NCBI GenBank assembly: GCA_003222675.1
Contig: QHWT01000049.1
Location: 41,257 to 105,256 of the forward strand
Length of the DNA stretch: 64,000 nt
Source: Acidobacteriota bacterium
GTDB lineage: Bacteria; Acidobacteriota; Vicinamibacteria; Vicinamibacterales; 2-12-FULL-66-21
Reading direction: 5' to 3'
The position numbers and the translations under genes are program-made. The notes under the pieces were generated by a model that was not told the origin of the DNA, ran no database searches, and saw only the letters and a list, made by a program, of their open reading frames with translations. Shown in pieces: positions 1 through 64,000 of the stretch (positions within the stretch are counted from its first letter, which is position 1; each line of letters begins with the position of its first letter).

Positions 1-641
1 AAGTCGTAGTAGGTGGGCGACGCGCCGGTGGCGGCCATGTCAGTCGTGTCGATGCCGTCGACCGACCACTTCGTGTTGCCCGGGCTCGCGCCGCGCGACA
101 CGAAGTTGGACTGCTGCCCTGACATGTTGCCGCCGATGTTCTCGCGGTCCATCGCGATCCCCGCGGTCTGCTGGAGGATGACCCACGGGTCGCGCGCCGA
201 CGGAATGCTCTGGAGCTGTTCGACGGTGAAGGTCGCCTTCGTGCCGGTCGCCTTCGTGTCGACGATCGGGCTCTCGCCCGTCACCGTCACCGTCTCCTGC
301 ACGGTCGAGACGGCCAGCTGCGTGCTGACGTTGGCGCTGAAGCCAACGCTGACGCGAATGCCTTCCTTGATGACGGTCTTGAAGCCGGGGAGCTCGAACT
401 TCACGTTATAGGCGCCGACCTCGAGCCGCGGGAACTGGAAGCTGCCCGTTTCCGAGGAGATCGACGTCAGCGGCTGGAGAAGGCCGGGACCGGACAACGT
501 GACAGTGACGCCGGGCAGCACCGCGCCGGAATCGTCGGTGACCTTGCCGAAGATTTCGCCGGTCTGCGATTGAGCCCGGACCGGCGACACGCTCAGCGCC
601 AGCGCGAGCGCCGCCAGCAAGGCGATGAAACGCAATCTCAT
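1..641 (-). CDS. Oar-like TonB-dependent receptor with N-terminal carboxypeptidase-regulatory-like domain (5' part only; runs off left edge)
   Basis: Reverse-strand translation MRLRFIALLAALALALSVSPVRAQSQTGEIFGKVTDDSGAVLPGVTVTLSGPGLL...TVTGESPIVDTKATGTKATFTVEQLQSIPSARDPWVILQQTAGIAMDREN; missing from the ORF track because it is open at the edge; closely resembles the next gene. Confidence 0.85.
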   Translation of the reverse strand, partial: MRLRFIALLAALALALSVSPVRAQSQTGEIFGKVTDDSGAVLPGVTVTLSGPGLLQPLTSISSETGSFQFPRLEVGAYNVKFELPGFKTVIKEGIRVSVGFSANVSTQLAVSTVQETVTVTGESPIVDTKATGTKATFTVEQLQSIPSARDPWVILQQTAGIAMDRENIGGNMSGQQSNFVSRGASPGNTKWSVDGIDTTDMAATGASPTYYD

Positions 642-848
642 CTTCCATCCTCCGTTGTTCACAAGCCGGAAGGGCGCGGAGCGGAGAATAGCAGGAAAAA
701 TGCCACAACCGGACGATCGTTCCGCTGGTGGGATGGACGACGAATGACGAGTTTTGCCAGGAAAACTGCGGAATTAAAGCCCTACGATATCGACCGGTCT
801 ACTGGCGGGATCTGGTTAGATTCAAGCGGTTGGATTGACCAATCCAAG

Positions 849-917
849 GCCAGCCGCCAGCCGCCAGCCAAAAGCTGGAAGCTGGCAGCTGGAAGCTGGT
901 AGCTGATAGCTGGCAGC
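849..917. repeat. Degenerate heptamer array, core AGCTGGN
   Basis: AGCTGGA AGCTGGC AGCTGGA AGCTGGT AGCTGAT AGCTGGC read directly; fills the space just 3' of the 923..3814 stop codon. Confidence 0.85.
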
Positions 918-922
918 TTTGT

Positions 923-3814
923 CTAGAAGGTCACTCTGACTCCAAACCGCAGGATGCGCGGGCTCAGGTTCTGCACGAGTTGATTGAACGTCGTTGATCC
1001 GGCGTTGCGGTTTCTCACGAGTTCGGTGTTCGCATTCATCACGTTGAACAGATCCGCGATCCCCTCGATGTTCATCCGATCGAGCCTGAACACCTTCGAT
1101 GCGCGCACATCGAGATCCCACAGATTGTCGAGACGGAACGTGTCGAGCTCCGGCGAGACGAGCACGCGCCGCGTCCCGTCGACGCCGAGCGCGGCATTGC
1201 GATACACCGGGAACGGATAGCCCTGGCGGCCGAACAGGTTGGCCGCGAGGTTCACGCCCCAGGGCGCCTCGTACAGCCCGTTCGCGTTGATCTGCCACTT
1301 CGAGTGGATGAAGATGTCGCCCGAGCCGCTGCCGCCGCTGCGCACCACGAAGGCGCCGCCGTTGACGAGCGGCGTCGTGTCGGTTCGCGTCGGATTGCCC
1401 TGCTCGTTGACCGCCACGTCGTAGTGCTCCCTGGGCGCGTTCCACGCGCCGCCCGCGCGCGCCATCCACCTGTTCGACAGCCGCTTCGTCATCGTGAACT
1501 CGACGCCGTTGTAGTAGCTGTAGTAACCGGGATAGTTCGTCAGCAGCGTGCCGAAGTTCACCGCGCCAACCTTGTTTGCATCCGGGATGAACGTCGGGAC
1601 GTCGTACGTGCTGCCATCGGGCAGCGTGCCGGTCAGCCGCGTCGTGCTCGCCGTATGGTCCGCTGTCGTCAGGCCGATCCAGGGGGTGTAGTAGTTCGTG
1701 AAGTTGCCATTGACGTCCGACGTGCGGGTGTAGGTGTACGACGCCGAGATCGCGAGGTTCGGCATCAGCTCGCGATCGACGCCCGCGACGAACGCGGCCG
1801 TGTGCGGCGCCTTCAGCTTCGGATCGATCCGGTCGACCGACTCCACTGACGTCGGGTTCGCGAGATCGAAACCGCCGCCGACCGTGATGAAGTTGCTGAA
1901 GTCCACCTCCGAGGCCTGTGCCAGGTGATCGCCGTTCGCGTCGATCCACCCGTAATCGGCGAAGCCCGGATTGCTGCTCAAGTTCGAGTAACCCACCACG
2001 GTCGTCTCGAGCTGGCCGGCGGTGCGATTGAAGCTCGCACGCAGGATCGTCTTGCGCGCCTCGTCGAGCGCCCACGTCGCGCCAATGCGCGGCGAGACGT
2101 CTTTCCACGTGAACGGCGCGTCGTACCCGCCGAACGAGATGCCGGGGACGATGTCCGGGAATGCGGCGTTCGCCTTCGTCTCGCTTGGAAGCGCGGAGCC
2201 CCACTGACGGTCGTAGCGCAGCCCCGCGTCGACTGTCAGCCGTCCGCGCGAGATCGTGTCGCCCAGGTACGAGCTGAAGAACTCGAGGCGGTTCGTGCCC
2301 AGGCCCTCGCGATACACGCGCGCGACGTTGTTCGTCGCGGAGTTGTTCAACGCGCGGATCATGTTGCCCGGCCACAGCGTGCCGGTCGTCGCGTCGACAC
2401 GACGATAACCGCCGCCGAACTTGATCTCGTGCGACGCGCCCCACGCGTTGTGGAACGAAGTGCCATCGAGGTTGGCCGTGTGCTGCGGACGGATGTTCAG
2501 GCTCTGCCGCGTCGACCCGAACGACTGCGCGAGCACCTGGCTCTCTCCCGCCTCGGTATCGAGACCTCCCTTCGGCACGAGGCCGAAGCCGGTGTTGTAG
2601 TACGCATAGCGGCCGGAGAGGAACAGGTTCGCGCCGAACACGTGGTTGTCTTCGAACTTCGTCAGCCCCTGCGGGCCGCCGGAGTACGCGCCTCCCTGGT
2701 CCCACGTCGCGCTCGGCGCGTCGCCGGTAATCCCCGACGTGCCCGGGGACCGTCCGAACTTCTCCTTCGCGCCGAGATACCAGAGGACGTTGAGCATGTC
2801 CTTGCTCGTCACCTGCCAGTTGCCCTTCGCGTCGAACGTCTTCAGCACGGTGCGATCGATCAGGTTGCCCGAGCGGCGCGAAAGCCGGATGTCCTGGTTC
2901 GCCCACGATCCGTAGAACCACGCCTTGTCGTGGAGGATCGGTCCGCCGATTTCCGCGGTGTAGTCCGAGATCTGGTTGTTGTGATCCGCGGTCCCGGGCG
3001 TCACGGTCGCCTTCAGTTCATCGGGCACGTTGCTCGCTTCGAGCGCGTCGCTCGTGAAGTAGCCGCGCACGCCGCCGCGCAGCTGGTTCGTGCCGCGCTT
3101 GACGACCATGTTGAGCCCGACGCCGCCGGTCGGCTGCTTCAGATCCTGTCCCGACGTGGACACCTGCACTTCTTCGAAGTTGTCGTAGTTGAAATAGGTC
3201 GGCGAGGCGCCGATCGCCGCCATATCCGTGATCACCACGCCGTCCATCGTCCAGACCGCATCCTGCGGGCGCGTGCCCTTCGACTGGAAGTTGGACTGCT
3301 GGCCGGTCTCGTTGCCCGCGATGTTCACGCGGTCCACCATCACGCCCGGCACGGTGCGCAGCAGCGCCCACGGATCGCGCGACGTGGGGATCTTCTCGAG
3401 CTCGGCACTCGTGAAATTTGTGGCGGTGCCCATCGCCTTCGTGTCGACGATAGGGGAGTCGCCGGTGACGGTGAGGCTCTCCTGGAGCGACGCGACCTTC
3501 ATCGTGATCGGAATGTCGACGTTCGAGCCGACCGTGACGGTGATGCCCTCGCGGATCAGCCGCGAAAATCCCTGCAGATCGGACGTCACCTTGTAGACGC
3601 CGGGCGGCAGATCGAGAAAACGGAACCGCCCGTCGGCTTCGGTGACGAACGTCGCCGAGCGATCCGCACCGGCGAGCGTGACGGTGACGCCGGGCAGCAC
3701 GCCGCCCTGCTCGTCGCGGACGATGCCGGCGATGGTGCCGCTCTGGACCTGCGCGAGGGCGGGGGCCGCGAGCGTCAGGCAGAGCAGGGCAAATGCCAAG
3801 AGCTTTCGATGCAT
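923..3814 (-). CDS. Oar-like TonB-dependent receptor
   Basis: 963 aa; signal peptide, GTIAGIVRDEQGGVLPGVTVTL domain, TVTGDSPIVDTKAMGTATNFTSAELEKIPTSRDPWALL plug motif, C-terminal ...ILRFGVRVTF. Confidence 0.92.
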   Translation of the reverse strand: MHRKLLAFALLCLTLAAPALAQVQSGTIAGIVRDEQGGVLPGVTVTLAGADRSATFVTEADGRFRFLDLPPGVYKVTSDLQGFSRLIREGITVTVGSNVDIPITMKVASLQESLTVTGDSPIVDTKAMGTATNFTSAELEKIPTSRDPWALLRTVPGVMVDRVNIAGNETGQQSNFQSKGTRPQDAVWTMDGVVITDMAAIGASPTYFNYDNFEEVQVSTSGQDLKQPTGGVGLNMVVKRGTNQLRGGVRGYFTSDALEASNVPDELKATVTPGTADHNNQISDYTAEIGGPILHDKAWFYGSWANQDIRLSRRSGNLIDRTVLKTFDAKGNWQVTSKDMLNVLWYLGAKEKFGRSPGTSGITGDAPSATWDQGGAYSGGPQGLTKFEDNHVFGANLFLSGRYAYYNTGFGLVPKGGLDTEAGESQVLAQSFGSTRQSLNIRPQHTANLDGTSFHNAWGASHEIKFGGGYRRVDATTGTLWPGNMIRALNNSATNNVARVYREGLGTNRLEFFSSYLGDTISRGRLTVDAGLRYDRQWGSALPSETKANAAFPDIVPGISFGGYDAPFTWKDVSPRIGATWALDEARKTILRASFNRTAGQLETTVVGYSNLSSNPGFADYGWIDANGDHLAQASEVDFSNFITVGGGFDLANPTSVESVDRIDPKLKAPHTAAFVAGVDRELMPNLAISASYTYTRTSDVNGNFTNYYTPWIGLTTADHTASTTRLTGTLPDGSTYDVPTFIPDANKVGAVNFGTLLTNYPGYYSYYNGVEFTMTKRLSNRWMARAGGAWNAPREHYDVAVNEQGNPTRTDTTPLVNGGAFVVRSGGSGSGDIFIHSKWQINANGLYEAPWGVNLAANLFGRQGYPFPVYRNAALGVDGTRRVLVSPELDTFRLDNLWDLDVRASKVFRLDRMNIEGIADLFNVMNANTELVRNRNAGSTTFNQLVQNLSPRILRFGVRVTF

Positions 3815-3830
3815 GAATGGATGCTCCTTG

Positions 3831-3943
3831 TCAGTGGCCAGTAACCAGTTGCCAGTAACCAGTGGTCAGTAACCAGTCGCCAGAACCGGGAACGCGAACC
3901 GGCAACTGGCAACTGGATACCGGCAACTGACACTGGTAGCCGG
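3831..3943. repeat. Degenerate heptamer array, core CCAGTAA / GGCAACT
   Basis: CCAGTAA CCAGTTG CCAGTAA CCAGTGG TCAGTAA CCAGTCG ... GGCAACT GGCAACT GGATACC GGCAACT, upstream of the receptor start codon. Confidence 0.8.
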
Positions 3944-4180
3944 CTTCTCTAAGGCACCCGACATGCCAACGGACTTCGCGCGGAAACAGAGCGGGAAACG
4001 GGCAGTGTGACGGACGGTGGGACGGAAGCTTGAAGTGGTCGATCGGACCGCCGCGTCATTGGACGGCGATTCGTGGACGATGAGCGCGCGCTCGTCACGC
4101 GCGCGCGGCAGTCTGCAACTTTCCGGAGGGAGTTCGTTGCCTTGGAGGCCACAGAGCCGATCGACTCAGAGGCCTCCCCC

Positions 4181-5104
4181 TCAATTGAAGCCAGCCACCC
4201 GTCGTCGGAGCGTCTTCACGTGCTCCCAGATCTGGGACGATTCGGACGCCTCTTCCGACTGCCCTCCGGCGGCGTGTTCGTGCTCGGGCACCGGCAGGTC
4301 GGGACGCGGCATCATGCGCAGGTAGGCTTCGAGGTCGCGGAGCGCGGCGGGGAAGTCCTCCATGTGATAGGCGAGCAGCCCGCGATCGCGGAGCTCCGAG
4401 AGCGCGGACGGGTCGACGGCGAGCAGCAGATCCGCGATGAAGCGCGCCTGGGGAAACGATCGCATGCGGACGTAGAGCCGCTTCAGGTTCACCAGCATGC
4501 GCACGACGATCTGCTGGCGCGTGGCGGTGGCGAGGAGCCCGCGATCGAAAGCCGCCTCCTCTCCGACGTGCTGGCGCAGCAGCTGACGGCAGTCCATCTC
4601 CGAGAGCAGCGCGCCGCTGTGAAATGGATCGACGATCAGATCATCGCTGCCGGTTGTTGCGGGGAGCCGGACGAGAAAGTGACCGGGGAAGTTGACGCCT
4701 TCAATCCGCACACCCGCGCGCCGCGCGACCTCGAGGTAAATCACTGCGAGGCTGATCGGGATGCCCGTCCTCCGATCGAGGACTTCGTTCAGAAAGCTGT
4801 TGCGGGGATCGTCGTAGTGCTCGCGGTTGCCGCTGAAGCCGAGCTCCTCGTAAAGGTACGCATTGAGCGTCGAGATCTGGAACGCCCTGTCGCGGCGGCG
4901 GTCGTCGGGGGTGCGCCGCTGCAGCCGTCCGGCGGCCGCCTCGCCCATGCGCTCGATGCGCTGCAGGTAGGGATCGGGATCGAGCGCGGGGTATTCCACA
5001 CGCGCGATCGCAAGCGCCGCCGAGGCGAGCCCCTCGCCTCGCTCGTTCAGCGTGCGCAGCAGCTCGTCGATCGCGCCCGCGACGCGCGTTTGCAGCGATT
5101 GCAC
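4181..5104 (-). CDS. SirB1-family transglutaminase-like/TPR protein
   Basis: ...LNAYLYEELGFSGNREHYDDPRNSFLNEVLDRRTGIPISLAVIYLEVARRAGVRIEGVNFPGHFLVR... matches the SirB1 (UPF0162) pattern. Confidence 0.8.
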   Translation of the reverse strand: MQSLQTRVAGAIDELLRTLNERGEGLASAALAIARVEYPALDPDPYLQRIERMGEAAAGRLQRRTPDDRRRDRAFQISTLNAYLYEELGFSGNREHYDDPRNSFLNEVLDRRTGIPISLAVIYLEVARRAGVRIEGVNFPGHFLVRLPATTGSDDLIVDPFHSGALLSEMDCRQLLRQHVGEEAAFDRGLLATATRQQIVVRMLVNLKRLYVRMRSFPQARFIADLLLAVDPSALSELRDRGLLAYHMEDFPAALRDLEAYLRMMPRPDLPVPEHEHAAGGQSEEASESSQIWEHVKTLRRRVAGFN

Positions 5105-5119
5105 GAGGCCATTATACGG

Positions 5120-5265
5120 GGTTCACGGTTCACGGTTCACGGTTCACGGTTCACGGTTCACGGTTCACGGTTCAGGGTTCACGGTTCAGGGTTCACGGTT
5201 CAGGGTTCACGGTTCACGGTTCACGGTTCATGGTTCAGGGTTCACGGTTATGGTTCATGGTTCGT
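5120..5265. repeat. Heptamer array GGTTCA[C/G/T], 18 consecutive units then degenerate
   Basis: 18 consecutive 7-mers 5120-5245, first six positions invariant, only position 7 varies (C 13, G 4, T 1). Confidence 0.95.
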
Positions 5266-5967
5266 GAACCGGCGAATGAGTTCTGGCGTGATCTCCTCGA
5301 GCGTGTCAACGACGAGGTCGGCGTCGCCGGTCAGCTTTTCGCGCGGGTAGGTGTGGGTGATCGCGATCGTGCGCATGCCGGCGGTGCGCGCGGACTCGAG
5401 GCCCCAGTGCGAATCTTCGATCGCGACGCATGCCGCGGGAGGGACCCCGTGCAATTCGGCCGCGCGCAGATATGGATCCGGCGCCGGCTTCGTGCGGTCG
5501 GTCTCGCCGGCCGCCACGATGAACGTGAACGTGTCGAGGAGCGCCGCGCCGCGGAGCATCAGCTCGATCTCATGACGGAGCGCGCCCGATGCGACGCCCA
5601 CGGGCCAGACGGCGGACAGCGCGCGCGCGCACGCGGCCGCGCCGGGATATAACACGTTCACGCCGGAGACGAGCGCTTCGAACCGCCGCGATTTCTCCCG
5701 CAGGAGCAGCTCGATCTCCTCGTCGCCGAGCATCAGGCCGTTGTCATCGATGATCTGCCGGAATGCCCCCTCGTCATCGAATCCGAGATATCGATCGCAG
5801 TACGTCTTGGTATCGAGCTTCACGCCGTGCGGCTCGAAGATTTCCTGGTAGCTGCGCAGGTGCAGAGGCTCGGAATCGGCGAGCACGCCATCGAAGTCGA
5901 AGACGATGGCTTGCACCGCGACCGCCGGACCTCGGGCCTCGGACCTCGGACCTCGGATCTCATTCAT
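5248..5967 (-). CDS. HAD-superfamily hydrolase (beta-phosphoglucomutase/phosphoglycolate phosphatase-like)
   Basis: AIVFDFDGVLADSEPLHLRSYQEIF..., GVASGALRHEIELML, KPAPDPYLRAAELHG, CVAIEDSHWGLESARTAGM. N-terminal MNEIRGPRSEARGPA lies in a heptamer array, so the true start may be downstream. Confidence 0.88.
   Translation of the reverse strand: MNEIRGPRSEARGPAVAVQAIVFDFDGVLADSEPLHLRSYQEIFEPHGVKLDTKTYCDRYLGFDDEGAFRQIIDDNGLMLGDEEIELLLREKSRRFEALVSGVNVLYPGAAACARALSAVWPVGVASGALRHEIELMLRGAALLDTFTFIVAAGETDRTKPAPDPYLRAAELHGVPPAACVAIEDSHWGLESARTAGMRTIAITHTYPREKLTGDADLVVDTLEEITPELIRRFTNHEP
5925..5961. repeat. Heptamer array, core CGGACCT (CCGAGGT on the minus strand)
   Basis: CGGACCT CGGGCCT CGGACCT CGGACCT CGGATCT. 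Confidence 0.85.
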
Positions 5968-6572
5968 CGGTTCGGCCTGGGCAACCGTTCACCAGCCCGA
6001 ACCGGTACCTTCAATCGATTCTCTGCTGGTGGATAGGGACAGTCGTAGCTGCTGTTGTAGAAGCAGTACGGGTGGTACGCGCGGTTGAAGTCCAGATCGT
6101 AGATGCCGCTGGGCGTGCGATCGAGATCGATGTAGCGGCCGCCCGGATACGTCTCGGTGCCGTTGGTGAGATCGCCGAACGGGACGAACAGCCGCTTCAT
6201 GTCGGTCTCGTTCGCCTCGACGAACGCGCCGAGCGTCATCGGGTGTCCCTTCAACGTGAACGAGAGCGTTCCGACGCGCCGCATCTGCCGGACCTGGCCA
6301 GTGGAGGTCGGCATCGGAACCGGAGCCCCTCCCTGCGCCGGTTCCAACGCTGCTGGGACGCGATACGCTTCATCGATCGCGAAATACGTGATCGGCGGGA
6401 ACGTTGCGCGCTTTTCCACCGGGACGGGCGACTCCGCCGACGTGCGCATGAATTGGTCGTACTCGGCGCGATGCGCGGCGATCTGCTCAGGATACGGCAG
6501 AGGCGCGTTCGTGCAGCGGCCAGGCAGGACACCCAGCAACAGCAATGCGCCGACGTGACGGGCAATCCGCAT
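5964..6572 (-). CDS. DUF1684 domain protein
   Basis: YIDLDRTPSGIYDLDFNRAYHPYCFYNSSYDCPYPPAENRLKVPVRAGER is the DUF1684 signature; start chosen at MRIARHVGALLLL. Confidence 0.82.
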   Translation of the reverse strand: MRIARHVGALLLLGVLPGRCTNAPLPYPEQIAAHRAEYDQFMRTSAESPVPVEKRATFPPITYFAIDEAYRVPAALEPAQGGAPVPMPTSTGQVRQMRRVGTLSFTLKGHPMTLGAFVEANETDMKRLFVPFGDLTNGTETYPGGRYIDLDRTPSGIYDLDFNRAYHPYCFYNSSYDCPYPPAENRLKVPVRAGERLPRPNR

Positions 6573-6597
6573 CGGTGTGATAGTTATATCTTCTCTC

Positions 6598-7785
6598 ATG
6601 AAGGCCTTCGCCGTTCCCTGCATCCTGGTTCTCATGCTGGCGGGCTGCGCGCGCGATCGGGGCGTGCAGGCGGCCGAACAGCAGAACGCGCGCGCCGTCA
6701 CGACTGAAGCCGCGCAGCCGCGCGACGTCCGCCGAGACATCGACATCGTGGGCACGCTGGCCGCGCGCGAGGAAGTGGTCGTCAGCGCAGAGGTGGCCGG
6801 GCGGGTTGCGCGCCTTGCGCGCGATTTAGGCGATCGCGTGACGGCCGGTGCGCCGCTCGTCGAGCTCGACCAGGAAAAGCTGCGGTATCGCGCCGACGCC
6901 CAGCGCGCTGCGCTCGACCAGGCGCGCGCCCGCTACGGCGCAACCGGTTCCGGCGAGCTGCCCCCGCTCGAACGCGTGCCCGAGGTCGTGAGCACCGCGG
7001 CGAAGCTGTCGGACGCGCAGCAGCGCCTCGATCGGGCGAAGAGCCTGGCCGCGCGCAAGCTGTTGCCGCAGTCCGATCTCGACGCGGCGCAGACGAGCGT
7101 CGATACCGCGCGCGCCGCGCACGAGCAGGCCCTCGCGTCGGCGCGCCAGCTGCGCGCCGACATCGAGGCCCAGGGGTCGTCGCTTCGCCTCGCGGAGCGC
7201 GAGGTGCGCGATGCCACCGTGCGGGCGCCGTTCGAAGGCTATGTGGCGGAGCGGCTCGTTTCCCTCGGCCAGTTCGTGCAGCCGCAGACGCCCGTCATGC
7301 GGATCGTGCGGTTGCACCCGCTCAAGGTCACGGCGGAAGTCCCTGAGAAGTTCGCGCCGTGGATCGAGACCGGCCGCGAGATCGCGCTGAGGGTCGACGC
7401 GTTTCCGGGACAGGTGGTGCACGGACGGGTCGTGCGCGTGAGCCCCGCCGTCAGCCTGAAGTCGCGCGCGTTCGCCATCGAAGGGGAAGTCCCGAATGCG
7501 GACGGTCGTCTGAAGCCCGGCACCTTCGCGCGCGTCCAGATCACGACCGATCACGTCGATCGCGCGATCACGATTCCCGCCGCCGCGGTGCAGAGCCGCT
7601 ACGGCACGAACCGCGTGTTCCTCGTCCAGCAGGGCCGCCTCGCCGGACGCGAAGTGATCCTCGGAGACCGTGTCGGCGATCGCGTCGAAGTCACGCAGGG
7701 ACTCGACGCCGGCGTGACCATCGTCGCGAAGGACGTCGAACAGCTCACGGATGGAATGAAAGTCAAACCGGCTCAGGGCTCATGA
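6598..7785 (+). CDS. RND efflux periplasmic adaptor (membrane fusion) lipoprotein
   Basis: MKAFAVPCILVLMLAGC lipobox; ...RDIDIVGTLAAREEVVVSAEVAGRVARLARDLGDRVTAGAPLVELD...; followed by RND permease. Confidence 0.9.
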   Translation: MKAFAVPCILVLMLAGCARDRGVQAAEQQNARAVTTEAAQPRDVRRDIDIVGTLAAREEVVVSAEVAGRVARLARDLGDRVTAGAPLVELDQEKLRYRADAQRAALDQARARYGATGSGELPPLERVPEVVSTAAKLSDAQQRLDRAKSLAARKLLPQSDLDAAQTSVDTARAAHEQALASARQLRADIEAQGSSLRLAEREVRDATVRAPFEGYVAERLVSLGQFVQPQTPVMRIVRLHPLKVTAEVPEKFAPWIETGREIALRVDAFPGQVVHGRVVRVSPAVSLKSRAFAIEGEVPNADGRLKPGTFARVQITTDHVDRAITIPAAAVQSRYGTNRVFLVQQGRLAGREVILGDRVGDRVEVTQGLDAGVTIVAKDVEQLTDGMKVKPAQGS

Positions 7786-7792
7786 CAGAACG

Positions 7793-7901
7793 GGGACACT
7801 CACACTTTTTCGCGACAATGGGACGAACTGTGAGTGTCCCCCTTCCAGAAACGGGGACACTCACACTTTTTCACGATAATGCGACGAACTGTGAGTGTCC
7901 C
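7793..7901. repeat. Two REP-like inverted repeats GGGACACTCACA-N24-TGTGAGTGTCCC
   Basis: Arms at 7793-7804/7829-7840 and 7854-7865/7890-7901, perfect 12-bp arms. Confidence 0.95.
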
Positions 7902-7963
7902 GCTTTCAGGCTGCGTGCCTGAGCCAGCATGAGCCGTGCGCCCGTGAGCCATAAGCTCTAGCC

Positions 7964-10900
7964 ATGTCCTTTGCAGCATTTTGCGTCCGTCGCCCGGCCT
8001 TCACGACGATGCTCGTCATGATGTTCGTTGTGACGGGCATCTTCTCGTTCCGCGAGCTGAGCGTCGACCTGCTGCCGAAGGCAGACCCGGCGACGGTGCA
8101 GGTCTCGATCAACCTCCCCGGCGCGAGCCCGGACGAGTTGAACAGCTCGGTCGTCGAGCCGACGGAGCAGTCGCTCAGCAGCATCGCCGGCATCGACGAG
8201 ATGAACGCGCGCATTTTCGAGGGACAGGCGCGGATCATCCTGAAGTTCATCCTCGAGCGCGACATCAACGATGCGGCGCAGGACGTGCGCGAGAAGGTCG
8301 CACAGGCGATCAAGGATCTGCCGCCGGAAGTGGAGCCGCCCGTCATCACGAAAGTCGATCCCGATGCCGATCCGGTGATCAGCTTCGCGCTGTCAGGGCC
8401 GCTGGGGATCCGCGCGCTGACCGAGATTGCCGACAAGCAGATCCGCCGCGGCATCGAAACAGTTGACGGCGTCGGCGAGGTGACAATCTCCGGCGGCCAC
8501 GCGCGCGAGATCCACATCGTCCTCGACATCGGCAAGCTGAACGCGCACGGCCTGACGGTGGACAAAGTGCGCGACGCGATCGTCTCGGAAAACGTGGAAA
8601 TCCCCGGCGGGCGCATTCAGCAGGGAGACGCCGAGCTCACGCTGCGTACGCTCGGCCGCCTCGAATCATCCGAGCAGTTCACCAATGTCGTGGTCGCGAC
8701 GGTGGCGGGGACGCCGATCCGCCTGCGCGATGTGGCCACGGTCGAGGACACGACCGAGGAGGCACGCACGTCCGCCTTCTTCGACGGCGCGCGCACGGTT
8801 GTCATGGATGTTCGCCGGCAGTCGGGTCAGAACACGGTTCAAGTCGTCGAGGCGGTTCGCGACAAGCTCGCGCAGCTCCAGCGCGCGCTGCCGCCGGAGG
8901 TGAAGGTCACCGTCACGCGCGACGACTCGAACTTCATTCACGCGTCGATCTCGTCGCTCGAGGAACACCTGATCCTCGGCAGCCTCCTGGCAAGCCTCGT
9001 CATCATGGCGTTCATCAGGAACCTCCGGGTGGTGTTCGTCGCCTCGCTGGCGATCCCCGCCTCGATTATTGCCAGCTTTGCGCTGGTCCGAGCCGCCGGG
9101 TTCACGCTGAACAGCATGACGCTCCTCGCGCTCACACTCGCCGTCGGCATCGTCATCGACGATGCGATCGTGGTGCTGGAGAACGTCTTCCGTCACATGG
9201 AAGAGGAGGGCACGCCGCCGTTCCAGGCCGCGATCGATGGAACACGCGAAGTCACGCTTGCCGTCGTCGCGACCTCCGTGTCGCTGATCGTCATCTTCCT
9301 GCCGGTCGCGTTCATGACCGGCTACACGCAGCGCTTCATCTACCCATTCGGGTTCACCATGGCGTTCGCCGTCATGGTGTCGCTGCTCGTCAGCCTGACG
9401 CTGACCCCGATGCTGAGCGCGCGCATGCTGCGCAGCGACGGACGCGTGCATCGACATGGAGAAGGATTCTTCGGGCGCGTGGACGCCGTCTACCGGCGCT
9501 GCCTGGAATGGTCGCTCGATCACCGCGCGGTGATCGTCGCGGTGAGCCTGCTGGTGTTCGCGTCGACGTTTGTCTTGAGCCGCATGATCGGGCGATCGTT
9601 CCTGCCCAACGAGGACATGGGCGAGTTCCAGCTGGTGGTCGATTCGCCCGAGGGGACGTCGCTGCAGGGCATGGAGAAGATCGTGCTCGGCCTGACGCCA
9701 AAGCTGCTGGCGCTGCCCGGCGTCGCGCACGTGATGCCGACAATCTTCGAGCGCGTCAATCACTCGCACATCTTCATCGAGCTGCGGCCGCTCGGCGAGC
9801 GCAAGATCACGCAGGACCAAGTTGCGGACAAGGTCCGCACGCTGATGCTCGAGTATCCGAGCTACAAGCCGTCGGTTCTGATCAGGACGCCGCTCGGAGG
9901 CGGTGAGTCCTCGTTCTATCCAATCCAGCTGAATCTGATGGGGCCGGATCTGCGCCAGCTCTCGAACTATTCGCTGCGGGTTCTCGCCGACGTGCAGCGC
10001 ATGCCGTTCATCAGCGACTCGAAGTCGGCGGTGAACCTGAGCAACCCGGAGCTGCGGGTCGCAGTCGATCGCCAGCGCGCGGCGGATCTCGGCGTGCGGA
10101 TCTCGGATCTCGCGCGCGCGCTGCGGCTGATGGTGAGCGGCGAGGATGAAATCTCCAGCTATCGCGAGAACGGCGAGCGCTACCCGGTGAAGATCCGCGT
10201 GCGCGAGGATCAGCGCTCGGATGCGGCAGGTATCGGGAGCCTGATGGTGCCTTCGTCACGCGGCGAACCCGTCCGGGTCGACAATGTTGCCCGGCTCGAA
10301 CGCGGCTTCGGCCCGACCGTCATCCAGCGGTTCAACCGTCAGTTCTCGGTTGCCGTGTTTGCCGACGTGAAGCCGGGTCAGCCGCTCGACGCCGCGCTGC
10401 GCGCCATCACCGCATCCGCCAGCACGCTCGATCTGCCACCCGGCTACTCGTTCAAGCTGACGGGTCAAGCCAAGCTGCTCGACGAGACGACCAACAACAT
10501 GGTGCTCGCGCTGACGCTCGCGAGCATCTTCATTTATATGGTGCTGGCCATGCAGTTCGAGAGCTTCGTGCAGCCGCTGGTGATCATGACGGCGCTGCCG
10601 CTGTCGGTGCCCTTCGCGCTGCTGACGCTCTGGATGACGGGCCGCGTGCTGAACCTGTGGAGCGCGCTCGGCGTGCTCCTGCTGCTCGGGATCGTGAAGA
10701 AGAACTCGATCCTGCAGGTGGACTACACCAACGTCCTGCGGCGGCAGGGGATGCCGCTGCGCGAAGCGCTGGTGCAGGCGTCGGAGACGCGCCTGCGGCC
10801 GATCCTGATGACGACCGCCGCCATCATCGCGGGCCTCATCCCGACGGCGCTGGGCGTCGGCGCCGGCGCCACCGAGCGCGCCGACATCGCCGTGACGATC

Positions 10901-11062
10901 GTCGGGGGCCAGTCGCTGTGCCTGTTCCTGACGCTGCTGCTCGTCCCGGTGAGTTATTCGCTCGCCGAAGAAGGCGTCGAGCGCGGGCGCCATCCCTGGC
11001 GCGCTCGACGCAATCGTCAATCCCTGATCCCTGATCCGGAATCCCTTATCCCAAATCGCTAA
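7964..11062 (+). CDS. RND efflux transporter permease (HAE1/AcrB-like)
   Basis: 1032 aa; MSFAAFCVRRPAFTTMLVMMFVVTGIFSFRELSVDLLPKADPATVQV..., GIVIDDAIVVLENVFRHMEEEG, FALLTLWMTGRVLNLWSALGVLLLLGIVKKN. Confidence 0.95.
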   Translation: MSFAAFCVRRPAFTTMLVMMFVVTGIFSFRELSVDLLPKADPATVQVSINLPGASPDELNSSVVEPTEQSLSSIAGIDEMNARIFEGQARIILKFILERDINDAAQDVREKVAQAIKDLPPEVEPPVITKVDPDADPVISFALSGPLGIRALTEIADKQIRRGIETVDGVGEVTISGGHAREIHIVLDIGKLNAHGLTVDKVRDAIVSENVEIPGGRIQQGDAELTLRTLGRLESSEQFTNVVVATVAGTPIRLRDVATVEDTTEEARTSAFFDGARTVVMDVRRQSGQNTVQVVEAVRDKLAQLQRALPPEVKVTVTRDDSNFIHASISSLEEHLILGSLLASLVIMAFIRNLRVVFVASLAIPASIIASFALVRAAGFTLNSMTLLALTLAVGIVIDDAIVVLENVFRHMEEEGTPPFQAAIDGTREVTLAVVATSVSLIVIFLPVAFMTGYTQRFIYPFGFTMAFAVMVSLLVSLTLTPMLSARMLRSDGRVHRHGEGFFGRVDAVYRRCLEWSLDHRAVIVAVSLLVFASTFVLSRMIGRSFLPNEDMGEFQLVVDSPEGTSLQGMEKIVLGLTPKLLALPGVAHVMPTIFERVNHSHIFIELRPLGERKITQDQVADKVRTLMLEYPSYKPSVLIRTPLGGGESSFYPIQLNLMGPDLRQLSNYSLRVLADVQRMPFISDSKSAVNLSNPELRVAVDRQRAADLGVRISDLARALRLMVSGEDEISSYRENGERYPVKIRVREDQRSDAAGIGSLMVPSSRGEPVRVDNVARLERGFGPTVIQRFNRQFSVAVFADVKPGQPLDAALRAITASASTLDLPPGYSFKLTGQAKLLDETTNNMVLALTLASIFIYMVLAMQFESFVQPLVIMTALPLSVPFALLTLWMTGRVLNLWSALGVLLLLGIVKKNSILQVDYTNVLRRQGMPLREALVQASETRLRPILMTTAAIIAGLIPTALGVGAGATERADIAVTIVGGQSLCLFLTLLLVPVSYSLAEEGVERGRHPWRARRNRQSLIPDPESLIPNR

Positions 11063-11182
11063 TCCCCAATCGACGATCGACGATCCAGGATCTTGATCGA
11101 CGATCCGGGATCACGATCGACGATCGCCGATTCAGGGATAACGATTGAGGATGAGGGATCCCGGATCAGGGATTGACGATTG
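11020..11182. repeat. Degenerate heptamer array, core GATCCNN / AATCCCN
   Basis: GATCCCT GATCCGG AATCCCT TATCCCA AATCGCT AATCCCC AATCGAC GATCGAC GATCCAG ...; contains the stop codons of both convergent genes. Confidence 0.8.
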
Positions 11183-11783
11183 ATGTCGTCAATTCGACGC
11201 CGTCGGGCGTCTTCACCGACTTCGCCAGAATCGCCGCTTTGATTTCGAGGTGCTTGACCACATCGGGCGTCAGCCCCGCCGGCCATGAGCCGTCCGCGCT
11301 CACCTGCATTCCGAGCAACGTACGGGCGACCCCAGAGATCGTCACGGTCGCGCCGACGAGCAGCGCCGGCGAGACGCGCAGCGTGGTGCCCCTGGTGAAC
11401 ACCAGAACGCGGGCGCGATTCCCGGTGAGTGGGGGCAGCTCCCTTTGCGAGTCGACAAGAATCACGCTCGGCGCCAACACCCCCACGACGCGGGCATAGG
11501 GCACTTCAACGGACTGTCCCGCAATGGAATCGATATGGTACGCCAGCATTTCCGGACGGACGGCAAGGGGCAATTGTTCAGCGCGCAGCTTCGACGGACG
11601 GCGTTCCCGGCACTCCGGCGGCGCGGGAACTGGCGCGATGACGATACGTGCGTCCTCCGGACGATCGCCCGGGATCACGTGGCCGATGACAATCACGTCG
11701 CACGGGTCCTGTTCAGCGCGCACACGGTCGCCTGGAAGACCGATCAACAACAACGCCGCAATCGCCGGTCCAGGTGATCTCAT
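11166..11783 (-). CDS. Hypothetical secreted protein
   Basis: 205 aa ORF with hydrophobic N-terminus; start uncertain. Confidence 0.55.
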   Translation of the reverse strand: MRSPGPAIAALLLIGLPGDRVRAEQDPCDVIVIGHVIPGDRPEDARIVIAPVPAPPECRERRPSKLRAEQLPLAVRPEMLAYHIDSIAGQSVEVPYARVVGVLAPSVILVDSQRELPPLTGNRARVLVFTRGTTLRVSPALLVGATVTISGVARTLLGMQVSADGSWPAGLTPDVVKHLEIKAAILAKSVKTPDGVELTTSIVNP

Positions 11784-11875
11784 GACGACCTCCTTTGGAC
11801 TTTGCGGTTCATGGGTTCGAACTGCTCAACGCGGTATGATGACTCTCTCGTTGCCGGTGCGAAAGGTGGTTCACC

Positions 11876-12742
11876 ATGCGTCCGGCCCGGCTCACCCTCT
11901 GTCTGCGTATTGTCACACTGTTGCTGCTTCCGGCGACAGTCAGCGCTCAGGATTGGTCCCAACCCTGGGCTGATCCGCAGGACCGACCGCCACGCGTGGA
12001 CCTCAGTGCATCAGGTGGGTTTCTCGTGCCGACGGGCTGGAGCAACCTCGTGCTCCTCGGATCGATTTCCTCTGCAACGGGCATTCTCGAGCAGGTCCTC
12101 ACGCGCGATCTGCGGGTCGAGCCGAAGACAGAGTTCAACGGTGCCGCGACCTACTGGAGAGGCCGGTACGGATTCCGAACACAAGTCGGCTTTTCACGTT
12201 CGTCTCTCACCATCGGCGGAGCCCCGCTCGGGACAAGCCAGTCGCCGCTGGATGGTACAGCATCGATCGGCATCGAAACCTGGCTCTATGACGTGGGAGG
12301 GTCGATCGGGTTTGTCGACTACCGACCGGAACGGATGGTCTGGCCCTATGGATTCTTTGGGGTCGGGGGTGTGACGTACAACCCGAAAACACCGGTGAGT
12401 CCGCCGCTCACGTTCATCGAACACAGCCCGACGCTGCCTCCGAACACCGTCATCGTCATCAGGGACAGCAGCCGTCAGTTCGTCCTGGCCGTCGATGAAC
12501 TGGGCGTTGAGACCGAGTTCGCGTTCAACTTCGGTGTCGGCACAGACTTCCGGCTGCCGCTCGGCCCCGGAGGTGTCGGATTGCGGCTCGAGATCTCGGA
12601 TCACGTGGCGCCATCGCCGCTGGGGCTGCGCATTCGCGAATTGTCAGCGTTCGGAGGGCTCGGGCCCGACGATAGCGTGCGGTTCGGTCTCGTGCATCAC
12701 CTCAGCGCTACGGCAGGATTCGTCGTGCATATCGGCCGATGA
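11876..12742 (+). CDS. Predicted outer-membrane beta-barrel protein
   Basis: Signal peptide MRPARLTLCLRIVTLLLLPATVSAQ, Gly/aromatic-rich alternating pattern (GVGTDFRLPLGPGGVGLRLEISDHV). Confidence 0.6.
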   Translation: MRPARLTLCLRIVTLLLLPATVSAQDWSQPWADPQDRPPRVDLSASGGFLVPTGWSNLVLLGSISSATGILEQVLTRDLRVEPKTEFNGAATYWRGRYGFRTQVGFSRSSLTIGGAPLGTSQSPLDGTASIGIETWLYDVGGSIGFVDYRPERMVWPYGFFGVGGVTYNPKTPVSPPLTFIEHSPTLPPNTVIVIRDSSRQFVLAVDELGVETEFAFNFGVGTDFRLPLGPGGVGLRLEISDHVAPSPLGLRIRELSAFGGLGPDDSVRFGLVHHLSATAGFVVHIGR

Positions 12743-15700
12743 TCCGCACCCGGCATTCGCTCAGCAGGTCGTACACCGATGGAATGACGATCAACGTGAG
12801 GATCGTCGACGTCAGGACCCCGCCAATCGCGACGCGGCCGAGCGGCGCGCGGAAGTCTCCCCCTTCGCCGAGACCGAGTGCCACCGGCACCATGCCTGCC
12901 ATCAGCGCAAATGTCGTCATGAGGATCGGGCGGAGCCGCAGCCGGCCGGCCTCGGCAATGGCGGTCCGTCGATCGACGCCGTTCCGTTCGGCGGTTTTGG
13001 CGAGATCGATCATCAGGATCGCGTTTTTCGCGACGATGCCCATCAGCATGAGCAGACCGATCATGCTCATGATGTTCAACGTCGAGCCGGTCAGCGCCAG
13101 CGCCAGCATCGCGCCGACGAGCGACAGCGGCAGCGAGAGCATGACGGCCAGTGGATCGAGGAACGATCCGAACTGGACCACGTGCACGAAATACATCAGC
13201 ACCACGCCGATCGTCAGCGATATGAGGATGCGGCGGAACACACCGCGCTGATCTTCGCGCTCGCCTCCATGTGACACGTCGTAGCCGCGGGGAAAACGCA
13301 CGGCTCGAGTGCGCTGGTTGAATTCCCCGATCACCGCGCTGAGCGCGCGTCCTTCCGTATTGGCCTGCACGTAGATGACGCGCTCTCGATTGAGATGATC
13401 GATCCGCGCCGGTCCGGTGGCGCGCGCCACGCGCGCGATGTGGCCGAGCGGCATCAATGTCGGCGCGCCCTCGGCGCGCGCGACGTCGATGGGCATCGAC
13501 TCCAGGCTGGCCACGCGCTCGCGCGCCTCGGGATTCAGGCGCACGGTGACGTGGCGGATCTCGCCGATCGGATCGATCCAGTCGCCGGCATCAACACCGG
13601 AAAACGCCGTCCGCAGCGCCCGCCCGACCTGTCCGGCGGTTATGCCGAGCGACCCGGCAAGCGGCCGATCGAGTTGCACGTCGAGCTCGGGCTGTTCTTC
13701 CTTCATCGACAGCCCGACATCGACGGCGCCCGGCACGCTGCACAGGATGTCGCCAAGCTGCCGGCCGATGCGCTGCAGCTCCACTGTGTCCGACCCCCGC
13801 AGCTGAACTTGAATCTGTTTGGCGTTCCGGACGATGTCGGCGCTCACCCATGCCGTCACGCCGCCGACGCGCTGAAGCTCGCCGCGAAGCTCCTGCTCCA
13901 CGGCGCGTTGCTGTCGTTGACGCGCCGTTCTGGGCTTCAGACGAACGTACAGATTGCCCTCGTTCACCGCGGTCGCGTGCGGATCGAATGCGGTGCTGCG
14001 GCCGATCGTCGCGTACGTGTACTCGACCTCCGGCAGCGCACGCACGAGACGTCCGAGCTCCTGCGCCTTCGACTTCGCATACGTCAGGCTCGACCCGGGC
14101 GGCGTCTCGACGACAACGTTGAATTCAGAGATATCGTGCTCGGGCAGGAACGCGGCGCCGATCACGCCGAAGGCGGGCAGCGCCAGCGTCGCGACGAGTG
14201 CGAGCGCGGCAATCGCGATGGTCGACGCGCGATGATCCAGCGCCCACGCGACCAGCGCCCCGTAACGCTCCGCCTGATGGTTGAACCACCCATTGAAGCG
14301 ATCGAGCGTACGGCGCATCCCTCCGCCGGCATCTCTGGGCCGCCGCGGATCCGCCCAATGGGCCGACAGCATCGGATCGACGGAAAACGACACGAAGAGC
14401 GAGACCAGCACCGAGCAGGCAATCGTCAGCGCGAAGGGCGCGAACCACTGCTGCGCCACTCCGCCCATGAACGCAACGGGCACGAATACCGCGATGATCG
14501 CCAAGGTCGTCGCTGCGACGGCGAGTCCGATCTGATTGGTGCCCTGGTGCGCCGCTGTCATCGGATCGGCGCCGGTCTCGAGGTGACGCACGATGTTCTC
14601 CCGCACGACGATCGCGTCGTCTATCAGGATGCCGATCGCAAGAGAGAGCCCGAGCAGTGACATCGTGTTCAGCGTGAATCCGCAGGCCCACACGGCGATG
14701 AACGCGGCCAATACCGAGATCGGCAGCGCCACCGCCGTAATCACCGTCGACCGCGACGAGTTGAGGAAGAGAAACACGACCGCAACCGTAAGGGCCGCCC
14801 CGATAATGAGCGCGAGCTCGACGTCGCGCACCGATCGGTTGACGTGCAGCGAGGCGTCGCGCACGACCCGGAGTTGCACGTCGCCCGGCAAAGTCGTGCG
14901 GATCTGATCGACGGCGCGGCGCACCCGCTCGGCAACGCTCAACGTGCTGGCCTCTTGCGACTTCAGGATGTCGATGCCAACAGCCTGCTCGTCGTTGAAG
15001 AGCGCGCTCGAGCGCGGCTCTTCGGTGCCGTCCCGCACGGTCGCGACCTCACCGAGACGAACGAGCCGGCCTCCCGCCTGTCCAATCGCGAGCTGCGCAA
15101 AATCTTCGGGACGTTCCAGCCGGCCGCGCAGCCGGATGGTGCGTTCTTCCATCGGGCCGGTCAGACGTCCAACCGGTGTCGAGACGTTCTGCGCCTGCAG
15201 TGCCTCGACGACGTGGCCGATGCTCATGCCGGAGGCCTGCAGCGCGTTGGGTCGCAATTCCACCGTGAGCTCCCGCGCGAGGCCGCCGACCACCTGCGCG
15301 GATGCGACGCCGGGAATGCCGCGGAGCTGCCGCACGATCCCTGGATCGACCATCCCGGTCAGCTCCGGCACGCCGCGCGCCGCCGACGACAGCGTCAGCG
15401 ATATCACGGGCAGGTCCGTCGGATCGCCGCGCTTGAGCACCGGCTCTTCCATCTCGGCCGGCAGGTCGCGGCGGATCGGTCCAATCTCGTCGCGAATCCG
15501 CTGCATGGCTGCTTGCACGTCCGTGCCGAAGGCGAACCGGACGATCACAATCGCCTGGCTGTCGAGCGCGGACGAGGTGATCCGCGTGACGCCGCCGATG
15601 CCGGCCATGCGCTCCTCGAAGCGATCGACGATCTCGCGCTCCACGGTTTCCGGCGGCGCGCCTGGATACGCGGCCGTGACGACCACGACCAGCGGTTGCA

Positions 15701-15818
15701 CGTCGGGGAACTCGTCGACGTGGAGTCGCGCCAGCGCCACGATGCCGAAGGAGGCGACCGCCAGCATCGCGACGATGGTGACAATCGGGCGGCGTATCGC
15801 GTAACCGGAGATCAACAT
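12708..15818 (-). CDS. RND efflux transporter permease
   Basis: MLISGYAIRRPIVTIVAMLAVASFGIVALARLHVDEFPDVQPLVVVV...; AIGILIDDAIVVRENIVRHLETG. 3' end overlaps the convergent 11876..12742 gene. Confidence 0.94.
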   Translation of the reverse strand: MLISGYAIRRPIVTIVAMLAVASFGIVALARLHVDEFPDVQPLVVVVTAAYPGAPPETVEREIVDRFEERMAGIGGVTRITSSALDSQAIVIVRFAFGTDVQAAMQRIRDEIGPIRRDLPAEMEEPVLKRGDPTDLPVISLTLSSAARGVPELTGMVDPGIVRQLRGIPGVASAQVVGGLARELTVELRPNALQASGMSIGHVVEALQAQNVSTPVGRLTGPMEERTIRLRGRLERPEDFAQLAIGQAGGRLVRLGEVATVRDGTEEPRSSALFNDEQAVGIDILKSQEASTLSVAERVRRAVDQIRTTLPGDVQLRVVRDASLHVNRSVRDVELALIIGAALTVAVVFLFLNSSRSTVITAVALPISVLAAFIAVWACGFTLNTMSLLGLSLAIGILIDDAIVVRENIVRHLETGADPMTAAHQGTNQIGLAVAATTLAIIAVFVPVAFMGGVAQQWFAPFALTIACSVLVSLFVSFSVDPMLSAHWADPRRPRDAGGGMRRTLDRFNGWFNHQAERYGALVAWALDHRASTIAIAALALVATLALPAFGVIGAAFLPEHDISEFNVVVETPPGSSLTYAKSKAQELGRLVRALPEVEYTYATIGRSTAFDPHATAVNEGNLYVRLKPRTARQRQQRAVEQELRGELQRVGGVTAWVSADIVRNAKQIQVQLRGSDTVELQRIGRQLGDILCSVPGAVDVGLSMKEEQPELDVQLDRPLAGSLGITAGQVGRALRTAFSGVDAGDWIDPIGEIRHVTVRLNPEARERVASLESMPIDVARAEGAPTLMPLGHIARVARATGPARIDHLNRERVIYVQANTEGRALSAVIGEFNQRTRAVRFPRGYDVSHGGEREDQRGVFRRILISLTIGVVLMYFVHVVQFGSFLDPLAVMLSLPLSLVGAMLALALTGSTLNIMSMIGLLMLMGIVAKNAILMIDLAKTAERNGVDRRTAIAEAGRLRLRPILMTTFALMAGMVPVALGLGEGGDFRAPLGRVAIGGVLTSTILTLIVIPSVYDLLSECRVRIIGRYARRILP

Positions 15819-15822
15819 GGAG

Positions 15823-16968
15823 TCACCGAAGCGCGGCGGTGCGCGAATCGCGCCGAAGCGCAACCGGCGTGCCCGACGGAATCGTCTGCGCGGGGCCGGT
15901 CAGGATCGAGTCGCCTTCCTCGACACCGAGCCGGATCTCCACGCGCGCGTCGCGCTCGTCGCGCAGTCCGACCGCGACCGGCACCCGCTCGACGCGCCCG
16001 GAGCGAAGCCGCGACACCCAGGCGCCCCGGTCATTCATCTCCACGGCGGTCGAGGGCACGACGAGGCCGTGGCGGCTCGCCGCGTCGATCCGCCCTTCCG
16101 CGAAGAGTCCGGCCACGAGCTGGCGCGACGTGTTCGGAACAGAAACGTAGATTCGCACCTGCCGCGTGACGGGATCGGCCGCCGGCGCGATGCGATCGAT
16201 GCGGCCGGCAAATCGTTGCCCGGAGTCGCCGCTCGTGCGGAACTCGACCGGGGCGCCGCGGCGCACCGCAGACAACGAGTCCGAGGGCACCGACGCCTCG
16301 AACTGCATACTCGAGGGATCGATGATCGTGACGAGCGGCGCGCCGGGCGCGACCACGTCGCCCGCATTTGCGGCGCGCTTGCTGACGACCCCGGAGAGCG
16401 GCGCGCGCACGGTCCGCTTTGCTGACTGATCGCTGCTGGTCGCCTGCCGCGCCTGTGCGTCTGCGAGCCGCGCCCGCGCCTCCTCGACCGACTGGTGCGC
16501 CGTGTCGAGATCCCGCCGAGGCAATAATCCTTCGGCGACGAGCGCCGCGGTTCTCTGCTCTTCGCGTTCAGCGGCGGTCACTCCCTGGCTCGTGGATCGC
16601 ACGCCCACTTCAGCGGATGCAACCGAATCGCGGAGCGCCGGCGCATCGATGCGGCAGAGCACTTGACCGCGCTGCACCGGCTGTCCTTCCTCGACGGTGA
16701 CGTCGTACACCGATCCCGCAACCTCGGCGCGCACGGTTGCCTCGCGCGACGCGCGCAGCTCTCCGGAGACTGCCGGTCCAGTGCTGATCGGCTCGCGGGT
16801 CACCGTCACGACATCGTCCGGTTCGATCGCGGTCGCGGCGGGGGCGGGATCCGTCGCCGGGCGATCCGGCGCGTCGCGGCAGCCGGTTGCCAGCAGAAGG
16901 CCCGCGAGCGACAGCGTGACGAAGACGCGCGCTGCGCCGGCGGTCATCGGAATTGAGATGCGCGTCAT
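15823..16968 (-). CDS. RND efflux periplasmic adaptor lipoprotein
   Basis: MTRISIPMTAGAARVFVTLSLAGLLLATGCRD lipobox; SGELRASREATVRAEVAGSVYDVTVEEGQPVQRGQVLCRID. Confidence 0.9.
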   Translation of the reverse strand: MTRISIPMTAGAARVFVTLSLAGLLLATGCRDAPDRPATDPAPAATAIEPDDVVTVTREPISTGPAVSGELRASREATVRAEVAGSVYDVTVEEGQPVQRGQVLCRIDAPALRDSVASAEVGVRSTSQGVTAAEREEQRTAALVAEGLLPRRDLDTAHQSVEEARARLADAQARQATSSDQSAKRTVRAPLSGVVSKRAANAGDVVAPGAPLVTIIDPSSMQFEASVPSDSLSAVRRGAPVEFRTSGDSGQRFAGRIDRIAPAADPVTRQVRIYVSVPNTSRQLVAGLFAEGRIDAASRHGLVVPSTAVEMNDRGAWVSRLRSGRVERVPVAVGLRDERDARVEIRLGVEEGDSILTGPAQTIPSGTPVALRRDSRTAALR

Positions 16969-17030
16969 GTGATATGCCTCCTGTTCACAACCGGACGCCC
17001 CACGCCTTGCGCGAAGCGCCCGGCCGTGGA

Positions 17031-18485
17031 CTAATTGCCTGTTACTGGCCTCCTCCTCCTGGCCCAACCACGAAGACGTGAGGATTCGCGGTCCCCATGA
17101 TCGTTTCGCTCGGCTGGATGATGCCTCGCGACTGCAGCGCGTCGGTAAGGCTCTTGTTCGCGTAAATCTGGCTGCCCGTCACCCCGACGACCCACTGACT
17201 CGGATCCAGCACGCCGGGCGCCCTGCAGCGCAGACGTGAGATCGTTGGCGTTCAACGCGGCCTGCGGATTCGTGTTCAGCGCCTGCACGAGCAACTGGAT
17301 CTGGTTGTCGTTCAGGATGTCGGAAAGGTTGACAATGACGTCCTGCACGTTGAGGTTCGCCTGCACCTGCACGCTCGCGAGCAGCTGCTGAACGTTCACA
17401 TTGACGAGCCCGCTCAGCAGCGCGTCACCACTGAGGCCGAACTGGTCGAGTGCGGCATTGGTCGTGGTGGTGTTGGATGCGCCCTGCGCGAAGCCGGCCG
17501 GTGGCGTGGATGTCCCGGGCAGGGTTGATGCGGGCATCGGAGACCCGGTCGCGCCAGGCACGGGGGACTGCGTCGATCCGGGCACCGGCGACTGTGTCGA
17601 TCCGGGCACCGGCGGCTGCGTCGCGCCGGGTGCCGGGCGTCCGATCGGGAACGTGATCGTCGGCGGCGTCATGGCGAACGAGCCGCCGAGCGTTGCGCTT
17701 CCGCTGATGCCCGATTGGCCCAGCCCGGCGTTCGCGGTGGTGCTGTTGCTCGGCGCCGTTCCGATGAACCCCGGCGTCGTCGACGTGTTGCTGACGGGTC
17801 GTGCGCCGGCCGCTGTCGTGGTGTTCGGTTTCGTGGCGCTCGGCGCCGTGGCATTCGTCGTCGTGCCGGTCGGCATCATCGCGCCGCTCGGTGCCGTGAC
17901 ACCCGGCGTCGGCGCAGCGCTCGGCGCGGCCGGCCTACGAAGCGCGGCATTGCGGGAGCCGCGCGATTTTCCGGGTCCGCGATCGAGGGCGACGTCCGTG
18001 TTCTTCCCGGGCGCCATTGGCACTCCGGACGCCGCTGGCGCTGCGGATGACGCAGCAGCTGCGGAGCACGTTGGCGCAAGCTGCCGGATGTATCGCACGC
18101 CCAGCTTCGACTTCGTCTTTACATCATGGTCCGCCGCCGCCCGCCGCCCGTGCGATGAGCCGTGCGGCATCACCATCCCGAACACTTCGACCTGCTGGCC
18201 GACATAGTCCTGAAAATCTTCAGGCGGCAAGCCAACAAGGCGCAGCGGTGTACCCGGCGCGACTGCGACGCCGGGTGGCGCCGCGGGATTGTTCCGATCG
18301 TCGATGACGTCGAGGATATATACGCTCGGCTGCGAAGCCGGCGCGACGCAGCCGACGACGGTGACGTCGCGAATCGCGGGGTTGCTCCCTCCGGTCACCG
18401 GAGCCGTCTGCGGTTGCTGGGCGAACACGGCCGCCCGCGTCATCACGCCGGCGGCCAGACACACACTTGTGCACACGGGTCGCAT
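17031..18485 (-). CDS. Hypothetical Pro/Thr-rich secreted protein, apparently frameshifted near 17218
   Basis: PGSTQSPVPGSTQSPVPGATGSP repeats; past ~17218 the other frame reads GVLDPSQWVVGVTGSQIYANKSLTDALQSRGIIQPSETIMGTANPHVFVVGPGGGGQ*. Confidence 0.6.
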   Translation of the reverse strand: MRPVCTSVCLAAGVMTRAAVFAQQPQTAPVTGGSNPAIRDVTVVGCVAPASQPSVYILDVIDDRNNPAAPPGVAVAPGTPLRLVGLPPEDFQDYVGQQVEVFGMVMPHGSSHGRRAAADHDVKTKSKLGVRYIRQLAPTCSAAAASSAAPAASGVPMAPGKNTDVALDRGPGKSRGSRNAALRRPAAPSAAPTPGVTAPSGAMMPTGTTTNATAPSATKPNTTTAAGARPVSNTSTTPGFIGTAPSNSTTANAGLGQSGISGSATLGGSFAMTPPTITFPIGRPAPGATQPPVPGSTQSPVPGSTQSPVPGATGSPMPASTLPGTSTPPAGFAQGASNTTTTNAALDQFGLSGDALLSGLVNVNVQQLLASVQVQANLNVQDVIVNLSDILNDNQIQLLVQALNTNPQAALNANDLTSALQGARRAGSESVGRRGDGQPDLREQEPYRRAAVARHHPAERNDHGDRESSRLRGWARRRRPVTGN

Positions 18486-18792
18486 GTTCGTTTCCCTCCT
18501 TGCTCCAGCGCGCGTCTGGCGCGGCCCGGATAGGCTGCGCGTGGGTCAGCGCGCGCGTTCGATGTTCAGTGGTGCAAGGCGGCGGCCGGCATGCATAAGC
18601 GTTCTAGCATGCACAATCAGAGGGCATGCTGAAGCGCTTTAGGATCGGCGGCCTTGGGCCGCGAATTTCCCGCGAGTCACCGCAATCGGGAGCAGGTGCG
18701 TATGCGGACGGAAACAGCGGGCACGCAGAAAAGTTCAGCGCTGGTTTGGCTGTGTCACCTATCCAGTCATCGATGCAAAAAATCTTACGTTG

Positions 18793-18897
18793 GTAGAAGT
18801 AGCCGGGTCTGAAGCCGGGCCCTGCACCATCCGGCGGGTCTAAAGACCCGCCCTCAGGTTGTGGAGTGATTGTAGGGCGCCTGTTCAGAGGCGCCGC
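18793..18897. repeat. REP-like hairpins (GGGTCTAAAGACCC family and GGCGCC-tgttcaga-GGCGCC)
   Basis: CGGCGGGTCTAAAGACCCGCC and GGCGCCTGTTCAGAGGCGCC read directly; just 3' of the acyl-CoA dehydrogenase stop. Confidence 0.8.
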
Positions 18898-18903
18898 CGG
18901 ACC

Positions 18904-20646
18904 TCAAAAAACGTACGCCTTCCTGTCCACGACGGCATCCGCGAGCTGGCGGCGGAGCGCAATGGTATTCACCGGGATGACCTTCAGCAACCGCCGCAGC
19001 GCGGCGAGCAGCGTGCGCAATGTGTCACCCTCGGCCATGCCCGCCAGCGCGGTCTTTGCCGCCTGCTCGACCCGTCCGGCGGCGTCGCTGATGTAGGTCC
19101 GTGCCGCGGCGGAGTGCAACGCCCCGCCGTCCTGCCGCGCGCGCAGGAGCGCGCTTTCCGATCCGTAGACGTCGATCATGATGTCCGCGACCGCGATCAG
19201 GACTTCCTGTTCGTCCGCGAGCTTCTCTCCGTAGGTCTGCAGCGCCGTGCCGAGGACCATCAACCCGACCTTCTTCATCGCGCCGACGGCGCGTCGCTCC
19301 GCTTCGAGCGGCGCATCCGACGGCGGTTCCATCAAGGGTGGCGCGAGGATCTCGTCCATCAGCTTCTTCGCCGCCGGAATCAGCGGCAGCCCGCCCTTCA
19401 GCGCGCGCCGCACCAGCATGCCCGGAATCAGCAGCCGGTTGATCTCGTTGGTCCCCTCGAAGATGCGATTGACGCGCGCGTCGCGGTAGTGACGCTCCGC
19501 CGGGTAATCGCGGACGAAGCCGTTGCCGCCGTGGATCTGGACGTTCTCGTCGAGGATGAAGTCGAGCGTCTCGCTGCTCGCGACCTTCAGGATCGACGAT
19601 TCGATCGCGAACTCCTCCAGCGTCGCCAGCACCTGCGCGGCGTCGTGCGGCGGCGGGAGCATCGCATCGATGAGCCCCGACGTGCGATAGAGCATCGCCT
19701 CGACCGCGTACTGACGCGCGACCATGTCCCCCAGCTTCTGTTTGATGGCGCCGAAGCTCGCGATCGGCTTCCCGAACTGTTTCCGTTGCGCGGCGTACTT
19801 CGCCGCTTCACCGATGGCCATCCGCGCGCCGCCGCTGCACATCGCGCTGAGCTTCAGCCGGCCGTAGTTGAGCGTGTTGAACGCGATCTTGTGTCCCTTG
19901 CCGATCTCGCCGAGCAGGTTCTCCGCCGGGACCGTCGCGTCCTGCAGGATCAGCGGACATGTTGACGATCCGAGCAGTCCGAGCTTGTGCTCTTCCTTGC
20001 CGGTGCTGACGCCGGAGAACCCGCGCTCGACGATGAACGCGGAGAAGTCTTCACCATTGAGCTTCGCGAACACGATGTACACATCCGCGAACCCGCCGTT
20101 GGTGATCCACATCTTTTCGCCGTTCAGGACGAAGCTGCCGTCCGCCTGACGCGTGGCGCGCGCCCTCGCGCCCAGCGCGTCCGATCCGGATCCGGACTCG
20201 CTCAGCGCGTATGCGCCGACGGACTCGCCGCTGACGAGGCCAGGCAGGTACTTCTTCTTCTGCGCCTCGGTGCCGAAGCAGACGAGCGGCGTGATTGCGA
20301 GTCCCACCTGCGCGCCGAGTGCCGTGGCGAACGAGGCGCAGCGGCCGACCACTTCGCCAACGACGACCGACGACACCTTGTCGACGTCGATGCCGCCGTA
20401 GGCCTCGGGGACGTCGGTGGCCAGGAGGCCGAGCTCTCCGCAGCGCCGCACCAGCGCGCGCGCCTTCGTCCAGTCCTTCCCTTCGAGCTGTTCGATGGCC
20501 GGCGCGACCTCGTGCTCGATGAACTCCTCGGCGGTCTGGCCGATCATCCGTTGCTCGTCGTTCAGGCGTTCGCGTGTGAAGACACTGTTGTCGGCCGCAT
20601 CCTCGATCAGCCACGATCCGCCGCGCGTCAAAATGTCGGTCGTCAT
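18904..20646 (-). CDS. Acyl-CoA dehydrogenase
   Basis: YALSESGSGSDALGARARATRQADGSFVLNGEKMWITNGGFADVYIVFAKLNG, QIHGGNGFVRDYPAERHYRDARVNRIFEGTNEINRLLI. Confidence 0.94.
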   Translation of the reverse strand: MTTDILTRGGSWLIEDAADNSVFTRERLNDEQRMIGQTAEEFIEHEVAPAIEQLEGKDWTKARALVRRCGELGLLATDVPEAYGGIDVDKVSSVVVGEVVGRCASFATALGAQVGLAITPLVCFGTEAQKKKYLPGLVSGESVGAYALSESGSGSDALGARARATRQADGSFVLNGEKMWITNGGFADVYIVFAKLNGEDFSAFIVERGFSGVSTGKEEHKLGLLGSSTCPLILQDATVPAENLLGEIGKGHKIAFNTLNYGRLKLSAMCSGGARMAIGEAAKYAAQRKQFGKPIASFGAIKQKLGDMVARQYAVEAMLYRTSGLIDAMLPPPHDAAQVLATLEEFAIESSILKVASSETLDFILDENVQIHGGNGFVRDYPAERHYRDARVNRIFEGTNEINRLLIPGMLVRRALKGGLPLIPAAKKLMDEILAPPLMEPPSDAPLEAERRAVGAMKKVGLMVLGTALQTYGEKLADEQEVLIAVADIMIDVYGSESALLRARQDGGALHSAAARTYISDAAGRVEQAAKTALAGMAEGDTLRTLLAALRRLLKVIPVNTIALRRQLADAVVDRKAYVF

Positions 20647-20659
20647 GTCCCGCTCCGTT

Positions 20660-20710
20660 TTAGGTTCGTTCGAAGATTCCGGCCGCGCCCATTCCTCCGC
20701 CCACACACAT
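20660..20710 (-). pseudogene. Relic 3' end of a second thiolase gene
   Basis: Reverse strand 20710-20660 encodes [16 protein letters not shown], nearly the same as the intact thiolase C-terminus [16 protein letters not shown], with mostly synonymous codon differences. Confidence 0.75.
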
Positions 20711-20794
20711 CTTTCAGCGCTCGCGGGGCCCCACCCCCGCTCGCTCGCAGGCGCTGTATCTTTTCTTGATTGTGACGCTGTGCTCCGGCGGCGA

Positions 20795-22057
20795 TTAGAG
20801 CCGCTCGAAGATCCCGGCGGCTCCCATCCCGCCGCCTACGCACATCGTCACTAACCCGTACCGTGCCTTGCGCCGCTGCATCTCGTAGAGCAGCGTCGTC
20901 GTCAGCTTCGCGCCGGTGCAGCCGAGCGGGTGCCCCAGCGCGATCGCGCCGCCGTTGACGTTCAGTCGATCCGGATCGATCGGCAGCTCGCGCAGGCACG
21001 CGAGCACCTGCGCGGCGAACGCCTCGTTCAGCTCCACGAGATCCATCTGATCGAGCGTCAGCCCGGTCTGCTTGAGCACCTTCTTGATCGCGGGTACGGG
21101 ACCGATGCCGAATCGTTCGGGCTCGACGCCCGCGGTCGCGAAGCCGACGAAGCGTCCGAGCGGCGTGAGTCCAAGCTCTCGCGCGCGGTCGCCGCTCATC
21201 ACGATCACCGCCGAGGCGCCGTCGCTCGTCTGCGACGAGTTCCCCGCCGTCACCGTGCCCTTGACGTGGAACGCCGGCTTCAGCTTCGCGAGCGCCTCGA
21301 TGGACGTGTCGCGCCGCGGCCCCTCGTCTACCCCGAAAGTACGTAAACCGCCGTCCGGGGTCTGACCCCGGACGGGGGAACGACCGGGGTCAGACCCCGG
21401 TTGGACCGCTTCCACGAACGGGGCTGATACCGCCCCCGATGTACGTAAACCAGCGTCCGGGGTCTGACCCCACAGCGGCAGCGCGACGATTTCGTCGACG
21501 AAGCGACCGCCGTCGATGGCAGAAACTGCGCGCTGATGACTCCTGAAGGCAAACGCGTCCTGCTCCTCGCGCGAAATCCCGGACTCGCGCGCGTGGTTCT
21601 CCGCCACGAGACCCGTCGTCAGATACACGTCCGGATAGCTGTCGACGAGCGCCGGATTCGGCGCAATCTTGTTGCCCCCCATCGGCACGAGGCTCATCGA
21701 CTCGGTGCCTCCGGCCACGATCGCCGTCGCGCCACCCGCGATGATCCGCTCCGCGCCATACGCAATCGCCTGCAGGCCTGACGAGCAGAACCGGTTGACC
21801 GTCACCGCGGACGCGGTGATCGGCACGCCCGCGCGCAGGCTCGCGATGCGCGCGACGTTGAGGCCCTGCTCCGCCTCCGGCATCGCGCACCCGAGAATGA
21901 CGTCGTCGATCTCCGCGGGATCGAGACCCGGCGTGCGGCCGAGCGCTTCCTTGATGACGAGCGCGCCCATCTCGTCGGGACGTGTGTTGCGCAGCGATCC
22001 GTTCGGCGCTTTGCCGACCGGAGTCCTCACGGCGGAGACGATGACGGCTTCTTTCAT
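20795..22057 (-). CDS. Acetyl-CoA C-acyltransferase (thiolase) with REP-derived in-frame insertion
   Basis: [35 protein letters not shown]..., [48 protein letters not shown]. Confidence 0.95.
21339..21472. repeat. REP-like GGGGTCTGACCCC palindromes inside the thiolase gene
   Basis: gtacgtaaaccgccgtccggggtctgacccc, ggggtcagaccccgg (inverted), gtacgtaaaccagcgtccggggtctgacccc. Confidence 0.93.
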
Positions 22058-22737
22058 TTGTCGGTACCCGAAAGGCGGGATGCGGGATGCGGCACGCGAG
22101 ATCCCGGATCCGAGTAGTCCGCAAGTAAATCTTCGAGCGCTTCGCCCACTTCTGACGCGTGACCATCGAACAGGTGATCGGCCGCGTCGATGACGACCAG
22201 TTCTTTTGGCTCGGGAAGTTGGCCGTAGTACTTCCACATGTCCTGGACCGGGCAGATGTCGTCCGCCTCACCCTGCACGAAGAACTTCGCTTTCGTGCTC
22301 TTCAGCGTGTTCGTGAAGTCGTACCCGAGCTTCGTCCACGGCGGTGCGATGCCGATCAAAACGGAGACGCGATCGTCGGTCGCGCCAATTTCGAGCGCAA
22401 CGGACGATCCAAACGAGAAGCCGGCCGCCCACAACGGCAGATTCGGATACCTCGCCGCCATGTAATCGAGCGCCGACCGGAAATCCTCCTTCTCGCCATC
22501 GCCTCCCGTGAAGGTCCCGTCGCTGCGACCGACGCCGCGGAAATTGAACCGGAGCACCGCACACCCCGCGCGCACGAGCCCCTTCGCTCCCTGATACACG
22601 ACCTTCGTGTGCATCGTCCCGCCATGCGTCGGCAGAGGATGTGCGAACACGACGGCCGCCTTCGGCGCGCTCGACGGCTCGTCGAGCAATGCCTCGAGAT
22701 GGCCGGCGGACCCGCGCAGGTCATGAACGGCTGGCAA
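22054..22737 (-). CDS. Alpha/beta hydrolase (dienelactone hydrolase-like)
   Basis: [63 protein letters not shown]. Overlaps the thiolase start by 4 nt. Confidence 0.88.
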
Positions 22738-23503
22738 GGAACTCCTTCAGGATCCCGGCGAATCGATCGGGCTGCGTCAGCATCCCCAGATGGCCGGTGC
22801 GATCCATCACTGCGTACTGCGCCCCCGGAATCAATTGCAGATATTCCCTCGTCGAGGCGACGGGAACCACGAGGTCCAGCGATTCGTCGCCGGTGACGAC
22901 GAGAGTGGGCGCGACGATGCATTGGCAGTCGGGGTGGAACGGCGTCTCCTGCTGAAGGCGGACACGACGTGCCATCAAGCCTGGAAACGTCGGCGCCGTC
23001 ACCGCGTCTCCGACGTACGCGAGCGTGAAACCGATGCGCGCTCGCCAGTCGGGCAGCGCCGTCCGGAGCTCCCTGCTGAGACGATCGAGCGCGGTGACAC
23101 AAAAGACCGGCAGCGACAGCCACGGCTTCGCAATATAACGCGCCTGTCGCGCGTTCGGCCGCCAGCCGGGACCCGGCGTCGAGGTGAGGATCAGCGCCGA
23201 CACGCGCTCGGGCCGGACTGCTGCGTAACGCACCGCAATGAGTCCTCCATACGACACGCCACAGATCGCCGCGCGGTCCACGCGCGCTTCATCGAGCACC
23301 GCGTCGATCTGCTTGACGAACACGTCGAACCCCAGCGCGGGATCCATCGTCATGCCCGACCCGAGGTCGCCGGGGAGCGTGAAACTGATCACACGTCGAT
23401 CGCGCGCCAGCGCGCGCAGCGCCGGACGCATCCATTCCCACCGGCCCTGAATGCCGGGGATCACCACGAGCGGGTCGCCGGAGCCTTGGTCAAACATTGT
23501 CAC
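22721..23503 (-). CDS. Alpha/beta hydrolase
   Basis: DPLVVIPGIQGRWEWMRPALRALARDRRVISFTLPGD, AICGVSYGGLIAVRYAAVRPERV. Confidence 0.88.
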   Translation of the reverse strand: MTMFDQGSGDPLVVIPGIQGRWEWMRPALRALARDRRVISFTLPGDLGSGMTMDPALGFDVFVKQIDAVLDEARVDRAAICGVSYGGLIAVRYAAVRPERVSALILTSTPGPGWRPNARQARYIAKPWLSLPVFCVTALDRLSRELRTALPDWRARIGFTLAYVGDAVTAPTFPGLMARRVRLQQETPFHPDCQCIVAPTLVVTGDESLDLVVPVASTREYLQLIPGAQYAVMDRTGHLGMLTQPDRFAGILKEFLASRS

Positions 23504-23518
23504 TTCGCCGAGATCGAG

Positions 23519-23696
23519 CGCCGAGGGCCGAGGGCCGAGGGCCGAGGTCCGACGCGCACGGCGTACAACCTATCCCTGAACACGTGAACCCTGAACCGTG
23601 AACCCTGAACCGTGAACACGTGAACCCTGAACCGTGAACCGTGAACCGTGAACCATGAACCATGAACCATGAACCGTGAACCGTGAACCGTGAACC
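23519..23696. repeat. Two heptamer arrays: CCGAGGG (23519-23556) and GTGAACC/ATGAACC (23576-23696)
   Basis: Read directly; second array ends 2 nt from the stop codon (CTA, 23698-23700) of the FadB-like gene. Confidence 0.93.
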
Positions 23697-23697
23697 A

Positions 23698-25917
23698 CTA
23701 GTTTCTGAGCGCCTTCCCTGTTTTCAACATGTGTCCAATACGCTCGAGTGTTTTGCGTTCGCCGCAGAGACTGAGGAACGCTTCGCGCTCGAGATCGAGC
23801 AGCTGCTGTTCCGTCATCGTCCCGGCGGCCTTCGTGTTGCCGCCTGAAAGAATCCACGCCAGCTTGCGTCCGATGAGCGCGTCGTGATCGCTGATACGGC
23901 CCGCACGCGACGCGAGGTGCACGCCGAGCTTCAGCGCGGCATAGACGCCTTCGCCGCCGACGCGGATCGCCTGGCGGGGATGATCCGGCTTATATCCGCT
24001 GCGGGCGAGACCGAGCGCGTGGTCCTTCGCGTCGGCGAGCAGGCGATCGCGGTTCATCGTGATCGCGTCGCCGTCGCGCAGGTAGCCGATGCGCATTGCA
24101 TCGGGACCGCTCGTCGATACCTTTGCGAACCCGATCGTTTCGAACACGCGCTGGACGTGCGGCAGCAGATCGGCGCCGGCCGGCAGATGCTCGACGGCGC
24201 GCGCGAGCATCTCCTTCGTGCCGCCTCCGGCGGGAATCAGCCCGACGCCAACCTCGACGAGGCCCATGTATGTTTCGGCCGCCGCCTGCACGCGCGCGCC
24301 GTGGAGCGCGATCTCGCATCCGCCCCCCAGCGTCATCCCCGCGGGGGCGACGACAACCGGCACGTCGGCGTACCTCAACGCCAGCGTCGCGCCCTGGAAC
24401 GCGCGGACCATCATGTCCACCTCGTCCCAGTTGCCTTCCTGCGCCTCGAGCAGGAGCAGCATGACGTTGGCGCCGACGGAGAAGTTCGCGGCATCGTTGC
24501 CGACGACGAGGGCGGCGAAATTTGCCGATGCTTCTTTGACGCCGGCGTGCAGCATCTGGATGGTGTCGCCGCCGATCGCGTTCATCTTGGAGTGGAACTC
24601 GACGCCCAGCACGCCGTCGCCCAGGTCCATGAGGCTGGCGCCCGCGTTCATCCTGACGACCCGGGCGCCGCGCAGCACAGAAACCGGGACACTCACAGTT
24701 CCGGGAACGGTGACTGTCACACTTTCCGGAACTGTGACTGTCACCGTTTCTGATCCCCCACGGCCGAGGGCGCGCAGCGTTTCGAACGGGCCCAGATCCC
24801 AGCCGAAGCCCCATCGCATCGCATTGTCGATGTCGTCGGTCGAGTACGCGATGTCGGGGGCAATCCGCGCGGCGTACTCCAGCGTGGGGACGAGCGTGTC
24901 GCGCAGGAACGCCCCAACCTTGTCCTTGCCATTGACCAGCGTCGCGATGCGTGCCGGCGTGGACTCGATCGACCGTGCGGCGTCGAGCGACGGAAATTTC
25001 GCGGATCGCCGTTCGCGATACTCGAGCGTCTTCGGATCGAGCGTAAGAATCTGCTCGCCTTCCTTCTTGTAGAACCCTCGCCCGGCCTTCGCGCCCGTCA
25101 TGCTGCGCGCGACCATCCGTTCGACGAACTCGGGCAGCACGAACGCCGTGCGCTCCGTGGGGTCCTGAAGCTGCTCCGCCAGATTGCGCGCCACGTGCGC
25201 CAGCACATCAACGCCCGCAATATCCAGCGTCCGGAACGTCGCGCTCTTTGGACGCCCGATCGCGGGACCCGTGATCGCGTCGATCTCTTCGATCGTGAAG
25301 TCGCCGGAGGCAAGCGCCCGGAACACCTGCATGACGCCGAACAACGCGATGCGGTTACCGATGAAGTTCGGCGTGTCCTTCGCGACGACGATCCCTTTGC
25401 CGAGGCGCACGTCCCCGAACTCGGCAACGGTCTCGAGCACGCGCGGGTCGGTCTCGGGCGTCGGGATCAGCTCGAGGAGCCGAAGATAGCGCGGCGGGTT
25501 GAAAAAATGCGTCCCGAGCCAGCGACGGCGAAACGCGTCGGACCGTCCCTCGGCGATCGACGCGAGAGGGATCCCGGACGTGTTGGAGCTGACGATCGCG
25601 TCGGTCCGCCTGTGCTGGTCGACACGCGCGAGCAGCGCCTGCTTGATGTCCAGGCGTTCGACGACCGCTTCGAGAATCCAGTCGGCGTCGCGAATCGCCG
25701 CGAGGTCCTCGTCGAACGAGCCGGTCTTGATCAGCGTGACGGCATCGGGCGTGAAGAACGGGTCCGGCTTCAGCGCGCGTGCGCGTTTCAAGCCCTCAGC
25801 GCCGGCCTCCCGCGTGACGTCGAGCATCAGGACCGTCAGACCCGCATTCGCGAAATGCGCGGCGATTTGCGCGCCCATCACGCCTGCGCCCAACACGGCG
25901 GCCGATCGGATTTTCAC
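23698..25917 (-). CDS. Bifunctional 3-hydroxyacyl-CoA dehydrogenase / enoyl-CoA hydratase (FadB/FadJ-like)
   Basis: MKIRSAAVLGAGVMGAQIAAHFANAGLTVLMLDV..., GTHFFNPPRYLRLLELIP, GGGCEIALHGARVQAAAETYMGLVEVGVGLIPAGGGTKEML. Confidence 0.94.
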   Translation of the reverse strand: MKIRSAAVLGAGVMGAQIAAHFANAGLTVLMLDVTREAGAEGLKRARALKPDPFFTPDAVTLIKTGSFDEDLAAIRDADWILEAVVERLDIKQALLARVDQHRRTDAIVSSNTSGIPLASIAEGRSDAFRRRWLGTHFFNPPRYLRLLELIPTPETDPRVLETVAEFGDVRLGKGIVVAKDTPNFIGNRIALFGVMQVFRALASGDFTIEEIDAITGPAIGRPKSATFRTLDIAGVDVLAHVARNLAEQLQDPTERTAFVLPEFVERMVARSMTGAKAGRGFYKKEGEQILTLDPKTLEYRERRSAKFPSLDAARSIESTPARIATLVNGKDKVGAFLRDTLVPTLEYAARIAPDIAYSTDDIDNAMRWGFGWDLGPFETLRALGRGGSETVTVTVPESVTVTVPGTVSVPVSVLRGARVVRMNAGASLMDLGDGVLGVEFHSKMNAIGGDTIQMLHAGVKEASANFAALVVGNDAANFSVGANVMLLLLEAQEGNWDEVDMMVRAFQGATLALRYADVPVVVAPAGMTLGGGCEIALHGARVQAAAETYMGLVEVGVGLIPAGGGTKEMLARAVEHLPAGADLLPHVQRVFETIGFAKVSTSGPDAMRIGYLRDGDAITMNRDRLLADAKDHALGLARSGYKPDHPRQAIRVGGEGVYAALKLGVHLASRAGRISDHDALIGRKLAWILSGGNTKAAGTMTEQQLLDLEREAFLSLCGERKTLERIGHMLKTGKALRN
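24680..24750. repeat. REP-like GGGACACTCACA-family imperfect palindrome in the FadB-like inter-domain linker
   Basis: gaaaccgggacactcacagttcc ... ggaactgtgactgtcaccgtttc; encodes SETVTVTVPESVTVTVPGTVSVPVS. Confidence 0.9.
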
Positions 25918-26591
25918 GGCCGCCTCGCTTTCCGGGGCGTGGGGCGCGGGATCCGGGATGCGGCGGTTCTCACGTTCGCGACGCCGCGGACGAACATCTC
26001 TATGATGGCATCTACGTCATTCACGGGCGCGTAACGACGGGCGCTGAGGATCCAGTTGGTGGCCATCTCGTCCAGTCCGCCGAAGAACAGCTTGGCGGCC
26101 AATGTCGGATTGATCTCGCGCCGGAAAGCGCCCGTGGCCTGCCCCTCGACGATGACCTCGCGGATGATGCCGAGGTACTCGCGCAGCGCCGTCGCCGAGA
26201 ACCGCTCCATGAATTTCGTGGACTGCCGCAACTCGACCTGGAACACGACCGCGAGGCTGCGGTCACGCCCCATGCGACCGAGATGAACGCGGGCGATCGC
26301 ACGGAGACGCTCGACCGGATCCTTTATCGGGGCCACCGATGCGCGTCCCTCCTCGATCCATTCGCGCATCGTCCGGTCGAAGATCGAAACGAGCAGGTCG
26401 TCCTTGCTGCGGAAATACAGGTAGACGGTGCCGGCCGCGACGCCGGCCGCCCGCGCGACGTCCGCGACCTGCGCGTTGAAGAACCCGCGGCTCGCGAACA
26501 CGTCGGTCGCGGCGCGCAGGATGGCGTCGCGCTTGTCGCCTCTTTCGAGCAGGGGGCGGGCGGTGGCGGTGGTCACTGAATGAATGGTCAT
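25914..26591 (-). CDS. TetR/AcrR-family regulator (FadR-like, beta-oxidation)
   Basis: RDAILRAATDVFASRGFFNAQVADVARAAGVAAGTVYLYFRSKDDLLVSIFD; first gene of a fatty-acid degradation cluster. Confidence 0.9.
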   Translation of the reverse strand: MTIHSVTTATARPLLERGDKRDAILRAATDVFASRGFFNAQVADVARAAGVAAGTVYLYFRSKDDLLVSIFDRTMREWIEEGRASVAPIKDPVERLRAIARVHLGRMGRDRSLAVVFQVELRQSTKFMERFSATALREYLGIIREVIVEGQATGAFRREINPTLAAKLFFGGLDEMATNWILSARRYAPVNDVDAIIEMFVRGVANVRTAASRIPRPTPRKARRP

Positions 26592-26594
26592 TCA
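26577..26594. promoter_or_regulatory. Candidate FadR-type operator TGAATGA-ATGG-TCATTCA
   Basis: Perfect 7-4-7 inverted repeat overlapping the annotated start of the TetR gene; resembles TGAATGA/TCATTCA operators of TetR-type FadR. Confidence 0.7.
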
Positions 26595-26617
26595 TTTCGG
26601 GTTGGATTGTCAAGTCA

Positions 26618-26712
26618 TTCACGGCTCACGGTTCACGGTTCACGGTTCACGGTTCTGGTTCCTGGTTCCGGGTTCCGGGTTCCGATTCCGGGTTCAGAGT
26701 TCCAGGTTCGGG
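26618..26712. repeat. Degenerate heptamer array, core GGTTCAC/GGTTCCG
   Basis: GGCTCAC GGTTCAC GGTTCAC GGTTCAC ... GGTTCCT GGTTCCG GGTTCCG. Confidence 0.9.
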
Positions 26713-27204
26713 TGGTGCGCCCGAACCGTTGTTTCTGGGAGGTCCTTCGTCTTCGACGCGTTTGCGAGGGCTTGACTCAAAGGGCGGCGCGTCGCCATGT
26801 GCATAGTCCGGATAATTGTCGCCGCACTTTATGAGATATTCGTGGAGCCGTGTCGTCGCGCCGAACGCGCGTCTGGACAGGCGCCACAGGCGATTGAATT
26901 CCTCTTCGTTGACGTAGTTTTTCGTGAGCGCCTTTTGTAAGTGATTTTGCGTTTCACCGAGCTCGCCGAGAGCGTCCCGTAACCGCTGCGCAAATGGTTT
27001 CGGTCGGTACCGCGCGAACCCTTCTGCGATGTTCGCCGGGGCGCTGCTCGTGGAATCCCGAATTTGATCGCAGAATCCGAAATCCCTCGAAACGAGTGGC
27101 TTCGCAAGTATTGCTTCCACTCCCAGTCGAAGTTCCTCTGAAAGCCGCCAACAATCGAGTTGTTCGTGATGTCGTGCTATTGCCATGCTCAGGCCGAAGC
27201 ACAT
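26647..27204 (-). CDS. Four-helix-bundle protein (IVP23S / S23, Avd-like superfamily)
   Basis: MAIARHHEQLDCWRLSEELRLGVEAILAKPLVSRDFGFCDQIRDSTSSAPANIAEGFARYRPKPFAQRLRDALGELGETQNHL is typical of the family; the first half of ORF 26647..27651 is not this gene. Confidence 0.85.
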   Translation of the reverse strand: MCFGLSMAIARHHEQLDCWRLSEELRLGVEAILAKPLVSRDFGFCDQIRDSTSSAPANIAEGFARYRPKPFAQRLRDALGELGETQNHLQKALTKNYVNEEEFNRLWRLSRRAFGATTRLHEYLIKCGDNYPDYAHGDAPPFESSPRKRVEDEGPPRNNGSGAPPEPGTLNPESEPGTRNQEPEP

Positions 27205-27214
27205 TCCATGCCGA

Positions 27215-27293
27215 ACCACGCACCATGAACCATGAACCATGAACCATGAACCGTGAACCGTGAACCGTGAACCGTGAACCGTGAACCGTGAAC
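27215..27293. repeat. Heptamer array GTGAACC/ATGAACC (inverted relative to the 26618 array)
   Basis: ACCATGA x4 then ACCGTGA x6; ends at the stop codon (CTA 27294-27296) of the ABC permease. Confidence 0.93.
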
Positions 27294-28106
27294 CTACTTC
27301 CACCTCGTAAGAATCGTCTCCCGTTCGAACAGCGCTTCGCTGAGCCAAATCAGGAAGATCCAAGTTACCGCCAAGGCGAGCGCGAGGAGCAGCAGCAGCG
27401 GCGTCGTGACGATGAACGCGCCGGCAATCTGGCCGATCAGCATCAGCACGAGCGGCAGGACGATGAGCACGGCAATCTGTTGTGCGCTCCGCGCGTCGTT
27501 CACGCGCGACGAGACCGCAATCGTCATCTGCAGTGCCGTCAGCGACGCGAAGGGTCCGACGAGACCCAGAAGGATCACGCTCCGCACGCTGACGAGCGTC
27601 GCGGTGACGCCGGGCAATGCCGTCGCGCCCACGAGCAGCACGTAGATGCACACCCCCGCGAGCTCGATTGCCAATGACGGCAGGAACGACGCCAGCACCT
27701 TCGCCAGCAGGATCTCTGAGGTCGACATCGGCGACGTCAGCAGCGGCTCCAGCGTGCGTCCCTGCTTTTCTCCGACGACGCTGTAGGCCGCGAGGGAGAC
27801 GGCGCCGAAGATCGGCGCGACGAGGAAAAGAAGGAGGAACTGTTGAAACAGAAACGCCTGGGCCGCCGCGTCGGGCGGGAGCCTGCCGAGACCGGGCACG
27901 CGCCCGCGCGCGAGCGAGACGACGTGTTGAAGGACTCGATCGGACGTGATCGACTGACCCGTCATGCGCGGAATGCCGATGACGACCACGAACGGCAGCA
28001 CCGTGCAGACGACAACGAGCAGGATCACCGGAGCGATCGCCGCGGGGCTCGAGCGGAACTCGCGGAGCTCCTTGCCCATCAGGACAACGATGCGATCCGC
28101 CTTCAC
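27294..28106 (-). CDS. ABC-2 type transporter permease
   Basis: 270 aa, multiple TM segments, YSVVGEKQGRTLEPLLTSPMSTSEILLAKVLASFLPSL; GTG start overlapping the upstream TGA (GTGA). Confidence 0.9.
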   Translation of the reverse strand: MKADRIVVLMGKELREFRSSPAAIAPVILLVVVCTVLPFVVVIGIPRMTGQSITSDRVLQHVVSLARGRVPGLGRLPPDAAAQAFLFQQFLLLFLVAPIFGAVSLAAYSVVGEKQGRTLEPLLTSPMSTSEILLAKVLASFLPSLAIELAGVCIYVLLVGATALPGVTATLVSVRSVILLGLVGPFASLTALQMTIAVSSRVNDARSAQQIAVLIVLPLVLMLIGQIAGAFIVTTPLLLLLALALAVTWIFLIWLSEALFERETILTRWK

Positions 28107-29182
28107 GAACCGTGAACCCCTGAACCGTGAACCCCTGAACCGTGAACCGATGAACCGTGAACCGATGAACCGTGAACCGATGAACCGTGAACCGATGAAC
28201 CGTGAACCGATGAACCGTGAACCGATGAACCGTGAACCGATGAACCGTGAACCGGTGAACCGTGAACCGGTGAACCGAGAAGCTTCAGATAAACCTCTTC
28301 TAATGGCGGCTCTTCATCAAACGCTTCGCGGATCTCCGCTCCCGCATCGACCAGCGACCGGATGACGACCGGCGTCATCCGATCCGGCGCTTCGAGCACC
28401 ATCGACAGATCCGTTCCGTGGATCTGCACGTCCTGTCCGCCGGCCCGCGCGGCGACGGCGGCAAGCGCCGGCAGCGGCGGATATGACGTCAGCATGCGCA
28501 CGCGCAGGCGGCGCCCGAACAAATCACGGCGCAACGCGGCAGGCTCGCCGACGGCGACCAGCGTGCGGCTCACCAGGCCCACGCGATCGGCGACGCGCTC
28601 GACCTCGTCGAGATTGTGCGTGGAGACGACGACGGTGCGCCCCTGGTGCCGCAGATCGCGGAGGAGATCGCGAACGGTGCGCGACATCTCGGGATCGAGA
28701 TTCGCCGTCGGCTCGTCGAGCAGGACGACCTCCGGGTCGTGCACGAGCGCGCGGCCCAGCGCAAGCTTCTGCTTCATGCCCTTCGAAAGGAGCGCCACGC
28801 GATCCGCCCGGCGATCCCACAGCTCGAACAGTCGCAGGATGCGCTCGACGGCGAGCGCCGCGCCGCGAACGCGGAAGAGGCGCGCGTACACCAGCAGGTT
28901 CTCGTCGACGGTAAGGAGATCCCACAGGCCCGGCGTTTCCGTCATGAAGCCGATACGCGCGCGAAGTGCCGCGCCCGACGCGCGCGTGAACGTCTCGCCA
29001 TCGATTGCCACGCGGCCCGATGAAGGAGGGATCAGCCCGCCAATCATCCTCAGTATCGTCGTCTTTCCCGCGCCATTCGGGCCGACGAGGCCGAAGACCT
29101 CGCCCGGACGGACCTCGAACGTCACGTTGTCGACGGCGCTCCGGTCGCCGAAGCGGCGGGTCACGTTGGTGACGGAGACCAC
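28103..29182 (-). CDS. ABC transporter ATP-binding protein with repeat-encoded pentapeptide tail
   Basis: GLVGPNGAGKTTILRMIGGLI (Walker A), LSKGMKQKLALGRALVHDPEVVLLDEPTANLDP; C-terminus LKLL(GSPVH)2(GSSVH)7(GSGVH)2GS*. Start taken as GTG at 29182; the longer ORF to 29440 is repeat-encoded. Confidence 0.88.
   Translation of the reverse strand: MVSVTNVTRRFGDRSAVDNVTFEVRPGEVFGLVGPNGAGKTTILRMIGGLIPPSSGRVAIDGETFTRASGAALRARIGFMTETPGLWDLLTVDENLLVYARLFRVRGAALAVERILRLFELWDRRADRVALLSKGMKQKLALGRALVHDPEVVLLDEPTANLDPEMSRTVRDLLRDLRHQGRTVVVSTHNLDEVERVADRVGLVSRTLVAVGEPAALRRDLFGRRLRVRMLTSYPPLPALAAVAARAGGQDVQIHGTDLSMVLEAPDRMTPVVIRSLVDAGAEIREAFDEEPPLEEVYLKLLGSPVHGSPVHGSSVHGSSVHGSSVHGSSVHGSSVHGSSVHGSSVHGSGVHGSGVHGS
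28112..28276. repeat. 11 x 15-bp tandem repeat GTGAACCNNTGAACC
   Basis: Direct count: 2 x GTGAACCCCTGAACC, 7 x GTGAACCGATGAACC, 2 x GTGAACCGGTGAACC, contiguous. Confidence 0.97.
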
Positions 29183-29203
29183 GAGTGAATGGTAATCGTT
29201 GTC

Positions 29204-29430
29204 GGGATGCGGGGTGCGGGATCCGGCGTGCGGGGTGCGGGATCCGGGGTGCGGGGTGCGGAGTGCGTCGCGAGTGTTGACTTCCGCATCCCGGTCTGCC
29301 GACGCGCATACTGTGAGCGAAGCCGCGCCGCACCCCGCGTCCCAAACCGCGCACCCCGCACCCCGCGTCCCGCACCCCGCACCCCGCACCCCGCACCCCG
29401 CGCCCCGCACCCCGCACCCCGCACCCCGCG
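29204..29430. repeat. Heptamer array GCGGGRT / CCCCGCA, two inverted blocks
   Basis: GCGGGGT GCGGGAT CCGGCGT GCGGGGT GCGGGAT ... then complementary CCCCGCA units. Confidence 0.9.
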
Positions 29431-29513
29431 TGAGTAGCACTTTCGGCGTATGGCGACCCGAAGCGCATCAGGGGTATAGTTCCGCCAGCCCCCCGAGCTA
29501 CGAGCAGGACCCC

Positions 29514-29789
29514 ATGTTGGATGAATCGCAGCAGCAGGCGATCGTCACGCGCTTGAATCGAATCGAAGGGCAGGTGAGAGGAATCCGGCGAATGGTGCAG
29601 GAGCCGCGCCTGTGCGTCGAGATCCTGCAGCAGCTCTCGGCGGCCGAAGCCGCATTGAATCGCATCAGCCTCGCGGTCTTCAAGTTTCACGTGGAGAGGT
29701 GCGTCCCCGAAGGCATCGGCAAGGGGGAGCCGGAGCGCGGAAAGCAGCTCACAGAACTCGTCGATATCTTCGATCGATTCGCGAAATAA
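29514..29789 (+). CDS. CsoR-family metal-sensing transcriptional repressor
   Basis: 91 aa; RLNRIEGQVRGIRRMVQEPRLCVEILQQLSAAEAALNRISLAVFKFHVERC retains the C-H-C arrangement. Confidence 0.87.
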   Translation: MLDESQQQAIVTRLNRIEGQVRGIRRMVQEPRLCVEILQQLSAAEAALNRISLAVFKFHVERCVPEGIGKGEPERGKQLTELVDIFDRFAK

Positions 29790-29996
29790 TAGTGACCGGA
29801 TCCGGACAATTGAAGTCCGCCCAGGTTTTCTGGATTCGCTCTCGAGCCCCCAGCTGCAGATCGGCCTGAAAACGGCCAAAATCCGCCGTATATAGCGCTT
29901 GCAAAAGTGGCAAGGCTGCTTGCATAGTGTCCTGTCCGGTATCGTACACTGTCCGAAACCGCTATCCGCTTCGGGTCTTCTTCTGGGAGGATGGAG

Positions 29997-32846
29997 ATGA
30001 GAGTTGGAATAGCCAGGCTGACGGCGATCTGCGCCCTCATGCTGGCACTCGGCGCAGCACCGTCATTAGCGCAGGTCTCGACGGGGCGCATCGACGCCAC
30101 CGTCGCAGACACCACCGGCGCCGTACTTCCGGGGGTCGCCGTCGACATCAGCGGGCCGCAGAGCCACTCGGCGGTCACCGATGCGATGGGGGAAGTCCAC
30201 TTCCTGAACCTTGCTCCCGGCACCTACACCGTCAGCGCGAAGATCTCCGGCTTCAGCGATTACCTCAATAAGAACATCGCGGTCGGGACCGGCGCGAGCG
30301 TGCCGCTCCGAATCGCGTTGTCGGTTGCGGGCGTCGCGACGCAGGTCACCGTGACCGGCGAATCACCGGTGGTCGACACGAAGAAGACCACGACGTCCAC
30401 GAACGTGACCGTCGAGGAGCTTCAGAACATCCCGTCCTCGCGCGATCCCTGGGTCGTCCTGCAGACCGTGCCGGGCGTCATCGTCGATCGTGTGAACGTC
30501 GGCGGCGCCGAATCGGGGCAGCAGTCCGCGTACCAAGCGAAGGGCGCCAGCGGCGGCGAGAACACGTGGAACATGGACGGCGTGGCGATCACCGACATGG
30601 CCGCGCTCGGATCGACGCCGACCTATTACGACTTCGACATGTTCCAGGAGATGCAGGTCACGACGGGTGGCGCCGACGTGTCGAGCCCGACGCCAGGCGT
30701 GCAGTTGAACATGGTGCTCAAAAGCGGTAGCAACACGCCGCACGGATCCTCGCGAATCTATTTCGAGAACGAAGGCATGCAGTCAAAGAACCTGTCCGCC
30801 GACCTCGCCGCCGCTATCGGCGGCACCACGGGCAAGGGCAGCCGCATGCATCAGTACAAGGACTATGGCTTCGAGCTGGGTGGGCCCATCCTCCGAAATC
30901 GCGTGTGGGCGTGGGGAGCTGCGGGAAAGACGCACGTCGATCTGATTACCCTCGCAGGATCACACGATCGCACGGAACTGCAGGACACCTCCTTCAAGGG
31001 AACCGGCCAGGTCACGAGCGGCCTGCGCACGAACTTCACCTTCTTCCGTGGGAATAAGGAAAAATTCGGCCGCGGCGCGGGCCCGACGGTGTCTGATGAA
31101 TCGTCTTACAACCAGACCGGACCGACGAGTCTCTACAAAGGCGAAGGCAATCTGGTCATCGGCAACAGCCTGTTTCTCTCGGCCAAGGCGTCGCACGTGA
31201 AGGGCGGGTTCCAGCTCGCGGCACGCGGCGGTCCGACGACGCAGATGTATATCGACGACGGCGGCGTGACCCACGGCTCTGCCGACACGTATAAGACCAG
31301 ACGTCCGCAGAACAACTTCTCGATCGATGGCAATACGTTCCGCGGCCATCACGAGCTGAAGTTTGGCTTTGGCTGGCGCAAGGCGTCGGTTGATTCCAGC
31401 GACGTGTACCCGGGAAATGGAGTAATCACGCAATTCAATGGGTATCCCGACCTGATCGCGAAAATCACCAGGCCAGGGCACTTTCTGACCGATACGGTGT
31501 ACTCGAGCGCCTACGGCGGCGACACGATGACATGGGATCGGCTGACGCTGAACCTCGGCCTGCGGTGGGATCGTCAGGCCGCATCGCTGGGCGCTGCATC
31601 CGTGCCCGGCAGTTCCGTCCTCCCGTCGCTGCTTCCAGCCTTGACGGCGACGCCCGCGAAAAACGCGGTCGTCTGGAACGCGGTGACGCCTCGCATCGGT
31701 GTCAACATTGCGCTGGACGAGAACCGGAAATCGCTGGTGCGCGCCAGTTATGCGATGTTCGCATCGCAGCTTGGCGCGACGGCCGCAGGTACGATTTCCG
31801 CGATTCAGTATTCGGCGATTTACTACTACGCGACCGATTTGAACGGGAATAAGATTGCCGACCCGAACGAAATCGAGTTCGGTCTTGGCAACATCGGGTA
31901 CTACGGGTTCGATCCGACCGACCCGTCACGTCTCACGACGATCAATCAGATCGGCAAGTACAAAACGCCGCTTACCCATGAAGTGCTGCTCGGCGCGGAC
32001 CACGAACTGCTGACGAATTTTGGGATCAGCGGCACGGTCACGTGGCGGTACTTCCAGAACTTCAACTGGAGTCCACTGATTGGCGTGACTTCGGCGAACT
32101 ACCACCAGACGGGCACTCTCACGGCCAACGCGGATCCGATCGGCTCTTTCAGCGTGCCCTTCTTTGCAATTGACTCGTCGGCTGTTCCGCCAGGCGGCGG
32201 TCATAGCTACGAGGAGCACAAGGGCTATCACCAGCGGTTCCTCGGCTTCGAGGCGAGCGCCACGAAGCGGATGTCAAATCGCTGGATGGCGAGATTCGGA
32301 TTCTCCACGAACGATCATCGGGAGTACTTCAACGGGGCGAATGCGCTCCAGGACCCGACCCCGGGGCCAGCGTCTCCGAATATAGACGGTGGCGTCGTCG
32401 TTACTCGAACCGGCGGTAGCGGCAAGAGCAACATCTACATGGTGCTGCCCAAGTACCAGCTCGTGGCGAACGGCATGTATCAGGCGGTGTGGGGCATCAA
32501 CCTCGGGGCCAACTGGGTGGTGCGGCAGGGCTACGCGATGCCATACTTCCGTAGCAACGTGGCGACGACTGATCCTTTGTCGAATTTCAAGAGCGTACTC
32601 GTCGTGGACGACGTCACGCGCTTCCGGCTGCCGAGGGTGAGCTCGCTGGATGTGCGGCTCGAGAAAGAGTTCAGGATCGGCCGCGCGCACATGATGGGTG
32701 ATCTCGACGTGTTCAATGTGACGAACAGCGCGACGGTGCTGGGCCGTCAATTCGACCTCCGGCGCACGGGCGCCACCGGGTTCAACAAGGTGCTTGAGAT
32801 CATGAACCCGCGCATCCTGCGCGTCGGCGCACGGATCAACTTCTAG
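29997..32846 (+). CDS. Oar-like TonB-dependent receptor
   Basis: MRVGIARLTAICALMLALGAAPSLAQVSTGRIDATVADTTGAVLPGVAVDISG..., TVTGESPVVDTKKTTTSTNVTVEELQNIPSSRDPWVVLQTVPGVIVDRVNVGG. Confidence 0.93.
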   Translation: MRVGIARLTAICALMLALGAAPSLAQVSTGRIDATVADTTGAVLPGVAVDISGPQSHSAVTDAMGEVHFLNLAPGTYTVSAKISGFSDYLNKNIAVGTGASVPLRIALSVAGVATQVTVTGESPVVDTKKTTTSTNVTVEELQNIPSSRDPWVVLQTVPGVIVDRVNVGGAESGQQSAYQAKGASGGENTWNMDGVAITDMAALGSTPTYYDFDMFQEMQVTTGGADVSSPTPGVQLNMVLKSGSNTPHGSSRIYFENEGMQSKNLSADLAAAIGGTTGKGSRMHQYKDYGFELGGPILRNRVWAWGAAGKTHVDLITLAGSHDRTELQDTSFKGTGQVTSGLRTNFTFFRGNKEKFGRGAGPTVSDESSYNQTGPTSLYKGEGNLVIGNSLFLSAKASHVKGGFQLAARGGPTTQMYIDDGGVTHGSADTYKTRRPQNNFSIDGNTFRGHHELKFGFGWRKASVDSSDVYPGNGVITQFNGYPDLIAKITRPGHFLTDTVYSSAYGGDTMTWDRLTLNLGLRWDRQAASLGAASVPGSSVLPSLLPALTATPAKNAVVWNAVTPRIGVNIALDENRKSLVRASYAMFASQLGATAAGTISAIQYSAIYYYATDLNGNKIADPNEIEFGLGNIGYYGFDPTDPSRLTTINQIGKYKTPLTHEVLLGADHELLTNFGISGTVTWRYFQNFNWSPLIGVTSANYHQTGTLTANADPIGSFSVPFFAIDSSAVPPGGGHSYEEHKGYHQRFLGFEASATKRMSNRWMARFGFSTNDHREYFNGANALQDPTPGPASPNIDGGVVVTRTGGSGKSNIYMVLPKYQLVANGMYQAVWGINLGANWVVRQGYAMPYFRSNVATTDPLSNFKSVLVVDDVTRFRLPRVSSLDVRLEKEFRIGRAHMMGDLDVFNVTNSATVLGRQFDLRRTGATGFNKVLEIMNPRILRVGARINF

Positions 32847-32897
32847 GCACGAATCACACGGATCGCACGGATCCGAGTCACAATCGCGGTAACCTGG

Positions 32898-32935
32898 AAC
32901 CCCGGGGCTTCTTAAAGGAGCCCCGGGGTTTTTTA
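32898..32935 (+). terminator. Rho-independent terminator
   Basis: AACCCCGGGGCT-tcttaaagg-AGCCCCGGGGTT followed by a T run, 50 bp after the receptor stop. Confidence 0.92.
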
Positions 32936-33017
32936 TCCGCGGAAGCCACGGATCTCACGGATCACAACCGCGAATCATGCGAATCTAATGATGCCGGCGT
33001 CGTTGGAGGTTCGCGTC

Positions 33018-34877
33018 ATGGGCCGCACGAAGGCAGTCATCCTTGCGTCAGTCGTCGCTCTTGTTGTCGCCGCGTGCGGCGGCAGCAGCGGCAACGGCGG
33101 AACCACGCCGCCACCGTCTGGTGGCGGCACCGGGTCCGCGAATCCGTGCTCGACCGCGGCCGCGGAGGAGGCGGAGCTCGGACCCGTGGGCCTCGTTGCC
33201 GGCGGACAGGCGACCGCCGTCACGAACAAGAAGATCCTCGTCGACGGCAATCCGCGCGGACGCGCGGTCGAAGGCCTGTGGCTGCACGATGCGGCGGAGA
33301 AGCAGCGACAAGAGCGGTCTCGTGGCCTGCGCCTTCAGGCGGGTGCTCCACAAGAAAGCGCGCTTACCAGTCCCGCGCCGGTCGGGGAAGACGTCGGGGA
33401 TATCGCGGTCCTGCAGGACCAGGGGGATCTCATCGCCCCGGCGAACCAGCTCGATATCGGGAGCACGGGGCTGCGCTTCACCCGCAATGGATCCAACGGC
33501 TATACCGTCAGCAAGATCGATGCGACCTTTCGCAGCACGCTCGGCACCCGGCTGACGCTCACCGACGACGACAGCGCGGAACAGGATCTGCGGTTTCCGT
33601 TTCCGTTTTACGGCGGCACCCAGACGACCGCGTTCGTGAACTCCGACGGCAACATCACCTTCGGAGAGGCGGACCATGCGAGCACCGAGCGCAGCGTCTC
33701 GCGCCTGCTGACGGGCCCGCCGCGAGTGTCCCCGTTTCTCTCGGATCTCGATCCAACGACCGGCACGGGCAAGATCTTCGTGAACGCCGCGACCGATCAG
33801 TACACGGTCACGTGGTGCACGGTGCGCGCTTTCGATTCGACCCGCGCCGTCACCGTCCAGGCGACGCTCCTCCCTGACGGCAGCGTCGAGTTCAAATATG
33901 AAACGGTTTCGGTCACCGACGCAGTGGTTGGCCTCTCGCCCGGCCAGACGGGTGCGTTCACGACGATCAACCTGAATGTGCCGACCCCGACGTCAGGGAC
34001 GGGAGCACTCGGCGAGAGCTTCGCGGCGGCCTCCACGCTCGACACCGTGGCGATCGCCAAGAGGTTCTTCGAGACGCATCCCGACAACTACGATCAGATT
34101 CTGATCTGGACCGACCAGCGGCTGATTCGCAACGCATTCGCGTTCGAAATCACGGTGGCTAACGAAATCCGCGGGCTCGGCGTCGACATCTACGATCTGT
34201 CGCACGATTATGGCAGCGGCGGCCGCCTTCGATCCGTGGTCGTCATGGACTTCGTGGGAAAGTTTCCGGACGATCCGAATCAGAAGTTCCTCGGCGAGAA
34301 CAACACGCTGAGCGTCATGGGGCAGGAGGTGGGCCACCGCTGGCTCGCATATATGAACTTCCGCGATCGCACCGGCGCCTCGTCGGATGTGCTCCTCGGG
34401 CGCGACCTGGCGCACTGGAGCTTCTTCTTCGATTCCGACGCGTCAGTGATGGAGGGGAACGACATCGAGGATCTCGGCGGCGGCCAGTTCCGGACGACCG
34501 ACGCGGTCAGGCGCTACAGCCGTCTCGATCAGTACGCGATGGGGCTCGTGCCGCCGAGCGCGGTGCCGCCGTTCTTCTTCGTCGAGAGCCCGGTCTCGCC
34601 GCACGCGCGCGAGGACGCGCCGCAGGTCGGGGTCACCTTCAGCGGCACGCGCCGCGATGTGCTGATCGACGACGTGATCGCGGCCGAGGGACAACGGAGT
34701 CCAACTTCGTCAGATGCTCCGAAGGTGCACCGGCAGGCGTTCCTCCTGCTCGTCAGCTCGGGGCGATCGCCCGATGCGGCACAGATGGCGAAGGTCGATG
34801 GCATCCGCCGCGCGTGGGAGCCCTTCTTCTTCCAGGCGACCGAACAACGCATGACAGCGATCACGAGACTGCGCTGA
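33018..34877 (+). CDS. Secreted lipoprotein with nidogen-like region and possible metallopeptidase-like segment
   Basis: MGRTKAVILASVVALVVAACGG lipobox; DLRFPFPFYGGTQTTAFVNSDGNITFGEAD; MGQEVGHRWLAY. Confidence 0.6.
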   Translation: MGRTKAVILASVVALVVAACGGSSGNGGTTPPPSGGGTGSANPCSTAAAEEAELGPVGLVAGGQATAVTNKKILVDGNPRGRAVEGLWLHDAAEKQRQERSRGLRLQAGAPQESALTSPAPVGEDVGDIAVLQDQGDLIAPANQLDIGSTGLRFTRNGSNGYTVSKIDATFRSTLGTRLTLTDDDSAEQDLRFPFPFYGGTQTTAFVNSDGNITFGEADHASTERSVSRLLTGPPRVSPFLSDLDPTTGTGKIFVNAATDQYTVTWCTVRAFDSTRAVTVQATLLPDGSVEFKYETVSVTDAVVGLSPGQTGAFTTINLNVPTPTSGTGALGESFAAASTLDTVAIAKRFFETHPDNYDQILIWTDQRLIRNAFAFEITVANEIRGLGVDIYDLSHDYGSGGRLRSVVVMDFVGKFPDDPNQKFLGENNTLSVMGQEVGHRWLAYMNFRDRTGASSDVLLGRDLAHWSFFFDSDASVMEGNDIEDLGGGQFRTTDAVRRYSRLDQYAMGLVPPSAVPPFFFVESPVSPHAREDAPQVGVTFSGTRRDVLIDDVIAAEGQRSPTSSDAPKVHRQAFLLLVSSGRSPDAAQMAKVDGIRRAWEPFFFQATEQRMTAITRLR

Positions 34878-34901
34878 ACGCCGGGTCTTTAGACCCGCCG
34901 T

Positions 34902-37001
34902 CTACTTCCACGCCAGTGACGCGAGCGCCTCTTTCGCTTGCGGCACGTACGGGCCTCCCAGCTGCACGTACTTCTCGAAGCTCGCGATCGCGCGGCGGCG
35001 ATCGTGCTCGCCGCCGGCCCACTTCTGCGTTTCACGGACGTAGCGCTGCGACTTCATCATGCGCATCTGCAGCGCGCGGCCGAGATTGAAGTAGCCCAGC
35101 GCGTCCCCGGGAGCGATCGTCGTCGCGCGCTCGAACGAGTCGACGGCCGCGTCGAGCGCGCCGCGGCGGACCTGGATCACGCCGATCGCATTGGCGACCT
35201 CGGGGTCGGTGGTCCAACGCTTCTCCGCGTCGCGCAGTATGCCAATCGCGGCGCCTTCCTCGCGCTGCAGCAGGTAGGCGTCCGCCAGGTTGAAGTAGAC
35301 GGGCTCGAACTCCGGGACTGCGGCGCGGACGCGCTCCCACGATTGCGCGGCGTCGCGATAGCGCTGCAGTGCCAGGTGCGAGAGTCCCAGCGCGTAATGG
35401 ACCCAGGGTCGCGCGTCAGGTGATCGGGCCGCCTCGATGAACTCGCGCGACGCGGACTCGACGTCGCCGCGCTGATAGGCGGCCCAGCCTCTGGCGGCCG
35501 CCGTCGTCGGCGCGTCGTCATCGGTCCCGCGCAGCTGCTGGACGATCCGTCCCGACTCGATCTTCGACCGGATTGCGTTCGCCGCGGTGGTGGCTCCCTC
35601 GACAGCCGTCCCAGGGACGGACAGTGGCGGCTTCGGAACGGTGACAGTCACACTTTCCGTCGGAACTGTGAGTGTCCCCCTTTCTGAAACGGGGACACTC
35701 ACACTTTCGGGGGCCGGAACTGTGACTGTCCCGCTTTCCGTGCTCGGAACTGTGACTGTCACGCTTTCGGGCCGCGGGACCAGCAGCTTCGCCGGCTCGA
35801 GCGCAAGATAGCCGCGCCGGGCGCGGACGCGGACGCCGGGGCGCGTCACCTTCACCGAGATGCTGCGGTACTTGCCGTCAAGCTTGTCGTTCGTCGGGCT
35901 GTAGGCGAGCACGTAGTACGTCGCGGCGTCGCGCTGGATCGTGTCCAGCGCGCGGCCGAAGTTGTTTTCGTTCCGCATCGCCATGCCGCCAGTGTCGACT
36001 GCGAGGCTGTTCGTGCCATCTTCCTGCATGTCGAACCGCGCGGTCCCGCCTGCGGGGTCATCGGCCAGCTTCTGATCAATCAGATCCGATGTCGTGCCCT
36101 TGTTCAGCCCCCGCGCGTCGACGGTGTAGAAGTGCGCACCCGCGCGCGCGGCCTGGCCTACGGCGAGCCGCACCTCCGCATCCATGTTCTGCAGCACGAA
36201 CCCCTCGGACAGGAAGACCACGGTCTTCGCGCCCGGCATGCGCGCAAGCCCGCGCGACAGCGCCTCGACTACTGCAAGCGTTTCGTGGGTTGCCGTGCGG
36301 TACTGCGCGACCACGCGGTTCGCCTTCTCGCGGACCTGCAGGTCCGGTGGTGCCGCCCTGCACATGTCCGGCTCCTCGGAGCACGCGCGGATGATCGCGG
36401 TGTCGAGCGCGTCCTTCTCGTTATTGGCAATCCGAAACGCCTCGAACACATCGCGCAGGCGCGGCCACTCGCGCAGGTCGAGCTGACGAGATCGCATGTC
36501 GCCGGCGAACTTCGCGTTCGCAGCCGCTTTCCGCAGTTCCTCGCGATCGGACGTCAGGCGGTTGTTTGCCATCTTCCCGTCGACGACAACGCCGCCAATG
36601 TCTTCCGGACGGAATTTCTCAGCGATGAACTTCACCACGGCGTCGCGGGTGCGCTGAAGCCCCCCGGGCGACAGGTGCGTCGTGTCGAAAACGAACAGCC
36701 AGACCTCCGGCGGCGCGGAAGGCGCGGGCGGCGCGACAGGTGCGGAAGGTACTGTGGCTGCGGAAGGCGGTATCGGGCCAGAGGATGCCGCGTCAGCACC
36801 GATCAACGTGACGTGGAGGATCTTCTGCGCGACGCCGTCCTCTTCGAGCTGGAAATCGGCGGCCGACAGTCCCGTGACGAAGTGGCCGTTCTTGTCGGCG
36901 ACGCGCACATCGACTTCGACGAGCTCGGTGGCCGAGCGGAACGTCTGCCGCGGATCCTGCGCGGCGGCGATCAGCAGCAGAGCGAGGATGCCTGCCCGCA
37001 T
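34902..37001 (-). CDS. VWFA-related (acidobacterial-type) domain protein with C-terminal TPR
   Basis: VDVRVADKNGHFVTGLSAADFQLEEDGVAQKI, VVFLSEGFVLQNMD, YYVLAYSPTNDKLDGKYRSISVKVTRPGVRVRARRGYLA; TPRs follow. Confidence 0.88.
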   Translation of the reverse strand: MRAGILALLLIAAAQDPRQTFRSATELVEVDVRVADKNGHFVTGLSAADFQLEEDGVAQKILHVTLIGADAASSGPIPPSAATVPSAPVAPPAPSAPPEVWLFVFDTTHLSPGGLQRTRDAVVKFIAEKFRPEDIGGVVVDGKMANNRLTSDREELRKAAANAKFAGDMRSRQLDLREWPRLRDVFEAFRIANNEKDALDTAIIRACSEEPDMCRAAPPDLQVREKANRVVAQYRTATHETLAVVEALSRGLARMPGAKTVVFLSEGFVLQNMDAEVRLAVGQAARAGAHFYTVDARGLNKGTTSDLIDQKLADDPAGGTARFDMQEDGTNSLAVDTGGMAMRNENNFGRALDTIQRDAATYYVLAYSPTNDKLDGKYRSISVKVTRPGVRVRARRGYLALEPAKLLVPRPESVTVTVPSTESGTVTVPAPESVSVPVSERGTLTVPTESVTVTVPKPPLSVPGTAVEGATTAANAIRSKIESGRIVQQLRGTDDDAPTTAAARGWAAYQRGDVESASREFIEAARSPDARPWVHYALGLSHLALQRYRDAAQSWERVRAAVPEFEPVYFNLADAYLLQREEGAAIGILRDAEKRWTTDPEVANAIGVIQVRRGALDAAVDSFERATTIAPGDALGYFNLGRALQMRMMKSQRYVRETQKWAGGEHDRRRAIASFEKYVQLGGPYVPQAKEALASLAWK
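35634..35770. repeat. REP-like GGGACACTCACA/GGAACTGTGACTGTC cluster inside the VWFA-TPR gene
   Basis: Alternating cggaactgtgagtgtcccc / ggggacactcacactttc / ggaactgtgactgtcccgctttcc, in frame. Confidence 0.92.
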
Positions 37002-37117
37002 GGTGTCTTTGACAATCGAAGGAGTCGAAGGTCTATCGAGGAGCTCGAAGGATCGTCAGAAAATTCTGTTGAAGATCCTTCAACTCTTCGCGCTTCTTCG
37101 ATTGCTTCGATTGTAAA

Positions 37118-37879
37118 TTACTGCGCGACAGGCAGGATGCACAGCTCGTACTTATTTTTGCCGACGTGCTGCAGGTACGCGATCTTCGTCGCGTCGGGAG
37201 ACCAGGCTGGCAGCAGGACGGCCTTCGTGCCGGCCACTTCGCGCTTGTTGCCCTGCTGGTCCATGATCGCGAGACGTCCTTGTTCATCGCCGTAAGCGAT
37301 CATCCCGCCGCGCGGCGCCCAGCCGAACGTGTAGCCGGGCAGGAACTGCTGGTTGATGAACTGGCCGACGATCTCGTTCTTGAGGCGCAGTGTGATCACC
37401 CGCTGCTTCTGCATCTGCTGCGCGCGCATCATCGCTTCATCCACCGTGGTACCGCTATTTGGGTCCACGGCGCCGCCCCGCGCGAGCGCGCCACCCATCG
37501 GTGAGGCCGTAGCGGTCGCCATCTTCTGCTCCTCGGTGATGTCGATCTCGAACGAGCCCACGCCAGGGGCCGACTTGTGCGCTTTCCATCCCCAATATTC
37601 GGAGACCCAATCGGGCGCGACTTTCACCGCCTCGGGCTTGCCGTCTGCCGCGGACATCATGTAGTAGCGGGGGGACTTGATCATGCCGAGGCTGTCGCGC
37701 TCGGAGGTCTGGAGAAACAGCGATGTGCCGTCGGGCGACCACGCGAGCTCGGTCGGTTCACCCTTCAACTTGCCCGTGTCTATCTGCCCGACGGAGGCCG
37801 GCGCCGCCAGCTGCAGCGCCTTGGCATCATGATCCATCACGAGTGGGACGAGAGACAACGCGAGCAGCGCAATCAACAT
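37118..37879 (-). CDS. WD40/TolB-like beta-propeller protein
   Basis: LAWSPDGTSLFLQTSERDSLG, FGWAPRGGMIAYGDEQGRLAIMDQQGNKREVAGTKAVLLPAWSPDATKIAYLQ. Confidence 0.7.
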   Translation of the reverse strand: MLIALLALSLVPLVMDHDAKALQLAAPASVGQIDTGKLKGEPTELAWSPDGTSLFLQTSERDSLGMIKSPRYYMMSAADGKPEAVKVAPDWVSEYWGWKAHKSAPGVGSFEIDITEEQKMATATASPMGGALARGGAVDPNSGTTVDEAMMRAQQMQKQRVITLRLKNEIVGQFINQQFLPGYTFGWAPRGGMIAYGDEQGRLAIMDQQGNKREVAGTKAVLLPAWSPDATKIAYLQHVGKNKYELCILPVAQ

Positions 37880-38031
37880 GGGCCCTCCGGGATGCGAAAC
37901 GTACACCAGTTAAGTTCTTTGCGCGCTCTGCGCGCTCCGCGTGGTTACGTCGGTGGCACGCCACCGCAGTCACGTACGATTTCATGCGGAGGCCGCGGAG
38001 GACGCAGACAATATCTTGTCGACGTACTCGA

Positions 38032-40524
38032 TTACCGCCTGCTACTGATTTCCGCCAGCTTGGCCTGCAATTCCACTGAGTCGGGCAACGCCGCCAGTCC
38101 CGCGCGTAGTGCCTGGGCCGCAAGCGCGGGCTCCGAGATGCGCAGATATCCGTCGGCAAGGGCCAGGTGCGCGGGCACGAGCTTCGGATCGATGACTGCG
38201 GCCGCTCGCCAGGCGCCGATCGCCTGGCGATGATCGCCGGCGCCTTCGTAGGCCCAGCCCAGAACGAAGGCGATTGCGGCGCTGGACTGGTCCATCCTGA
38301 GCGCCTCGCTCAGCTCTGTGGCGGAAGCGGCGTATTCGCGCCGCGCGAACAAATCGAGTCCCTTCAGCGCACGCGCCGCGGCCGGGCTGTTCGATTCATG
38401 TAGCGCCATGCGCGCACGCGTGACGTAATCACCGTCGAGCACATCGGCCGGACGGAACACGGCCGTCGCGGGCAAGGGAACGTGCGGAGCGGCGCCGGCA
38501 CGCACGTCCACTTCGCGCGTGAGGTCAGCAATCGGCTCGGTCCCCGCGGTCACGCGCACCCGGGCAAGATACGATCCGGGCGCGATATCTTTCAGCGGCA
38601 AGGCGAACGATGCGCGCCGCATCACGCCACCGCCAGCGGGCTGCGAATCGGTGAGCGCTGCATCCGTCTTCGCCGCCGGTTCGTTGCTGCCCGCGGGCAC
38701 GAGGGTCGCGGTCACCGTGAGCGCGCGCAGTTGGTCCGGCGCACGTCCGTAGGTTTCGACCATGCCCGACAACCCGTCTTCCGCGAAGGCGGTGGCGCGC
38801 ACGGGCAGTGCGCCGGTCGCCGATCCAAGCACGAGATCGCTGACGGTCATCTCGGGTCCCGAGAAGGCGCGCACGTCGATCTTGCGATCGGCGCTCCCGA
38901 CGAGCCCTCCCGGCTCGCGGACCACGGTACGCATGATGTAGGAGCCGGGCTGGAGCTCGAACTGCACGTGATAGGCACCGACGCCGGTCGACGAATGATC
39001 GCTCGGCGCCTTCGGAAGGGGCATGGTATCGGTGCCGCTCGCCGCGACGCGGCCGTCCTGGACGTCGCGGACGACGAACACGACGTCCGCCGTCAGGTTG
39101 CGCTCATCTCTGACGGGAAGGTCCGCTTCGAGCGAGAGCACGACGCGCGCACGTCCCGTCGTCTCGGATCGAAGCGCATACGTCGTGTACTCGACGCGCA
39201 GCGCCTGCTGAACAAATGGCGCCGACAGGGCCGAATCAATCGCGCGCCGGCGATCGAGTGGCGCGGAAGACGGCGCGGCGTAACCAGTCCGCGCGCTCAC
39301 CTTCGCGCCTGGACGCGTAACGCGGACGGACACGCGCCGATACTGGCCGCGGCTGGCGAGCGCCGCGTCACTGGGTGTGAAGCCGACGAGATAGTAGTCC
39401 TGCGACTGATCGGCGATCCGGTCGAGCGCCGCATCGAGGTGCGACGCGGCGTCGGTCACGAGGACGCCGTCCGTTTCCGCCGCAAGGCTGCCGAGCGGCT
39501 CGACCCGCGCCTGGATCTCGGACGCCTGCGTCGTCGTCGCCGGCTGCATCTCCTGCAGATCGTTTCCGCGGCGGTTCAGATCGAATGCGTAGAAGACGGC
39601 GTAGCTCTGCGCCGCAGCTGCGGCGACCTGCTCGAGCTCGCGCGTGAGGTTCTGCTGGTGGAAGCCCTCAGAGAAAAACACCACCGTCTTTCTGCCCTCG
39701 ATGGCGCGGTACTGCTCGATCAAGTCCGCGACGCGCTGCAGCGACTGCCGCGTGTCGCTGTCGGCGGTCGCGACGAAGGTCCGGGCGTTCTCGATCACGA
39801 GACGGCGCGTCACCGCGGCGTCTTCGTTCGCGCGCGTCTGCGCTCGGGCGGAGAGCGCGGCGATGTCAGAGTTCGCGTCGCTCGAGATGCGCTCGAGCAC
39901 GTCGACGGTCACGCGATCGTTGCCGTTCGCGATCTCGTACGCCTCCTGCTGCGACAAGCGCCCCAGTGGCGTCGTCATATTGCGCTCGAGCGCGCCGCGC
40001 ACCTTCTGCAGTTCGGCGACGGCGCGTGTCCGGTCCGCGGTGAATCCAAGCTGGGGGCCGGGACCAGGCAATCCGAACACCGCGACGCGATCCGAGGGAC
40101 GGACGCGTTTGGCGATGAAGGCTTCCGCCGCGCGCCGCGCGATCTGCTCGTTGCCCGGTGTGATGTGATGCTGATCGAAGACGAGGATGTAGAGGTGCCC
40201 GCGCGGCATCCCCTGGTTGCTCGAGACCTCCGCCGACACGGCGCGCAGCGCCGCCTCGCGGTAGACGCCTGCGGGTTCCTGCACGTGCTGGAACAGCAGC
40301 ACGGGAAGCGGCCGCCCGTCCTCGACGATCTGGATCTCGTCCGGCTTCAGATCCGTGATGGCCTTTCCGGACCCGTCGGTCACGCGGACGTCGAAGCGCA
40401 CGACGTCCACGCCCGACCGGAACACCCCCTGCGAACGCTTCTGTGCGTGCGCCGACACGCCGGCCACGACAGCAATCAGGAGTAGTGCCGTGAACGTGAA
40501 CCGCCGCCGGTCAATATTCAGCAT
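38032..40524 (-). CDS. VWFA-related (acidobacterial-type) domain protein with TPR
   Basis: VVRFDVRVTDGSGKAITDLKPDEIQIVEDGRPLPVLLFQHV, KTVVFFSEGFHQQNLTRELEQVAAAAAQSYAVFYAFDLNRRG. Confidence 0.88.
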   Translation of the reverse strand: MLNIDRRRFTFTALLLIAVVAGVSAHAQKRSQGVFRSGVDVVRFDVRVTDGSGKAITDLKPDEIQIVEDGRPLPVLLFQHVQEPAGVYREAALRAVSAEVSSNQGMPRGHLYILVFDQHHITPGNEQIARRAAEAFIAKRVRPSDRVAVFGLPGPGPQLGFTADRTRAVAELQKVRGALERNMTTPLGRLSQQEAYEIANGNDRVTVDVLERISSDANSDIAALSARAQTRANEDAAVTRRLVIENARTFVATADSDTRQSLQRVADLIEQYRAIEGRKTVVFFSEGFHQQNLTRELEQVAAAAAQSYAVFYAFDLNRRGNDLQEMQPATTTQASEIQARVEPLGSLAAETDGVLVTDAASHLDAALDRIADQSQDYYLVGFTPSDAALASRGQYRRVSVRVTRPGAKVSARTGYAAPSSAPLDRRRAIDSALSAPFVQQALRVEYTTYALRSETTGRARVVLSLEADLPVRDERNLTADVVFVVRDVQDGRVAASGTDTMPLPKAPSDHSSTGVGAYHVQFELQPGSYIMRTVVREPGGLVGSADRKIDVRAFSGPEMTVSDLVLGSATGALPVRATAFAEDGLSGMVETYGRAPDQLRALTVTATLVPAGSNEPAAKTDAALTDSQPAGGGVMRRASFALPLKDIAPGSYLARVRVTAGTEPIADLTREVDVRAGAAPHVPLPATAVFRPADVLDGDYVTRARMALHESNSPAAARALKGLDLFARREYAASATELSEALRMDQSSAAIAFVLGWAYEGAGDHRQAIGAWRAAAVIDPKLVPAHLALADGYLRISEPALAAQALRAGLAALPDSVELQAKLAEISSRR

Positions 40525-40566
40525 TCAGCTTCTTCCGCCTGAAGGCGGAAGCCACATGGAGTCCAG

Positions 40567-40662
40567 AGACCGCCCCCCGCACCCCGCACCCCGACGCAGC
40601 CCGCACCCCGCACCCCGCACCCCGCGCCCCGCACCCCGACGCACCCCGCACCCCGCACCCCG
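40567..40662. repeat. Heptamer array CCCCGCA
   Basis: ccccgcaccccgcaccccgacgcagcccgcaccccgcaccccgca; occupies the space between two stop/start-flanked genes. Confidence 0.88.
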
Positions 40663-40666
40663 TCCA

Positions 40667-42859
40667 TTATGACCCCGAGCCCTTGCGAACCGCAGCCGCC
40701 TTCTCCGGCTCGCCGAACATCGTCCACAGCTGCACGGCGAGTCTTCGGCCCTCGGTCGTCGGCGATATCCGCAGCAGCTCATCGATCGCGCGCTCGGATT
40801 CCGCATCCCGCCCCATCGCGCGGTACAACATCGCCAGGCCGGCGCGCGCGCGGGTGTTGTGCGGGAACACCTTGATCTCGTCGAGCAGGTAAGGTTCCGC
40901 TTCCGCGTACCGTTCGAGGCGCGCGAGCGAATCCCCTATGTAGTAGTTGAGGTCGTTCATCTGCAGCGTGCGCCCCTGCAACTGCTGGCGCGCGCGCATC
41001 AGCGGACCGAGCGCCTCGGCATAACGCCCCTCGTTGTAGGCGAGGAGTCCTTCGACGTAGAGCGGCATCGGCAGGGTCGGGTCCGCCTCCTGCGCCAGCT
41101 TCGCTTCGCCGAGCGCGGTTGGACGATCGTGTCGCGCGAGCGCCACCTTCGCGAGCAGCTCGTGCGCGGCCGCGGGCGTCACGCTCAAGGCGAGCTCCGC
41201 GTGCTTGCGCGCTTCCTCAATTCTGCCCATGCGGAGAAGACCGGACGCGGCGCCAATCAGGCTCCCCGCGTCCTTCGGATTGCGCTTGATGACTTCCTGA
41301 TACGCGTGCACCGCGTCTTCCGTCAGTCCCTGCCGCACGAGCACCTGCGCGAGCTGGAGCCACACGTCGCTCATCTCGGGATCGTCGGCGAGCAGTTCGC
41401 GATAGAGGACCGTCGCTTCCGCGTACTTCAAACCACCTGCGAGATCCGACGCGCGGCGGTACTTCTCGAGCACGTGGACCTTGTCCTTCGGATCGGGCAG
41501 ACGATCGCCCGGGAGCGACAAGGATTCGGCGCTGCCGCTGCCGACGTAGCCAAGCGCCGCCAGCCGCTGGCGATCCTCATCCGAGACGGCGGACGGCGCG
41601 GCGATCGACGTGCTCGAGATCAGCGATTCGATTGCCGTGCGCATCGCCTGCTTCACCTGCGGCCGCTCCGCGGCGATCGACGTGGTCTCTCTCGGATCGC
41701 GCGCCAGATCGTAGAGCTCGTCGCGCGGCGCTCTGATCAGCCGGTAGCGCGAGTCGGTCAGCGCATACAGCTCGCTCCAGCCGAAGTGATAGCGCGAATA
41801 CAGCGCTTCCGAGTAGATGCCCGTGTCCGGCAGCGTGCCCGTGCCTTCGAGCAGCGGCCGGAGCGATCGTCCGTGCAGTGCGGCGCGCGGCGGCATGCCG
41901 ACGAGGTCGAGGATCGTCGGCACCACGTCGATGTGCTGCACCGGCGTCGCCACGCGGCGCCCGGAATGACGGCCCGGCAGCTTGACCATCAACGGCACGT
42001 GCGTCGTCTCGCGGTAGAGAAACATGCCGTGCTCCTGCTCGCCGTGATCGCCGAGCCCCTCGCCGTGGTCCGCGAGCAGCACGATGGTCGATCGATCGTA
42101 GAGCTTCGCCGTGCGAAGGCGATCGAACAGGCGGCCGACGAGCTCGTCGGCATACGCGATCTCGCCGTCGTACGGATCGTATTGCGCGAAACGCTCGGGC
42201 GGCGCATACGGCTTGTGCGGCTCGTAGAAATGCAGAAAGAGAAAAAACGGTTTCGAACCCTGACCGTCGAGCCATTTCTCGGCCGCGGCGAGCGTCTGCG
42301 ATCCATCGCGCTGCACCTGTCCGATCGATAGTTCAGGGGAGGCAGCCGGGAGATCGCTGTCGAACGTGTCGAAGCCCTGGTTGATGCCGGTGGCACTGCG
42401 CAGCACGTACGCCGAGACGAAGCCGCCGGTCGGCCACCCACGCTCGTGCAGCGCGCGCTGCACGAACCACTGGCCCGGCTTGACCGTGAAGCCGATGTTG
42501 TCGCGGACGCCGTGATCGAACGGAAGCTGGCCCGAGAGGATGCTCGTGTGCGCCGGCAGCGTCTGCGGCGAATGCGAGTAGGCCTGCTCGAAAAGTGTCG
42601 CGGCCGCGGCAAGCGCGTCGATGTTCGGAGTCCGCACGCGCGTGTAGCCGTACGCGGGCAGATGGTCCGCTCGCAGCGTGTCGATTGAAATAAGAATGAT
42701 TGGGCCGTCCGCAGGCGCAGGTGCCACTGCCCATCGAGCTCGAAACACGGCCCACGCGCCGATCACGAAGATCACAAAAACCACGAAAATCACGAACAGG
42801 CTTTGTGGTCTGTCTAATTTCGTGACTCTGGTGAGTGCGCCGTTCTTCGCGGTTTTCAC
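40667..42859 (-). CDS. Alkaline-phosphatase-superfamily (sulfatase-like) protein with TPR
   Basis: IILISIDTLRADHLPAYGYTRVRTPNIDALAAAATLFEQAYSHSPQTLPAHTSILSGQLPFDHGVRDN; C-terminal TPRs. Confidence 0.87.
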   Translation of the reverse strand: MKTAKNGALTRVTKLDRPQSLFVIFVVFVIFVIGAWAVFRARWAVAPAPADGPIILISIDTLRADHLPAYGYTRVRTPNIDALAAAATLFEQAYSHSPQTLPAHTSILSGQLPFDHGVRDNIGFTVKPGQWFVQRALHERGWPTGGFVSAYVLRSATGINQGFDTFDSDLPAASPELSIGQVQRDGSQTLAAAEKWLDGQGSKPFFLFLHFYEPHKPYAPPERFAQYDPYDGEIAYADELVGRLFDRLRTAKLYDRSTIVLLADHGEGLGDHGEQEHGMFLYRETTHVPLMVKLPGRHSGRRVATPVQHIDVVPTILDLVGMPPRAALHGRSLRPLLEGTGTLPDTGIYSEALYSRYHFGWSELYALTDSRYRLIRAPRDELYDLARDPRETTSIAAERPQVKQAMRTAIESLISSTSIAAPSAVSDEDRQRLAALGYVGSGSAESLSLPGDRLPDPKDKVHVLEKYRRASDLAGGLKYAEATVLYRELLADDPEMSDVWLQLAQVLVRQGLTEDAVHAYQEVIKRNPKDAGSLIGAASGLLRMGRIEEARKHAELALSVTPAAAHELLAKVALARHDRPTALGEAKLAQEADPTLPMPLYVEGLLAYNEGRYAEALGPLMRARQQLQGRTLQMNDLNYYIGDSLARLERYAEAEPYLLDEIKVFPHNTRARAGLAMLYRAMGRDAESERAIDELLRISPTTEGRRLAVQLWTMFGEPEKAAAVRKGSGS

Positions 42860-44955
42860 TGGCCCAGGATCCTTTTCACCCGCGCGATGTCCGGCGCGTA
42901 CTGGGCGGCCGGCGCCTCGCGTGCGAACCGTTCCAGGTAAGGCCGTGCGTCCTCGCGGCGGCCTGCGCTCTCCAGCTCGGTGGCGAGGTTATAGAGCGCG
43001 TCGTAGTCCTGCGGCGCAAGCTCCACGGCGCGTTTCCAGTGCTCGAACGCGGCGTCGCGTCGGTTCGTCTTCATCGCGATGACGCCGAGGCCGTTCTGGG
43101 CGCGTGCCGATTTGGGATCGAGCGATGCCGCCTGTTGGAGCACACGTTCGGCCGCGCCCAGATCGCCCCGCTGCAGTTCGAGCGTCCCGATGTTCTCGAG
43201 GGCCTGAACGTTCTCCGGATTCTCGCGCAGCGCGCGGCCAAAGGTCGCGGACGACTTGTCCGTGTTCCCCGCGCGCGCGTACGCGATGCCGAGCGCGTTC
43301 AGCGCGTCAGGATCGGCAGGCGCCTCGCTCACCAGCGGCTGCAGCAGGGCAATCGCATCCGACGGCCGTCCCGCCTCCGCCAGGTACGACCCGAGCTGCG
43401 TCGTCATGCCCGGTTCGATCGCGTCGGCCTGGAACGCACGCTCGAGCGTGCGAATTGCTCCCTGCGCGTCCCCGCTCTGCCACTGCAGCAACGCCATGTT
43501 GCGATAGCCGATGGCCATGGACGGCCGTCGCTGGATGATGCGCTCGTAGATGCCGAGCGCCTCCGCATGCCGGCCGTGTTGCCAGGCCTCGATACCCTGC
43601 TGGATCCACTGATCGAGCTCGATCAGGTTCTTGGGGTCGTCCTGCTCGGTGTACCGCGCCTTGCGCGGCGCGCTGCCGGACGTGTAGCCAAGCGACTGCA
43701 GCGTCGCGGCCACCTCGGGGGATTCCGCGAAGCGTTCGCCCGGCGGCGCCGCATGAAACTCCCGAAGGCGCGCATCGAGCGCGCGGCGGCGATCGGCCCG
43801 GCGCTCAATGAGGTTCGACTGTTCACGCGCATCGGCGGCGAGGTCGTAGAGCTCCGGTTGCGGCAGATCGATGAGCTTCTCGCGTCCGCCGATGACCCCC
43901 TGCAGCGGCGCCCACCCGCGATTCAGCATCGCTGACATCGCTTCGAAGTACGACGACACGTCGCTCGCGGCGGGCTGCGGACGATCGGGCAGGAGCGATC
44001 GGCCCTGAAGACCAGCCGGCGCCGGCACGTCGACCGCGTCGAGCAGTGTCGGCAGCACGTCGATGTGGCGCGCGGGCACGTGCGACACCGTGCCGCGCGG
44101 CCTGCGATCCGACAGCTGCGCGAGGATCAGCGGCACGCGCAGCGTCGATTCGTAGGCGAACAACCCGTGCGTCAGCTCACCGTGATCGCCGAGCCCCTCG
44201 CCGTGATCGGACGTGACCAGGACGAGCGTCGGACGCGAGGCGGCGCGGACGGTGTCGAGCAATGGGCGGAGCGCCTGGTCCACGTACGCCACCTCCCCGA
44301 GGTAAGGCTTCCGGGCGTACTCGCGGTCGAACGGCGGCGGCGGCGTGTAAGGCGCATGCGGATCGAAAAGGTGCACCCAGGCGAACCAGCGTCCCTGCTG
44401 CGTACGAATCCATTCGAGCGCCGGCGCGATGACCTCGCCGGCAGGGCGTTCGGCCAGCGAGAAGTCCGAGCTGTTCCCGGTCCGCCCGAACCGATCGTCG
44501 TAGACATCGAAGCCCTCGCCGAGGCCGAATCGCTTTGCAACGGGCACGCCGCCGACGAACGCGCCGGTCGCGAACCCGTGCTGTTTCAGGATCGTCGCGA
44601 CGGTCGGCGTTCCCGCTTTCAGGCGATAGCCGCTGTGGTCGCGGACGCCGTGTTGATACGGATACAGACCGGTGAGGATGGTGGTGTGCGACGGCCGCGT
44701 CAGCACTGCGTGCGCGTGCGCGAAGTCGAACCGGAGTCCTCCGGCGGCGAGCTCGTCGAGGTTCGGCGTGAGCGCCTGGCCGCCGTACGAGCCGAGCGCG
44801 TCCGCGCGGAGCGTGTCGATCGTGATGAGGAGGATGTTCTGATCCGCGCGATGCTCGAACGAGACGGAGCGGCCGGCATAGTAAACCCACCCAAGCCCGG
44901 CGAGCGCGACCAGTGTCGCGCCGGCTGCAATCGCCCGTTTACTTTTTGTTCTCAC
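42856..44955 (-). CDS. Alkaline-phosphatase-superfamily (sulfatase-like) protein with TPR
   Basis: ILLITIDTLRADALGSYGGQALTPNLDELAAGGLRFDFAHAHAVLTRPSHTTILTGLYPYQHGVRDH; C-terminal TPRs; GTG start inferred. Confidence 0.87.
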   Translation of the reverse strand: MRTKSKRAIAAGATLVALAGLGWVYYAGRSVSFEHRADQNILLITIDTLRADALGSYGGQALTPNLDELAAGGLRFDFAHAHAVLTRPSHTTILTGLYPYQHGVRDHSGYRLKAGTPTVATILKQHGFATGAFVGGVPVAKRFGLGEGFDVYDDRFGRTGNSSDFSLAERPAGEVIAPALEWIRTQQGRWFAWVHLFDPHAPYTPPPPFDREYARKPYLGEVAYVDQALRPLLDTVRAASRPTLVLVTSDHGEGLGDHGELTHGLFAYESTLRVPLILAQLSDRRPRGTVSHVPARHIDVLPTLLDAVDVPAPAGLQGRSLLPDRPQPAASDVSSYFEAMSAMLNRGWAPLQGVIGGREKLIDLPQPELYDLAADAREQSNLIERRADRRRALDARLREFHAAPPGERFAESPEVAATLQSLGYTSGSAPRKARYTEQDDPKNLIELDQWIQQGIEAWQHGRHAEALGIYERIIQRRPSMAIGYRNMALLQWQSGDAQGAIRTLERAFQADAIEPGMTTQLGSYLAEAGRPSDAIALLQPLVSEAPADPDALNALGIAYARAGNTDKSSATFGRALRENPENVQALENIGTLELQRGDLGAAERVLQQAASLDPKSARAQNGLGVIAMKTNRRDAAFEHWKRAVELAPQDYDALYNLATELESAGRREDARPYLERFAREAPAAQYAPDIARVKRILGQ

Positions 44956-45853
44956 GCGTCGCCTGCCGCAGCCCTGTGCGCTTACCTTGTGGCAAGACAC
45001 GAGCGGTCTGCTGCGGCTCTTTGCCCTTACCTTGCGGCGCGAGCCGCTCGAGCGCCGCGCGAGCCTTCGCGTTGGTAGGCTCGCTCTTCAGCACGAGTTG
45101 GTATTCGGCTGTCGCCGCGGCGACATCCTGTTTGCGCTCGTGCAGCACGCCAAGCTGCAAGTGCACCATCGTCAGGGCCGGAAGTCTCGTCGCGATCTCG
45201 CGGTAGATCGCGATTGCCTCGTCGATCTTCCCCGCGCGCTCGTGGGCGGCCGCATCATCGAGCCGCTGATGCAGGGCCGCGACGTCCACGTTCGCGAGCG
45301 GGCCGCTCGGCGGCAGTTCAGAGATCGCGCGCAGCACCACGTCGAGCGACGGATTGGACCCGAGAAGGCGGACGATCAACTTCGTTGTCGACGACTCGTA
45401 TCCGGGGACGTCGACCGTGAACGTCCACTCGCCCTTGCCGAGTGCGAGGAATGAGAAGCGCCCCTTCGCATCGCTGGTCGCGGTGCGGGTCGAAGGCGCC
45501 GCAGCAGGATTGTTGCCGGTGATCGTCGCGCCTTTCAGCGGCTGGCCGTCCTGGTTGCGCACCGACCCCGCGACCCGCGCTTGTGCCAGCGCGCTCGTTG
45601 CAAAGAGCAGCAGGGTTGCGACAAGACAGAGCAAACCGAGATCACGAAGACGTACGATCTCACGCCGAGCGCGCGGAGGCGCAGAGAACACCTCGGGTGG
45701 ACCAACGCGGATTGATGCGGATTGAGGATGCCGCGGATTGACACGGATTAACGGCGATCCCGCAGCAGCGTCCCGCGTGCCGGCCGAAGGCCGGCACCGG
45801 CGGACGCGCATAGGGCGTGCTCCGCGCCTCGGCGCCTCTGCGTGAAATCGCAT
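44939..45853 (-). CDS. Carboxypeptidase-regulatory-like domain/TPR protein (start uncertain)
   Basis: LLLFATSALAQARVAGSVRNQDGQPLKGATITGNNPAAAPSTRTATSDAKGRFSFLALGKGEWTF; TPR near C-terminus. Confidence 0.7.
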   Translation of the reverse strand: MRFHAEAPRRGARPMRVRRCRPSAGTRDAAAGSPLIRVNPRHPQSASIRVGPPEVFSAPPRARREIVRLRDLGLLCLVATLLLFATSALAQARVAGSVRNQDGQPLKGATITGNNPAAAPSTRTATSDAKGRFSFLALGKGEWTFTVDVPGYESSTTKLIVRLLGSNPSLDVVLRAISELPPSGPLANVDVAALHQRLDDAAAHERAGKIDEAIAIYREIATRLPALTMVHLQLGVLHERKQDVAAATAEYQLVLKSEPTNAKARAALERLAPQGKGKEPQQTARVLPQGKRTGLRQATRENKK

Positions 45854-45922
45854 TTTCTGATCCCCGTGAATCCGCGCAATCCGCGGCCGCCCGTATTTCT
45901 TGAAAAGTATAATTCAGCCCTG

Positions 45923-48328
<2,406 letters not shown>

Positions 48329-48381
48329 CTGGAAGCCGCCAGCTACCAGCCGCCAGCTGATAGCTGGAAGCTGGCAGCTGA
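48329..48381. repeat. Heptamer array AGCTGGN filling the spacer between two convergent stop codons
   Basis: ctggaagccgccagctaccagccgccagctgatagctggaagctggcagctg. Confidence 0.85.
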
Positions 48382-49531
48382 CTACCGTCCCCGCTTCTTG
48401 TTTGCATACATCCGCTCGTCCGCTGCCTCAATCAGCGGCAGCACGTCGGCAACGTCGGGCGGGACCTCCACCGCGCCGACGCTGAGGGCGACGCCCGCCG
48501 GAAGCTCCTCGAGTTCAGGGGATGCGGCGAACGCGGCCTGGAGCGCCGTGGCACGCTGCAACGCCTCTGCCTCCGTGCACGTGATCAGCACGAGAAACTC
48601 GTCGCCTCCCCACCGGAACACGTAGTCCGCTTCGCGAATGTGGCGGAGCAGGAAGCCGGCGACGTCGCGCAGCACGCGGTCGCCGGTTTCGTGCCCCAGC
48701 GTGTCGTTGATCGTCTTGAACCGATCGATGTCGATGAACACGATCGACAGCGGCGAGCGGTAGCGGCTGTGGCGCTGCAGCTCGCGGCCGATGATCTCGT
48801 CGAAGAAGCGGCGGTTGCGGCAGCCGGTGAGCGGATCCGTGATCACGAGCTCGCGGAGATCGCTTTGCGCGGTTTCGAGCCGACGGTTCGTCCGCTGCAG
48901 CTCGTCGGTCATGTCCTCGAACGTCATGAGCTGCATCCCGAGCGCGGTAACCAGGAACACGACCGACATGCTGAAGAAGGTCGGGCGCATGCCCGCCGCG
49001 TCTGGTGCACTGAGTGCCGCGGCCATCCAGAGATTCATGCCCGCGAGCACGAACAGCATGATGCCGACAATCAGCGCGCCGAGCAGACGCACGTCGCGCA
49101 CGAGCAGCAGGTAGGCGACGCCGGCAGCCGCCAGCGCGCCTCCAATCAGCACGTGCCCCGGCGCAAAGACGGACCAGACCTTGAGCGCCGCCGGCGCCAG
49201 GCTGAACCAGATCGCGACCGGCAGCAGCAACCGGCCGATGACGGTAGGCGTCCGCGGCGACGACGAACGACAGAGAGCCGATGAGCGTCAGGAACTGCGA
49301 GATGCCGAACGCCATCCGTCCGAGCGGCGTGTCGCTGTACAAGCGGACCGTCAGGAACATGGACGAAGCGAGCAGGATCCAGGCGGCGATCCAATAAAGG
49401 ATGAAGGGCCGGCGCCGGTAGAAGTAAAGAAGCAGGAGCAGCGCCGCGACCACGAGTGCCGTCGTGCCCGAAAGCAGGCGCGGGTTCACGAGCGCCGCAT
49501 CGGGCGCGGATGTCGAAGCGGGAAATTGCAC
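48382..49531 (-). CDS. GGDEF diguanylate cyclase with N-terminal membrane region, apparently frameshifted near 49240
   Basis: LVITDPLTGCRNRRFFDEIIGRELQRHSRYRSPLSIVFIDIDRFKTINDTLGHETGDRVLR...RWGGDEF in one frame; membrane N-terminus MQFPASTSAPDAALVNPRLLSGTTALVVAALLLLLYFY in another. Confidence 0.82.
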
Positions 49532-49545
49532 GTGATCTCATTGTA

Positions 49546-49616
49546 GGCCGGGTCTTTAGACCCGGCGCGCCGGCCGGAACCTGAAGGTCGTAGCCGGGTC
49601 TAAAGACCCGGCCTAC
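49546..49616. repeat. REP-like double hairpin, GGGTCTTTAGACCC / GGGTCTAAAGACCC family
   Basis: gtaggccgggtctttagacccggc ... gtagccgggtctaaagacccggcctac. Confidence 0.92.
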
Positions 49617-50049
49617 ATCTGATAGAGCATCAATGGTGCTCGGAGGTTTTTGGGTGTGTATTTGCGCATTCCGTCCACCAAGGGAGCACCAAGGTAACGA
49701 GCAGGATCGACTTCGACGCGTTACGCGCTCAGCGACCGCCAGCGCGCAGCCGCTGAACCGCAGACAACAAAATCGCGGATCGCGGTCAGCCTTCGCCAGT
49801 ACGGCGCGGATTCCGAGTCATTACCCGACCCCGGCTGCGACCACGGTAGTACACGCGAGCTAACGAGCATCGTTTTTCATGATGCCGGCTTGGCGCGAGA
49901 TCGCGATCGTTCGCGGGTCCCATCCGGTAGCGGTACCCGCGCTCTGGTTTGTGGCCCGCCACGCGTCGCGGGTCCCATCAGTACCAGACTCCACACTTCA
50001 ACAGGTTCCATCAGCGCGCGACGTTTACGATCGTGCGTCAGGTCCAATC

Positions 50050-51252
50050 ATGTCCGAACTCACAAAACGCATCCGCGCGAAGTATCCGAACGCGTACAAC
50101 GACCTCAGCGACGACGAGCTAGAGCAAAAGGTCCTGGCCAAGCACCCACAGTATGCGGACTTGGCTGATCCGAAAGACCAGCAGCCGTCCGTCCGCGTTC
50201 ACATGCCTGACGGACGCGTCATCAACTTTCCGGCGACGATGAGCCACGATGAGATCACGAAGGCGATCGATCAGGACTTCCGCCCAAACGGCGCGCCGTC
50301 GCGTCCTGCGCTCAGCCGTGAGCAGTACAACGCCGTACGCCAACGTGTGATCAACACTGCGCCTGACGGCCTCACGCGCGATCAGTTCAGCGCGCTGATG
50401 GACAGCGAACTCACGAAGGCTAAGACCGCACAGGCCGAGAGCGCGGTGGAGCACACCGAGGGCAAGCCCGATTACAACGGGGTGGACAATCCGATTTACG
50501 GTGGGGCGTATCGCGTCGTGCGTGGGTTGTACCACTACGCCAAAGATCATCCGGCTGCAGCTGGCGCAATGGCCGGCAGCGCGCTCGCTGCGCCCCTGAC
50601 TGGCGGCATGTCGGTCCCTGCCGCAATGGCAGCCGTGGGCGTTGGCGGTGCAGGCGGGGCAGCGTACGGTCAGCTCGCGAAAGGCGCAGCGACTGACGAT
50701 TACGGCACACCAGGCGGGAACGCCAGAGAGATTGCGACGGAGGGCGGGCTGTCGGCACTCGGCGAAGGCAGCGCGCGTGCTGTGGGTGCTGGCGCTCGGC
50801 GTATCGGACCGATCCTGCGAGATCAGGCAGTGTCGGCGTATTCCCGGATGCTCAAGCCCACCAAGGACGCGATCCAGTCGATGACGCAGTACGGCGCGAC
50901 GCTGCCAGAGCGAGCCCACAACGTAGCCGCTGCGATTCTCGATGAAGGCGTCAACATCACACAGGCCGGCGCTCGGAAGATCCACGATCGGATCTCCCAG
51001 TTGGCAGACCGGGCAAGCTCAATCATCGCGAACTCGGATAAGCGTGCGTCAACGTCGTACATCACCGACGCGCTCGGCGAAGCTCGCGATCGGGCTGCAC
51101 AGCAGCTCGCTCCAGGAGCAGACGTTGCGGCCGTTGATGCCGTGGAGAACTCGGTCAGGGCAAATCCGCAGATCACGAAACGTGTTCGCGGCAGAAAGCT
51201 GTTGGACACTGGCGTACTAGACGCGTCTGGTCAGCCGGTGATGAAGCGGTAA
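50050..51252 (+). CDS. Phage-like hypothetical protein (N-terminal part; frame break near 51238)
   Basis: MSELTKRIRAKYPNAYNDLSDDELEQKVLAKHPQYADL...; Ala/Gly-rich hydrophobic segment; continues in another frame. Confidence 0.55.
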   Translation: MSELTKRIRAKYPNAYNDLSDDELEQKVLAKHPQYADLADPKDQQPSVRVHMPDGRVINFPATMSHDEITKAIDQDFRPNGAPSRPALSREQYNAVRQRVINTAPDGLTRDQFSALMDSELTKAKTAQAESAVEHTEGKPDYNGVDNPIYGGAYRVVRGLYHYAKDHPAAAGAMAGSALAAPLTGGMSVPAAMAAVGVGGAGGAAYGQLAKGAATDDYGTPGGNAREIATEGGLSALGEGSARAVGAGARRIGPILRDQAVSAYSRMLKPTKDAIQSMTQYGATLPERAHNVAAAILDEGVNITQAGARKIHDRISQLADRASSIIANSDKRASTSYITDALGEARDRAAQQLAPGADVAAVDAVENSVRANPQITKRVRGRKLLDTGVLDASGQPVMKR

Positions 51253-51272
51253 CGCTCGACTCAGGGCAGCGC

Positions 51273-51746
51273 GTGCTGTTGCCGACAGCGACGGTTCAGA
51301 AGCTGGACGCGCTCAAGAGGGGCACGTACCGGGCGATCGGGGATCGTGCGTACGGTGAGACGCAGGGCGCAGCCATAGAGGCAGAGAAGGCTGCGGCACG
51401 CGGGGCACGTCAGGCGATTGAATCCGTTGAACCGACAGTCGGACCGATCCATCAGGCCGAGTCGAAGCTGATCGACGCGTCAGGGGTTCTCGATGATGCC
51501 GTGTTCCGATCCGGCAAGCATAACCCGTTCGGACTGACCGAGGGGATCGCGCTCGCGGGGCACCGTCCGATCTGGGCACTGCCGGCGCTGTTGAACCGTC
51601 CGGGTATCGGGTCCCCTGTCGCGCGTGCCGTGAACGCCGTAGGGCGGAAGCTGGCAACCGCCGAACCTCCGGCCAATCTGGTACGGGCTGCGCTGCTCGC
51701 GCTGATGGGGCAGGACCAGGAACCGGAACAACCGGAACAGCGGTAA
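51273..51746 (+). CDS. Phage-like hypothetical protein (C-terminal continuation of 50050..51252)
   Basis: Upstream in this frame reads DEAVTLDSGQRVLLPTATVQKLDALKRGTYRAIG without interruption. Confidence 0.5.
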   Translation: MLLPTATVQKLDALKRGTYRAIGDRAYGETQGAAIEAEKAAARGARQAIESVEPTVGPIHQAESKLIDASGVLDDAVFRSGKHNPFGLTEGIALAGHRPIWALPALLNRPGIGSPVARAVNAVGRKLATAEPPANLVRAALLALMGQDQEPEQPEQR

Positions 51747-52239
51747 GTCAGTCAGCACCGGGCGCGCAGCGACGCGTGTATCGTCTCCGCCATAGCCCGA
51801 CTCGCGTGGAGCTGTCATTGGTCTGAGCGTGCCGCAGGACCTTGGTACCTGCTACAATCACGTTGACGGTTCGGCGGACCCGAGGTGTTTGGAACGTTGT
51901 GGTTCGCAGCCTCTACCGTTCCACTCTGCGACCTCTCGCGGCCACCAGAAGGTCCGTCGAGCCCTTCCATACTTCGATTATGCTGTGGTTTTTTCAACGA
52001 GACGATGAGTACCTGCGGATAGAGACCACGCACGACCGGGAGACTGGAGCTTTTGCACTCACGGTCGATAGAGCTGATGGCCCGCCAGAGACGGAAGTAT
52101 TCGTGGACCAAGCCGCGTTTGAGTCGCGGCTCGAAGCACTAGAGCAACAACTCGCAGCCGATCACTGGACTCCGAAAGGCTCAGCACTGTTGCCCACGCA
52201 ACCTCCGCAACGGCCGCACTAGGTCGGGCGTCGATCGAC

Positions 52240-52431
52240 GTGAAGAAGTGTCCCCTGTGTGTAGTGCTCGTCCCGGATACCGCCCTCAAGTGCCCCAACT
52301 GTCTCGGCCGGTTGATGGCGGTGAAGCCAGCCGAGCACCGGAGGCATAAATCGTCCCCGTGGTTGCTGCTGACAGTCGTCGGACTATTGGTTTTTGCGTG
52401 GGCGATCTGGCGGCGCATTTCGCACGTGTGA
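52240..52431 (+). CDS. Small zinc-ribbon membrane protein
   Basis: MKKCPLCVVLVPDTALKCPNCLGRL (two CxxC) plus TM helix. Confidence 0.5.
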   Translation: MKKCPLCVVLVPDTALKCPNCLGRLMAVKPAEHRRHKSSPWLLLTVVGLLVFAWAIWRRISHV

Positions 52432-52462
52432 TGGTCGGACCGCGAATCGGACCTCGCGCTCG

Positions 52463-52843
52463 TTAGGATCGCAGTCCCTGGGCTCCAGACGCGAGACACC
52501 GGCCCACCACGTCTACGAGATCGTCGGGCAGCACGGGCTTCGTCAGCACGCACGCAACCTTGAGATGGTCATGGCTCCCAGGCTGCGCCGTCACCACAAT
52601 CACCGGAATATCGCGTGTCTGGGCCTGGGCCGCGATTTCCTGCCGCACAACCTGGCCGCTGATTAGGGGCAAGCCGAGATCGAGCACGACCGCATGCGGC
52701 GGCTGGCCATCAATCAGACGTAACGCCTCGAGTCCGTCGCCCGCCTGCTGCACATCATATCCGGCGAATTTCAGCCAAGTCGCAAACATCTGACGCAGGT
52801 CCACGTCGTCTTCCACGATGAGGATTCGGCGACGGCCCGGCAC
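52463..52843 (-). CDS. Stand-alone response-regulator receiver domain protein
   Basis: ILIVEDDVDLRQMFATWLKFAGYDVQQAGDGLEALRLIDGQPPHAVVLDLGLPLISG...VIVVTAQ...LTKPV. Confidence 0.88.
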   Translation of the reverse strand: MPGRRRILIVEDDVDLRQMFATWLKFAGYDVQQAGDGLEALRLIDGQPPHAVVLDLGLPLISGQVVRQEIAAQAQTRDIPVIVVTAQPGSHDHLKVACVLTKPVLPDDLVDVVGRCLASGAQGLRS

Positions 52844-53285
52844 GAAGTTGATCGTACAACAACGTTACGATTCTTCGGCGTTCCCGGCGGCTCGGCAGGG
52901 CGCAGCACACCGGGCCGGCCCGGCGCGCTGGCCGTCTGGTTCGTCGGAGTTCGGATGCGGCCACGGTTGATCAGGGTGCTGCTCGCAGATCCACGCGTCG
53001 GCGGGGAGGTCGTCAATCCGCAATATCTACTGCCGGCCTTTCGTCTGCATGGCGGCCTTCCACTGAATCGTGCGGGGCGTCACCGTCGCTCCCCTCCCTG
53101 GCGCGTGCCAGCAACTGCTTAGGATGCCGATTCCGTCTCCAGATTTGACCGTAGGGCAACGCACGGCAGGCGGATCATCAAACGTGACGGGCGGAGCCGC
53201 CGCGCTCCTCCTGGGTCAAATTTGCAGCTCACAAGTTCCACTGAAACCAATCGGCGGCTGGGTCCATCAGGGGCAGCCGCCTTTT

Positions 53286-53482
53286 GTACGTACGTACCAT
53301 GCGCATGCTACGGGGCATGGCCTTGCACAGTACAGGGCCATGCGCATGTACAGAGGGAATAGGGAATAGGGATCGGGGATTAAGGATCACTCAACAGAGA
53401 TCACAAATGCTGTAGATCACTGAGTACAGATTTAGAACTGACGTACTGATCTGTCCCTGTACCATGCGCATTGCCTGTACTG
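53286..53482. other. Palindrome-rich intergenic segment of the element (GTACGTACGTAC; three ATGCGCAT; GCATGGCC-N13-GGCCATGC)
   Basis: ATGCGCAT at 53299-53306, 53340-53347, 53464-53471; GTACGTACGTAC 53286-53297; 8-bp arms 53315-53322/53336-53343. Confidence 0.8.
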
Positions 53483-54060
53483 GGCAATGCCTGTGGACTG
53501 GGACCCCCGATTGGCGGATCGATCAACGCGCTGATGGACGACGGTAGCGCGCTGTCACGGAACGGCCAGATCGACCCGATTTTGACCAATAAATCCGGGC
53601 ACTTTAGTGTGACAAACAGGGGGGTCGCTACCCTACCCTTCTGTCACGCTTCGCGTTTCACGTTCGCTGCTGTTCCCGCGCTCCTGTCTGGCCCAGCGTG
53701 CCGTGCTCTCAGCGACGAAGGCATCAGCCACGGCGAACGCCCACGAGACCAGCGTCTCAGGATCGTCGCCGTGATCGTGCAGCCCCATCGTGTACGCGGC
53801 TGCCTTGAGCGCGTCCAGGGCAACGAGATCGCGGCCGGTGAACGGTGACGGACTCATCGTCCTGATGTACCACGCCTGACGCGCGTTGTCGCTGCCTAAG
53901 TGATCACGTCAGCGCCTGTGGCTCGTTACAACCGCCTGTGCTGGTGGACCACGATGGCACGCGATGAACGTACCTGAACACAACGTTACACAGGTTGCAA
54001 CGGCCAGCCGTCGTCATACTGAGATCAGGGCTGAATTGCTTTCCCCCTTTGGAGTACCAG

Positions 54061-54261
54061 ATGCGAGTGTTACGAATCAACGAAGTGATCGAAAAGACCG
54101 GCCTGTCGCGTTCGACAATTTGGAGACAGGAGATCAACGGCACGTTTCCCGCGCGTCGGCAGCTGTCCGCGTACTCGTCCGGCTGGATCGAGAGCGAGAT
54201 CGATCAGTGGATCGTGGATCGACCGACGGGAACGTACACGCGTAAGCAGACCGTAGCCTAA
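54061..54261 (+). CDS. AlpA-family HTH transcriptional regulator
   Basis: MRVLRINEVIEKTGLSRSTIWRQEINGTFPARRQLSAYSSGWIESEIDQWIVDRP. Confidence 0.85.
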   Translation: MRVLRINEVIEKTGLSRSTIWRQEINGTFPARRQLSAYSSGWIESEIDQWIVDRPTGTYTRKQTVA

Positions 54262-54309
54262 CAAACCCGTCAGACCAATCGGCCAGGGGATCGGCCAAGA
54301 GGGGCAGCA

Positions 54310-54498
54310 TTGAAAACCGGCAATCGCGAGCTTTTGATCTACGTACCTCATGCGGTGTGGCCTGATATTGACTCCATCTCGCGTGCGAACAACACGAGTG
54401 TTCCACAAGTTCTTCGGCGGCTGGTGATAGAGGCTCTAGCGCACCGTAGGGCGCTCCCGCAGTACCAGGCTGAGCGCGGTCTCACGGAGGCAGCGTGA
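54310..54498 (+). CDS. Small hypothetical protein
   Basis: 62 aa ORF co-directional with AlpA, 4-nt overlap with the next ORF. Confidence 0.45.
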   Translation: MKTGNRELLIYVPHAVWPDIDSISRANNTSVPQVLRRLVIEALAHRRALPQYQAERGLTEAA

Positions 54499-54737
54499 TC
54501 GAGCTGCGCACCGACAGCGGAGCACTGGCCAGCCGATGGCGGACCAAGGGGTACAGCGTTGAGCACGTCGAACGGGATCGGCAATGGCGTGCGGTAGCGC
54601 CTGATGGGGCTGTGTCGCTGCGTACCCTCGTGAACGGCACGATGCCTCAACGGGACAGCAGACCGCGCGTACCGAGTCGGCCGCGTCAGCCTCGGATCTC
54701 GAAATGGGGAATGCGGCGATCGGGTACCGACATTTAA
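54495..54737 (+). CDS. Small hypothetical protein
   Basis: 80 aa ORF, ATGA-type overlap with the previous ORF. Confidence 0.4.
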   Translation: MIELRTDSGALASRWRTKGYSVEHVERDRQWRAVAPDGAVSLRTLVNGTMPQRDSRPRVPSRPRQPRISKWGMRRSGTDI

Positions 54738-54790
54738 TTCTGCACTGTTACGATGTACGAGTTGTCATTGCATGAGACGGTGAGGAAACG

Positions 54791-55505
54791 GTGCATCCAT
54801 TAGACGGCGCTCGGCTACGATTCGAGAGGGCAGATCGCCACCTTGCGGAAGCGGACGATCTGATCAGGCAGTGGTCAGTGAGTTGCAAGGATGGGGTTGT
54901 CAGTGATCACGAGGGCAAAATTTCGTTCCCGAATGGCTGGCCATCCATTCCGCGCACCTTGCCAGTCGTCATTAGTGACGCTATCCACAACCTGCGAGCC
55001 GCCCTCGACTACGTCGTTTACGAACTCGCCATACTCGATACTGGCCAAGAGCAAGATCGAACGCAGTTCATCATTGAGGATGTCAAGGCTGATCCCCGAG
55101 ATCCACAGCGCGGGTTCGATCCACGGAGCAAGCGACACCTCAGAGGACTGAGCGCGGCACACGTCGGCCATTGAGCGGTACCAGCCGTACAACGGAATAG
55201 AGTGGACGAAAATCCTTCGCGACATTTCCAACAAAGATAAACATCGCCAACTCACAGTCCTGAGCTATCAGGGGCGAAAGATGCCGGTCACGATCAGGCA
55301 CACAGAAACCGGGCAGTTCGCAGGCGGCTTCAAACTCACACCAGAGGGCGGCCCGGCAATTGACCGTTTCGATCTTGAATTTGATGGTCACTACGCGATC
55401 ACGGAAGCGCCGGCAGACTCCATCAAAGCGCCAATTATGAGCACGCTCCGTGACGTTGAGCTTGGCGTGTGTGCCGTGATTGAAACGTTCAGCCCTGAGT
55501 TCTAG
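54791..55505 (+). CDS. Hypothetical protein split by an apparent frameshift near 55140-55170
   Basis: AIHNLRAALDYVVYELA ... then in another frame IERYQPYNGIEWTKILRDISNKDKHRQLTVLSYQGRKMP. Confidence 0.55.
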
Positions 55506-55512
55506 ACCCCAA

Positions 55513-55971
55513 ATGAAAAGCGATGCAATGCAACCGGGATTTAAGCGACGGCGAGGACCGGGGCGAGGCTCCACAACGACTCCGGCAGAGCGGACGGCAA
55601 TTCAGGCGCTGGCGATCAGTGGCATGAGTGCAGCTGCGATCGCACGGCACCAAGGACGCAGCCGGAAAACGATCACGCGCGTACTGACGGGCGAAGAGTT
55701 CGATAATGCGCGCGAGATGGCCCGATCGGCACTCGCGCTCAACGCCGAAAATTTTGCACAGGACTGGGTAACGGCGAGTCGTGTTGCAGCTCGGAATGGT
55801 CGGCACGATGCTGCGCGAGATGCGTTGCTCGGCATCAAAGCGATTGAGCCTCCGACGGCACGCGCGCAGCAGGGCGGATTCACCGTTCAGATCGGCGTGC
55901 TGCTGCCTGGCTTGGGACCGCAGGCGTCAACGACAGCCGAAGTGATCGACGCGGACTCAGTGACGGAATGA
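55513..55971 (+). CDS. HTH protein, terminase-small-subunit-like
   Basis: TPAERTAIQALAISGMSAAAIARHQGRSRKTITRVLTGEEFDNAREMARSALALNAENFAQDWVTASRVAARNGRHDAARDALLGIKAIEP. Confidence 0.5.
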   Translation: MKSDAMQPGFKRRRGPGRGSTTTPAERTAIQALAISGMSAAAIARHQGRSRKTITRVLTGEEFDNAREMARSALALNAENFAQDWVTASRVAARNGRHDAARDALLGIKAIEPPTARAQQGGFTVQIGVLLPGLGPQASTTAEVIDADSVTE

Positions 55972-56163
55972 TCAGGCTTCGCCGGCCTTCTCTGCCTCTC
56001 GATACAGCCAGCCGGCAAGCCTCGTTAAGGTCGTCGTCGCGAGCAGCCAGAAGATCGCTCGGACGGGATCGCCGTTCCAGTACTGCCAGACGGTTGCCCC
56101 CGTCGCTGCGAGCGCGGCCAGTCCGGCAGTTGCGAACAGAATCATCAGCTATCCCCTCTGGTG

Positions 56164-57429
56164 CTACGCGGTTTTGGGAAACGCCAGTACCTTGGCGCTC
56201 GCATCGTGACCGGCAAGGATGCCGTTGTAGATCCGCTCCAGCGCGATCACCATGTCCACCTTTTCGTCTGCGTAGTCGTACTTCTGGTACGTCGCTGTGA
56301 CCTTCTTTCGACCGTGGATATGATTCTGTAGCCGGTCGATCAGGAACTCGGTAAACCGGCCCGTCTCTCCCAGCTTGGTTGCTGCTGTCCGTCGCAGATC
56401 GTGCGGATTGAAGTCTGCGATACCGGACGCCTCGCGTAGACGGTCCTTGTATTTCTGCAGCGCCATCGGCGAGTACGGCCGATTGGTGAACCGGGGTGAC
56501 GGGAATACGCAGTCGGACCGTCGCGCCTCGATGTACGAACGCAGGAGCTTTACAGCCGTCGCCGAGAGAGGCACGCGGTTCGCCTTCTTGTTTTTCGCGT
56601 GCTCGGCCGGCACAGTCCACCAGATCGTTTCGTCGCTGTTGGAGTCCAGAGCGCCAGCGGGAATCTGCAGGTCACTGAACCGCATCCGCCGGATCTCGCC
56701 GCCGCGCTGGGCCGTCAGCAGCTCTAGGCGCAACATCGTGGCGAGATCCTGGTTCTTGTCGGCGGTAGCAGCCGCGTCGATCTTGCGTAGCTCGTCATGG
56801 CTCAGGACGCGCTCACGCACCCTGCTGCCGCCGACGCGTTGAATTCGAGCACAGGGACTCGCGTCCATCCAGCCACGGCTAACCGCGAAATTGAAAACGG
56901 TGCTGACCAGCGCCTGTATGTGGCGGACGGTGCTCTCACCACGGCCGACCAGCCCATCGAGCAGATCGCGAACGTCAGCGCGGCTAATGTCCTTCGCCTT
57001 ACGCGTGCCCCAAAGTGGAATCACGTCCTTGTTGAGCATCCGCTGATCTTCTTTCCACGATCGCTTTGTTGGCTTCGCATGCCTCTCGATGTACTCGTCA
57101 GCGAGTGTCGCGAAGGTTCCGGCAGCGCGATCGGCATCGCGTGTGACAGCAGGATCGTTGCCCTTCGCAACGTCTCCCAGCGCCTGAAGCGCGAGCGTGT
57201 AGGCATCGCGCAGCGGCATCTCCGGGTATCGGCCGATCTTCAGGCGTTTCTGAACGCCACGGAATCGGTACAGCAGATTGAAGCTTTTAATCACAGCGCC
57301 TGGCTTGCCGCTGACGCGCACGCCGAATCCCCGCGCTGATGGACGTGTGTCCCACCAATCGATCTGTTTGCCTGAGGGATCAGCCTTCAACCCCTTCAGT
57401 GCTCGGTCCGTGAGTCGCTTCTGCGGCAT
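56164..57429 (-). CDS. Tyrosine site-specific integrase (P4-like, DUF4102 N-terminal domain)
   Basis: KRLTDRALKGLKADPSGKQIDWWDT...LLTAQRGGEIRRMRFSDL...PHDLRRTAATKLGETG. Confidence 0.92.
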   Translation of the reverse strand: MPQKRLTDRALKGLKADPSGKQIDWWDTRPSARGFGVRVSGKPGAVIKSFNLLYRFRGVQKRLKIGRYPEMPLRDAYTLALQALGDVAKGNDPAVTRDADRAAGTFATLADEYIERHAKPTKRSWKEDQRMLNKDVIPLWGTRKAKDISRADVRDLLDGLVGRGESTVRHIQALVSTVFNFAVSRGWMDASPCARIQRVGGSRVRERVLSHDELRKIDAAATADKNQDLATMLRLELLTAQRGGEIRRMRFSDLQIPAGALDSNSDETIWWTVPAEHAKNKKANRVPLSATAVKLLRSYIEARRSDCVFPSPRFTNRPYSPMALQKYKDRLREASGIADFNPHDLRRTAATKLGETGRFTEFLIDRLQNHIHGRKKVTATYQKYDYADEKVDMVIALERIYNGILAGHDASAKVLAFPKTA

Positions 57430-57653
57430 GGTCGTGTCCCTTGGTTAGCGGTTCGACTATGGCAGGGCACGCGTTGAACCTGTGTAACGTTGTCCACTGC
57501 CGCCAAGGTAACACCAAGGTAACAGAAACGCTGACGCAGTACAAGACCCCCTGAACGCGGTAGACGCGTCCTGAACAGCAGGAATGCCTATAAAAATCAC
57601 GGAATTGTAAGGGTAACCCGTTCAACGCGGGTCACTGAATGTCGGCCCGTTTC

Positions 57654-58070
57654 CTAGTACAACCGATAGAGCATCCAATACACGATGACGCCGGTCACCG
57701 AGACGTACAACCAGATCGGCAGCGTCACGCGCGCGATCGCGCGGTGACGATCGAAGCGCGCGGACAACGCGCGCGACAACGTGACGAGCACCAGCGGCAC
57801 GATCAGGACGGCAAGAACCGTGTGAGTGAGGAGAATCGTGAGATAGATGGTTCGGACCGCCCCCTGCCCGGGAAAATGTTTCGAGCCGACGTTCGCGTGA
57901 TAGACGAGGTACGAAATCAGGAAGAGGACCGAGGCGGTGAACGCGGCGAGCATCACCTTGCGGTGGGTTTCGATGCGTCCCTTGCGGATGAGCACGTATC
58001 CGATCGACAGCAGCACCGCGGCGGTTGCGTTGAGCGTCGCATTGAGCGCCGGCAGGTCCGCGACGCCCAC
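57654..58070 (-). CDS. DUF420 membrane protein
   Basis: ATLNATAAVLLSIGYVLIRKGRIETHRKVMLAAFTASVLFLISYLVYHANVGSKHFPGQGAVRTIYLTILLTHTVLA. Confidence 0.9.
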   Translation of the reverse strand: MGVADLPALNATLNATAAVLLSIGYVLIRKGRIETHRKVMLAAFTASVLFLISYLVYHANVGSKHFPGQGAVRTIYLTILLTHTVLAVLIVPLVLVTLSRALSARFDRHRAIARVTLPIWLYVSVTGVIVYWMLYRLY

Positions 58071-58164
58071 GTCATCCTGACTGGGGCTTCGCCCCGGACC
58101 CCGGCTCGGCGCCGCCGTTATGCGACAACGATGGAAAGATGGTCGTCAGGCGCCGCACAATGGC

Positions 58165-59052
58165 CTACAGCTTGTTGGCGATCATCACGATCCAGAGGAT
58201 GGGCAGGTAGATGATCGAGCCAAAGAACAGTAAGCGCGCGTCACGCACGGACCGCGTGCGCGCGAAGCGGAAGGTCAGATAGAGAAACGCCAGCCCGAGG
58301 GTCAGCGCGCCGGCAAAATACAGTCGCCCGGCAAGACCGATCAGCGTGGGCGCGAGGCTGAGCGGCACCAGCGCGGCGGCGTAGGCGATCGATTGGTGGC
58401 CGGTGCTCAGGCCATCGGGTTCGATGACCGGCAGCATTGGGAATCCCGCGCGAGCGTAGTCCTCGCGGAAGATCCACGCGATCGCGAGGAAGTGCGGAAG
58501 CTGCCAGAGGAACATGATCCCGAACAGCACCCACGCCTCGCTCGACAGCGCGCCGCGGCTGGCGGCCCATCCGATGACCGGCGGAAGCGCGCCGGGAATC
58601 GCGCCAATCACCGTGGCAAACGACGAGCGCCGCTTCAGGGGCGTGTAGACCACGACGTACGACAGCAGCGTTGCCAGCGCGACACTTGCGGCCAGCAGGT
58701 TCGCGGACGCGGCGAGCATCAACAGGCCCGTGAGCGAAATCGCGGCGCCAAAGACGATCCCTTCCGCCGCCAGCAGCCGCTGATCCGGCAGCGGCCGCAT
58801 GCGCGTGCGCCGCATCAACGCGTCGGCGTCCCGCTCGACCACCTGGTTGAACGCAGACGCGCCGCCGGCCACCAGACCGGTGCCGAGCAGCATTCCGATC
58901 ACGCGCACCGGGCCGAGACTGTCTCCATCCGCCATCGCATAGCCGGCGGCGGTCGACGCGACCACGAGCAGGTTCAGGCGCGGCTTGGCAAGCGCGAGGA
59001 AGTCGGCGGCGCGGGTCCGCGTGCTCGCGAGCGCAACGGCCTCGGACCTCAA
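58165..59052 (-). CDS. ctaB: Protoheme IX farnesyltransferase (heme O synthase)
   Basis: FLALAKPRLNLLVVASTAAGY, GGASAFNQVVERDADALMRRTRMRPLPDQRL, Asp-rich prenyltransferase motifs. Confidence 0.93.
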   Translation of the reverse strand: MRSEAVALASTRTRAADFLALAKPRLNLLVVASTAAGYAMADGDSLGPVRVIGMLLGTGLVAGGASAFNQVVERDADALMRRTRMRPLPDQRLLAAEGIVFGAAISLTGLLMLAASANLLAASVALATLLSYVVVYTPLKRRSSFATVIGAIPGALPPVIGWAASRGALSSEAWVLFGIMFLWQLPHFLAIAWIFREDYARAGFPMLPVIEPDGLSTGHQSIAYAAALVPLSLAPTLIGLAGRLYFAGALTLGLAFLYLTFRFARTRSVRDARLLFFGSIIYLPILWIVMIANKL

Positions 59053-60032
59053 GGCCTCGCCTCCGCCTCATTGAAGCCGCGAACCGGCGAACCTGTGAAG
59101 CCTGAACCGTGAACCGTGTACCGTGAACCCGTGAACCGGTATGCGCGGAGCGTGAGGACAAGCGACGCGCCCAGGACCAGCGCGCCGTTGACCACGTGCG
59201 CTGTGTTGACGACCGGGTTCATCCCTGTCAGCACGACGAACGCGCCAAGCGTGACCTGCGAGCAGACGAACGCCAGCAGCAGGATTGACGGACCGACGAG
59301 CTCACGACGATCGCGATGATGAACGAAGACGTGACCCGCCGTCGCGAGGATGGCGAGCGTGACCACGAGCGCGCCGACGCGATGCGCATAGTGAATGGCA
59401 ATCTGCGGCGTCCACGCCGGCGGCACGAGATGGCCGAACGCAAGCGGGAATGTCGGGATTGCCAGCCCCGCGTCGGTATGCCTCATCGTCGCGCCCAGGA
59501 TGATCTGGATGTACACAGCGGCCGTCGTGAGCGTTGCGACACGGGGCAGCATCGAGTCCCGGGTCGCAAGTCCCGAGTCGCGAGTCGCGGGCGCGCGCCA
59601 TCCCGGCGACGTCGCCAGCGCAAGCGTCAGCGTGAGGCAGAAGAAAATCTGCGCCAGCCCCGCATGGCCGATTGACACCGCCGGCGGGAGCAACAGCAAG
59701 ACCGTGAGGCCACCGAGCACGCCCTGGAGAATCACGGCGCCGAGGCACAGGAAGCCGAGCGTCCGCACCCACCGCCGGGGCTCGACGCGCCAGGTCCAGA
59801 GCGCGAGGATGATCGTCAGGAAGCCGACCGTGCTGGCGATCAACCGATGCGTGTGCTCGTAACGAATCCCGCCCACCCATTTGCTCAGCGGAAACGTAAA
59901 CATGTTCCACCCATACGTCGTCGGCCAGTCCGGCACGGAGAGGCCGGACCCGGTGCTCGTGACCATGCCGCCTGCCGCGATCAGCAGGACGGTGGAGAGG
60001 GCCACGAGTTTCGCGTAGCGATGGAGCCACAT
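59049..60032 (-). CDS. ctaA: Heme A synthase (COX15/CtaA)
   Basis: MWLHRYAKLVALSTVLLIAAGGMVTSTGSGLSVPDWPTTYGWNMF, RYEHTHRLIASTVGFLTIILA; C-terminal TGSRYTVHGSGFTGSPV is array-encoded. Confidence 0.93.
   Translation of the reverse strand: MWLHRYAKLVALSTVLLIAAGGMVTSTGSGLSVPDWPTTYGWNMFTFPLSKWVGGIRYEHTHRLIASTVGFLTIILALWTWRVEPRRWVRTLGFLCLGAVILQGVLGGLTVLLLLPPAVSIGHAGLAQIFFCLTLTLALATSPGWRAPATRDSGLATRDSMLPRVATLTTAAVYIQIILGATMRHTDAGLAIPTFPLAFGHLVPPAWTPQIAIHYAHRVGALVVTLAILATAGHVFVHHRDRRELVGPSILLLAFVCSQVTLGAFVVLTGMNPVVNTAHVVNGALVLGASLVLTLRAYRFTGSRYTVHGSGFTGSPVRGFNEAEARP
59082..59135. repeat. Degenerate GTGAACC heptamer array in the 3' end of ctaA
   Basis: gaaccggcgaacctgtgaagcctgaaccgtgaaccgtgtaccgtgaacccgtgaacc. 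Confidence 0.88.
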
Positions 60033-60035
60033 AAG

Positions 60036-60123
60036 TCGAGGTCCGAGGTCCGAGGTCCGAGGGTCGAGGTCCGAAGTCCGAGGTCCGCCGTCCGAGATTC
60101 GAGGTTCGAGATCCGAGGTCCGG
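60036..60123. repeat. Heptamer array CCGAGGT spanning the ctaA/60125 spacer
   Basis: CGAGGTC CGAGGTC CGAGGTC CGAGGGT CGAGGTC CGAAGTC CGAGGTC ...; lies between the ctaA ATG (60032) and the upstream gene stop (60125). Confidence 0.93.
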
Positions 60124-60124
60124 A

Positions 60125-60919
60125 CTAATGAGTTGCGGTAGCCGGAGCCTTGAAGGTGAAGGTAATCTCCTTGGTTTCTTTCTCGCCGAGCGTCACGGAC
60201 TGCGTCTGAGTGCCGAGCTTTTCGTGCCACGCTTCGATCGTGTATGTGCCGGCGGGAACGGTGCGCAGATCGAACTTGCCGCCCTGCCCGGTGACCGCGA
60301 AGTACGGATGATCGAGCACACCAATGTACGAGTGCATCCACGAGTGCACGTCGCACTTGAACGGAATCATCACTTCCTTCGTGGTGAACGTGACGCTGCT
60401 CGTCATCGGCACCGGCTGGCTGAAATTGAATTCCTGGTTCGCCTTCGGCATGCCGTGCACGTTGTGCATCGTGCTGTCGGCGTTGACGACCTGCAGCGGC
60501 TGCGCGACGCGGATGCCGAGCACGTGCGGCACGTAGTGGCAGCCCTTCTGCTCCATCTTCACGGGATTGGTCGGCGTATCGAACAAGTACTTATTGCCGA
60601 TGCCATCCTTTATGTAGACGAACACGTTCTGAAGGCCGCCGTCCGATGCGGCATAGGTTTCCTGCGCTGCGCCTCCCTTGTTCTCGGCCTCGCAGGCTGG
60701 ATCGGAGGACATCTGAATCGCCGCATTCTGCGGCAACGCGCCGTCGACGACCACCTTGCCGCTGATCGAGCCGGCCTTCGCCTCGTCGACTTTCTTCGCG
60801 TCCGGCGCGGCCGCGGGAGATGCGGGCTGGGGAGACTTGCTTTGATCCGATCCGCCGCAGCCGACGACGATCGTCATCGCCGCGATGAGCGGCGCCATCC
60901 ATTTCGTGGCACGAGGCAT
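60125..60919 (-). CDS. Cupredoxin/carboxypeptidase-regulatory-like lipoprotein
   Basis: IVVGCGGSD lipobox; MHNVHGMPKANQEFNFSQP...IPFKCDVHSWMHSYIGVLDHPYFAVTGQGGKFDLRTVPAGTYTIEAWHEKLG. Confidence 0.8.
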   Translation of the reverse strand: MPRATKWMAPLIAAMTIVVGCGGSDQSKSPQPASPAAAPDAKKVDEAKAGSISGKVVVDGALPQNAAIQMSSDPACEAENKGGAAQETYAASDGGLQNVFVYIKDGIGNKYLFDTPTNPVKMEQKGCHYVPHVLGIRVAQPLQVVNADSTMHNVHGMPKANQEFNFSQPVPMTSSVTFTTKEVMIPFKCDVHSWMHSYIGVLDHPYFAVTGQGGKFDLRTVPAGTYTIEAWHEKLGTQTQSVTLGEKETKEITFTFKAPATATH

Positions 60920-60955
60920 AACGCACCATGAATATCACAGGGATCGACGATTGCG

Positions 60956-62332
60956 TCAGCTCCCGCTCGCTTCCTTGAGCTTTCTGATGATCCGATCCTG
61001 GATCCAGTGCCGATCCCACCACTCGACCGGATTCACCATCTGCCCGTTGACGAGCATGGTGAAATGCAGGTGGTCTCCGCCCGCAAGCCCGGTTTGTCCG
61101 CTGCGGCCGAGCTCCTGTTCCTTCGCCACCTCCTGGCCAGGCTGCACGCCGATCGACGAGAGGTGCGCGTAGAGCGATTGCACGCCCATCCCGTGATCGA
61201 CGATGACGCAGTTGCCGTAGATGCCGAGCGGCGCCGCGTACACCACCTTGCCTTTGTTCGCCGAGACGACGGGCGAGTTCACCACCTTGGCGAGGTCGAA
61301 GCCGAGATGCACCTGGCGATCGACCTCCTTGCCTTGATAGATGTATGTGCGCTGATCGGCAAAGGCGGCTTCCACGGCGCTGCTCGTGAACGGATGGAAG
61401 ACGACGCCGGCCCACAGCATTTCCGGAGATGACTGCCTCGCGAAACTCGCGATCTTCTCCGCGTTCTTGCGCCGCAGCTCGCCGTTGATCACGAGGAACT
61501 TCTGCAGCGTGTCTCCCTCGGGCTTTACCTCTGTTGTCGTCTCGAGAACGGCAGGGACGACGCGATTGAGGAAGCTGTCGTTCAGCTCGATGCGGCTTCG
61601 CTTGAACGGCTTCGGGAATGTCAGCTTGTCGAAGTCCGCGCGCGCGCTGTTGCCCGCTTCGTCCCTGGCGTATGCATACATCGGCGTGTTGACGTCCTGG
61701 TCGAAGCGCAAGGCGAAGAAGGCGATCTTCACCGCCGGATCACTGATGTGGACCCCTTCGAGCTTCGCGCCGCTGGCGGGATAACCCGGATACGTGAGGT
61801 CGCCGACCTGGATGCCCGACTCTATGTCGCCGGGCATTGCGCGGTACACCACCATCTCCGAGCCGCCAAGGTTCACGTAATGCTTCGTCGAGAGGACGGC
61901 TATCGTCGGCTTCTCGAGCCGGACCTGTACATCGCGCGTCGCAATCGTTTGTCTCTTCCGCATCGCGCGCAGGACCGGGCGCGTGGCCGTGACGATGATG
62001 CGTGCGGGACCGGTCTTGAGGTCGGGAACCGCCTCGCGATCAATCGTGCGCGTGACGCGCACCTTGTCGACGGATTCCTGTTTCACCTCGGCGGACCCGG
62101 GAGAAGCCAGCGAGAAGAGCGGCGTCTGCCTGCCGTTCTGCTCGAACGCGATCGTGATCGTGTCCACCTTCGCGCCTGGCGTGGAGATCTCGACCTCAAC
62201 GGGAGTGGACTGGCCGACGTACTTGGTGGGCTTGGCGATCTCAACCACGGGTCCGGGGAGCCGTCCCGCGTAAACGAACACGCCGCCTGCCACGAGCGCG
62301 GCGATAAGTACCAGAGCCAGCAGATAACGCAT
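60956..62332 (-). CDS. M23-family metallopeptidase (LytM domain)
   Basis: HLGFDLAKVVNSPVVSANKGKVVYAAPLGIYGNCVIVDHGMGVQSLYAHLSSIGVQPGQEVAKEQELGRSGQTGLAGGDHLHFTMLVNGQMVNPVEWW. Confidence 0.92.
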   Translation of the reverse strand: MRYLLALVLIAALVAGGVFVYAGRLPGPVVEIAKPTKYVGQSTPVEVEISTPGAKVDTITIAFEQNGRQTPLFSLASPGSAEVKQESVDKVRVTRTIDREAVPDLKTGPARIIVTATRPVLRAMRKRQTIATRDVQVRLEKPTIAVLSTKHYVNLGGSEMVVYRAMPGDIESGIQVGDLTYPGYPASGAKLEGVHISDPAVKIAFFALRFDQDVNTPMYAYARDEAGNSARADFDKLTFPKPFKRSRIELNDSFLNRVVPAVLETTTEVKPEGDTLQKFLVINGELRRKNAEKIASFARQSSPEMLWAGVVFHPFTSSAVEAAFADQRTYIYQGKEVDRQVHLGFDLAKVVNSPVVSANKGKVVYAAPLGIYGNCVIVDHGMGVQSLYAHLSSIGVQPGQEVAKEQELGRSGQTGLAGGDHLHFTMLVNGQMVNPVEWWDRHWIQDRIIRKLKEASGS

Positions 62333-62350
62333 ATCTCACGATGATAACAG

Positions 62351-63104
62351 CCACGGATGGCGCGGATACCGTTGGAGCCACGGATCACACGGACAACACG
62401 GATCAAAGAACATTAAAAAATTGAGATCCGTGAGATCCGTGAGATCCGTGGCCTCGCGTTGACCGAGTGGGTGTGGTTGCCAGAATCAGTGGTTCAACCG
62501 CCACGGATGGCGCGGATACCGTTGGAGCCACGGATTACACGGACCACACGGATCAAAGAACATCAAAAAATTCTGATCCCGGGAGATCCGTGAGATCCGT
62601 GGCCTCGCGGTTGACCGAGTGGGTGTGGTTGCCAGAATCAGTGGTTCAACCGCCACGGGTGGCGCGGATACCGTTGGAGCCACGGATCACCCGGACAACA
62701 CGGATCAAAGAACATTAAAAAATTCCGATCCGTGAGATCCGTGAGATCCGTGGCCTCGTGGTTGACGATGGGGCGTGGTTGCCAGAATCAGTGGTTCAAC
62801 CGCCACGGGTGGCGCGGATACCGTTGGAGCCGCGGATTACACGGACCACACGGATCAAAGAACATTAGAAAATTGAGATCCGTGAGATCCGTGAGATCCG
62901 TGGCCTCGTGGTTGACCGAGTGGGCGTGGTTGCCAGAATCAGTGGTTCAACCGCCACGGATGGCGCGGATACCGTTGGAGCCGCGGATCACACGGACCAC
63001 ACGGATCAAAGAACATTAGAAAATTGAGATCCATGAGACCCGTGAGATCCGTGGCCTCGCGGTTGACCGAGTGGGCGTGTGTTGCTACAATCAGTGGTTC
63101 GAGC
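62351..63104. repeat. Five tandem ~150-152 bp units directly upstream of tRNA-Glu
   Basis: ccacgg(a/g)tggcgcggataccgttggagcc begins at 62351, 62501, 62653, 62803, 62954; internal GATCCGTGA 9-mers. Confidence 0.96.
63063..63091 (+). promoter_or_regulatory. Sigma70-type promoter for tRNA-Glu: TTGACC-N17-TACAAT
   Basis: TTGACC 63063-63068, 17-nt spacer, TACAAT 63086-63091, 11 bp before the tRNA 5' end. Confidence 0.8.
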
Positions 63105-63177
63105 CGCTATCGTCTAGGGGTCAGGACACGTGGTTCTCAGCCACGGGACCGGGGTTCGAATCCCCGTAGCGGTACCA
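63103..63177 (+). tRNA. tRNA-Glu (anticodon CTC), CCA encoded
   Basis: gccgctatcgtctaggggtcaggacacgtggttctcagccacgggaccggggttcgaatccccgtagcggtacca; cloverleaf pairs; anticodon loop TTCTCAG. Confidence 0.95.
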
Positions 63178-63243
63178 ACTCTCGCCACGCCCCTCCTGAA
63201 CGTCGCCTGTTCGGCCTGTCTCCTGACGCGCGGGGATTCGTTG

Positions 63244-64000
63244 ATGCTGACACGACGAACGATGATGATGCAGCTGCTCGCCGGCGCACTGCCGGTTGCC
63301 TGTCTGCCGCGCTGGGGCGGTGTGTTCCGCGACTCGGCATCTCAGCCGTCAGGCCACACGATTGCCGCGGGGCCGTTTCGACCGTCGTGGGATTCGCTCA
63401 AGCAGTACCGCGCGCCCGATTGGTTCCGCGACGCGAAGTTTGGCATCTGGGCGCACTGGACTGCGCAGTGCGTTCCGGAGCAAGGCGACTGGTACGCGCG
63501 CCGGATGTACCTCCAGGGTGATGCGGCCCACACCTTTCACGTGCGGACCTACGGGCATCCTTCCGAGTTCGGATTCATGGAGATCGACAACCTCTGGAAG
63601 GCCGAGAACTGGAATCCAGCGGCGCTGATGGATCTCTACATCAAAGCGGGAGCGAAGTACTTCGTCGCCCTGGCAAACCATCACGACAATTTCGACGCCT
63701 ACGATTCGACGCACCATGCGTGGAACTCAACCCGCATCGGGCCGAAGAAGGACATCGTCGGCACCTGGGCGAGGCTCGCGCGTCAGCATGGGCTGCGTTT
63801 TGGCGTCACCAATCACTCTGCGCACGCGTGGCACTGGTTCCAGCCCGCGTACGGTTACGACCCGGAAGGCGACCGCGCAGGCGTGCGCTACGACGCGTTC
63901 AGGCTCAGGAAGGAAGACGGCAAGGGCACATGGTGGGAGGGGCTCGATCCGCAGGAGTTGTACACCGGCCCGAACATGGTCATGCCCGACGGCATAAGGA
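63244..64000 (+). CDS. GH29 alpha-L-fucosidase (3' truncated by window edge)
   Basis: Not in ORF track; MLTRRTMMMQLLAGALPVACLPRWG...WFRDAKFGIWAHWTAQCVPEQGDWYARRMY...YIKAGAKYFVALANHHDNFDAYDSTHHAWNSTRIGPKKDIVGTWARLARQHGLRFGV. Confidence 0.88.
   Translation, partial: MLTRRTMMMQLLAGALPVACLPRWGGVFRDSASQPSGHTIAAGPFRPSWDSLKQYRAPDWFRDAKFGIWAHWTAQCVPEQGDWYARRMYLQGDAAHTFHVRTYGHPSEFGFMEIDNLWKAENWNPAALMDLYIKAGAKYFVALANHHDNFDAYDSTHHAWNSTRIGPKKDIVGTWARLARQHGLRFGVTNHSAHAWHWFQPAYGYDPEGDRAGVRYDAFRLRKEDGKGTWWEGLDPQELYTGPNMVMPDGIR

Follow-up and report, generated by a model that had tools for sequence, protein, structure and literature searches.

The window analysed here is a stretch of 64,000 nucleotides, in which a gene of the IVP23S family lies between a TetR-family regulator of the YsiA/FadR type (TetR_C_4; 25914..26591, - strand) and an ABC-2 permease (27294..28106, - strand). 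These Pfam assignments agree with the initial annotation, which had placed the gene between a FadR-type regulator and an ABC permease. The ORF (26647..27186, - strand) reads from 27186 to 26647 and encodes 179 aa beginning with MAIARHHEQ. The earlier coordinates, 26647-27204, are right except for the start: an in-frame ATG upstream of 27186 gives 27204 as an alternative gene edge, and 27186 is the likeliest start. The protein matches the four-helix-bundle profile PF05635 of Pfam with 70.5 bits (cut-off 33.8) and thus belongs to the family. PF05635 is its sole Pfam match, no HUH/Y1 transposase is encoded, and the closest PDB entry is 2GSC (E=1.3e-8).

The gene is bracketed by two heptamer arrays in inverted orientation, as had been claimed. 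The left arm (26614..26713) is a GGTTCAC array that decays gene-ward; its core according to TRF is TTCACGG (5.4 copies, 93%, 26618-26655), beyond which the unit is the degenerate GGTTCCN. The right arm (27208..27302) is a GTGAACC array (ACCGTGA in TRF, 10.4 copies, 98% matches). TRF and a lag-7 detector concur on these arrays, and local alignment of the left arm with the reverse complement of the right arm scores 48, against 6 in direct orientation. The stop codon of the ORF falls within the left array, so that about 20 residues at the C-terminus are encoded by the array itself. Folded as RNA, the element reaches a predicted -304.9 kcal/mol (z=-8.9) with a terminal stem of about 40 bp.

Further arrays of the GGTTCAC family occur alone in the window: a GGTTCAC array at 5112..5263 and two TGAACCG arrays at 23577..23702 and 59072..59138 (all TRF), besides an array of period 15 at 28107..28281 (GAACCGTGAACCGAT; TRF), which lies within the C-terminus of an ABC ATPase. 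Read in frame, the latter gives the ATPase an (SSVHGS)n-like repeat tail; the C-terminus in the sister species is plain. A closed gene-less hairpin at 29203..29434 consists of two arrays separated by 55 bp, one of CGGGGTG and one its inverse, and shares its unit with another IVP locus of the genome, L003. Two other kinds of repeat were also seen: an element of about 54-61 bp with inverted ends AACGGGGACACTCACACT..GTGAGTGTCCCC, present as two related tandem pairs (7789-7909 and 35637-35738) and resembling a dispersed palindromic repeat, and a 151-bp tandem repeat in five copies (62346-63100) with inverted arrays of the nonamer CACGGATC/TGAGATCCG.

The gene had been described as lone, which does not hold, as the own genome (G000, a 7.16 Mb draft) contains 8 PF05635 genes. 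All of them (8 of 8) have arrays at the edge, on both sides by TRF in 7 of 8; at the eighth locus, L001, a second, short arm was found by alignment. At each locus the left unit and the reverse-complemented right unit are related, and the units vary between loci (left/right: GCTGCCA/AGCTGGC, CGGGGTG/GCCCCGC, GGGCTTC/GCCCGAA, TTCACGG/ACCGTGA, GGTTCTC/GAACCTGAGAAC, AATCCCG/CGCGGGA and AATCGGGG/CCCAATTA). A count over 464 kb of this genome gave 107 arrays, about one per 4.3 kb, and period 7 dominates among periods 4-15, as in the known tandem heptamer repeats (SSR/STRR). Inverted matched pairs in the 464 kb fall into two classes. Those of the first are 9-91 bp apart and gene-less; those of the second are 366-805 bp apart and surround IVP genes, the exceptions being pairs formed by two separate, neighbouring closed hairpins of one unit family that flank ribosomal-protein genes. 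The closed hairpins have the polarity of the IVP elements in every case found (13 of 13). With IVP units and IVP polarity they are scattered through the genome without a gene, a dispersal like that of REPINs in the REPIN/RAYT system. In the rpmJ-rpsM-rpsK-rpsD-rpoA operon (L036, 3480-5520 of contig C60 of this genome), every intergenic gap holds a closed heptamer-array hairpin; the one between rpmJ and rpsM is tandemly duplicated, and its unit AGGAGCT is common to L001.

Whether heptamer arrays flank IVP23S genes more often than other positions was assessed with a strict test for matched inverted arms. In the order, 68 of 84 testable IVP loci pass, against 2 in the mirror test with direct orientation (Wilcoxon p=6e-14). 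For other phyla, 80 named loci gave 73 testable ones (7 were dropped for short flanks), from Planctomycetota, Acidobacteriota, Chloroflexota, Deltaproteobacteria, Gemmatimonadota, Verrucomicrobiota, Omnitrophota, Hydrogenedentota, Synergistota, Fibrobacter and others. It turned out that 55 of the 73 pass, against 1 of 131 control positions shifted by 1500 bp; as the thresholds were set after the first loci had been seen, such counts are fairly judged against these controls and the scores in direct orientation. In at least a dozen phyla, IVP23S genes stand between two heptamer arrays that mirror each other; at some IVP loci arrays were not detectable. That the arrays delimit a cassette is accordingly upheld at all three levels (8 of 8 own loci, 68 of 84 in the order, 55 of 73 across phyla), and the joint absence of gene and arrays in a sister species, described below, backs it too.

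Among plasmid records only 7 of 16 loci pass a 200-nt version of the test, because many arms are short or the arrays are in mixed orientation; phage records gave no IVP match. Two contigs of a viral collection (L343, L344) carry IVP genes with AACGTTGAACGTTG-type arrays on both sides. On cyanobacterial plasmids, IVP genes with heptamer arms separate adjacent genes of operons, being located between nrdB and nrdA, cas6 and cas4, and cas10 and cmr3. Three IVP genes lie within cas operons of types I-D and III-B, between array arms (L086, L087, L091). 23S_rRNA_IVP has been reported as associated with CRISPR loci (PMC3936711, PMC10910872), and this association may reflect insertion into cas operons rather than function. 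In Azospirillum (L094) the IVP gene is inside the 23S rRNA gene (Rfam), and the stem there is a degenerate heptamer array.

The repeat unit follows the protein. For 68 elements, with pairs sharing orthologous flanks taken out, protein identity predicts the similarity of units read in gene orientation (Mantel r=0.245; 0 of 2000 permutations as high), and the reverse-complement control is negative (r=-0.08). IVPs resembling the one at L009 have, across phyla, a unit with periodic AGT (CAGTNNN): in a sample of 73, AGT at period 7 occurs upstream in 42 and inverted downstream in 38, against 4 and 1 on the wrong strand and 1 and 0 in control regions. IVPs resembling the window protein (39-49% identity) mostly have GGTTC or GGTGC cores, GGT(T/G)C, at a spacing of 7-10. 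Both groups of units always keep one polarity. On these sequence patterns, the unit core is tied to the protein subfamily across phyla, beyond what the host alone would give.

Arrays cognate to the resident proteins are abundant elsewhere in the same genomes. Units of the own IVP elements match solo arrays of the same genome with a mean of 4.1 matches per element, compared with 0.53 for foreign units (p=7e-6). The 16-mer GGTTCACGGTTCACGG, taken from the GGTTCAC arrays, has 224 hits in the own genome and 36 in G003; in the other 160 genomes it has at most 2 hits in three and none in 157, the sister species included. An orthologue of the window IVP exists in G003 only (77% identity). For the unit GGTAGCC, a prediction was written down before the run and came true in part: the predicted genomes G109 and G110 took ranks 1 and 3 (73 and 34 hits), and G010 has 50 hits although none of its 8 IVPs bears a GGTAGCC unit. 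These orphan arrays make the link between array and IVP strong but not exclusive; loss of the IVP with arrays left as remnants is one explanation of them, and an independent origin is another. Some arrays also occur in genomes where no IVP was detected. Overall array density was also compared with IVP count, and this idea was dropped as the correlation was not clean. The initial annotation had speculated that the family is linked to array formation. As an association this stands, since the unit follows the subfamily and cognate arrays are abundant; the claim that IVP causes the arrays fares worse, given the orphan array family in G010 and the arrays in genomes where no IVP was detected.

To trace the element at fixed sites, the regulator-permease junction was compared between relatives. 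An empty site does exist: in the sister species G001 the junction is intact, with the regulator and the permease (73% identity) kept and neither the gene nor the arrays present. By alignment, the nearby solo array (28107..28281) and closed hairpin (29203..29434) are missing from G001 as well. G003 has an IVP with the window unit and the gene flipped, as would be expected from inversion between the arms, or as insertion in either direction would give. As G003 is from a different genus, a loss in G001 is no less likely than a gain in the own genome; the absence of the IVP elsewhere in G001 is provisional because that assembly is 88% complete. No clear target-site duplication appears in the alignment to the G001 site, which is diverged, and no transposase lies between the window arms.

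An IVP element upstream of fusA is common to several genera; it is an old element passed on by vertical inheritance. Some genomes have it intact, and in others it is deleted, frameshifted or lost, with array remnants persisting. Its two arms match better within than across genomes (fixed-window test; 4 of 40,320 pairings as good), which indicates concerted or compensatory change. Extended to all orthologue groups, the co-variation test was uninformative, since flipped genes place coding sequence in the flanks being compared. Purifying selection acts on the IVP genes (pN/pS 0.16-0.37). Two IVP pairs with homologous flanks (L071/L119 and L024/L067) are apparently flipped relative to the flanking genes. 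No recent transposition was caught; the near-identical Calothrix copies L083 and L099 were rejected as a case of it, since their identity spans about 3.5 kb of plasmid and thus reflects plasmid duplication. A cassette mobilised by its arrays, as first proposed, is therefore a weaker proposition than suggested, the window element being common to another genus with no recent movement on record.

The Avd-type four-helix-bundle family is pentameric. Avd of diversity-generating retroelements (DGRs) belongs to a four-helix-bundle family homologous to IVP23S (PMC10053308), and a reverse transcriptase partner had been proposed as something to look for. The own genome contains one RVT_1 gene, unlinked, which on reading its sequence looks group II-intron-like, and G003, G010, G094, G079, G082, G155 and G158, several of them IVP-rich, have no RVT_1 match. 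A partner of the DGR kind, or any other reverse transcriptase, was rejected on these grounds; unlike Avd, the window IVP has no linked DGR reverse transcriptase.

Three known systems resemble the element in part. Intervening sequences (IVSs) of 23S rRNA have the same protein family (S23p/IVP23S), with the ORF in the loop of a stem formed by terminal inverted repeats, and such repeats also form a stem around the window ORF. 23S IVSs are reported to replace a tetraloop in 23S helices, their stems are RNase III substrates, and in Coxiella the IVS shows variable GACAGAT heptamers ahead of its IVP23S ORF (PMC4990558). The window element differs in lying outside 23S rRNA, between the TetR gene and the ABC permease, in its long tandem arms and in having gene-less relatives in other parts of the genome. 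REPIN/RAYT systems (PMC3116915) likewise combine a protein gene with inverted palindromic repeats, with a repeat class proper to each protein, non-autonomous hairpin doublets dispersed in intergenic DNA, and a mostly vertical protein whose copies are non-identical. However, RAYTs are HUH tyrosine transposases, whereas no catalytic site is known in the four-helix bundle of IVP23S, and the IVP arms are tandem heptamer arrays. Heptamer SSRs, finally, are described from Xanthomonas (GGGAATC) and Nostoc (GGGGA(T/C)T) (PMC4692102), Beggiatoaceae (TAACTGA; PMC4679880) and Geobacter (GGACCGG; PMC2700814), and as cyanobacterial STRR. They share period 7, intergenic position and many loci with the window arrays, the Xanthomonas arrays often form convergent pairs with the polarity of IVP-flanking arrays, and the consulted passages of the three papers name neither a protein partner nor IVP23S. 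A solved IVP23S structure, 2GSC, is XCC0516 from Xanthomonas, an assembly of five four-helix bundles according to the title of Lin et al. 2006 (cited in PMC3936711). In open-access PMC, no publication was found that links PF05635 to heptamer arrays.

We propose that the IVP23S element is a hairpin element in two parts, comparable to REPIN/RAYT, in which the protein recognises the array that belongs to it, a reading to which we give an even chance. It would be a composite hairpin: an imperfect palindrome carries the four-helix-bundle gene in its loop, and both arms consist of arrays of a single short unit, mostly of 7 bases, reading inward. It builds on the architecture and its generality across phyla, the polarity, the correlation of unit and protein, the cognate solo arrays, the empty site, the flipping and the purifying selection. 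From these we infer that the protein probably acts as a multimer that recognises hairpins built from the unit of its subfamily, whether DNA or RNA, and that it probably helps such hairpins, through host enzymes, to grow, to be maintained or to be copied. Host enzymes are proposed because the arms enclose no catalytic partner and several IVP-rich genomes lack reverse transcriptases. Gene-less closed hairpins elsewhere would also be favoured, a spreading in trans. The protein would work as a RAYT does with REPINs, which RAYTs are thought to extend or copy likewise (PMC3116915), but it is unrelated and apparently non-catalytic.

In the chief rival reading, IVP genes would instead be passengers that insert into the loops of pre-existing hairpins, with the arrays arising from polymerase slippage and spread by something else. 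Closed hairpins do outnumber IVP elements, both gene orientations occur at one site, and insertion into a loop would resemble the reported replacement of the tetraloop by 23S IVSs (PMC4990558); the orphan arrays of G010 and those in genomes with no detected IVP agree with it as well. Yet the unit core follows the protein subfamily across phyla and not the host only, the empty site of the sister species has no hairpin array, and the one 23S-embedded IVP examined also has a degenerate heptamer stem, though 23S helices are not array hairpins. We consider this unlikely, while giving it real weight.

The arms might also matter as an RNA stem, the hairpin of the IVP transcript being bound by the IVP or cut by RNase III, for autoregulation or for decoupling from the host operon, with compensatory change keeping the arms matched. 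The predicted fold of the window element, the co-variation of left and right arms between genera at fusA and the RNase III sensitivity of 23S IVS stems (PMC4990558) would all suit such a role; the cognate gene-less arrays across the genome, the tandem periodicity and the conservation of unit and polarity beyond complementarity are left unexplained, and we regard it as improbable. Ordinary intergenic simple repeats lying by chance beside an intergenic gene can hardly be credited, even at one array per about 4.3 kb in the own genome: IVP genes have matched inverted arms at least 50 times as often as shifted positions do, and the left and right units match although they differ from locus to locus.

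In a wider form of the composite-hairpin reading, which we put forward tentatively and rate somewhat short of even, IVP23S proteins would make or move the heptamer arrays of bacteria, with each subfamily reading its own unit core and building and copying hairpin arrays genome-wide with host polymerases and nucleases; the 23S location would be a special case of a hairpin-loop lifestyle, and DGR Avd a domesticated relative. Such a role predicts binding of cognate hairpins, arrays that depend on the protein, and Xanthomonas heptamers beside XCC0516. Heptamer arrays in Nostoc, Xanthomonas, Beggiatoa and Geobacter have long been known with no origin assigned, and IVP23S, an orphan family of wide distribution, has been recorded from intervening sequences of 23S rRNA and from cas loci and is kin to DGR Avd. 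The association gives a partner to both the unexplained protein and the unexplained arrays, over many phyla, and suggests a system like REPIN/RAYT in which a protein other than a transposase does the work.
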